In this document: piece by piece, positions 1 through 36,210 of the stretch
How the letters are laid out: each line of letters starts with the position of its first letter
Position numbering within the stretch: position 1 is the first letter of the stretch
Source of the DNA: Candidatus Altimarinota bacterium
GTDB lineage: Bacteria; Patescibacteriota; Gracilibacteria; UBA1369; UM-FILTER-53-11
Direction of reading: 5' to 3'
DNA length: 36,210 nt
Assembly: GCA_018061065.1 (NCBI GenBank)
Contig: JAGOUV010000012.1
Coordinates: 9,191 to 45,400, forward strand
Notes under the pieces: generated by a model
Databases searched by the model: none
Told to the model about the DNA's origin: nothing
The model's input: only the letters and a program-made list of their open reading frames with translations
Made by a program: the position numbers and the translations under genes

Positions 1-63
1 TATAAAAAGGTATTTGATGAGGAAGAAATTATGATATTTGAACGGTTGATCAAAGTGCCGTAA
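1..63 (+). CDS. C-terminal end of an upstream gene (partial)
   Basis: The first reading frame is open from the window edge to a TAA at 61-63 and gives a protein-like tail, YKKVFDEEEIMIFERLIKVP. Only 20 residues are visible, so no function can be assigned. The -35 element of the next gene lies inside this tail, so the two genes are tightly packed. It could be a chance open frame; coding is favoured by the charged/hydrophobic alternation and by the same-strand neighbour directly after it. Confidence 0.45.
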   Translation, partial: YKKVFDEEEIMIFERLIKVP

Positions 64-74
64 TATGTTATAAT
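46..74 (+). promoter_or_regulatory. Sigma-70-type promoter of the surface-protein gene
   Basis: TTGATC (46-51), a 17-bp spacer and a perfect TATAAT (69-74). Transcription should start near 81, leaving a leader of about 20 nt made almost only of A and T, with no Shine-Dalgarno sequence before the ATG at 102. Confidence 0.75.
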
Positions 75-101
75 TTAGCTGTAAAAATAAAACAAAAATA
101 T

Positions 102-2246
102 ATGCGCGACTCACTCAAGCAAACGATCGTGATTTCCGGAACATTAGTTGTAATGATTCTCGGAGCACTTGTGTACTCATTCGGCAGTACACCTAATTCA
201 CAAGGCGTGCGACCTTATGCTGCACTCTTGGCACTAGACGAGGAAGTAGTAGATGAAGAATGTACTCCAGAATTATGTGGTGCTGAAAACGAAGAAGAAA
301 CTGCACCTGCAAGTTGTACGCAAGATACATGGTCATGCGAAAGCTGGGGCGCATGTAGCGCAGATGGCTCACAGAAACGAACATGTATCGTGACTGCAGA
401 TTGTCCAAGTGTCGTAACTCCTAAGCCCGGAACCACACAGTCATGTACTCCTCCAAAACCAATCGTTCCAAAGTGTACTCAAGACACCTGGGTCTGTGGT
501 GAGTGGAATGCATGTAGTGCAGAAGGCACTCAAGCTCGTTCATGTTCAAAGACATTTGATTGTTCCGGAGTAGATACTCCTGCGCCAACTAATGGACGTT
601 CATGCACACCGCCCGTTGTTACTCCCGTAATTACACCAGAAGTTACGCCACCCGTGGTTGTTGAAGAGGAAGTTCGTGAAGCAGCAGAGGAAAATGTGGT
701 AACTAAAGAAGACACTGAAAAAGCACAACAGGAAATTGTTGCACAGCAAGAACAAGCGATCGTTCAGGAGCAGCGCCTTCAGGAAGTAGTCCAAAATACG
801 CCCGCTTTCCGTGAGTTAGCTGGTAATGGCGGCGCAGTGGTTGTCGTCGCAGATAAAAATGGCAATGGATTACAAGATGCAGTTGAAGACAAACTCGATG
901 AAGGTACAAAACAAGAACTCCAACAGCAGCGCATAGCTGATGAAGCACAACTTGCTGCTAAGAGAAAAGAGCTTTTGGCACAGGGCAAAAAAGCGGATGT
1001 AGTTGAAAAAGAAATTAAACGTGATCGTCAGGTATCGAATGCAAAACGAAAACAAAAAGCACTCAAGGCCGTTGCGAAAAAAGCTTACAACAACGCAGAA
1101 CCAACAAATGAAGAGTTAACTGCAATTGAATTGGGCGTCGATCCTCGCGATGTTTCACCAGCAGGTGACGATTACAGCCCGGTAGAAAAAGTATTGTACC
1201 GACGCGGAAAAGCCGGCGGCAACGCGCTAACTATGAGCGTCACTCCAGGAACACAGCTTTCTGCGAATGGTGCAGCAGTTCTCATAGGTGGTCCAAAAGG
1301 CATGCGCATTGAATTGGTCGCAACTGATGCGAAGAATAAAAAATATGTTATCGCACGCGGAGTCATTGGAGATAATGGTAAAACCGTGCTCGTAACCGAA
1401 GGTGACCTGACTCCAGGATTCTATGTCTTCCAGGTTCGCCGGGGAGATTTGGGAGTAGATGGCGCAGCGATCATCGACAGCGGCTTTATGCCAAAAGTAG
1501 ATGGTGCGGCAATCATCGACAGTGGCTTTACTCCAAGAGTAGATGGCGCGGCAATTATCGACAGTGGATTTATGCCTCAGGTAGACGGCGCAGCGATTAT
1601 CGATAGTGGATTTACTCCTCGCCCTGAAAGAGGTGCAGCAGCTCCTCAAGGTGGCAACCGTCCTCAATTTGGAACTTCAACACTCGGCGGACCAAATAGC
1701 AGCCTCCTTGCTCAACCAGAGCCTGCAATCAACCCATCATCAAATGTATTAGTTGAGGTGACAGGTTCAGAAACAATCACCGATCCAAAAGTGAAAACTA
1801 TTCAGACCGTGAGCGTAGAGTCACTAAAAAATATTCGCGTAAAACGCACTGCAGATGGAAAAATCCGCGTGACGGGTACTGCAGACTTGGACACAACCGT
1901 TATCGGTTCCTTCAAATCAGCGGTCTTTACTTCAGCAATTTTGGCTGACGTTCAGACGGGTGCCTTCACGGTCTCATCTGCTGGAACGCTAGAAGACGGC
2001 GATCACGAAGTGATCATCTATGCTACTCGCTCAGAAGATGGCACACAGAGCCGTGCAGTAAAAGTCCCCTTCTCAATTATTGAACAGGAGACGGGCGATG
2101 GTAAATTGGTGGTAGGCCAGGACGATAGCTCAAGCGAAAATAGCCTCCCCGTGGTACCCATAGCAATTGCGATGGGCTTAGTCGCCATTGTGGTGGTGAG
2201 CGTTTTACTCAGCCGCAGAAAGCGCAAGGACGGTTCAGCACAATAG
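102..2246 (+). CDS. Cell-surface protein with TSP1-like and 14-residue tandem repeats, two membrane anchors
   Basis: A 714-residue envelope protein. An N-terminal hydrophobic segment (about 9-28) is a signal anchor. Two cysteine-rich modules at 72-115 and 125-168, both opening CTQDTW.C..W..CSA.G.Q.R.C, resemble thrombospondin type-1 repeats. A Gln/Glu/Lys-rich coiled region follows, and near 251-262 DKNGNGLQDAVE fits a Ca-binding thrombospondin-3/dockerin-like loop. Residues 452-507 are four tandem copies of VDGAAIIDSGF[MT]P[KRQ]. The region around 560-665 looks like a bacterial Ig-like domain (GTADLDTTV ... DGDHEVIIYATRSEDG). The end is LPVVP, a hydrophobic segment and RRKRK, an arrangement like a sorting signal but not a true LPXTG. 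The ATG at 102 suits the promoter at 46-74. Probably an adhesin or surface scaffold; binding partners are unknown. Confidence 0.85.
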   Translation: MRDSLKQTIVISGTLVVMILGALVYSFGSTPNSQGVRPYAALLALDEEVVDEECTPELCGAENEEETAPASCTQDTWSCESWGACSADGSQKRTCIVTADCPSVVTPKPGTTQSCTPPKPIVPKCTQDTWVCGEWNACSAEGTQARSCSKTFDCSGVDTPAPTNGRSCTPPVVTPVITPEVTPPVVVEEEVREAAEENVVTKEDTEKAQQEIVAQQEQAIVQEQRLQEVVQNTPAFRELAGNGGAVVVVADKNGNGLQDAVEDKLDEGTKQELQQQRIADEAQLAAKRKELLAQGKKADVVEKEIKRDRQVSNAKRKQKALKAVAKKAYNNAEPTNEELTAIELGVDPRDVSPAGDDYSPVEKVLYRRGKAGGNALTMSVTPGTQLSANGAAVLIGGPKGMRIELVATDAKNKKYVIARGVIGDNGKTVLVTEGDLTPGFYVFQVRRGDLGVDGAAIIDSGFMPKVDGAAIIDSGFTPRVDGAAIIDSGFMPQVDGAAIIDSGFTPRPERGAAAPQGGNRPQFGTSTLGGPNSSLLAQPEPAINPSSNVLVEVTGSETITDPKVKTIQTVSVESLKNIRVKRTADGKIRVTGTADLDTTVIGSFKSAVFTSAILADVQTGAFTVSSAGTLEDGDHEVIIYATRSEDGTQSRAVKVPFSIIEQETGDGKLVVGQDDSSSENSLPVVPIAIAMGLVAIVVVSVLLSRRKRKDGSAQ
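1455..1622 (+). repeat. Four in-frame 42-bp tandem repeats
   Basis: Units start at 1455, 1497, 1539 and 1581 and each encodes VDGAAIIDSGF plus three variable positions. Units 1 and 3 carry M and units 2 and 4 carry T at the twelfth residue, an ABAB pattern suggesting duplication of an 84-bp block. Wobble positions differ among copies, so the array is not very recent. Confidence 0.95.
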
Positions 2247-2270
2247 TAATTAGAAAAATGCGAATATAAA

Positions 2271-2308
2271 AAAATCCCGGGTCACCCTACTAAGGAGCCC
2301 GGGATTTT
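2271..2308. terminator. Bidirectional intrinsic terminator
   Basis: An 11-bp perfect stem, AAAATCCCGGG (2271-2281) against CCCGGGATTTT (2298-2308), with a 16-nt loop. A-runs on one side and T-runs on the other let it serve both converging genes, the surface protein (plus) and ddl (minus). Confidence 0.9.
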
Positions 2309-2322
2309 AAGTTTGCTAATCA

Positions 2323-3492
2323 CTATTCCTTAAACCAACTGCTTCCTGACTTGAAGTCCAATTTCTTGGCATTTTTTCTCTTGTGATGTTTGAGTGCCAA
2401 CGCAATAAAACGATCGATAATTTTTCCATAGCTCCAACCTGCATGTTTCAAAAGAACGGGGTAACAGCTGATCGGACGGAAGTTTGGAATGGTATTGAGT
2501 TCGTTCAAGTAAATCTCCCATGTCTTTCCATCAACCAAAAAATCGATGCGTGCACCGCCCACGCCATCAATAGCGCGGAATGTTGCTTCAGCAAGTGCTT
2601 TGATATGTTCAATTACTTCTTTGGGCAGCTTGGCAGGAATATCAATTGCCCAATCAGAGGCGAGATACTTAGCTTTATAATCGTAGAACTCACCCGTGTA
2701 ATGCACCTGACCTGGCTCAGAGACAACTAAATCATCATCATCGCCGATCACTGCGCACTCGACTTCATATAAATTTTGCACACCGCGCTCTACTACTACT
2801 TGATGATCGTACACCATCGCTGCTTTTACAGCTTTGTCCAAATCAGCCAATTTCTTCACCTTAGAAATACCAATACTTGAGCCACAACTTGCTGGTTTCA
2901 CAAAAGCAGGAAAACCAATATCATCCTGAATACACTTCACAATTTCTTTTTTGTTATGCTTCCAATCTGCATCGGTAAACCATTCATAGGGAACCTGAGG
3001 AATACCTGAAGCTTCCAATACACGCTTAGTAAGAATTTTATTAAAACCGGCAGCTGAGGCAAAAATACCACAACCTACATACGGAATATTTGCGGCTTCA
3101 AAAACTCCCTGCAATGCACCATCTTCACCGAGCGGTCCCAATATCCAAGAAAATGCGACGTTAATTTTGATGCGTTTTACGCTCGTACTCGCACCTTTTT
3201 TAGTAAACACTAATAATTCTCCAGATCCGTCAGCAGCAAAACTACAAGGTGTCAGTCCCTTTGCATTTTTTACTTTACCACTCATGAGTGCTGCTACCAT
3301 TACTTTTGCATCGCCAGTGAACCACTGTCCATCGCGTGAAACTCCCACTGCAACTACGTTATACTTTTTCTTATTTTTAGCACTCTGCAACTCCTCAATG
3401 ACTTTTGATCCCGAGGCAACAGATGATTCATGCTCCTGTGATTTTCCTCCAAACACCACCGCAACCGTGAGCACTTTTGACTTTGTAGCCAT
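2323..3492 (-). CDS. ddl: D-alanine--D-alanine ligase family (ATP-grasp), divergent
   Basis: Joins two D-alanines with ATP in the cytoplasm for the peptidoglycan stem peptide. Visible Ddl/ATP-grasp signatures are the N-terminal FGGKSQEHESS with the conserved Glu (E22), GEDGALQG (122-129), FVKPASCGSSIGISKV (197-212), ARIDFLVDG and LNELNT (near 314-333). At 389 aa it is somewhat long for the family. Two usually invariant stretches differ. The HG normally before xxGEDG is LG (ILGPLGEDG), and the PG[MF]T loop after NELNT reads PNFR, followed by ISCYP instead of the usual SLxP. The acceptor pocket may therefore be altered. The ATG has no Shine-Dalgarno and sits 10 nt after the stop of the upstream 550-aa gene, so the two are co-transcribed. 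Confidence 0.92.
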   Translation of the reverse strand: MATKSKVLTVAVVFGGKSQEHESSVASGSKVIEELQSAKNKKKYNVVAVGVSRDGQWFTGDAKVMVAALMSGKVKNAKGLTPCSFAADGSGELLVFTKKGASTSVKRIKINVAFSWILGPLGEDGALQGVFEAANIPYVGCGIFASAAGFNKILTKRVLEASGIPQVPYEWFTDADWKHNKKEIVKCIQDDIGFPAFVKPASCGSSIGISKVKKLADLDKAVKAAMVYDHQVVVERGVQNLYEVECAVIGDDDDLVVSEPGQVHYTGEFYDYKAKYLASDWAIDIPAKLPKEVIEHIKALAEATFRAIDGVGGARIDFLVDGKTWEIYLNELNTIPNFRPISCYPVLLKHAGWSYGKIIDRFIALALKHHKRKNAKKLDFKSGSSWFKE

Positions 3493-3502
3493 ATAAGTAG
3501 GG

Positions 3503-5155
3503 TTAGTTAGTAGTGTTATAAATAGTATGAAACAGATTGTCCATTTTGGTCTGCAGACCTGTCGCGCGCATAATCTCCTCTGGCTGCAGTGACTCCTCGG
3601 GTCCGCCCGTACGCAAGTACGAAGGATATAAAACGGTGTAAATTTCCGGCACCAACGGTGCCATCATCTCCTCAAGTGTTACCTGTTTGGAGAGAGAAAT
3701 ATAATCATCGTAGCTCAATTTCTTCTCAGAGAGAAGCAAATCAAGACCCATGGCGGGTACGAGCTGCTTTTTTTCATTCTCAATATACGAGAGCACCAAG
3801 CCATCTCCACTGAGTTCTTTAGTCTGAATGCGGCACACGGAGTGAATTTCACGGAAGCGGCCCAGGTCAACTAATACATGCAAAAGTGCCTCTTTCATCT
3901 TAGTGAGATCGTGCACCTGTGAGAAACCTCCCAAACACTTAAATCCATAGTGCAACGAAAGGGTCAGATAAATGGTCATCATACTCGGGAAAATTTCTTT
4001 TTTCTCAAGTGCCTGGGAAAGGGCCTCTGGCTCCAACTGAATTTCATATCCCTTTGCCTTGGATAATAATTTTCCATTTTCCACATCTAAGCGAATACGA
4101 TGTTGCTTCTCATCAAATCCCCAGAAAAAGTACGTTCCCCATCCATTGTCTTTAGAAAAAGTTCCCGGCAGTCCTTCAAAATATTTCAAAAATAATTCAC
4201 GCACGGTCGGATCAAACAACATCTTATATAATAGACAGGTGGACTCTTTCAAAATTTCTTTAGTCAAAATTTCACGCGTCATTGACTCCGCCTCAATATA
4301 AATTAAATCCGGAATTTTACTTCCATTGGAATTGAAATATTTGGGCCACAACTGAAAATTAATTTTGCTAATTTGTTCCGAAAAATCTTCGCTATTTAAA
4401 ATCTCTGCCTGTTCAAGCACACCCAATACCTGCTCATCAAAAAGCCGCGCACGACGTGCCGTCAACAATCCTTCTTTCTGCTTATTCATGAGCTGTTTAC
4501 GCGCATGTGCAAGGTCATCTCTCGTGTATGCAGGTGTTCCATACACCGGGCGCATCTTCCATTTATCGGGTAATAACGGCAGACGAATAAGTGGCCCCTC
4601 GCCCTGGTCGCCGCCATGGAATAAAAATCCACGAGCAAAACCAGAAGCATTATTTAATGACACACTCGCAAATGAAAACGTCACTAAATATTTTAAGCTG
4701 CGACGCTTCATCTCTGGATACGGAAGCGCAGTAATAATATTCGTATTTAAGAAAAACGGATGTCCAATAATTGCATGATGATCCGTCGTATTAACCATCG
4801 GACGGCGTAGAAGCTGACGCTCAACTTCACTCGCTATTTTTTTACCAAGACGTTTTTTTACTGTTTCATAAATCACATGCAAACAAACAGGACGACGCGA
4901 CTCTAATCTAAGATCTTTATTAATATCAAAAAATTCCTTGGAGTAATCATACAAACTTTTGGCTCCATGCTTTTTTATAATACGGCCAAAAATCGGACGT
5001 GAAGCGTAGATCTTCGACTTGAGTTTATCCGTCTGATCATCGATTTCCTGCTGAGTTTTCTGCAACTGAGAAGCAACCACCGCATCGTCTGGCGGAGGCT
5101 TACTTGACTGAGGGCTTGCGTCAGTCGTCGCTGAGTTGGAATCGTTAGAGTTCAT
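3503..5155 (-). CDS. Conserved-looking protein of unknown function, 550 aa
   Basis: I do not recognise this protein. It is soluble, with no clear signal peptide or membrane segment. A low-complexity Ser/Thr/Pro N-terminus (1-30) precedes a short coiled stretch (about 30-50). The middle contains VNTTDHHAIIGHPFFLNTN, a His/Asp cluster that looks like a catalytic or metal site, and a Gly-rich FHGGDQGEGPLIRLP segment. ARKQLMNKQKEGLLTARRARLF is helical. It is the first gene of an operon with ddl (10-nt gap), so a wall-precursor role is possible but is only context inference. The ATG at 5155 is the first possible start because an in-frame TGA lies just upstream. Confidence 0.85.
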   Translation of the reverse strand: MNSNDSNSATTDASPQSSKPPPDDAVVASQLQKTQQEIDDQTDKLKSKIYASRPIFGRIIKKHGAKSLYDYSKEFFDINKDLRLESRRPVCLHVIYETVKKRLGKKIASEVERQLLRRPMVNTTDHHAIIGHPFFLNTNIITALPYPEMKRRSLKYLVTFSFASVSLNNASGFARGFLFHGGDQGEGPLIRLPLLPDKWKMRPVYGTPAYTRDDLAHARKQLMNKQKEGLLTARRARLFDEQVLGVLEQAEILNSEDFSEQISKINFQLWPKYFNSNGSKIPDLIYIEAESMTREILTKEILKESTCLLYKMLFDPTVRELFLKYFEGLPGTFSKDNGWGTYFFWGFDEKQHRIRLDVENGKLLSKAKGYEIQLEPEALSQALEKKEIFPSMMTIYLTLSLHYGFKCLGGFSQVHDLTKMKEALLHVLVDLGRFREIHSVCRIQTKELSGDGLVLSYIENEKKQLVPAMGLDLLLSEKKLSYDDYISLSKQVTLEEMMAPLVPEIYTVLYPSYLRTGGPEESLQPEEIMRATGLQTKMDNLFHTIYNTTN

Positions 5156-5170
5156 CTCTAAAGCTCATGG

Positions 5171-5198
5171 AGTATACCTCCTTTACTGAATTACGCAA
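5171..5198 (-). promoter_or_regulatory. Promoter of the 550-aa/ddl operon, overlapping a Shine-Dalgarno-like AAAGGAGG
   Basis: On the minus strand TTGCGT (5198-5193), a 16-bp spacer and TATACT (5176-5171), 15 nt before the ATG. The spacer contains AAAGGAGGT (5184-5176). If that were transcribed it would be an ideal ribosome site for a 7-codon ORF (MSFRDEL, 5168-5145) overlapping the real start out of frame. The promoter reading fits the short-leader habit of this genome better. Confidence 0.5.
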
Positions 5199-5273
5199 GG
5201 GCTGCCATCTGTCCATCTATTTACTTTCTGGCAAGTTTATTTTTGTAACGTTTGGCGATTCATTTGTATCAGC

Positions 5274-6407
5274 ATGCGTATGCGTCTCGCCCCCGGCCAA
5301 TCTCGTTTCGATATTCTCAGTAATTTAGAAGGCAGTCTTGAACCTCTGATTAGAGGATTTTCTCGTGGCTACACGGGGCCCGATCGCGTCGGCCATGTGG
5401 TTGCGCAAATTCGCGATACCCTCGGACCTGCCGCCATCGACGAGAAATACATTACTCATATAGTTGAACGATCAACCTCAAAACCTCCCGCTGAAATTAT
5501 GCCGGAGCCTCACCGAGCACCGAAGGGAGTTTTTACCGCGCTCATTAATAAACTCGCTGAAGAGAGTGGGAGTATTGAAGATGACTTCACTGCCCCCTTC
5601 GGTGCTCCTAGGAGCACCGAAGTCATTAACGACTTTGATGATACTACCCATTACACTTACGAAGATGCCGCCCCATTACCGAAGCTCGAAGAAAAATCCC
5701 CTGAGTTTACCTTGATGATGACTTCGCTCGACTCAGTCCTGAGCAATGCGGGACTGCGTCTCGCGCCAGATGGACTGTTTTATCCATTGAATGGCTTCAC
5801 CTGGATGCGCTCAGATGAGTATTTTAATTTTGCCGTGCGCCCGCGTCAGGCAGAGGATGCCGAGCCACAGGGCAAAGCTGCTCCCCATCTCAATAAGCCA
5901 CTGAATGCACCAGAGGTAAAAGCTCAACGATTTGCTACCGCTCCTACCGAGCCGGCTATTCCCGTGCCTACCGCACTAAAACGGCCCAAGGCCGCCGCAT
6001 TTCATGAGGCGCCCACTTTTATCCAGCAGGTTAAGTCCCCTGAGGCGCCCGTTGTCCCACCAGTTGAGATCGCCGCAAAGTGGCTCAATAATAAGAGCGC
6101 GTATGCAGGAGCACGCCTCTACACACAGGCACCTCAACTTTTGGAGCAGGCCAAAAAGAAGTTAGGTTACTTCCGCGAGCGCGCGAGCGATGTCTTCTGG
6201 GAAAAGGTGGATCATACCCTTGAGTATTTGGACAAGACCCTTCCCCAGCCCGATCGTGCAACGGATATTGATATTTTTACCCTGGCAGTAAAGGGCGGCA
6301 TTAAATTAGCTAAGTGGGTGGACAAAGGATTTAATAAATTGAAAGATGCGATTGTTCAAAAAATTGCCGGTGCGCAGAAACGTCGAAGTGAGAGCTTAGA
6401 AATATAG
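5274..6407 (+). CDS. Hypothetical protein, 377 aa, proline-rich centre
   Basis: Not recognised. The N-terminal 1-110 is mixed helical. An acidic stretch (SIEDDFTAP, near 100) and a conserved-looking block with Trp (LRLAPDGLFYPLNGFTWMRSDEYFNF, near 165-190) follow. Then comes a Pro/Ala-rich linker (about 200-265) and a basic helical C-terminus (about 265-377) ending AQKRRSESLEI. No signal peptide or clear membrane helix is visible. It is transcribed divergently from the 550-aa/ddl operon. The start could be ATG 5274 or ATG 5280; neither has a Shine-Dalgarno. The N-terminal third contains a perfect 26-bp palindrome (5597-5622). Confidence 0.8.
   Translation: MRMRLAPGQSRFDILSNLEGSLEPLIRGFSRGYTGPDRVGHVVAQIRDTLGPAAIDEKYITHIVERSTSKPPAEIMPEPHRAPKGVFTALINKLAEESGSIEDDFTAPFGAPRSTEVINDFDDTTHYTYEDAAPLPKLEEKSPEFTLMMTSLDSVLSNAGLRLAPDGLFYPLNGFTWMRSDEYFNFAVRPRQAEDAEPQGKAAPHLNKPLNAPEVKAQRFATAPTEPAIPVPTALKRPKAAAFHEAPTFIQQVKSPEAPVVPPVEIAAKWLNNKSAYAGARLYTQAPQLLEQAKKKLGYFRERASDVFWEKVDHTLEYLDKTLPQPDRATDIDIFTLAVKGGIKLAKWVDKGFNKLKDAIVQKIAGAQKRRSESLEI
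5597..5622. repeat. Perfect 26-bp palindrome inside a coding region
   Basis: CTTCGGTGCTCCT (5597-5609) is followed immediately by its exact reverse complement (5610-5622). It encodes FGAPRST in the host frame. In RNA it would fold into a stem of about 11 bp with a minimal loop. Confidence 0.9.
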
Positions 6408-6434
6408 AGATAGATGAGATGTCAAAAGTTTGTC

Positions 6435-6476
6435 AAAATTTCAGCCATACTATTTTAGCTGAAAATTTTTATATTT
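6435..6476 (+). terminator. Probable intrinsic terminator after the 377-aa gene
   Basis: AAAATTT-CAGC (6435-6445) pairs with GCTG-AAAATTTT (6458-6469) with one bulged base, followed by TATATTTTTT. The stem is AT-rich and therefore weak. It lies 27 nt past the stop codon and before the nrdJ control region. Confidence 0.55.
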
Positions 6477-6581
6477 TTTAGTTCTGTGAGCCATGAAATT
6501 GCCCGTTCTTTTTACCGCGCTTTTGAATCCAACAGAATCTCTGAAATCATGCAAATACTTTTTAATGGGTAATCTTGTAAA

Positions 6582-6597
6582 CCCCTATATATAGGGG
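6582..6597. promoter_or_regulatory. NrdR box 1 (perfect palindrome)
   Basis: CCCCTATATATAGGGG, with the palindrome extending to 18 bp (6581-6598). It matches the layout of the NrdR operator (outer dyad around a C-W-ATAT-W-G core). It lies between a possible -35 (TTGTAA, 6575-6580) and a possible -10 (TAGCAT, 6598-6603), so NrdR binding would block RNA polymerase. Directly upstream of a ribonucleotide reductase gene. Confidence 0.75.
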
Positions 6598-6613
6598 TAG
6601 CATGCACTAACGG

Positions 6614-6629
6614 ACACAAGATATTGTGT
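6614..6629. promoter_or_regulatory. NrdR box 2
   Basis: ACACAAGATATTGTGT differs from a perfect dyad at one base pair and is close to the classical NrdR-box consensus acaCwAtATaTwGtgt. Its centre is 32 bp from that of box 1, about three helical turns, which is typical for tandem NrdR sites. It ends 29 nt before the nrdJ ATG at 6659. Confidence 0.8.
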
Positions 6630-6658
6630 TTATGGCTTACCTCTGCGACAACTAAAAA

Positions 6659-9600
6659 ATGCCCGCAGGCATGCTTGTTTTTCCCCTCTTATTAATCCCT
6701 AATCCTCTTGCCCAAATGAGTGCCCAAATAAAAAACTTCCAGCAACAAAAACCCGCCATCTCAACGACAAAGCATCCCCATCCACAAGAAATTAGCGAGG
6801 CAGTAAAACCAAAAGGGCTCGCGATTCCACGTCGTTTCACCAAGGCCGGTCAAGATCCGTTCACCACGACTACCTATGAATTACGCACTTCACGTATCGC
6901 CAACCCCGATGGTTCAGTTGTTTTTGAGATGAAAAATGTTGAGGTTCCTACAGGCTGGTCACAAGTTGCCACTGATATTTTGGCTCAAAAATACGTTCGC
7001 AAGAAGGGCATTCCCACTGAGCGCGGCGGCAGAGATGGCTCTGAGTGGTCGGCAAAGCAAGTAGTGGGACGCCTTGCAGGAACATGGAGGCACTGGGGAG
7101 AAAAGTATAATTATTTTGCAACAAAAGAAGATGCTCAAACATTTGAAGATGAAATGAATTTCATGCTTATTCATCAGATGGCAGCACCAAACAGCCCACA
7201 GTGGTTCAATACGGGTTTAGCTTACGCATACGGAATTACCGGCGAGGCACAGGGACACTATTTTGTAGATCCTCTAACGGGAAATCTTCGTCGCGGTGAA
7301 GATGCCTACACACATCCACAACCACACGCCTGCTTTATTCAGTCAGTAAAAGATGATTTGGTAAATGAAGGTGGCATTTTGGATTTGATGACACGCGAGG
7401 CACGTTTGTTTAAGTACGGCTCAGGAACAGGTTCAAACTTCTCAAACATTCGCGGAAAAAATGAGTCACTGTCAGGAGGCGGCCGCTCCTCTGGTTTGAT
7501 GAGCTTCTTGCAGACGATCGATCGTGCTGCAGGTGCAATCAAATCGGGTGGTACCACACGTCGTGCTGCAAAGATGGTGTGTCTCGATATTGATCATCCA
7601 GAAGTCGAGGAGTTTATTAATTGGAAAGTTATTGAAGAGCAAAAAGTCGCTGCATTGCATACCGGTTCTTATATCTGCAAACAGCATCTGGAAAAGATTT
7701 TCAACAGCGCACGCGCAAACGGTATTGAACCAACCACGAATCCAGAATTGAAAAAACTTATTAAAGAAGCACATGTATATAAAGTGCCCCTCAACTTTGT
7801 AAAACGTGTCTTGATGCTCGCTGAGCAGAAAGGCTCTTTTGATAGCTTTGAGTTCCCTACTTATGACACTGATTTCCGCTCTGAGGCATATCTTACGGTT
7901 TCTGGTCAGAACTCAAATAACTCAATTCGTATCAGCAATGAATTTTTGAAAGCAGTGCAAAATAATGAAGAGTGGGCGCTCATGAATCGTATTGATAAAA
8001 AAGTCGCACGCAAAGTTTCTGCACGCAAATTATGGAACGATATTACCTACGCTGCATGGGCATGTGCAGATCCAGGTTTGCAGTATGACACGACTATCAA
8101 TGAGTGGCACACATGTCCTACCGATGGCCGTATTAATGCCAGCAATCCGTGCTCTGAGTATATGTTCTTGGATGACACCGCATGCAACTTGGCATCAATT
8201 AATTTGATTAAATTTTACGATCCCGAGACCCGCAAATTGGATGTCGAGGCACTCAAACACGCAAGCCGCCTCTGGACCATGGTATTGGAAATTTCTGTTT
8301 TGATGGCACAGTTCCCTTCTAAAGAAATTGCACAAAAGTCGTATGAATTCCGCACATTGGGCTTGGGCTACGCAAACTTGGGAACCGTTCTCATGCAAAT
8401 GGGAATCCCCTACGCAAGCGAAGAAGCTTACGGAATCTGTGGCGCACTGACCGCAATCATCTGCGGTGAGTCATATGCAACATCTGCTGAGATGGCCGGA
8501 AACTTAGGAGCATTTCCTAAGTACGAGAAAAATAAAGAATCCATGCTCCGCGTCATGCGCAATCATCGCCGTGCTGCATACAACGCAAGCAAACACGAGT
8601 ACGAGGGACTCACGGTCACTCCTCATGGCATTCAACCTCAGTACACGCCAGAATATTTATTGGAGAGTGCACGTGAGTGTTGGGATCGCGCACTGAATTT
8701 GGGTGAGGCAAATGGATATCGCAATGCACAGGTTACCGTTATCGCACCTACGGGCACGATCGGATTGATCATGGATTGTGACACAACTGGTATTGAACCA
8801 GACTTTGCTTTGGTGAAATTTAAGAAGCTTGTCGGCGGCGGTTATTTCAAGATTGTAAATCAGTCAGTTCATAAGGCGTTGAAAAACCTAGGCTATTCAG
8901 AACAGGAAATGAGTGAAATCGAGGCATACGCAAAAGGTCACGGAACACTTGCGGGCTGCCCTCATATCAATGAGACCTCACTACGCGACCTAGGCTTTAC
9001 TGAAAAAGAACTCATGGCGATTGAGACACAATTACCTTCTACGTTTGACCTGCGCTTTGCCTTCAACCGCTTTACGTTGGGCGATGCCTTCTGCAAGGAA
9101 GTGTTGGGACTCTCTGAAGAGCAACTCAGTAACACTAAGATGGATCTACTCGAAGCAATGGGCTATACCAAAGAACAGATCGAGGCAGCTAATGAATATG
9201 TCTGCGGCACGATGACGCTTGAAGGTGCACCTCATTTGAAGAATGATCACTACGCAGTATTTGATTGTGCAAATCGCTGTGGTAAAAAAGGCGAACGCTA
9301 TATTCCATGGAAAGCTCATCTACGCATGATGGCAGCAGCACAACCATTTATCTCTGGTGCAATCAGCAAGACGATCAACATGCCGGAAGATGCATCTATT
9401 GAAGATGTGACACAGGCATATAAACTGAGCTGGGAGCAGATGTTAAAGGCAGTGGCGCTCTACCGCGATGGCAGTAAGTTGAGCCAGCCGCTCAGCACCT
9501 CAAGCAGAGACGGAAACTACGCTGCACTCTTTAACTTCGATGACTCTGAGGCTGAACAAGTAATGAGCCAAGAAGAAATTCAAAAGGCAATTGCTCAAGA

Positions 9601-10354
9601 AGCAGCCGCTCGTCCACGTCGTCGTAAACTTCCCGCAGAACGCCTTTCTATAACTCATAAATTCTCAGTCGCAAATCATGAGGGATATGTGACCATCGGT
9701 CTGTATCAGGATGGCACACCCGGTGAAATCTTTATCAAGATGAGCAAGGAAGGCTCTACGCTCTCGGGTATCATGGATGCACTTGCACTGACCATATCAC
9801 TGGGTCTGCAGTATGGTGTACCGCTCGAGGTGATTGTTTCAAAATTCACTCACTCTCGCTTTGAGCCATCTGGTATGACCAACAATAAGAACATACCTTT
9901 GGTGAAGTCGATCATCGACTATATTGGCCGCTATATGGCACTCAAATTTTTGCCAAAAGAAGTCGCCAAAAAGTATCACAATGAAGAGTTAATTGAGCGT
10001 GCTTACAGCGAGACAAATCCAGCCCATCTTCCTCAACTTCCCCTAGAGTCATTATCAGCTCAGGGACTAGGAACAATAGCTGGACAGATTGGCTTAAGTA
10101 GTATACAATCGCCTTCTGGTAAGACTGGCTCCTTAAAAACACCTTCCGCAACGAATATGGCTTCTAAAAGCCCATCCGCTGTGGCTACTCCCCTGGCTGC
10201 TGCCACTAAAGAGCAGCTCCAGCGTGCTCAGACAAACGCCGCCCTGGCACTAAATAACGATGATGCCCCCATCTGTTCATGTGGAACAGTAATGGTGCGC
10301 AACGGCGCATGTTATAAATGCACGGACTGTGGCGAGACATCAGGCTGCTCCTGA
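6659..10354 (+). CDS. nrdJ: Adenosylcobalamin-dependent (class II) ribonucleoside-diphosphate reductase
   Basis: Reduces ribonucleotides to deoxyribonucleotides by a cobalamin-generated thiyl radical; cytoplasmic and oxygen-tolerant. Numbered from 6659, NPCSE (496-500) carries the Asn-Cys-Glu catalytic triad with thiyl C498. C225 (PHACFIQ) and C509 (DTACNLASINL) are the redox pair. The tail (1206-1231) has CxC, CxxC and GCS-type cysteines, as in B12-dependent RNRs, which pass electrons to the active site. No ATP-cone is visible at the N-terminus, so allosteric activity control is probably absent. The first 19 residues (MPAGMLVFPLLLIPNPLAQ) look unlike the family, so the start may be ATG 6716 (1212 aa). 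No intein or frameshift. Control by NrdR is indicated by the two upstream boxes. Confidence 0.95.
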   Translation: MPAGMLVFPLLLIPNPLAQMSAQIKNFQQQKPAISTTKHPHPQEISEAVKPKGLAIPRRFTKAGQDPFTTTTYELRTSRIANPDGSVVFEMKNVEVPTGWSQVATDILAQKYVRKKGIPTERGGRDGSEWSAKQVVGRLAGTWRHWGEKYNYFATKEDAQTFEDEMNFMLIHQMAAPNSPQWFNTGLAYAYGITGEAQGHYFVDPLTGNLRRGEDAYTHPQPHACFIQSVKDDLVNEGGILDLMTREARLFKYGSGTGSNFSNIRGKNESLSGGGRSSGLMSFLQTIDRAAGAIKSGGTTRRAAKMVCLDIDHPEVEEFINWKVIEEQKVAALHTGSYICKQHLEKIFNSARANGIEPTTNPELKKLIKEAHVYKVPLNFVKRVLMLAEQKGSFDSFEFPTYDTDFRSEAYLTVSGQNSNNSIRISNEFLKAVQNNEEWALMNRIDKKVARKVSARKLWNDITYAAWACADPGLQYDTTINEWHTCPTDGRINASNPCSEYMFLDDTACNLASINLIKFYDPETRKLDVEALKHASRLWTMVLEISVLMAQFPSKEIAQKSYEFRTLGLGYANLGTVLMQMGIPYASEEAYGICGALTAIICGESYATSAEMAGNLGAFPKYEKNKESMLRVMRNHRRAAYNASKHEYEGLTVTPHGIQPQYTPEYLLESARECWDRALNLGEANGYRNAQVTVIAPTGTIGLIMDCDTTGIEPDFALVKFKKLVGGGYFKIVNQSVHKALKNLGYSEQEMSEIEAYAKGHGTLAGCPHINETSLRDLGFTEKELMAIETQLPSTFDLRFAFNRFTLGDAFCKEVLGLSEEQLSNTKMDLLEAMGYTKEQIEAANEYVCGTMTLEGAPHLKNDHYAVFDCANRCGKKGERYIPWKAHLRMMAAAQPFISGAISKTINMPEDASIEDVTQAYKLSWEQMLKAVALYRDGSKLSQPLSTSSRDGNYAALFNFDDSEAEQVMSQEEIQKAIAQEAAARPRRRKLPAERLSITHKFSVANHEGYVTIGLYQDGTPGEIFIKMSKEGSTLSGIMDALALTISLGLQYGVPLEVIVSKFTHSRFEPSGMTNNKNIPLVKSIIDYIGRYMALKFLPKEVAKKYHNEELIERAYSETNPAHLPQLPLESLSAQGLGTIAGQIGLSSIQSPSGKTGSLKTPSATNMASKSPSAVATPLAAATKEQLQRAQTNAALALNNDDAPICSCGTVMVRNGACYKCTDCGETSGCS

Positions 10355-10398
10355 TAACCGTTTTCGTTTGAGAAGAAGTTACTACGTACTAATTAAGC

Positions 10399-10434
10399 GC
10401 AACGGCGGGTAGCCTAAAAAACTACCGTCGTTGC
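10399..10434 (+). terminator. Strong hairpin between nrdJ and the next gene, without U-tract
   Basis: GCAACGGCGGGTAG (10399-10412) pairs with CTACCGTCGTTGC (10422-10434) with one bulge and one mismatch. CTTCTGTG follows instead of a T-run, so it may be an attenuator, an mRNA-stabilising hairpin or an atypical terminator. It ends 16 nt before the next ATG. Confidence 0.5.
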
Positions 10435-10450
10435 CTTCTGTGTGTCTCCT

Positions 10451-12637
10451 ATGATTTTTTTACATTTACCTCCATCGCAGCATTTTACAACGAGTCCCCG
10501 ACTCGTGTTTTTGCAAGGAAATGAAAATGGTGCGCAGAATGTTATTGATCAGGTCGAGGGAAAAAATGAAGAACTCGATGAAAGCTCTATTTCTGATTTG
10601 CAAACTAAATATTCAACCATCGTAAGAGACAGCGATTTTTTTGCTGAAAAAGATAAAAAAAGCATGAAGACCGAGGGTTTGGATAAAGATAGTTTGAAAA
10701 AAATGATCGCGCATATTGAAAGTGGTGAGGCAAAAGATTCTGTCGAGCGTCAGGTAAAGGGGTTTGAGGATCAAATTGATGTGGCAATTGATAAGCGTCT
10801 TTTTTCCAAAGAAAGTAAAAAGGCGTATTTGAAGTGGTTCCGCGAGGACGTAAGCTTCATGGAGAAGTCCGATTATGTGAAGAATAAATCGACCGATCTG
10901 CATGATCCTAAGCGTCAGGATGTCTTGGATCAGTGGGATGGAAAGAGCGAAGTTAAGGGCGTGGGCGTATATATTCCCGAGGCGATCAGAAAAGAAAATG
11001 AGAAAGAATTCTTGGGTAAAGATCTACAAGAACGCCAGAAATTCCTCACTAATATCGCAAAAAAGCATAAGGCACTGCGCGATGAGTTTCATCTATTGCC
11101 GGAAGAGTTGCAGAAGAAATATGCCGATTCATTTAAGAAAAGTGGCATTAAAGGCCGTGAAAAATTACTGCAAAGTTCAATTAATCCTGAACTCAAGAAA
11201 CTTAAAGGACAAGAAGGCCCACAGACAAAAGAACATTCAGAAAATGCTGAGTCGCGCGTACTGACACAACAGTACACCGTCAAGATGGGACAGATGAAGA
11301 AAGATAAGCTGCTTTCAGAAAGCAGCTTGGCGAAGTATAAGACGTGGTTTGAAAAATTGCCGCTCAAGGGCAAACAGAAAATGCTCAATAACTCTGAGCT
11401 GGATACGCGTATGGCGGATCGTGTCCGCACGCGTGATGAGTTTTATAAGATTCCACAGAAAGACCGTGCGCAGCATGAAGCCGCATTTTTATCTATGGAT
11501 CTGGATGAACGCGATGATTTCCTAAAGACCCTTAATGGCGAAGAAACAACCAAGAACAAGCCGCACGAATATCCGCGCAGCCACATACAGAATGTTATTA
11601 AAGATATTATCAATGACCCGGCCATGCACGAGCGTCGTGTGATTTATACGATTCTGCGTACTCATATCGAACAACGCAAGCGCGCCGAGCTGAACCTCAA
11701 TGCACGCCGTGTGGAAGACCTTGCGCGTAAGGCAGGTGACCGTGGGTTGCAGGGACCGGAAGAGCGCACGGAGCTGGCACGCACTCGTCTGATTCATCAG
11801 AAAGACGAAGACAAGCAGGAAAAAGTATCGGCATTTGATCAGTACCAATCAATCCGCAAAAAGCGCGACAAGGCGCGCGAAGCAACGGGATTAAAGACTG
11901 TTCCTCAGGAGTCAGGAAAAGGCGCTGAAGCACCGCAGCCTAAAGAAGCGAAAAAGCCGAGCTTTATGGATCGACTTCTTGGCCGTAGTAAAGCGTCGGC
12001 GGAGTCAAAAGAACGTATCCGCGAGCCACAAGTACAACATATTGAGCAGCAAGAACCTCCAGTACAAAAGCAAGAAACCGACGAGGCGCAGGCTTCACAG
12101 CAGCCACAACAAACCGAGCAGCGACACGAGTCCATCGGTATTATTCAACAGACACAAGAGCACACCGAGCGAACCGGTGCGCAAGCACCGCAGCAAGTTG
12201 AACAAGATAACGAAGTGGAGTCATCTGAGATCAGCAGCCAGCAGTCGATAGAAAATGAGGATGCCGTCATTCCACAAGAAACGCTCGACCAACCGGACGA
12301 GCCGCAGTTCAAACAGCTGCGCATACGTGACCTGGAAGCTCATCACGATGTCGTACATGCAGAAAAACGTGCAATTGTGGAGAGCAATACAACGCTTGCC
12401 AACCGCTACGCCCTGGATACGACGACGATTTTTATGAGTGAAGACAATCAACGTGAGATGCACGATGCACATCAGGCAGAACAGGAATTATTAAAGCCAA
12501 AGATCGCCGCACTACAAAAAGACACCTTAGAAAGAGGTCTTGCGCGCCTGCCCGGAATAAAAGAAGAGACACTTCAAAAAGAAATTGCGAACATGGAAGA
12601 TGCCTATCTGCTCGACCTCACCAAGGCCGGCACTTAG
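10451..12637 (+). CDS. Large helical, internally repeated protein of unknown function (728 aa)
   Basis: I chose ATG 10451; a GTG at 10442 in frame is the alternative. Not recognised. It is highly charged and helical, with no membrane segment beyond a weakly hydrophobic first 20 residues. The first half holds degenerate repeats of about 40 residues. RDEFHLLPEELQKKY... then KGREKLL recurs as RDEFYKIPQKDRAQH... then DERDDFL, and FLGKDLQERQKFL matches FLSMDLDERDDFL. Residues about 500-640 are a Gln/Glu/Pro-rich linker, preceded by PSFMDRLLGRSK. The C-terminal 90 residues are helical and contain HHDVVHAEKRAIVE. It may be a scaffold or filament-like protein. Its stop overlaps that of the convergent methyltransferase gene by 3 bases. 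Confidence 0.8.
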   Translation: MIFLHLPPSQHFTTSPRLVFLQGNENGAQNVIDQVEGKNEELDESSISDLQTKYSTIVRDSDFFAEKDKKSMKTEGLDKDSLKKMIAHIESGEAKDSVERQVKGFEDQIDVAIDKRLFSKESKKAYLKWFREDVSFMEKSDYVKNKSTDLHDPKRQDVLDQWDGKSEVKGVGVYIPEAIRKENEKEFLGKDLQERQKFLTNIAKKHKALRDEFHLLPEELQKKYADSFKKSGIKGREKLLQSSINPELKKLKGQEGPQTKEHSENAESRVLTQQYTVKMGQMKKDKLLSESSLAKYKTWFEKLPLKGKQKMLNNSELDTRMADRVRTRDEFYKIPQKDRAQHEAAFLSMDLDERDDFLKTLNGEETTKNKPHEYPRSHIQNVIKDIINDPAMHERRVIYTILRTHIEQRKRAELNLNARRVEDLARKAGDRGLQGPEERTELARTRLIHQKDEDKQEKVSAFDQYQSIRKKRDKAREATGLKTVPQESGKGAEAPQPKEAKKPSFMDRLLGRSKASAESKERIREPQVQHIEQQEPPVQKQETDEAQASQQPQQTEQRHESIGIIQQTQEHTERTGAQAPQQVEQDNEVESSEISSQQSIENEDAVIPQETLDQPDEPQFKQLRIRDLEAHHDVVHAEKRAIVESNTTLANRYALDTTTIFMSEDNQREMHDAHQAEQELLKPKIAALQKDTLERGLARLPGIKEETLQKEIANMEDAYLLDLTKAGT

Positions 12638-13188
12638 GCCTTAACGACATCCGACTTCCCTATCTCATAAATCAAAATACGACTCAAATTTTTTGCGGGA
12701 TTTTTTGGCTCGATATAAATTGGCTCCCAGCCCTCGATTGAGAATGCATAGGAAATTAATTTTGTGCCCGGCTTTAACTTCTTTTTAAAATCAGGAATAA
12801 GTGTTTTGAGTGTTGCAGGCAGAAGATAGAAGAAAACGACTTTTGCGTCGCCATAATCCATTCTACGGAAATCACGCATGACAATTTTTGACTTTGAGTT
12901 GAGGAAAAAATTTCGTACGCGTGCCATGGCATAGACCAATGGCGAGAGCTCAATACCTACGGCATCCGCCTTGTGATCCTCTGCAGCTAAGTGAACCAAT
13001 CTTCCATCACCGCAGCCCAAATCGTATACTTTATCGCCCTCCTTAAGCTTAGCTAACTCCACCATTTTCTTGCAGCGTGCAATCGGTGTGGGCACCCACG
13101 GCGCACCGGAGATGAAGGCAATCATCGTGGGAACAAAGATGAGGATAAAAAAGACGAGTTCAAGGATGAGTATAAATTCGAGGGACAT
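12634..13188 (-). CDS. Membrane-anchored class I SAM methyltransferase, FAM173-like (copy 2)
   Basis: 184 aa. A hydrophobic N-terminal helix (about 4-28) leads into the proline motif PWVPTP, then the SAM-binding motif VYDLGCGDGRLV (about 54-65) and the acidic loop GIELSPLVYAMARVR. The strand VVFFYLLPATLKTL and the ending GTKLISYAFSIEGWEP follow. The order TM, VP.VP, DLGxGDGR, GxELxPxxxxxAR, PGxxxIS.xFxxxxW.P matches FAM173/ANT-KMT-type lysine methyltransferases, which in mitochondria modify ATP-synthase c subunit or ADP/ATP carrier. The substrate here is unknown. Last gene of a three-gene minus operon, 17 nt after its paralogue. Confidence 0.8.
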   Translation of the reverse strand: MSLEFILILELVFFILIFVPTMIAFISGAPWVPTPIARCKKMVELAKLKEGDKVYDLGCGDGRLVHLAAEDHKADAVGIELSPLVYAMARVRNFFLNSKSKIVMRDFRRMDYGDAKVVFFYLLPATLKTLIPDFKKKLKPGTKLISYAFSIEGWEPIYIEPKNPAKNLSRILIYEIGKSDVVKA

Positions 13189-13205
13189 GGGGCAGTAGTT
13201 AGTGA

Positions 13206-13739
13206 CTAGATCTTATAGACATAGATTGAGGGCATGCCGGTTTTCTTATCCTGTGGAAAAACTTGATAGGGCTCGACACCATGCATTCTAAAGGTGTGAC
13301 TGATGATGCGTGTTCCTGGCTTACATTCAGCAAAAAACTTCTCTCGTAATTTTTCCATAACTTCGGGAAAAAGATAACAAAAAATAACATCAGCATTCTG
13401 AAGCTGCGCTTTGTAAAAACTTTTTAAATGTAACTGCGCTCGACATTTTGCTGCCCACAAGCGTACCCGCGCGAGCAGGTACACCAACGGTGCCAATTCA
13501 AATCCGACAACATGAACTTTTTTAGCGCGTTGTGCGGCAATCAAAATCCGTCCATCACCACATCCTAAATCATACACATGCTCACCGTCTTTGAGCTCAG
13601 CTGCCTCAATCATTTTTTTTGTAACACGCATTGTGCTGGGCACAAACGGCACCATAAAAAATAAATGCACAAAAAAAGTAATTCCCACGGCGAGAATGAG
13701 CCCCAACGCAATTCCATAAATAATGAGTGCAAACATCAT
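13206..13739 (-). CDS. Membrane-anchored class I SAM methyltransferase, FAM173-like (copy 1)
   Basis: 177 aa and a clear paralogue of the next gene. It has an N-terminal membrane helix (about 3-30), VPFVPSTMRVTKKM, SAM motif VYDLGCGDGRILIAA (about 59-73), GFELAPLVYLLARVR, VIFCYLFPEVMEKL and PGTRIISHTFRMHGVEP. The absence of a long C-terminal substrate domain fits a small lysine methyltransferase acting on a membrane protein. Its start ATGATG overlaps the TGA stop of the ComEC-like gene, so translation is probably coupled; either ATG may be used. What it methylates is not visible from the sequence. Confidence 0.8.
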   Translation of the reverse strand: MMFALIIYGIALGLILAVGITFFVHLFFMVPFVPSTMRVTKKMIEAAELKDGEHVYDLGCGDGRILIAAQRAKKVHVVGFELAPLVYLLARVRLWAAKCRAQLHLKSFYKAQLQNADVIFCYLFPEVMEKLREKFFAECKPGTRIISHTFRMHGVEPYQVFPQDKKTGMPSIYVYKI

Positions 13740-14548
13740 TGTATTATAACATATCCTACCCCTGTTTGGGCAGTCCCCATAATAACGAAGAGCATAAGCT
13801 TAAAGAGCAGCATGGTCGGCAAGGCCGTCAGAAAGCCAAAAATCAACGAACAAAAGCTCCCCAACATGAGGTACGGAATCATGGGCAACACCACGAGATT
13901 CACCAAGGGCGAGATGAGCGAGATGCCATCGAAGTGCCACATGATCACCGGAAGTGTCCATACATAGGCAGCCATAGTGGTAGAAAAATTTCCCCGCAGT
14001 CCAAACTTTTCCGGCAAAAAAACCATCCATTTCTCGCATTTTTTAGCATGAAAAATAATTCCCGCCGTTGCCGCAAATGAAAGTTGAAATCCAATATCAG
14101 TGAGAATACTCGGCTCAATAATAACCATCACCGCCGCCGAGACAAACAGCGCACGCTTGCTGTCATACGGCCGTCCAATAATTTCCGCAAGCACGGAGAT
14201 ACTTCCCATAATCGCTGCGCGAACAATCGAGGCCTGCGCACCCACCATAATGGTAAAAAGTGTAATAATCCCAATCGTCACTACCCCACGCAAACGTCGC
14301 GGCAGAAATCCACACATGCGCGCAATAGAATTAATTAAGATTGAGATATTAAATCCCGAGAGCGCCAACACATGCGTGAGTCCCGTCTGACGAAATGCCT
14401 CCTTAATATCATACGGAATATCAGACCGCACACCCAACAGCAACGCCGCTGCCAAGCTGCTAAACGGCTCATCAAAGACCCGCATAAGACGAGCCACGAG
14501 CATCTCCCGAAAACTAATTAAGGCATCGAAAATAACCATAAAAATCAT
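13736..14548 (-). CDS. ComEC/Rec2-like channel domain only, about 270 aa
   Basis: An integral membrane protein matching the Competence domain of ComEC, the inner-membrane channel for DNA uptake. The family signature GLTHVLALSGFNISIL is present, with RGVVTIGIITLFTIMVGAQASIVRAAIM and DIGFQLSFAATAGI following. Canonical ComEC is about 700-800 aa with an N-terminal OB-type domain and a C-terminal metallo-beta-lactamase domain; both are absent here. The frame is open further upstream to 14662, but that would run through the terminator at 14619-14654 and the promoter, so I place the start at ATG 14548. It is first in an operon with the two FAM173-like methyltransferases. It may be a minimal DNA-uptake channel or a remnant. 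Confidence 0.75.
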   Translation of the reverse strand: MIFMVIFDALISFREMLVARLMRVFDEPFSSLAAALLLGVRSDIPYDIKEAFRQTGLTHVLALSGFNISILINSIARMCGFLPRRLRGVVTIGIITLFTIMVGAQASIVRAAIMGSISVLAEIIGRPYDSKRALFVSAAVMVIIEPSILTDIGFQLSFAATAGIIFHAKKCEKWMVFLPEKFGLRGNFSTTMAAYVWTLPVIMWHFDGISLISPLVNLVVLPMIPYLMLGSFCSLIFGFLTALPTMLLFKLMLFVIMGTAQTGVGYVIIQ

Positions 14549-14560
14549 TACGGATCGGCT

Positions 14561-14569
14561 AGTGTAGCA
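14561..14569 (-). promoter_or_regulatory. Extended -10 promoter of the ComEC-like operon
   Basis: On the minus strand TGC followed by TACACT, an extended -10 element, 12 nt before ATG 14548. No convincing -35 is seen. The predicted leader is about 6 nt. Confidence 0.5.
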
Positions 14570-14618
14570 AAGTAAAATGAAATATTTATGAACGAGGCGC
14601 GAGCGGAGCGAGCGCAAC

Positions 14619-14654
14619 AAAAAGCCCCCTGAGATATTCATCCCAAGGGGCTTA
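14619..14654 (-). terminator. Intrinsic terminator of the lipoprotein gene
   Basis: Read on the minus strand, AAGCCCC (14654-14648) pairs with GGGGCTT (14629-14623), and a T-run follows (GGCTTTTTGTTG). It lies about 30 nt after the lipoprotein stop. Confidence 0.85.
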
Positions 14655-14682
14655 ATCTTCAATGCTTTCTACCCGGCAACAA

Positions 14683-15687
14683 TTACTTGGTAACTGGTGT
14701 CGTTACTGGTGTGAGCGGAATAGTTGGCGTATCTGGCGTGAGCTCCTTATCATCTGTAGTCGTAGCAGGTGTTCCATCCAAACCACCCGTGCTTCCCAAT
14801 GCACCCAAGATTGAGAACATCATAAGTGGGTTAAAGTCTGCTGCGCCCTCTGGTGCAGAAATCTCAACCTTATCTCCGATATTCCATGATGTCATATCAA
14901 AATCAAAGCTACCTGACGTACCATCCGTAGGCTGAATCGTGATCGTACCTTTAATACGGTTCATGTACCCATCGTTATTAACTGACACTGCACCACTGAA
15001 CTGAACATCTTTCAAACCATCTTCAATTGCTGAAACTGTTTCAGTATCCATCACATTTCCTCCAACACGTGCTGCCTCTAAGATAAATTCCTTAATTGCA
15101 TCTTTATTGATATCAACACGGTAACGCGTGCTGCTGTCACCATGAACATCCTCTTCACCGTCTTCTACTACATTAGTAAATGGAGTAAGTGTCTTAAGCT
15201 TCTCAGTCAATTTTTTCTGCTCTTCCTCAGTCTGCTTGAGCTGAGAAGAAACATCAGCAGGAATTTTCCACCACTTATTCATAAGCGGCTCAAGCTGTGC
15301 AACAGCTGCTACACCTTTTTCGCCAGGCACGCTTAGATCGCTTATCTTAGCGAAAATATCAGTGCCATCGCTACGTAGGTACAATGTTCCACCTCCTTTA
15401 AGATCATCTGCTGCGACCTCAATTTTAATTGTCTGATCAAACTTAGTCTTTGCTAGATCGGTGCTATCAGACGAGCCAGTAAGATTCATAGAAAAATTCA
15501 TCTTTGATGGAACTTCACCTGCAGGACCTGCAACCGTTCCACTCACCGTAGCTGCTGTAGATGCCTCGTGATTTTCAAGCATCTTTACAAAACCTTCCTG
15601 AACCGCGACAGCTGGATCTTTTTTGCTAAAGCTACATGCCGATAAAACCAACATAAGAGTCATGACGACTGCACCAAAACGTTTCAT
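14683..15687 (-). CDS. Secreted lipoprotein, LolA/LppX-like fold suspected
   Basis: Start placed at ATG 15687 (334 aa). It gives a textbook lipoprotein signal, MKRFGAVVMTLMLVLSAC with the lipobox cysteine at 18, whereas the longer frame would include the promoter. The mature part alternates beta-strand-like stretches (SKMNFSMNLTGSS, TIKIEVAADDLKGGGTLYLRSDGTDIFAKIS, GYMNRIKGTITIQP) with helices, and contains WWKIPAD and a polar helix QTEEEQKKLTEKLKTL. This pattern recalls LolA/LppX-type lipid-binding lipoproteins, but I cannot confirm the family. It ends with a Thr/Pro-rich tail. Anchored to the outer face of the cytoplasmic membrane. Monocistronic, with its own promoter and terminator. Confidence 0.8.
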   Translation of the reverse strand: MKRFGAVVMTLMLVLSACSFSKKDPAVAVQEGFVKMLENHEASTAATVSGTVAGPAGEVPSKMNFSMNLTGSSDSTDLAKTKFDQTIKIEVAADDLKGGGTLYLRSDGTDIFAKISDLSVPGEKGVAAVAQLEPLMNKWWKIPADVSSQLKQTEEEQKKLTEKLKTLTPFTNVVEDGEEDVHGDSSTRYRVDINKDAIKEFILEAARVGGNVMDTETVSAIEDGLKDVQFSGAVSVNNDGYMNRIKGTITIQPTDGTSGSFDFDMTSWNIGDKVEISAPEGAADFNPLMMFSILGALGSTGGLDGTPATTTDDKELTPDTPTIPLTPVTTPVTK

Positions 15688-15721
15688 ATTCAATAAGTTA
15701 GATAGTAATACTGTCTCCGCA

Positions 15722-15750
15722 ATACTACGTACGCGGCAGAAAGTAGTCAA
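15722..15750 (-). promoter_or_regulatory. Sigma-70-type promoter of the lipoprotein gene
   Basis: Minus strand TTGACT (15750-15745), exactly 17 bp, then TAGTAT (15727-15722). The start is expected near 15715, giving a leader of about 28 nt without a Shine-Dalgarno. It lies 18 nt after the stop of the giant gene. Confidence 0.8.
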
Positions 15751-15768
15751 TAAATCTATTCTTCCTTA

Positions 15769-18700
15769 TTAACGAAACATTTTTCCAAGGAATCCACCGA
15801 TTGATTTTAATAATCCACCTGATTTTTTCTGCACTTTCTGTGATGCTTCTGCGTGCGCCTCCGCTGCTTCTACATCTACCTTTGCGCTTGCCGCTTTTTC
15901 TACAAATGCAGCCTCTGCGGTATTTACCTGCAACTCTGTGTGTTCAGCAACTACGTGAATATTTCCACCCAATGCAAGGTAAGCACCTTTATAATCTAAT
16001 TTTTCAGCCAACTTGGAATTAGGACTTTGGGCTAACTGAAGGGCTAAAATGCGGTATGACTCCTCTGGAGTTCTGAATTGAGCCTGAACTGCTTTTTCAA
16101 TACGCTCCTCAAGTTGTGCATCAATAATTCGTCCCTCTGCACTAAATTGAGATCTAATTGTATCCGCCATTGCCTTGTTAACAAGCTGCGTTAATCCTTG
16201 TCCTTTTGCTACTTCATATTGTTCAAAATGTTCGGGCTGATTCTGTGCGAGGGTTTGGTCAAAGCCAACGAGAGAACCTGCTTGATCCATAAAGCGGAAG
16301 GGGCCGGTCGCATCAGGATTCATTTTTGGTGCGTGGAGCGTTCCTTCTTCCAGTGCTGCTGCAGTTGCATTAAGTTTAATTTGGAATGCGGTCTGCGTTG
16401 CCTGCGGCGTCTCAAATTTTTCAACAAAGTTAGGTCGAGCGATACTTGCGGGAGGTTCGTGAGAGGCAACTTTCTCAGGTGAAACCTCTTCATGAGGCCC
16501 ATGCTGGAAGTTCGGATAGGTGCCCTTGAATCTATCTTGCTGCCCACTTATTGGGGAGTTAAAGGTCGCCACTGCGGCCTGTGCATTTCCCACAAAGAAA
16601 TCACCCACTTTTTTAAAGCCCCACTGTGCTGCTTCTGCAACTCCAGTTAAAAGAACTGTTCCAGCCAACACGTATAAGGCAATTCGTCCACCGCGGTTTA
16701 ATCCCAAAAAAGATCTTGTCGGTGGTGGCATCATCTGCACTCCACTATCCATCCGCGCAAAGTCAGACATTAATTCTGCATGTGAGCGTACCGGCGCAGA
16801 GCGTACTTGTAGTGCACGCGTTGCGGGAACTTCCAGTCCTGCGGGAGCGACAACGGCACCGGCCTTAACTTCTGCGGTAGCTGCAGCAAAAAGTGCTGCG
16901 GGAGTTTGTGGTAGTCCTTGTAAGCCCTCTGGGCCGACGATAATGTCTTTCACATCAGGATCAGTTCCCAATGCCGTCGGCAGCGAAATTGAGGCCATCT
17001 CGCCAGTTCTAGTAATAGATGACGGTGGTACTGATGGAGGAGGAACTCCAGCTGCCTCTACCCGTTGTACAGGCGGCGCACTGACGATCGGAGGGGTCAT
17101 AGGTCTCATTGGAGTAGTAGATCCAGATGAAAAACTATGAAGTGGCGCGGTGCTTGCCTCAACCCTCGTACCACCAGCCGCCTCAGCCGCCGTACGTGCG
17201 GCTCGACGTGCCGCCAATGCATAAAGCATATTATTCATAGCATTGGGATCATTCGGATCTGTATTTTTTACAAGATCAACAATATCTTGCTCGTTAGCAG
17301 GAACTGCTGCAGCGGCCTGTTCACGCAGTGAAGGATTTGGTGGCAACCGCAACTCCCCTCCATTCCAAGCTCCTAAAATAGCTTTTGCATGTGCTGCATG
17401 TAGATCATCCATTTGCCTCTCTGGTGGAACCGCAGCCGGCGGTGCAGAAGTACGTCTTTGTATTTGCGCGTGCGAAAGTGCCGATGTCAAAATATCCTCA
17501 TGATCCAAAGCTTCTAGAACTTCTTCTCGCGGCGCAAGCCGTTCCGGTGAAACACTACCTGCGGTAGCAGGGGCAGCGGCAGCAAGCAATTCACCGCCCA
17601 TTACATCTGGCAACTCCTCTTCCGGCTCCATATCAATTGCACCTAAAAGTGCATCGATTTCGCCTTGATTCAGAATATTCTCCGGTGCATATGGATCAAT
17701 CTCCTCGGCAGGTGCAGGTACACTTCCGCGAATTTCCTCAAGACCAATCCCCACAATCGGACGAACGGGCTCATCTTGTACTGACAATAATCCATACACT
17801 CCTGCCGCAACCTCTCTCACGCCTTCTGCCACGTTTGCGCCTTGCAGCTCAGCGTTAATTTCACCCGCACGGCTCACAATTGCCGCGCGATCAGCAGCAC
17901 TCTCCGAATCACTTCCCAACTTTCTCACACGCTCCACCATCTCACCCAACTGCGTCAAAAGCCCTCGGTAGTAATCATCTTTCAATTGCTGCTGTGCCTC
18001 TGGGCCACTCGCATCATCAATATGCTGAATCATTATTCTCATTTCTTGCCCTGCACGATGTATTTGCCCTACCTCATCATGAGCTTCTTCATCATCAACC
18101 AGAGCCCCCACCACCTGTCGATCCAGAAGACGCAGTCGTGTTCCAATTAGGCTCAAAGCCTCTTTTCTCAAAGCAAACGCAACCGCAGTGTCGGCAGAAA
18201 CCTGTAACAATGCATCACATGCACCGCTATATAGCATACGCGCATCTGCCAACAACTCGTCGGCGCGAGCTGCATACTGCTCCAGCGGACCCAATGATGG
18301 CGGTTTATTAACAACCTGCAAATTCCCGTGAATAGCATCCTCACGTTCCTCACCCGCCACTGCAACAAATAAATCATGTGCCTGTGAGGCAACCTCTCCC
18401 AATCTACGCATCTCGAGCATGGCTATTTCAGTATTTGATCCATACGACACCCCCGCCTGCGCATGTTCAATTTTTGACAGTAGGCCTGCATATGTCTCTT
18501 CCAACAATCTCATCACTGCAGGCTGATGGGGATTTCCACTTAATGAACGGGCACAAGCCTGCACCAACTCCCAGTCATCCCCGACGCGGAATCTCACACT
18601 CTGCAATTTACTTTCCCGAGCAAGAGCACCCGCCGCCTCTGCATATACCGCAGCGGCTTCGTATGCCGGTGTCATATCAGCGTCACGCATCTCTTTGTGA

Positions 18701-21387
18701 TTGCTGACCAATTCCTCACCCAAAGATTCAATTCGTGCATAGATAGGATCAAGTTCAGATAAGCGAACTATTCCTTCTTCCGTAAGTCTTGCCATACCAG
18801 AAGTAGCTTCCTGTCTAAAATCAATTCCCTGTCTTACCAAAGACGCCGGCTCCTGCATGAGCTCTTGAGCCATCATACCTTTCAAAATTTCCAGACGCGT
18901 TACATAGCCATTCATCAAAACTATAGCTCTTTCACGAGCCATGGCCATCAAGGCTTGAAATGCCGTTTCCAAATCTCCATTCAGTCCATCAAAAAATTCA
19001 TCTCTATCCCTCGTAAGTACGCCCTGTGAATACTGACGCATCGTGTCATAACGTCTGTTCGCGTTTCTATATAGATCAATAAGATTTTCAACTGTCTCAG
19101 CTCCGGCGATTGCTGCATTTAGACGACCCATCTCATTGCGAAATTCAACCAACTGGGGAGTTGGATCTTGATCAAGTTCTACCGCCTCTTTTGGTAGTGG
19201 CGGCGGGACAGCTGCAGCACGTTGCATAGCAGCAGCGGCTACCACAATTGCCTGTATCTCACCCGTTGGCATACGAGGAAGTTCACCGCTTAATTCTTTG
19301 CGGGCTGCGGTGACTTCTTTATCTTCAAAAGGACCTTCGTGCTCAGCAGCAGGGGCCGCACCTTCAGCTTCTTCCCTTAAAACCGTTGGCACAACCTCAC
19401 CACTACGCGCAGCTTCTTCAAACGCGTGTACCGCAGCAACTGTTCTAGGATCAGGACCATCATCTCCCTGTGCTCTCAAAATGTCACGCAGCGTTTCATT
19501 GGTTACCGGTTCATGATCACGATGAGAAAATCCACCACCATTAGTTTTCAGATCATCAAGTACACGCTCGCATCCTGCCAGGCGAGCCTCAATAGGTGAT
19601 AAATCATCAGTTAATAGACGAAGTGCACCGGAATTCAGCGTTTGAGCAAAGTTTCTAGAGGGATCAACCAGCGGGCCGCTCGTCGTCGTGCGTGTCCCCG
19701 CAGTTAATGTTTTTCTCAAAGCCTTAATTCTTTGCTCTATATTTTTCAAGCCATCATCATCGAGGGAAGATGGATCACTTAACTGTCCCTCTACTATTTC
19801 CACTACCGTCTCCAGAGCATGGACAATTTTCGCAGTAATATTTCCATAAAATCCCAAAACTATCATACGCGTCCCCGTAGCCGTTCGCCCCGGATCATCT
19901 TCAGCCTGCATTTCTTCCACTTCAGCAGCAACAGCGCGCAGTTCATTAAGCAGCTGAAACCATGCGGGAAGCAAAATAGCGTGAGGAGAAATAGCTTCAA
20001 TAGCCTGCTCTACTCTCAAATCATGTGCTCTATATTTTGCCGTCATTTCATCTACATCTAGCCCACTGCCCGATTGTGACACTCCCTCGATACCCAAATC
20101 CGCCGATTCTGAAACTGGGGTAAAGTCCGCAGGAGATCCCGTATCTCTACTTATCAGCATCCTTCTTTCCAGTCGAGGTACCGGCGCCGGAGTCGGCTGT
20201 AAAGCGAGGCCTTGCATTGAAAGCGGCCTAACAAGACCATCAACTCCAAAATCAAAAGCAGAATCAGTTATAGCAAAAGCATCATCTAGTCCTCTTATTG
20301 CTATGCTCGCTACAATGAGCAATTCGTGAGGCTTTGCCGCATCCTCAACTCTCTCAATAAAAGTACAAAAACCATCAATCCTCTTTTTAACATAGTCGCC
20401 TAGGGTTGTCTCGACACCATCTTTTCGCGTGACCACAGGTGACCCCTTTCCTACTATTTGTTCTTGCAGAATACGCAATGTGGGAAGTATCAGTTCTGGA
20501 GGAAAAGCCTCATGAGTAAGTTCGCTCACTAAAACTCCAATCAATAATTTTACATCTTCAAATGTTCTAAAATTAATATTGTTAATGCGCTTACTAATTC
20601 TCTGTACACATGCGACCTCGGCCAGCACCGGAGGAGGCAATGCCTCAGACGCCGTGGCAGCCTTAGCTGCGACAGGCAACCGTGGTAATGGAGGCATCAC
20701 TTCTGATTGACGAGAATGTTCACGAACAACGGGCGAACGGGGTAATCGCGGTAATGTGGGCAAGGTCTGCCTTGGAGCACTACCATTTGGTATTGTCTTA
20801 CGAATAAGCGGCTTAGGATCAAGCCTGCTTTGAGGTATCCCCCTAAAAATCTGAATCGGAGCTGCACCTTCTCCTCCAACAGAAACCGCCTCAACTAAAT
20901 CACGGATGGCACGTTTTCTAAATTCATCTTCATTGGGGCAATTTCCCTGAAAATAATCGTCTAACATTTTTCCTATTTTCCCATCCACACCCAAATCCGT
21001 TCCATTAGTAACTATTCTCTTAAACCATCTCTTGAGAGAAAGCGCTTGAGCTTTGTCCGATGGGCGTGGAAGCATTTGAATCAAACGTACCAAAGCCGTA
21101 GCTGTGGCTATATGCGGTGCATGATCATGTGTATCCACCAATCCTCCCCATTTACTGGGAGTGGTTCTCTCACTGCCAAATGGACCACCGGAAGTAGCAG
21201 TAGCATCAATAACCATCCTACTCACATCATCGCGAATCGGCGTTTCTCCCCGTAATGAGGCTATTTCAGAATCAAGAAAAGCACCAACCATGCCAAATTC
21301 ACGCACGATCTTTTCTTGATCAGCGGACTCCCCTGGCGCACTACTAGTGCCATCTTGAACCCGCAATATTGGACGAGCGTCTGCCAT
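15769..21387 (-). CDS. Giant single-membrane-span protein of unknown function, 1872 aa
   Basis: I recognise no domain. About 1560 residues, rich in Ala, Glu, Pro and Leu and largely helical, precede one membrane helix (GGRIALYVLAGTVLLTGVAEAA, about 1566-1586). A 280-residue C-terminal part follows, ending in a basic amphipathic helix (GGLLKSIGGFLGKMFR). Pro/Ser/Thr-rich linkers occur near 200-280, 1430-1480 and 1590-1650. ENILNQGEIDALLGAID (about 1234-1250) copies the EIDALL peptide found in FliM/FliN-type proteins. Without a signal peptide the bulk is probably cytoplasmic, with the C-terminal part outside. Size and placement suggest a structural or envelope-organising protein. Its own promoter is shared back-to-back with the CAP-domain gene. 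Confidence 0.88.
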   Translation of the reverse strand: MADARPILRVQDGTSSAPGESADQEKIVREFGMVGAFLDSEIASLRGETPIRDDVSRMVIDATATSGGPFGSERTTPSKWGGLVDTHDHAPHIATATALVRLIQMLPRPSDKAQALSLKRWFKRIVTNGTDLGVDGKIGKMLDDYFQGNCPNEDEFRKRAIRDLVEAVSVGGEGAAPIQIFRGIPQSRLDPKPLIRKTIPNGSAPRQTLPTLPRLPRSPVVREHSRQSEVMPPLPRLPVAAKAATASEALPPPVLAEVACVQRISKRINNINFRTFEDVKLLIGVLVSELTHEAFPPELILPTLRILQEQIVGKGSPVVTRKDGVETTLGDYVKKRIDGFCTFIERVEDAAKPHELLIVASIAIRGLDDAFAITDSAFDFGVDGLVRPLSMQGLALQPTPAPVPRLERRMLISRDTGSPADFTPVSESADLGIEGVSQSGSGLDVDEMTAKYRAHDLRVEQAIEAISPHAILLPAWFQLLNELRAVAAEVEEMQAEDDPGRTATGTRMIVLGFYGNITAKIVHALETVVEIVEGQLSDPSSLDDDGLKNIEQRIKALRKTLTAGTRTTTSGPLVDPSRNFAQTLNSGALRLLTDDLSPIEARLAGCERVLDDLKTNGGGFSHRDHEPVTNETLRDILRAQGDDGPDPRTVAAVHAFEEAARSGEVVPTVLREEAEGAAPAAEHEGPFEDKEVTAARKELSGELPRMPTGEIQAIVVAAAAMQRAAAVPPPLPKEAVELDQDPTPQLVEFRNEMGRLNAAIAGAETVENLIDLYRNANRRYDTMRQYSQGVLTRDRDEFFDGLNGDLETAFQALMAMARERAIVLMNGYVTRLEILKGMMAQELMQEPASLVRQGIDFRQEATSGMARLTEEGIVRLSELDPIYARIESLGEELVSNHKEMRDADMTPAYEAAAVYAEAAGALARESKLQSVRFRVGDDWELVQACARSLSGNPHQPAVMRLLEETYAGLLSKIEHAQAGVSYGSNTEIAMLEMRRLGEVASQAHDLFVAVAGEEREDAIHGNLQVVNKPPSLGPLEQYAARADELLADARMLYSGACDALLQVSADTAVAFALRKEALSLIGTRLRLLDRQVVGALVDDEEAHDEVGQIHRAGQEMRIMIQHIDDASGPEAQQQLKDDYYRGLLTQLGEMVERVRKLGSDSESAADRAAIVSRAGEINAELQGANVAEGVREVAAGVYGLLSVQDEPVRPIVGIGLEEIRGSVPAPAEEIDPYAPENILNQGEIDALLGAIDMEPEEELPDVMGGELLAAAAPATAGSVSPERLAPREEVLEALDHEDILTSALSHAQIQRRTSAPPAAVPPERQMDDLHAAHAKAILGAWNGGELRLPPNPSLREQAAAAVPANEQDIVDLVKNTDPNDPNAMNNMLYALAARRAARTAAEAAGGTRVEASTAPLHSFSSGSTTPMRPMTPPIVSAPPVQRVEAAGVPPPSVPPSSITRTGEMASISLPTALGTDPDVKDIIVGPEGLQGLPQTPAALFAAATAEVKAGAVVAPAGLEVPATRALQVRSAPVRSHAELMSDFARMDSGVQMMPPPTRSFLGLNRGGRIALYVLAGTVLLTGVAEAAQWGFKKVGDFFVGNAQAAVATFNSPISGQQDRFKGTYPNFQHGPHEEVSPEKVASHEPPASIARPNFVEKFETPQATQTAFQIKLNATAAALEEGTLHAPKMNPDATGPFRFMDQAGSLVGFDQTLAQNQPEHFEQYEVAKGQGLTQLVNKAMADTIRSQFSAEGRIIDAQLEERIEKAVQAQFRTPEESYRILALQLAQSPNSKLAEKLDYKGAYLALGGNIHVVAEHTELQVNTAEAAFVEKAASAKVDVEAAEAHAEASQKVQKKSGGLLKSIGGFLGKMFR

Positions 21388-21414
21388 GACAGTTGTTATT
21401 ACTCTTCTTAGCTA

Positions 21415-21444
21415 TAATTAAAACCTATTTTATCCCCTTGTCAA
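21415..21444 (-). promoter_or_regulatory. Promoter of the giant gene
   Basis: Minus strand perfect -35 TTGACA (21444-21439), 18-bp spacer, TAATTA (21420-21415); TATAGC slightly downstream is an alternative. The leader is about 20 nt and contains AAGAAGAG, at most a poor ribosome site. Confidence 0.6.
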
Positions 21445-21467
21445 ACGGTAATGTTTTACTGTACAAT
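21438..21467 (+). promoter_or_regulatory. Promoter of the CAP-domain gene, leaderless arrangement
   Basis: TTGTCA (21438-21443), 18-bp spacer, TACAAT (21462-21467), then 6 nt and ATG 21474. Transcription should start at or next to the initiation codon. Its -35 shares five base pairs with the -35 of the divergent giant gene. Confidence 0.7.
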
Positions 21468-21473
21468 GATATG

Positions 21474-23624
21474 ATGAATAAAGCAACCCGCCTGGCAATT
21501 ATAAGTGTCCTGATGACCCTCGCTCTTACAGGCTTGGCAATTGCGGCTACACCTGTAGTAACGGTAGATTCTCTTTTTGGCATTAAGGCCAAAGAAAATA
21601 AGGTGACATGGAATGCGGCAATGAATAAAGTCTGCCGCCAGTTTGACTGGGTAACGAAACCCAGCTTTTCAAGATGTAAAGCTTTTGCAATCCGCAACAA
21701 CCTACTAACTCCCCCACTTCCAAATAAAATCGCATTAGCAAAAAAACTTACACGCGTTCAATTGGAGACGTTCTTTAATAGAGCGCGCGATCTAAAAGCG
21801 GGCAATCGACCAAGTGCACCAGAGATACAGGAACAGCAAACACCAATACCACCGCGTGAAGACAACACGACGATTCCCACGCGACGACTTCCCGAGAAAA
21901 ACTTTTTACCCGTAGCAGCAGGAACAACTGATGTAACTTTTTTCAAAAATATTCGTCTCAGCCAGCCACTACCTCATACATTTTATTTAGATGAAGTGTA
22001 TATGTTGGAGGGCGACGTAATTAATACGAGTGCAGAAAGTACGTTTGTTTTTCTATGCAAACCAGGTAATTGCAGCAGTACAACAAATTTCGTAGAACCT
22101 ACGGTCAACAATCATTTCCGTATCCCCGTATATTTTAATGAAGCAGGAAATTTCCAATTGGGAATTATTCCGGGCCGTTCGGGTGAGAGCAAAATTATCT
22201 CAATTTCTGTTTTGCCTGAGCAGCCGCTCATGCCTGCTACAGGAACAATGCCCACCCAGCTGACGAGCAGCTATAGTAATGGAAAAACAACATTGGGCTG
22301 GAGCGGAGCTTCTTCTACCACTCCTCTACAAATAGTATTTTTCCAGGGAGCAGTAAGAAAAGATTATTATTTCCGCACACCGGTAAATAGCTTTGTTCCG
22401 CCATCAAGTCATTTTGGAACCTTCCATGCGGGAGCGTTGCGCTGGTTTGTGATGTCAGGAACTTCTCAAAGCGAGGCACGAAGAGAAAATGCAGTTATTC
22501 AAGAATTCAAAAAAATAAGTGACAGTGAGATTACCGTTCAGTCGCTCCGTGAAACATTTAGTAATCCAGGTACGTTGCAATTTTCGGGACGTTCGGTAAA
22601 AACGGTATCAAAAAAAGCGGCGATCACATTGCCAAACGGAACAGTTGAAGAGAAATTTTTCACTGAAAGTGATGTTGGTCCCGGCGGCGCCGTTGAGCTC
22701 AGCGTGCAGCTGTCCACAGCCGGAACGTACATCTTTGAGCTCAATAATCCCGAGGGCGCCGCCGTTGTAAACGTGCCCGTATATGTAGGTGACGTATTCC
22801 CCATCTTGCCTGACTTTTTCACCGCACATCCTGCTAAGCTCAGCACTGAACCCCTTGGTGATCTCACGAGCGAGCGCCTAAAAATGTTGCAACTTATCAA
22901 TGCTGATCGCGCGGCACAGAAACTACCGCCCGTTGCTATCGATGGCGCGCTCAATGGAGTCGCACAGGGACACTCTGAAAACATGAAGACCAAAAACTTT
23001 TTTGGACATCGCGACCCTGCGGGTCGCTCACCAGACGATCGCCGCAGAGCGGCGCTCGTTCCTACCGGAATACGAGAAAACCTGGGTAAAGCAGTCTCAC
23101 TGGAACTCGTAGAGGCCGGACTCATGCGCTCACCGGTGCACCGCGATGCACTTGTCGATCCTCGCATGAAGCGCGTTGGTATCGGAATTGCAAAAACAAA
23201 TGAAGGATATTTCTTAGTGACACAAAATTTTTCTGGCGATCCGCTCACGCCTTCTTCACTCATTGCAGAGCGCACTTCATTAGTACAGCAAATTTCATCA
23301 TATCGTATTCAGAAGTCACTGACTGCACTTCCACAAAATACGACGATCGCTGAGATAGCTACCAATTGGTCAGAGCGCATGGCGGGAAATAATTTCTTTG
23401 GACTTACCGATACCGCGGGCGATACGCTCGCAAATCAGATTCGTGCACGTCATATTGTTACGAGTGTAAAAATTCATTTAATTAAAACGAGCGACATAGA
23501 TCTTTTAGATGACGAGCTCTTCAAGCAGTCGAGCATGAATGATAGCACTTTACATAATATCGGTATTGGGCTGGGAGTCAGTGATGTAGGAGATATTTAC
23601 ATGACCACGCTGTACACTCCCTGA
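21474..23624 (+). CDS. Secreted CAP/SCP-domain protein with a second, degenerate CAP domain
   Basis: 716 aa from ATG 21474 (ATG 21471 is also possible). MNKATRLAIISVLMTLALTGLAIAA is a signal peptide, so the longer open frame from 21393, which includes the promoter, is not used. Middle parts are beta-rich and Ig-like (AGTYIFELNNPEGAAVVNVPVYVGD). Residues about 463-588 are a CAP (SCP/PR-1) domain with LLQLINADRAAQKL-type helix, GHSENM, FFGHRDPAGR, RENLG, SPVHRDAL and VGIGIAKTNEGYFLVTQNF. Residues about 598-716 repeat the plan (NWSERM, FFGLTDTAGD, SSMNDSTLHNIGIGLG) but have lost the histidines. It acts outside the membrane, presumably on the wall or by protein contacts. Monocistronic or weakly linked to the LCP gene. 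Confidence 0.85.
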   Translation: MNKATRLAIISVLMTLALTGLAIAATPVVTVDSLFGIKAKENKVTWNAAMNKVCRQFDWVTKPSFSRCKAFAIRNNLLTPPLPNKIALAKKLTRVQLETFFNRARDLKAGNRPSAPEIQEQQTPIPPREDNTTIPTRRLPEKNFLPVAAGTTDVTFFKNIRLSQPLPHTFYLDEVYMLEGDVINTSAESTFVFLCKPGNCSSTTNFVEPTVNNHFRIPVYFNEAGNFQLGIIPGRSGESKIISISVLPEQPLMPATGTMPTQLTSSYSNGKTTLGWSGASSTTPLQIVFFQGAVRKDYYFRTPVNSFVPPSSHFGTFHAGALRWFVMSGTSQSEARRENAVIQEFKKISDSEITVQSLRETFSNPGTLQFSGRSVKTVSKKAAITLPNGTVEEKFFTESDVGPGGAVELSVQLSTAGTYIFELNNPEGAAVVNVPVYVGDVFPILPDFFTAHPAKLSTEPLGDLTSERLKMLQLINADRAAQKLPPVAIDGALNGVAQGHSENMKTKNFFGHRDPAGRSPDDRRRAALVPTGIRENLGKAVSLELVEAGLMRSPVHRDALVDPRMKRVGIGIAKTNEGYFLVTQNFSGDPLTPSSLIAERTSLVQQISSYRIQKSLTALPQNTTIAEIATNWSERMAGNNFFGLTDTAGDTLANQIRARHIVTSVKIHLIKTSDIDLLDDELFKQSSMNDSTLHNIGIGLGVSDVGDIYMTTLYTP

Positions 23625-23631
23625 AGACCTA

Positions 23632-23660
23632 TTGCCTATTGAGTACTAACTATTTAGTAT
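23632..23660 (+). promoter_or_regulatory. Promoter of the LCP-dacA-mraY cluster
   Basis: TTGCCT (23632-23637), exactly 17 bp, TAGTAT (23655-23660), then 9 nt to the GTG start at 23670. The predicted leader is 0-4 nt. Confidence 0.7.
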
Positions 23661-23669
23661 GTGTAGGCT

Positions 23670-25133
23670 GTGAATAATTTCTCGAAGAAAAAGATAAGCA
23701 AAAAACGGGCTGAACCTCTTTTGAGTGAGACAGCAAAGCGCAATGTAATGGCAGGGCTCGGTGTGCTGTTAGTATTTATTTTTGTCGTGTATTTGGGCGT
23801 GCAGGCGTTCCGCTATGTAAGTAATTTTACCTTCCTTCACTTTTTCTCAGACGTGTTTGGAAAAGAAGTAGTTACGGACAGTAAGCACCATACAAATATT
23901 CTTCTTTTAGGAGTAGGTGGCGAAGGTCACGATGGCGCCGATCTCACGGATACCATGATGGTGGCAAGTATCGACCAACAAAATCACACCGTGGGTATGC
24001 TCTCTATTCCGCGTGACATGTTTGTACGCACTCCCGTTCACAACGGAAAAATTAACGCGCTCTATGCTACGGGAAAAGCAAAATGGGATTCACTACAAAG
24101 CTTGGATTACATGCGTGAACAGCTGGGAGATATGCTTGGAATTGAGATCCACTATTATGTAAAAGTAGATTTTGAGGCATTTAAAGAACTGGTGGATGCA
24201 GTCGGTGGCATTGATATTAATGTTGAGATGGCCATCAATGATCAGGAATACCCTAAGGACGGAACCTATGAATTTGAACCGTTTATTTTGGCTGCAGGAA
24301 TGCAGCATTTGGACGGAGAGATAGCGCTGAAATATGCACGCTCACGTCACACGAGCTCTGATTTTGATCGCTCACGACGCCAGCAGGAGGTAATTGTCGC
24401 ACTGCGAAACAAAGCTCAGCAGGCAAGCTTACTGAGCAAGGCGAGCTTTATAAAAGATACGTATTACTCATTGAACGAACATGTCGAGACCAATCTCACC
24501 ACGCGTGAGATGATTTCATTAGCAGAGTTTGCCGCAGGTTGGGACTCCAGCAAGCTTTCAAACGCGACACTCACCGATGATCCCAATGCAAAAGGTGGAT
24601 TCTTATATACACCTGACCGTTCGCTCTTTAATGGCGGTGCAGTGCTCGTCATGGCAGGTACAAGCGACTCAATGGCCCTGGAACAATATGCTGAAGCAGT
24701 GCTCTATCCACCAGAAGGATTTTTAACTGCACATATTTTGGTACTCAACGGCACTAAACAAAATGGCCTCGCAGGACGCGTGAGCAATATTTTATTTAGA
24801 TATGGACTTCCTATAAATAAAACTGCCAATGCACGGCTGCAAAATTTAAAAGAAACAACATGGTATACAGTAAAACCGGGCAGTGAATCGATTATGAATT
24901 TTGTGACAAAGCTCTTACCCGCACCTGTAGAGAAAACACTTCCTCCAGAATACATGACCGACCCAAATGTTTTGGAGACGACGATTGTTCTGGAGTTGGG
25001 TGAGGATGCCGCAAGTTATATGAAAAAATTAGATGTCTTCCGCGAGCTGCCCTATCCCGTGGCTCCCGTAGCTCCTACGCCATCTACCGCTACGCCCACT
25101 ACTACTACTCCCCCTACTTCCTCCACCCCATGA
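23670..25133 (+). CDS. LytR-CpsA-Psr (LCP) family wall-polymer ligase
   Basis: 487 aa, GTG start. A basic cytoplasmic N-terminus (1-25) and one membrane helix (about 28-50) precede the LCP catalytic domain (about 75-290): NILLLGVGGEGHDGADLTDTMMVASID, LSIPRDMFV, KINALYATGK, VDAVGGIDINV, LAAGMQHLDGEIALKYARSRHTSSDFDRSRRQQEVI. These hold the Asp and Arg residues that bind the pyrophosphate of the lipid donor. LCP enzymes move glycopolymers from undecaprenyl-pyrophosphate to peptidoglycan on the outer face. Residues about 360-430 match the LytR C-terminal domain (VLNGTKQNGLAGRVSNIL). A Pro/Thr tail ends the protein. Its stop overlaps the ATG of the carboxypeptidase gene by 4 bp, so they are coupled. 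Confidence 0.93.
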   Translation: MNNFSKKKISKKRAEPLLSETAKRNVMAGLGVLLVFIFVVYLGVQAFRYVSNFTFLHFFSDVFGKEVVTDSKHHTNILLLGVGGEGHDGADLTDTMMVASIDQQNHTVGMLSIPRDMFVRTPVHNGKINALYATGKAKWDSLQSLDYMREQLGDMLGIEIHYYVKVDFEAFKELVDAVGGIDINVEMAINDQEYPKDGTYEFEPFILAAGMQHLDGEIALKYARSRHTSSDFDRSRRQQEVIVALRNKAQQASLLSKASFIKDTYYSLNEHVETNLTTREMISLAEFAAGWDSSKLSNATLTDDPNAKGGFLYTPDRSLFNGGAVLVMAGTSDSMALEQYAEAVLYPPEGFLTAHILVLNGTKQNGLAGRVSNILFRYGLPINKTANARLQNLKETTWYTVKPGSESIMNFVTKLLPAPVEKTLPPEYMTDPNVLETTIVLELGEDAASYMKKLDVFRELPYPVAPVAPTPSTATPTTTTPPTSSTP

Positions 25134-26047
25134 TTCTCTCGCACCTCATATTCGCTCTTTTTTTTGAATCTCTTGAACCGGCTCATCCCCTCGCTTTTCA
25201 ACTCTTACCCGAACAGTTAGTCGCACAAGAACTCGCACCAAACAGCATGTTGAGTTTAAACAGTGGCAGTGCTCCGATCCCCCAAAAAATCAGCGCAAGT
25301 TTAGGTCCGGTCTTAGAGGCTCCGAGTGTTTTTGCCGTTGATGTATCAAGTGGCGCTCCCCTTTTCACGAAAGATATTTTTACACGTCGCTCCATCGCCT
25401 CAATTACTAAATTAGTAACCGCAATGGTTATTTTGGACAGCCACACATTAGACGAAGTCGTCACGGTAAGTAGTGTCGCAGCACAGGCAGAGGGCTCACA
25501 TATCGGATTATTATCCGGTGAAAAAATTACGATCGAGCAAATGATGACAGGTATGTTGGTAAACTCAGGCAATGACGCAGCAACTGCATTTGCGATTTTT
25601 GACTCAGGAAGCGAGGCCGCATTTATAGGAAAAATGAATGCAAAAGTACGAAAACTAGGACTCACGAACACACACTTTTCAAATGCCAAAGGATTCGATG
25701 ATAACGGCAACTATTCAAACGCTTTTGAGACGGCGATATTTGCGCGTGCCGCACTGGAGTATCCTTTTATTAGACAAGTAGTAAAAATTAAAACGGGCGA
25801 GGTAAGTTCAGTGGATGGAAAACAAAAACATAAACTTGAAAGTACCAATCAACTTTTGGAAAATCCATACTACAAAGTAATGGGGCTCAAAACGGGTTCT
25901 ACGCCCGCAGCGGGCGAATCTTTTGTCGCGCTCTTTGAAACAAAAGACGGACATGAGATACTTTCTATTGTACTCGGCAGCCCTGATCGGTTTAAAGAGA
26001 CTAAGTTGCTCTTAGATTGGATCACGCGCAGCTTTAAATACTCTTAA
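25130..26047 (+). CDS. dacA: D-alanyl-D-alanine carboxypeptidase, PBP5-type (peptidase S11)
   Basis: 305 aa. It removes the terminal D-Ala of peptidoglycan stem peptides outside the membrane. All three active-site motifs are present: SITK (SxxK, catalytic Ser near residue 89), SGN in NSGNDAA (near 145) and KTG in GLKTGSTPAAG (near 251). The N-terminus has a hydrophobic stretch (MILSHLIFALFF) that probably acts as signal or anchor. The C-terminal domain of classical PBP5 is absent, so it is a catalytic-domain-only version. Coupled by ATGA overlap to the LCP gene and 12 nt before mraY. The symbol is by family and exact orthology is not claimed. Confidence 0.93.
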   Translation: MILSHLIFALFFESLEPAHPLAFQLLPEQLVAQELAPNSMLSLNSGSAPIPQKISASLGPVLEAPSVFAVDVSSGAPLFTKDIFTRRSIASITKLVTAMVILDSHTLDEVVTVSSVAAQAEGSHIGLLSGEKITIEQMMTGMLVNSGNDAATAFAIFDSGSEAAFIGKMNAKVRKLGLTNTHFSNAKGFDDNGNYSNAFETAIFARAALEYPFIRQVVKIKTGEVSSVDGKQKHKLESTNQLLENPYYKVMGLKTGSTPAAGESFVALFETKDGHEILSIVLGSPDRFKETKLLLDWITRSFKYS

Positions 26048-26059
26048 ATAACAAACAAT

Positions 26060-27136
26060 ATGTTTACCTTTTCAATAGACCTACCCACTGCGCTACGTCA
26101 TTTTTCTCTCATATTCGGAGCAACGCTTAGTTCGTTTTTAATTGTCACACTTCTCACTAAACCTTACTACAAATTACTCTTAAAATACGGCGTAAAAAAA
26201 CAGCTGCGCGACTCAGCGGTGGGCGGCGGAGCCGCCACGATCTTCAACGAACTTCACGCACATAAGAAAGGCACGCCGACCATGGGAGGCGTGCTCATTT
26301 GGGTTACTGTTGCGGTGATCGTGCTTGCCTCACCGATTGTTCAATGGCTGGGATTATCTCGTTTTTCTCTCTTCAATCGTGAGGAAACCTACCTTCCTGT
26401 TTTCACCTTGATTGCCACGGGAGCACTGGGACTTATCGACGATATTTTAAATGTGCGCGGCAGCCCAAACAAAGGCCTACGCGTAAAACCAAAGTTTTTC
26501 TGGCTCACGCTTTTTGCACTCTTGGGTGGCCTCTGGTTCTATTACAAGCTGGGCATTAATTCAGTTCATATTCCAGGAATGGGAGATGTCGTTATTGGTG
26601 GCTGGTACGTCTTGCTCTTCACGTTTATCGTGGTCTCGACTGCCAACGCAGTGAACTTTACCGATGGCCTGGATGGCCTCGCAGGTGGCCTTACTGTCAT
26701 TACGTTTACGGCACTGGGAATAATTGCCTATATGCATAATCTGGTAACGCTCGCAGCGTTCTGTGGACTTATTTCCGGTACGACCCTCGCCTTTCTTTGG
26801 TTCAATATTCCTCCGGCGTTGTTTTATATGGGAGACACGGGCGCTCTGGCAATCGGTGCAACGATCGGTGTGATTTCCATGCTCACGGACTCAGTGATCA
26901 TTTTACCGTTCATCGCTTTTGTATTTATGATCGAGGGCGCTTCATCACTCATACAAATACTTTCAAAAAAATACCTAGGCAGAAAAGTCTTCCTCATCGC
27001 TCCGCTTCATCACCATTTAGAAAAACTCGGCTGGCCCGAGTCTAAGGTGGTCATGCGCTTCTGGATGATCGGCGGCTTTATGGCTTCAGTGGGGATTCTG
27101 CTGGCAGTGTTGAGTCTGATTTCGGGAGGGAAATAG
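26060..27136 (+). CDS. mraY: Phospho-N-acetylmuramoyl-pentapeptide transferase
   Basis: 358 aa, about ten membrane helices. It transfers phospho-MurNAc-pentapeptide to undecaprenyl phosphate, making lipid I at the inner face of the membrane. Signatures are KKGTPTMGGVLIW near 75, IDDILNVRGSPNKGL (Asp pair) near 131, NFTDGLDGLAGG near 200, ALFYMGDTGALAIG near 265 and the histidine motif APLHHHLEKLGWPE near 315. Length is normal for the family. It is third in the LCP-dacA-mraY cluster, after a 12-nt A-rich gap without Shine-Dalgarno. Its last 59 bases overlap the 3' end of the convergent FecR-domain gene. Confidence 0.97.
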   Translation: MFTFSIDLPTALRHFSLIFGATLSSFLIVTLLTKPYYKLLLKYGVKKQLRDSAVGGGAATIFNELHAHKKGTPTMGGVLIWVTVAVIVLASPIVQWLGLSRFSLFNREETYLPVFTLIATGALGLIDDILNVRGSPNKGLRVKPKFFWLTLFALLGGLWFYYKLGINSVHIPGMGDVVIGGWYVLLFTFIVVSTANAVNFTDGLDGLAGGLTVITFTALGIIAYMHNLVTLAAFCGLISGTTLAFLWFNIPPALFYMGDTGALAIGATIGVISMLTDSVIILPFIAFVFMIEGASSLIQILSKKYLGRKVFLIAPLHHHLEKLGWPESKVVMRFWMIGGFMASVGILLAVLSLISGGK

Positions 27137-29339
27137 GCTCAGGAACAGGATAGTGAATACGTACACGGCGACCATTGCTAATACGCATCGTAGGTAATTG
27201 ATCTTTTTCTGTAGGCGGAATAATACCGTCTTTGAGCTCCTCAGCTGCAGGGCGCAGATCAAATGTTTTTTGTCCTTGTTCAGTCACAGAAATAACTTTT
27301 GAGTCAGTCGTGATCGTGACTTTTTTCTGTGTCACCGTCACATTTACGAAACTGCTTCCGTTGCTATCGGTCTGTTCGATCTGCTGTAACTTGCCCAAGA
27401 TAATTGAGCTCGTCTGAATTTTCTGTGCATCCAAAACTGCCTCGCCCAATTGAGTTAATACATCCGTCTTAGTCTCGTCCACAGCGTCTTTTACAATCGA
27501 ATCCATCTTAACTGCAATGGTAGGGACTACAGGAGTTTCTAGCGTGGGAGCAGTCATTGTGACCGTAAGTGTTTCATCTTGAGCAGCAGGTGTTGTAGCT
27601 GTTGGTTCAGTAGTTTCTGAAGCATTTTTTGCTGCAGCAGCATCCTTGTCAACCGTAGTCTCTATCGGCTTACCAATAGTAAGCGCAAGCGCATCAAGCA
27701 CTTTAATATCTTCTACCTTTGAATCAATGATTGCTGAAACTGCCTTTTCTTTTTGAGCATCAGGAAGTTGTTTTGCATCATTCACCACCTCTGCCACCGT
27801 CTTGGAATAATCCGCTAACTGCTCTTTTACTAAAGGATGATTTCCCTCTTCTGCCAAGTCATGCACCTCAAATAATTTATCTGCAGCGGCCTCCAACTTC
27901 TGCTCTGCCTTCTCTGCGGGGTTACCTGCACTCGCCAATTGAGCATCCACAATCGCCTCTTTCATGACATACAAGTCATCGGTAGGAAGCAACAAACTAA
28001 ACTGTTTTTTATATGAATGAAGCGTCTCTTCAAGCGCGACTTTAATCTGACCTGCCTCATCGGGATTACTTGCCTGATGATCGTGCACCCACTGGCCTAA
28101 CTCAAGAACAATTTCTTTAAATTCATTCAAGACATCCTGTGCACGGCCATTATCTTTTCTCTGAAAAAGTGACTGTGCCTCTGCAAGCTTCGTATCTGCC
28201 AAAACAATTAATTTTCGCTGTTTGTCTAAATCACTCAAACTCAACGCAAGCTGGGTGCTCTGTGAAAGCTGTTTAAGAGCGTAGAGCGGGTTATCAGAAG
28301 TCACCAAACCAGCATTCGCAATGTGTTGAGCATCCTGTTTGCGACCAGCAATATAGACCTCATCCTGGCTCAAGTTAGATTTAACCCACTGCGCCTCATC
28401 AATATTTTTCTCATCTATTTTGGTAATGCTGGGAGCCAACGATTTAGGCGTCTTCACCTCTGCCACATAGCCTTTCAATAAATTCGTCTGCACTACACGA
28501 GTAGGAGTGGAAACTTTTACATCGACGCGATTATGAAGTGCCGTCACGCTCGTCTTTCCTTCATTATTAATAGCAACATCAAATGCAGCACGGCGTTTAG
28601 CCACCGTCACTACATTTCCCGACTTAACCTGAAATGATGACCAGTTGTTAATCAAACTTATAACACGGCTCCATAGGCGCCCCTGCTGAACGGTGACCTC
28701 GACATTCGTCTCGGTCTTATCACGAGGATTCACACTCAACTCTGAAATCGTAATCGCGGTATTTTCATCCAAGCGGCTCACACTGTCGTCCAAGAAACGA
28801 ACGATCGCGCGTGAATCTTCCCCTGTTTTAATCTGATCATCTTCCTTCAATAAAAATCCCTGATGTGCGGGAAACGAATTTCCATCACGGACTATCACGA
28901 CCTCACCCGAAACATCTTCCAATAACGTACGTACTGATGCCTGCGTGATCGTAGGAGAAAGTGCAAAGTTAAATACCGTTGCGACAAAAAATGCGACCAT
29001 CAAAACACCTGCGGACAGCGCCTTATAACTGCGCGTAAACCATCCATAAGCGTGACGCGTCTTGAGTTGCAACCGCTCGTGAATTCCCACCACCATCTCT
29101 AGTTTTTCACGCAAAATACTGCGGAATGCCAAGGAAGGCACCACCTGCTGCGCCTCTTTTTTAAGTGCTGAAACCATCTCCTTGCTCGCCAAAAATTCAT
29201 GTTGACTAGAATCTGAAATCATCGCAAAAAGCCTCTTTTTCATCTGGGATTTCTTGGTGAAGCTGATGTTCGGCTTAGAGGTGCCCAGCCACTTTTCAAT
29301 CTGGTGGAGCTCGATATGGGGTTGCTTGGAAGGGGTCAT
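27078..29339 (-). CDS. FecR-domain membrane protein, probable partner of the ECF sigma factor
   Basis: 753 aa from ATG 29339 (a TTG at 29354 would add 5 residues). The cytoplasmic N-terminus (about 1-110) contains WLGTSKPNISFTKKSQMKKRLF. One membrane helix (AGVLMVAFFVATVFNFAL, about 120) follows, then an extracellular FecR domain (about 140-270): SGEVVIVRDGNSFPAHQGFLLKEDDQIKTGEDSRAIVRFLDDSVSRLDENTAITI, QQGRLWSRV, FQVKSGNVVTVAKRRAAFDV. A long helical segment (about 330-560) resembles the DUF5667 type of stalk. The tail is Thr/Pro-rich. It lies 52 nt after the sigma gene, the usual order for sigma and membrane regulator, so it may hold or release the sigma factor on an envelope signal. No classical ZAS motif is seen. 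Confidence 0.85.
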   Translation of the reverse strand: MTPSKQPHIELHQIEKWLGTSKPNISFTKKSQMKKRLFAMISDSSQHEFLASKEMVSALKKEAQQVVPSLAFRSILREKLEMVVGIHERLQLKTRHAYGWFTRSYKALSAGVLMVAFFVATVFNFALSPTITQASVRTLLEDVSGEVVIVRDGNSFPAHQGFLLKEDDQIKTGEDSRAIVRFLDDSVSRLDENTAITISELSVNPRDKTETNVEVTVQQGRLWSRVISLINNWSSFQVKSGNVVTVAKRRAAFDVAINNEGKTSVTALHNRVDVKVSTPTRVVQTNLLKGYVAEVKTPKSLAPSITKIDEKNIDEAQWVKSNLSQDEVYIAGRKQDAQHIANAGLVTSDNPLYALKQLSQSTQLALSLSDLDKQRKLIVLADTKLAEAQSLFQRKDNGRAQDVLNEFKEIVLELGQWVHDHQASNPDEAGQIKVALEETLHSYKKQFSLLLPTDDLYVMKEAIVDAQLASAGNPAEKAEQKLEAAADKLFEVHDLAEEGNHPLVKEQLADYSKTVAEVVNDAKQLPDAQKEKAVSAIIDSKVEDIKVLDALALTIGKPIETTVDKDAAAAKNASETTEPTATTPAAQDETLTVTMTAPTLETPVVPTIAVKMDSIVKDAVDETKTDVLTQLGEAVLDAQKIQTSSIILGKLQQIEQTDSNGSSFVNVTVTQKKVTITTDSKVISVTEQGQKTFDLRPAAEELKDGIIPPTEKDQLPTMRISNGRRVRIHYPVPEPISLPKSDSTLPAESPLKP

Positions 29340-29391
29340 TTTCAATTGATACAACGTAGAATTATGGCTTTTGTTACAGACGATCGACTTG

Positions 29392-29985
29392 TTATAAATC
29401 CAATTCGGTGAGCCCGCGCTCTTCTAATATTTTTCTTAACATCCTCAAAGCACGAAACTGCAAAATACGCAGTGATGCCTGCGAACGCTCCATCACCACT
29501 CCAATTTCTTCATTACTCAACTCATTTATATACTTCAAAATTACCACCTGTCTATAATCGTCCTTGAGCTCAGCAAGTGCATCAGAAATCAAACGACCAT
29601 TGAGACTACGATGTGCACGTTGAGAAGCAAGTGCCTCCACACGCGTGTCGTGAACATTTTCTGGCAGCTCCTCTGTGTTATAACGACTCAGACGATAGTG
29701 ATCGACAATCACATTGTGCGCGATACGAAAAATCCACGATGAAAAACTGTGAACACCGAAACGAAACTGCTTAATATTTTCCCACGCCTTGAGAAACACC
29801 ATCTCAGTGAGGTCCTCGGTCTCCTCTGCTCCCACCCGATAATAAATATAGCGATAAATCGGCGTGATGAACTGCTCATACAACGCACCAAAGGCTTCGC
29901 TATCACCAGCTTGTGATTTGCGCACCAGTTCGTTGATTCGTTCGTCGTTTTTTGGAATAGGAGTATTTTCCATTTTTCTAACCAC
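29392..29985 (-). CDS. ECF-type RNA polymerase sigma factor
   Basis: 197 aa from GTG 29985, which overlaps the upstream TAG by one base; ATG 29973 (193 aa) is also possible. Sigma-70 region 2 spans about 20-85 (DSEAFGALYEQFITPIYRYIYYRVG ... DLTEMVFLKAWENIKQF ... SFSSWIFRIAHNVIVDHYR). Region 4 spans about 130-185 (LKDDYRQVVILKYINELSNEEIGVVMERSQASLRILQFRALRMLR), a helix-turn-helix for -35 recognition. No region 1 or 3, as expected for ECF factors. It sits between an MFS/spermidine-synthase-like gene and the FecR-domain gene, probably one operon that may be autoregulated. Confidence 0.95.
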   Translation of the reverse strand: MVRKMENTPIPKNDERINELVRKSQAGDSEAFGALYEQFITPIYRYIYYRVGAEETEDLTEMVFLKAWENIKQFRFGVHSFSSWIFRIAHNVIVDHYRLSRYNTEELPENVHDTRVEALASQRAHRSLNGRLISDALAELKDDYRQVVILKYINELSNEEIGVVMERSQASLRILQFRALRMLRKILEERGLTELDL

Positions 29986-31472
29986 TATCTTAACACTTCT
30001 TTCAGCAACATAAGTTCTGTAAAGAGCTCAAGAGGTGAGTTATTGTCAGTAGCAATTGACGACTCGGGATTAAATAATACGGGAGTGACACCCGCCGTTA
30101 CCTCTGAAACTACGGTCTGCAGCGGCGCGGGAATAGAAATCTGTGCAAGTTGCTTGAACTGATCTTTAAGATCCGTGGTGCTCGCAAACACCATCGTGTT
30201 AAAAGTAGACGGCAACTCATATTGATACACAAAAGGAAACTCACTCGTTACCGTATTGAGAATTAAGTCTTTGACGCGGGGATCTTTTTTCCCTGCAGCA
30301 ATATTCATAATCATCATGCCGTTGTCGGTAAGCGCTGTTTTAATCTGTCCAAAAAATTCAGCCGTGGCCAAGTGAAACGGGATATAGAGCTCGTCCTTAT
30401 ATACATCGACCATAATGAAGTCGTATTTCTGTGGCGCGTGCTGGAGAAATACACGTCCGTCTGAAATGGTGACGTCGATATGCTCCGTGCTCTTAGGAAA
30501 AAACCGCTCGGCCATTTGTTGCATAAGCGGATCGATCTCAATGCCATGCAGCTTTAGATTTGGAAAATATTCCGCCAAAATGCGCGCGGTAGAAGAACCC
30601 GCCGCTCCGATAATTAAAAAATCTTTTCCCGCTGGACGCAGCAACGGCAAAACCGCAGGCACATCCCAGTACGAACCGGTGAGCACACGATCAGGATGAT
30701 AGAGCGACTGAATGCCCAGGCCTTCATTAGTTACCAGATACCGCGTGCCATCGTTCCCCTCTTCCACACGAACATAATTATACGGCGACTCATCTTCATG
30801 GAGAATCGAGCGCTGCGCGTGAATATTTCCGGGCAGCAATAAAAGCACCGCCGGAAGAATAAGAAAAATAAGAAGCTGTTTTTTTGTCGTTCCAAAAGCG
30901 CCGAGTGCAATAAGCGTCGCCCCAAAAATATAAAACGTCTCACGCGTACCAAAAAATGGAATCGTCAGCAGCACCGGCAGAAACGTTCCCACAATCGAAC
31001 CAACGGTAGAAAAAGCATAGAGTGAGCCGATGACTTTTCCTGCGTCATGCATGCCATGCAACGCACTACGCGCGACCAGCGGAGAGACCATACCCAGGAT
31101 TGCAATCGGCAGTGCGAGCAGCAGGAGTGAGACTAAGAGCGAGGGAAGAAATATACTGAGCGACTGAGCTGAGATGGCTTGATAGCCCAGTAAAAAAATC
31201 GGCTTTCCCAAAAACGGAATCAGTGAAATCAATACACCTGTGGTAAAAATCAGCGGATACAAAATCTTTTTCGCATTTTTCCCCTCATTGCGATCAGCCA
31301 CTTTTCCACCAATATAATATCCCAGCGCCAAGGCAATGAGCACCACCCCAATAATATTCGTCCATATAAAAAGCGAAGCTCCAAAATACGGTGCCAACAA
31401 CCGTGAAGCCGTCAGCTCCACCGCCGTCACCGCCATACCTGTTATAAACACCGTCGCATAAAGAAATAGCAT
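29985..31472 (-). CDS. Membrane-fused spermidine-synthase-like protein (MFS-type N-terminus)
   Basis: 495 aa from ATG 31472; the -10 lies exactly 6 nt upstream, so the longer frame to 31511 is not transcribed. The N-terminal 220 residues hold about seven hydrophobic helices (GMAVTAVELTASRLLAPYFG, then GVVLIALALGYYIGGKVADR). The C-terminal half is a spermidine-synthase-like Rossmann domain: LVTNEGLGIQSLYHPDRVLTGSYW, FLIIGAAGSSTARILAEYFP, LHGIEIDPLM, DVTISDGRVFL, YDFIMVDVYKDELYIP. Such fusions are common in uncultured bacteria and their true substrate is unknown, so polyamine synthesis is not assured. The gene leads into the sigma factor with stop and start overlapping (TAGTG). Confidence 0.88.
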   Translation of the reverse strand: MLFLYATVFITGMAVTAVELTASRLLAPYFGASLFIWTNIIGVVLIALALGYYIGGKVADRNEGKNAKKILYPLIFTTGVLISLIPFLGKPIFLLGYQAISAQSLSIFLPSLLVSLLLLALPIAILGMVSPLVARSALHGMHDAGKVIGSLYAFSTVGSIVGTFLPVLLTIPFFGTRETFYIFGATLIALGAFGTTKKQLLIFLILPAVLLLLPGNIHAQRSILHEDESPYNYVRVEEGNDGTRYLVTNEGLGIQSLYHPDRVLTGSYWDVPAVLPLLRPAGKDFLIIGAAGSSTARILAEYFPNLKLHGIEIDPLMQQMAERFFPKSTEHIDVTISDGRVFLQHAPQKYDFIMVDVYKDELYIPFHLATAEFFGQIKTALTDNGMMIMNIAAGKKDPRVKDLILNTVTSEFPFVYQYELPSTFNTMVFASTTDLKDQFKQLAQISIPAPLQTVVSEVTAGVTPVLFNPESSIATDNNSPLELFTELMLLKEVLR

Positions 31473-31478
31473 GAAAAA

Positions 31479-31487
31479 AGTATAGCA
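31479..31487 (-). promoter_or_regulatory. Extended -10 of the SpeE-like/sigma/FecR operon
   Basis: Minus strand TGC-TATACT, then TTTTTC and ATG 31472: exactly 6 nt between -10 and start codon, predicting a leaderless mRNA. No good -35 is seen; the extended TG may compensate. Confidence 0.65.
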
Positions 31488-31535
31488 GCATGCACTAAAA
31501 ATAGCAGTCACTTTGCAACGCCCTTGCCTCCTCGG

Positions 31536-31787
31536 CTAAAGTTCCGCAAAATCGGGAATGGCATCTTTGTGAAATTCGTCAAAACTCTCTTTTGTAACTT
31601 CTTGAAAATTATTGATGATGATATTTGTTTCTTGACCGATATCCTTATCAAATGCCGCTTTTATCTGAGTTTTAGCATGGAGGATGGGGAGAAAACTTTT
31701 TTCAGTTGAAAGCACCGACATATGCATAAAGCTCTGGCGATCAGAGTTTGTCACAACAGTGAAATTCACAAAGTAATATTTTTTCAT
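31536..31787 (-). CDS. Small hypothetical protein, 83 aa, AT-rich gene
   Basis: Not recognised. It begins MKKYYFVNFTVVTNSD, a beta-strand-like start, then a helix (LHAKTQIKAAFDKDI) and an acidic end. No membrane segment. It follows the membrane-protein gene by 2 nt and is the last of three genes starting with fbp. Coding is supported by the tight spacing, the ATG and a plausible soluble composition. A+T content is clearly higher than in fbp. Confidence 0.6.
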   Translation of the reverse strand: MKKYYFVNFTVVTNSDRQSFMHMSVLSTEKSFLPILHAKTQIKAAFDKDIGQETNIIINNFQEVTKESFDEFHKDAIPDFAEL

Positions 31788-31789
31788 AG

Positions 31790-32194
31790 TTACTGGCGTG
31801 CCCTCATTAAATCCCAGAAGTCATATAAAATTACACCAACGTATAATAAAACGGAAAACAAGATAATTAAGACATAGAAAGATGGATATACTACCTTAAC
31901 TGCAAGTACGATACTTTCAAGTAGAAGCGCTATGAGCACCATGAATAGCCCGGTAGCAAAATGAGCAAGTAATTTTCCTGCTTTCGTTTGAATATTGCTT
32001 TTTTCATAAGTGAAAGCAAAATTTGCAAAACACACAGTTACCAAAAACATGCTTATTATTAAAAGAAAATCGCTCGTTTGTTCAAATTTTATTTGTTCCA
32101 ATGCTTTTGAAATAATTGGATAAAGAAGAACAGCGATTGTAAGGACAAAAATATTTTTTACGATATTTTCTTTGATGCAGGAATTTGTCGACAT
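31790..32194 (-). CDS. Small integral membrane protein, 134 aa, AT-rich gene
   Basis: Four hydrophobic helices are visible: NIFVLTIAVLLYPIISKAL, FLLIISMFLVTVCFANFAF, LLAHFATGLFMVLIALLLESIVLAV and FYVLIILFSVLLYVGVILYDF. No family recognised. It lies 10 nt after the fbp stop on the same strand and 2 nt before the 83-aa gene. In the 120 bases 31801-31920 I count about 31 percent G+C, against about 60 percent in 32281-32340 of fbp, so recent acquisition is possible. Function unknown. Confidence 0.7.
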   Translation of the reverse strand: MSTNSCIKENIVKNIFVLTIAVLLYPIISKALEQIKFEQTSDFLLIISMFLVTVCFANFAFTYEKSNIQTKAGKLLAHFATGLFMVLIALLLESIVLAVKVVYPSFYVLIILFSVLLYVGVILYDFWDLMRARQ

Positions 32195-32204
32195 AGTTTT
32201 AAGG

Positions 32205-33119
32205 TTAAAGTACAGCTAAAGCACCCACCACCCTCTCAATCTCATTCTTCGATCCCAGATAAATCGGCGTCCTTTGGTGCAGCTCCGTTATTGGCTTGCT
32301 CAAGACACGTTGGCTACCATCACTCGCGGCGCCACCGGCCTCTTCCATGATGAGCGCAAAGGGCGCAGCCTCAAACAAAATACGCAGCTTTCCCTGTGGT
32401 GCCTCACTGTATCCCGGATAGACAAACACGCCCGAACCTTTCAGGAAAATATGATTCACGTCCGGCACCATACCGCCCGAATATCGTAGCGTTAATTTTC
32501 GCTTCATCCACTCCGTCATCAGCGCAACATAATCCGCACGCTCACTGGCCGCACGCAAATTTCCCGGGGCAAAATACTTAGACTCCTCCGCAACTTTTAA
32601 ATTTTCTTTTCTCAAATAAAACTCACCATCTTTTTCCAAGCGAAATTCATGCACACCATTTCTCAAAGTTAAAACAAACGTCGTGCGCGGACCATAGACC
32701 GCATAACACGCCGCGAGCTGATCATCGCCGGTTTTTCCCAGCGCACTGCCTACCGCATAAACACCAAAAATCGAACCCACCGCCATATTCACATCCACCA
32801 GTGACGAGCCATCGAGCGGATCGAAGACCACGGTAAAGGGCGGATTATTTTGATCGTACACCACCTCATTTTCCAGCTCTTCGGAAGCCATGTGGCCAAC
32901 TAACTTAGACTCACCGAGCGTATCAATCACAATCTGATTTGCGCGCACATCGAGCGCCAGCTGCTGCTCCCCAGACGAGTTCATACTCCCCGCCATCCCC
33001 TGCACGTCTTCCTCAATCACCATCCTAACTTTCTTGACCGCCTCGGGAATTATTTTTCCCATCAGAGTAACTAAATCTGCATCAGTACAATTTTTCGTGA
33101 GAAAGTCGTGGAGTTTCAT
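32205..33119 (-). CDS. fbp: Fructose-1,6-bisphosphatase class I
   Basis: 304 aa. It hydrolyses fructose-1,6-bisphosphate to fructose-6-phosphate, the committed step of gluconeogenesis, in the cytoplasm. Motifs seen are ASEELENEV near 99, the metal-binding FDPLDGSSLVDVNMAVGSIFGVY near 117, YSGGMVPDVNHIFLKGSGVFVYPG near 214, LRILFEAAPFALIMEEAGGAASDG near 245 and HQRTPIYLGSKNEIERV near 281. Length is slightly short of the usual 330 aa, mainly at the N-terminus (MKLHDFLTKNCTDADL). The -10 TACAAT ends 6 nt before the ATG, so the mRNA is predicted leaderless. The matching aldolase is encoded about 1.2 kb away, in the same direction. Confidence 0.96.
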   Translation of the reverse strand: MKLHDFLTKNCTDADLVTLMGKIIPEAVKKVRMVIEEDVQGMAGSMNSSGEQQLALDVRANQIVIDTLGESKLVGHMASEELENEVVYDQNNPPFTVVFDPLDGSSLVDVNMAVGSIFGVYAVGSALGKTGDDQLAACYAVYGPRTTFVLTLRNGVHEFRLEKDGEFYLRKENLKVAEESKYFAPGNLRAASERADYVALMTEWMKRKLTLRYSGGMVPDVNHIFLKGSGVFVYPGYSEAPQGKLRILFEAAPFALIMEEAGGAASDGSQRVLSKPITELHQRTPIYLGSKNEIERVVGALAVL

Positions 33120-33125
33120 AAGCTC

Positions 33126-33154
33126 ATTGTAGATCTGATTGCGGAATTACTCAA
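33126..33154 (-). promoter_or_regulatory. Promoter of fbp, leaderless arrangement
   Basis: Minus strand TTGAGT (33154-33149), exactly 17 bp, TACAAT (33131-33126), 6 nt (GAGCTT), ATG 33119. Overlaps the promoter of the divergent 79-aa gene. Confidence 0.8.
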
Positions 33155-33167
33155 AAAAATGTATAAT
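33139..33167 (+). promoter_or_regulatory. Promoter of the 79-aa gene
   Basis: TTGCGG (33139-33144), exactly 17 bp, perfect TATAAT (33162-33167). Expected start near 33174, giving a 35-nt A-rich leader without Shine-Dalgarno. The -35 lies within the spacer of the fbp promoter. Confidence 0.75.
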
Positions 33168-33208
33168 GGCCAGAAATCCTTTTCTAAATTTTTAAAACAA
33201 AAACAAAT

Positions 33209-33448
33209 ATGAGTATCGATACAATTAAGTTGGCAGATGGAAGTCACGTCTATGAGGCGATCATCGATGAGGATCCGGTGACGGCTCGACTCAATGTGAA
33301 GAGTTTGTATAATCTTGATGCGGCGGCGGTGCGCTCATGCCAGGGAAAGACTGCAGACCAGGCACGGGAAATCTTGCTGAACATTGGACGCGAGGAAATT
33401 GATAACCTGGCTTTTGAAGGAAACTTTGCAGAGGAGTTAGCTGCATAG
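33209..33448 (+). CDS. Small acidic protein of unknown function, 79 aa
   Basis: Not recognised. MSIDTIKLADGSHVYEAIIDEDP looks like a beta hairpin and the remainder is helical (DAAAVRSCQGKTADQAREILLNIGREEIDNLAFEGNFAEELAA). It has a single Cys (near 44) and no membrane segment. It has its own strong promoter and an A-rich leader. The C-terminal AEELAA resembles tmRNA-tag endings, but the balanced composition over 79 codons argues for an ordinary protein. It could be a small regulator or a chaperone-like helical protein; no basis to choose. Confidence 0.7.
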   Translation: MSIDTIKLADGSHVYEAIIDEDPVTARLNVKSLYNLDAAAVRSCQGKTADQAREILLNIGREEIDNLAFEGNFAEELAA

Positions 33449-33470
33449 GGTACTTCAAAGCTTTATATAG

Positions 33471-33488
33471 TTCGCCGTCGACGGTGAA
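33471..33488. repeat. Near-perfect 18-bp palindrome
   Basis: TTCGCCGTCGACGGTGAA: a perfect CCGTCGACGG core with TTC/GAA arms and one G/T step on each side. It lies 23 nt after the stop of the 79-aa gene and has no T-run, so it is not a standard terminator. Possible operator or RNA hairpin. Confidence 0.7.
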
Positions 33489-33531
33489 TTACGCAGGTAT
33501 TTTGCCGTATGACAAAATTGTTATATTTAAG

Positions 33532-33560
33532 TGTGCACGTGCACATGTATGTTCATACAT
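33532..33560. repeat. Two abutting palindromes, the second followed by T5
   Basis: TGTGCACGTGCACA (33532-33545, perfect 14 bp) abuts ATGTATG-TT-CATACAT (33545-33560), sharing base 33545; TTTTT runs from 33560 to 33564. The second may end transcripts of the 79-aa gene, though its stem is weak. The first could be an operator dyad. Confidence 0.65.
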
Positions 33561-33596
33561 TTTTCATAATTATTTCATCAGGCGTTCATTTTTGTT

Positions 33597-33605
33597 TGCT
33601 ACGAT
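33597..33605 (+). promoter_or_regulatory. Extended -10 promoter for the tRNA-like RNA
   Basis: TGC followed by TACGAT (33600-33605). The predicted +1 is 33612, the exact first base of the outer closing helix of the RNA. No clear -35. Confidence 0.45.
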
Positions 33606-33611
33606 TTTCGA

Positions 33612-33708
33612 GCTAGAAATGGATGGGTTTGACCCTGGTGGGTATGCGAAAACTTGACACTTTTGCCTCGGGGTTCGATTCCCCGCAGATCCACCACCCA
33701 TCTCTAGC
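33612..33708 (+). ncRNA. tRNA-like / tmRNA-3'-domain-like RNA with encoded CCA
   Basis: A perfect T-arm (CGGGG-TTCGATT-CCCCG, 33669-33685) is followed by CAGATCC, discriminator A and CCA (33686-33696). GGGTTTG (33625-33631) pairs along all 7 positions with CAGATCC (two G-U). Between them are a 4-bp hairpin (ACCC-TGGT-GGGT) and a 6-bp hairpin around ACTTGACAC. There is no canonical D-arm, no proper 7-nt anticodon loop and no long variable arm. GGGTTTGAC fits the tmRNA D-loop signature GGNTTYGAC, but no tag frame or pseudoknots separate the halves. An outer helix, GCTAGA-ATGG-TGG (33612-33626) against CCA-CCAT-TCTAGC (33694-33708), with two A/C mismatches, encloses everything. Promoter and terminator fit this unit. 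It may be a divergent tRNA, a decayed tmRNA or a new tRNA-like small RNA. Confidence 0.55.
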
Positions 33709-33782
33709 AGTCAAAGAAAAGACCCTCGGTTATTACACCTTGGGCCTTTTTCTTATTTGGTAGGCGAAAACTTGACGCTTTT
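33641..33782 (+). repeat. 24-bp direct repeat pair flanking the RNA 3' domain and terminator
   Basis: GGTA[TG]GCGAAAACTTGAC[AG]CTTTT occurs at 33641-33664 and 33759-33782, 22 of 24 identical, starts 118 bp apart. The first copy is the central hairpin of the tRNA-like RNA; the second lies just after its terminator. Confidence 0.85.
33717..33752. terminator. Bidirectional intrinsic terminator
   Basis: AAAAG-ACCC-TCGG (33717-33729) pairs with CC-TT-GGG-C-CTTTT (33738-33750) with small internal mismatches. It gives CCTTTTTCTT on plus and GGGTCTTTTCTTT on minus. It ends the tRNA-like RNA (plus) and can serve the 152-aa gene/aldolase operon (minus). Confidence 0.8.
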
Positions 33783-33840
33783 ATTATATCAAATTTCAAC
33801 AAAAAGTCTAATATAAATCGCTTCTGCCTGCGCTCTTCGG

Positions 33841-34299
33841 CTAAAACTCCTTAATCTTTACCTGTGAGGGATTTAGCAATTTTTTAATACTATCTGTCTG
33901 GTCGAAATCAAAAGCTAAAGAATTTTTCTCCATAAGTTTTTTTGCCTTGGCTAAGGTAGTCTGATCAAACAAACCATCGGCTGGGCTATCGCCTACTTTT
34001 TTCTGAAGATCTTTTACCGCGTCTATAAAAGTAAGCGTCATCGTTGCATTTTCTGGAACATTTAGCAGACTACAGAGGACTGTTTTATCGATAGTACCCT
34101 TATCAAACAACTCTTGCTGAGCTTTGATAATGTTGTTATCGGGAGAGGGAAATTCAAAATTGGTGAGACCACGGTTAACGGCAGCATCTCCTTGATCTAA
34201 AAGAGTGCCATCAGGACCAAATTCACGTATCGTTGTTTTTGACTTGGAACCATCGGCTGTTTCTGGAGTTTTTTCACCTCCTGCGCTTGGATTTGCCAT
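33841..34299 (-). CDS. Small protein with a peptidoglycan-binding-like C-terminal segment, 152 aa
   Basis: The N-terminus (1-60) is polar and disordered-looking (MANPSAGGEKTPETADGSKSK). Residues about 90-130, FIDAVKDLQKKVGDSPADGLFDQTTLAKAKKLM, follow the PG_binding_1 pattern (AVxxLQxxxGxxxDGxFxxxTxxA), though there is no signal peptide. It could be cytoplasmic, with the match reflecting only a three-helix fold. It follows the aldolase gene by 18 nt on the same strand, so it is probably co-transcribed. The assignment is tentative. Confidence 0.6.
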   Translation of the reverse strand: MANPSAGGEKTPETADGSKSKTTIREFGPDGTLLDQGDAAVNRGLTNFEFPSPDNNIIKAQQELFDKGTIDKTVLCSLLNVPENATMTLTFIDAVKDLQKKVGDSPADGLFDQTTLAKAKKLMEKNSLAFDFDQTDSIKKLLNPSQVKIKEF

Positions 34300-34317
34300 A
34301 ATATAGGTGATTAAATA

Positions 34318-35355
34318 TTAATATAGATCGCTCTTCCCCGCAGACATGAAGGCTTTCTCCATCATCATTTTGACGTGGTCTTTTACCGCTGCCTCACCCT
34401 CGCGGTGATCGAGCTTCTCCACCTCTGACAAAAAGTGATTCAAGACATAACGGCGTGGCTTGCCCTTTTCTTTTGCAAACACATCCATCTGATCCAAGAG
34501 TGTCTGTGGGAAATATTTAAACCAAATATCAGACAACGCCGTCGCGTAGTTAAACTTGCGTGCACCATTTTCAATCGCACGGTTGAAGTCACTTGGCGTC
34601 AGACCAGAACCTCCATGCAACACACCGTACGCACCCATTGGTCGTGCCATGTCCGTAATCTCACGAATGCGATCCCAACCAATCAACGGTGCCTCCAAAT
34701 ACACCCCGTGACCATTTCCCACAAAGAACGAAATCGCCTCCGGTCGAACAGCCTCCACCAACTTCTGCGCATCTTCGAGCTTGGTATAGTAATTTGAAAT
34801 ATTCTGTTTAATTTCTGGATCAGCCAATGCAGAAGCGGCACCCACCTCACCTTCCTCAATCTCAAGTGAAATTCCGAGTGGATGAACTTTTGTAATTACT
34901 TCAGTACACTTGGCAATATTTTCAGCGAGCGGCTTCTCAGAAAGATCTACCAAGAGCGAAGAAAAACCTGCCTCGATCGTGCGCTGCATGCATCCGTCGA
35001 CATCTTTTTTAATATGATCGTGGTGCAAAACAACCGGAACGCTATAACCAAATTCTGCGATCATCGCCTCGATTCCATCGTGAGTTAGATCAGAGAGACG
35101 AGCGGGCGGCATCTCACAATATCCCACTTCAGACTCCGCGATCTCCAAAATCACCGGTGACTTCACCTCCCACGCTGCGCGCAACACCGCATTCAAAATC
35201 CACTTTGAGCGAATATTACATGCCACGACACCAAACTTGTGCTGGTCGGCAACAGTCAAAATAGGTTTCAAATTTGAGACGCGATAGCCGTTTTTCAGAG
35301 TGCGTACATGAGGATTCACATCGGGGGTAAAGGGAGCGAGAGCAGGAATGGACAT
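34318..35355 (-). CDS. fba: Class II fructose-bisphosphate aldolase
   Basis: 345 aa from ATG 35355; the open frame extends to a GTG at 35412, but the family normally begins near MSIPALAPFTPDV. It splits or forms fructose-1,6-bisphosphate from DHAP and glyceraldehyde-3-phosphate using Zn. Seen: GVVACNIRSKWILNAVLRAA, VPVVLHHDHIKKD with Zn-binding His and the catalytic Asp, SLEIEEGEVG, FFVGNGHGVY, GVLHGGSGL (third Zn His) and KFNYATAL. Some of these, such as HHDH for HTDH and NYATAL for NIDTDL, show it is a divergent member. Its co-product enzyme FBPase is encoded nearby. Probably an operon with the 152-aa gene. Confidence 0.93.
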   Translation of the reverse strand: MSIPALAPFTPDVNPHVRTLKNGYRVSNLKPILTVADQHKFGVVACNIRSKWILNAVLRAAWEVKSPVILEIAESEVGYCEMPPARLSDLTHDGIEAMIAEFGYSVPVVLHHDHIKKDVDGCMQRTIEAGFSSLLVDLSEKPLAENIAKCTEVITKVHPLGISLEIEEGEVGAASALADPEIKQNISNYYTKLEDAQKLVEAVRPEAISFFVGNGHGVYLEAPLIGWDRIREITDMARPMGAYGVLHGGSGLTPSDFNRAIENGARKFNYATALSDIWFKYFPQTLLDQMDVFAKEKGKPRRYVLNHFLSEVEKLDHREGEAAVKDHVKMMMEKAFMSAGKSDLY

Positions 35356-35430
35356 AGAGACAAGGGTTAGAGAGATACAAAATACGCGGAAAGGATAATG
35401 AATCGCTCGCACCCATGAAATTAAAGTATA

Positions 35431-35459
35431 TTGACAGAAGTTGATTATATATCAATAAT
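35431..35459 (+). promoter_or_regulatory. Promoter of the edge methyltransferase gene
   Basis: Perfect TTGACA (35431-35436), 17-bp spacer, AATAAT (35454-35459). The leader would be about 17 nt. The minus strand here also carries TATAAT (35449-35444) and TATACT (35430-35425), candidates for the divergent aldolase promoter, without a clear -35. Confidence 0.6.
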
Positions 35460-35482
35460 GCATTCCGGCCTTAAGATGACGT

Positions 35483-36210
35483 ATGACAGATAAATTGAAA
35501 AATTTTTTAGGAGAACAGGAGGAGTCGTATGTAGCAGGGTATGCTGCAGAAACAGCCGACTGGTTTCGAAGAGGAATATACGATGCATTTGCAGAAAAAA
35601 TTGCCTCAGGTTTAGCAGACAAACCTACGACAAAACATTTAGATGTGGGATTTGGCTTTGGATTACTTTTATTGGCCCTGCGCGTGCGCTTAGAAAAAGC
35701 GGTGCTGATGGGAATTGATACGAACGAAATTATGGCATACACCGCCATCGAGTATGCCCAAGAAGGAGGCTATCCCCATACCTCTTGTTTAGGTAAGAGA
35801 TTAACGATCGATACTAAGGAACAAAGAATAACAGGTGTTAGCCAGAATTTTATGCACATACCTGGGTATCAAGTAGCGGCGGGAAAAATTAACTTCCTAC
35901 TGGATGACATCTGCGATCCACAGGTATTGCCCGCTATTTTAGGCGGCGAACAACTGGACTCGATGAGCTTTACCCTACCCGGAGCAAGTCGCGCAAATCT
36001 ATACTCAAAACCGTTTAATTTACCAGCATATATTGCGGCTCAAAAAGAAGATCGGACGAGAATGTTATATGCTAGAAATGCAGAATATTCTCAAAAGCTA
36101 CGTAGCTCTGGGGTGGAGTATGCCGCATGTCACTTAAAACCAGGTGGACAGTTATTTTTGGCCGAGCGATGCATTATCGAGGGATCACTAGATGATATAG
36201 GAGACGAGCT
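35483..36210 (+). CDS. Class I SAM-dependent methyltransferase, cut by window end
   Basis: The frame is open from ATG 35483 to the window edge, 242 codons visible. It starts MTDKLKNFLGEQEESYVAGYAAETADW. Motif I is LDVGFGFGLLLLAL (53-66), with GIDTNE (77-82) as the acidic SAM-ribose loop and INFLLDDICD as the motif-II region. The later LKPGGQLFLAER is the typical post-motif strand of class I methyltransferases. A substrate is not evident. The same-strand -35/-10 pair and short leader support the start; an overlapping minus-strand frame (35452-35748) is a shadow. Confidence 0.8.
   Translation, partial: MTDKLKNFLGEQEESYVAGYAAETADWFRRGIYDAFAEKIASGLADKPTTKHLDVGFGFGLLLLALRVRLEKAVLMGIDTNEIMAYTAIEYAQEGGYPHTSCLGKRLTIDTKEQRITGVSQNFMHIPGYQVAAGKINFLLDDICDPQVLPAILGGEQLDSMSFTLPGASRANLYSKPFNLPAYIAAQKEDRTRMLYARNAEYSQKLRSSGVEYAACHLKPGGQLFLAERCIIEGSLDDIGDE

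Follow-up and report, generated by a model that had tools for sequence, protein, structure and literature searches.

A candidate family of paired RNAs in Patescibacteria: a tRNA mimic with alanine identity and its predicted cognate antisense RNA

The window, a 36,210-nt stretch of the genome of a Candidatus Altimarinota bacterium, contains a small tRNA-like RNA (RNA A) and an adjoining predicted antisense RNA (RNA B), which very probably represent a new family of paired RNAs. To judge from its sequence, RNA A probably accepts alanine, and we see an even chance that the pair as a whole is an RNA-only toxin-antitoxin-like or addiction module, in which an alanine-accepting, probably non-decoding tRNA mimic would be unfolded by its antisense RNA. 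The original prediction of a new tRNA-like regulator at this site was sound as to a new, self-contained and conserved tRNA-like RNA gene, but it missed the multi-copy family, the G3:U70 pair and the cognate antisense RNA.

The core of RNA A occupies 72 nt of the plus strand (33625–33696), as delimited by a covariance model, R1, built without the query. Its acceptor consists of seven base pairs between 33625–33631 and 33686–33692, in which the R1 alignment pairs G3 (33627) with U70 (33690), and the acceptor 3′ strand (33686–33696) continues, by direct reading, into A73 and an encoded CCA, giving ACCA at 33693–33696. At 33632–33643, the R1 alignment further places a small D-type hairpin (ACCC-TGGT-GGGT), whose loop contains the conserved GG. 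The long anticodon-like arm at 33644–33668, with the loop CTTGACA at 33653–33659, is delineated by the same alignment together with family loop statistics and covariation, while the 5-bp T-arm with the loop TTCGATT (33669–33685) is placed by both the RF00023 and the R1 alignments. Upstream on the same strand, an extended −10 promoter, TGCTACGAT (TGC TACGAT), is directly readable at 33597–33605, and the fold contains an outer helix whose 5′ strand is the leader (33612–33624, predicted +1 near 33612) and whose 3′ strand is the trailer (33697–33708). A terminator hairpin, predicted by folding at 33714–33753 and followed on either strand by a T-rich tail, would serve the convergent RNAs A and B in common. 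The extended −10, outer helix, acceptor, T-arm, CCA and hairpin with T-rich tail that were originally listed are thus all present where they had been placed; as to the intrinsic terminator, the hairpin near 33714–33753 and its T-rich tail stand (fold z −2.65), but a strict terminator scan of the window did not flag it. The predicted transcript (33612–33752, 141 nt) folds with −51.7 kcal/mol (z −4.0), and none of 200 shuffles does as well. The arm of the window RNA is imperfect, with one A-C and one T-C mismatch, and the core folded alone adopts a competing acceptor pairing. Further upstream, at 33531–33560, lies an AT-rich imperfect palindrome, gtgtgcacgtgcacatgtatgttcatacat, a possible regulator site.

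ARAGORN made no tRNA or tmRNA call anywhere in the window, and Rfam at gathering thresholds returned no match; in line with the original prediction, no standard tRNA or full tmRNA is called over the interval. The best sub-threshold Rfam match is the tmRNA family RF00023, with 29 bits against a gathering cut-off of 47, and the alignment covers the tRNA-like domain alone, skipping 328 model positions, which together with the 72-nt core agrees with the earlier remark that there is no room for a messenger part. At such a score, and with a core that has neither message domain nor tag ORF, RNA A was rejected as a tmRNA. The suggestion of a shrunken tmRNA comes down to a likeness of the acceptor/T-arm half: a message part is missing, and the genome has its own full tmRNA (G000:C27:18661–19060). 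A canonical elongator tRNA was likewise rejected: neither ARAGORN nor Rfam detects a tRNA here in the window, the arm has 9–10 bp rather than the 5 bp of an anticodon stem, the variable loop is absent, and C37 is found in 58% of members. ARAGORN calls just 13 of 98 distinct family cores, with haphazard isotypes (tRNA-Arg, tRNA-Asp, tRNA-Leu and others), and databases probably carry family members as false tmRNA or tRNA genes. Two relatives, L069 (G002:C51:4180–4249) and L070 (G058:C6:90123–90192), exceed the RF00023 gathering score, with 53 and 47 bits, respectively.

A message-free mini-tmRNA, which would be charged with alanine, bind SmpB and release or tag peptides on stalled ribosomes until switched off by RNA B, is a different proposal, which we consider improbable. 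RF00023 is indeed the best match among known covariance models, two relatives pass its gathering score, and G3:U70, a D-loop without a normal D-stem, the T-arm and CCA are shared with tmRNA. However, a coding part is lacking, the same genome encodes a full tmRNA, and the arm has diverged from one pair to the next, a diversity for which a general rescue factor would have no use.

The family came to light in an RF00023 search of 59 relatives, which gave many extra matches of only 70–74 nt. Twenty of these, read with their flanks, are not ordinary tRNAs and share a plan: an acceptor GGGGnnn...nnnCUCC-ACCA, a 3-bp D-type hairpin with a GG loop, a 5-bp T-arm, no variable loop, and an arm of 9–10 bp with a 7-nt loop, which often reads CUUGACA as in the window. 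The model R1 was derived from nine RNAs, all from other genomes, with the window sequence left out; a subset was used since MAFFT, applied to all members, put the 5′ acceptor strand in the wrong place, and the members were later realigned to the model. Against the window, R1 finds exactly the RNA A interval as its sole match (48.7 bits, E 2.9e-9). With membership defined by a length of 68–74 nt and about 47 bits or more, which excludes by length ordinary tRNAs of 76–77 nt (these reach about 54 bits), R1 places the family in about 48 of the 89 genomes searched from the order, among the matches listed, with one to about six members per genome. A second model, R2, made from 100 members, was searched over 380 Patescibacteria genomes: of the 17 that represent the window's order, 10 carry the family, and in other classes its presence is patchy, amounting to about 18 genomes. 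Among named genomes, a pattern scan found the family in Candidatus Peregrinibacteria/Peribacteria, and R1-scoring tRNA-like relatives in Acidobacteria, Acidimicrobiia, Chloroflexi, Verrucomicrobia, Planctomycetes, Gemmatimonadota, Proteobacteria and some viral contigs; no similar phage records were found.

Some of these distant relatives have features of their own. In Acidimicrobiia, related mini-tRNA-like genes (L197, L202, L234, L217, L211, L189) have no evident antisense partner, and their loops include CUCUAAA, which would put CUA at the anticodon; downstream of those in L197, L202 and L234 comes another tRNA-like unit, which is degenerate (GGAGGCGC...GCGCCTCC in L197). The viral contigs L264, L265, L266, L274, L277, L278 and L279 carry tRNA-Ala genes whose D region is short and aberrant (GGGGTATGCGCAGGG...TTTGCAAGGA); these genes match the family pattern yet look like true decoding tRNAs.

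The compensatory changes among relatives by which the original prediction proposed to judge the stems are abundant. The nine-member alignment, made by MAFFT alone, contains 49 double-change cells against 13.6 in shuffles, and the 100-member alignment A6, which is fitted to the model but with which the MAFFT-only alignment agrees, contains 722 against 207. In A6, 94.5% of cells are paired, compared with 42–60% when the partners are slid by one to three columns, and all stems covary, the long arm included. The leader and trailer form a helix of at least 8 consecutive pairs in 49% of members and in 12% of swapped pairs. Upstream of the members, the strongest motif 10–36 nt before the core is TG.TATAA; no distinctive −35 or alternative-sigma motif was seen there, the signal being weak and the extended −10 alone clear.

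Among the most constant features of the core are those expected of an alanine acceptor. G3:U70 is an identity element of alanyl-tRNA synthetase, AlaRS (PMC7609411); it is present in 99 of 100 members, as is A73 (33627:33690 and A33693 in the window), so RNA A has both features of an alanine-accepting tRNA-like RNA. Acceptor pairs 4–7, unlike the near-invariant G3:U70, show many compensatory types. The GG of the D-loop is found in 100/100 members and C74C75 in 92/100. The arm loop is U-turn-like, with U33 in 85% and A38 in 92% of members. C37, found in 58% of the loops, and the lack of a variable loop argue against normal decoding. The 9–10-bp arm could stand in for the D-stem and anticodon stem that are normally stacked, so that an L shape of normal reach is plausible.

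An alanine identity on so unusual a body could also mark an accessory Ala-tRNA that gives its alanine outside translation, to FemABX-type wall bridges or lipid aminoacylation, with RNA B setting its level. FemAB proteins do occur in the order, including the window's genome; however, they are found in 54 of 59 relatives irrespective of RNA A, while G041 has RNA A and no FemAB match. Several orthogonal A–B pairs per genome would not be needed by such a donor either, and the neighbouring genes are unrelated to the wall. This explanation is therefore unlikely, and the wall-synthesis tRNA put forward at the outset gains no positive support from the distribution of FemAB.

On the minus strand of the window, at about 33778–33712, the sequence reads as a second transcription unit, which the original prediction overlooked. 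A promoter scan identified TAGACT, a 16-nt spacer and TATAAT, with TG before the −10, at 33810–33783 on the minus strand; with 10 of 12 matches it is the only sigma-70-like promoter in 33450–33840 (shuffled regions average 1.0). The predicted product, RNA B, is an antisense RNA of about 67 nt (33712–33778, minus strand), delimited by repeat, promoter and fold, with its 5′ end near 33778 and its 3′ end in the shared terminator. Its 5′ segment (33759–33778, minus strand), mostly unpaired in the predicted fold, is complementary to RNA A at 33641–33660, the two sites forming a direct repeat in the DNA with 18 of 20 positions identical. This A/B repeat is the locus's second-best match genome-wide (24 nt at 92%).

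Beside almost every family member, there is likewise a second copy of the arm 5′ strand and loop, oriented so that its transcript would be complementary to RNA A. The arm matches its own flanks with a score of at least 12 at 72% of loci, compared with 0 of 600 mismatched arm–flank pairs, and with at least 9 at 96%, compared with 7%. Among ordinary tRNAs called by ARAGORN as a control, 3 of 29 had an arm repeat of at least 12, and these are probably neighbouring duplicate tRNA genes. A TAnnnT box (mostly TATAAT), searched for within 18 nt before the complement, ends 0–8 nt before it at all 91 loci scoring at least 10, against a background of 23%, and a terminator hairpin comes next at the loci that were read. 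Taken together, the own-flank repeat, the box and the hairpin argue for a second transcription unit, RNA B, which is recognised at 91 of the 100 family loci. It lies on the opposite strand downstream, mostly convergent with a shared terminator (65 loci), divergent upstream (13) or in tandem downstream (13). At tandem loci such as L102, L110 and L118, the −35 of RNA B apparently falls inside the acceptor 3′ strand of RNA A (TTGCCTCCACC), about 18 nt before TATAAT, the A gene and the B promoter thereby overlapping. Ten loci were taken from other Patescibacteria classes, two of which (L298, L303) were left unscored; all eight scored loci have RNA B in the tandem layout, and L299, L300, L301, L302, L305, L307 and L310 are independent among them, L308 repeating the L218 element. 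Outside Patescibacteria, a B match occurs at L218, L224 and the viral contigs L261, L267 and L271, but most A-like RNAs have no RNA B nearby, which suggests that RNA A may also have a B-independent role.

Direct repeats, and an islet set between the FBA and FBPase genes, might also point to the ends of a mobile element or to recombination sites, or RNA A might be a tRNA or tmRNA fragment at an attachment site. Such an origin is very improbable: the repeat is antisense, lies just past a −10 box and occurs in three different layouts, the stems covary, and the genome has no second copy of the core. In its simple form, the mobile-element or attachment-site reading is refuted by the stem covariation and the co-variation of RNAs A and B.

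The pairing of RNAs A and B is well supported by their sequences and is specific to cognate partners. The predicted A–B duplexes have a mean of −40.9 kcal/mol compared with −20.6 for swapped pairs, and in the 20 genomes with at least two pairs the cognate RNA B is the strongest predicted binder in 62 of 63 within-genome tests (−38.4 vs −19.7). In G062, for example, the arm GAAGCCCGTTTCGTCA has its match in TGACGAAACGGGCTTC, and the arm GAGAACATTTTCGTCA in TGACGAAAATGTTCTC. Many B RNAs match the D-hairpin as well, as in L299 (TTGTCACC), L302 (TACCAAGG) and L132 (AAGCTGC), so that RNA B would undo the elbow as well as the arm. A U-turn-like loop (U33 85%, A38 92%) exposed as in antisense RNAs, and arm sequences that diverge between paralogues, could equally belong to a trans-acting antisense RNA that takes a tRNA guise for stability and targets mRNAs with its arm loop, RNA B being a sponge or decoy. 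We think this quite unlikely, as the near-invariant G3:U70 and A73 would be left unexplained and the complementary site found is the adjacent B unit, the only type of site covered by the search.

In the window, RNAs A and B lie together with two orphan ORFs in an islet of about 1.2 kb (33120–34317) between the genes for FBPase (32205–33119) and FBP aldolase (34318–35412), which in the relatives L284, L288 and L290 are spaced by 31–139 nt. RNA A is present at just one of the 12 FBPase loci searched, that of the window, and an FBPase scan of a genome-contig collection found no relatives. The orphan ORFs, at 33209–33448 on the plus and 33841–34299 on the minus strand, match no Pfam family and have no good PHROG match; a homologue of the latter was found in 0 of 59 relatives. 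Across the family, the neighbours are mostly diverse housekeeping genes with no partner gene common to most loci, and no mobility genes were seen at the loci scanned. About nine A–B loci (L142, L153, L124, L165, L169, L081, L094, L100, L074) are flanked, sometimes on both sides, by proteins of about 550 aa of unknown function, one of which has weak treble-clef zinc-finger matches.

A possible mode of action would be as follows. RNA A would be made from 33612 to about 33750 and matured to 33625–33696, yielding a minimal L-shaped tRNA with a G3:U70/A73 acceptor, T-arm, CCA and a single 9–10-bp arm that replaces the D-stem/anticodon-stem stack, where the GG of the tiny D-hairpin could dock into the T-loop. 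AlaRS would probably charge RNA A, which would then enter the translation machinery, although not as a normal tRNA. The free 5′ end of RNA B would pair with the loop and the arm 5′ strand of RNA A, at many loci also with the D-hairpin, and RNA A would thereby be unfolded or its processing blocked. RNA A may hamper translation by tying up AlaRS or EF-Tu or by filling the A site, or it may cause alanine to be misincorporated; RNA B would restrain it, and upon loss of RNA B the inhibition of translation would set in.

By analogy, we give a toxin-antitoxin-like function of the pair a chance just short of even. An RNA-only module of this kind is considered the most likely reading because the layout matches that of par/Fst in its convergent promoters, shared terminator, direct repeats and U-turn-like loop; the patchy presence of the family and the islet inside a conserved gene pair also count for it. 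More tentatively, the pairs may form a new class, in which a non-decoding alanyl-tRNA mimic poisons or reprograms translation and is silenced by a cognate unfolding antisense, an RNA-only addiction module with many mutually orthogonal specificities across Patescibacteria and with kin among the solitary tRNA-like RNAs of other phyla and of phages. The family is common in one order belonging to a major bacterial radiation, the biology of which is poorly known. Should RNA A carry alanine and be kept in check by RNA B, an antisense RNA would control an effector shaped like a tRNA, and stray tRNA-Arg, tRNA-Asp, tRNA-Leu or tmRNA annotations in these genomes would be explained. The many self-matched but mutually non-matching A–B pairs make the question directly testable.

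The A–B family is apparently undescribed: no Rfam family covers RNA A, and no description was found in the open-access papers searched. With tmRNA (RF00023), RNA A shares the GGG..TCC acceptor with G3:U70, a D-loop without a normal-size D-stem, the TTCGA T-loop and CCA, but it has no message domain or pseudoknots and a single closed hairpin instead. MascRNA (RF01684; sub-threshold, 23 bits) is likewise a small tRNA-like RNA with an acceptor, a T-arm and other arms reduced; it is, however, a eukaryotic processing product and is not known to have an antisense partner of the RNA B kind. Allo-tRNAs (Mukai et al. 2017, reviewed in PMC7609411) are bacterial, have abnormal cloverleafs and diverse anticodons, some of them with G3:U70, and for some a link to toxin-antitoxin systems or transposons has been guessed. 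Their acceptor/T stems are of the 8/4 or 9/3 type and their variable arm is long (PMC7609411), whereas RNA A has a 7/5 arrangement, no variable loop, a 3-bp D-hairpin, a 9–10-bp arm and a dedicated antisense RNA.

Among toxin-antitoxin systems, the type VIII systems such as CreTA would resemble the A–B pair in that both partners are RNA. CreT toxins act on the tRNA supply, the CreT studied being a mini-ORF with rare codons, and CreA represses creT transcription through CRISPR effectors (PMC8501985). In contrast, the predicted pairing of RNAs A and B is RNA to RNA, and RNA A mimics a tRNA. The type I system par_pAD1/Fst has convergent promoters, a bidirectional terminator, direct repeats that make its RNAs complementary, and a U-turn (PMC7472228); convergent units, a shared terminator and complementary repeats recur in the window and at most family loci, although tandem and divergent layouts also occur in the A–B family. 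While RNA I of par_pAD1 encodes a peptide toxin, RNA A is a tRNA mimic with no evident ORF, very short ORFs aside, and its 72-nt core is fully taken up by the covarying fold. By analogy of architecture, the A–B pair resembles a par-type module; should RNA A prove toxic, the pair would join the RNA-only (type VIII) systems as a variant not described before.
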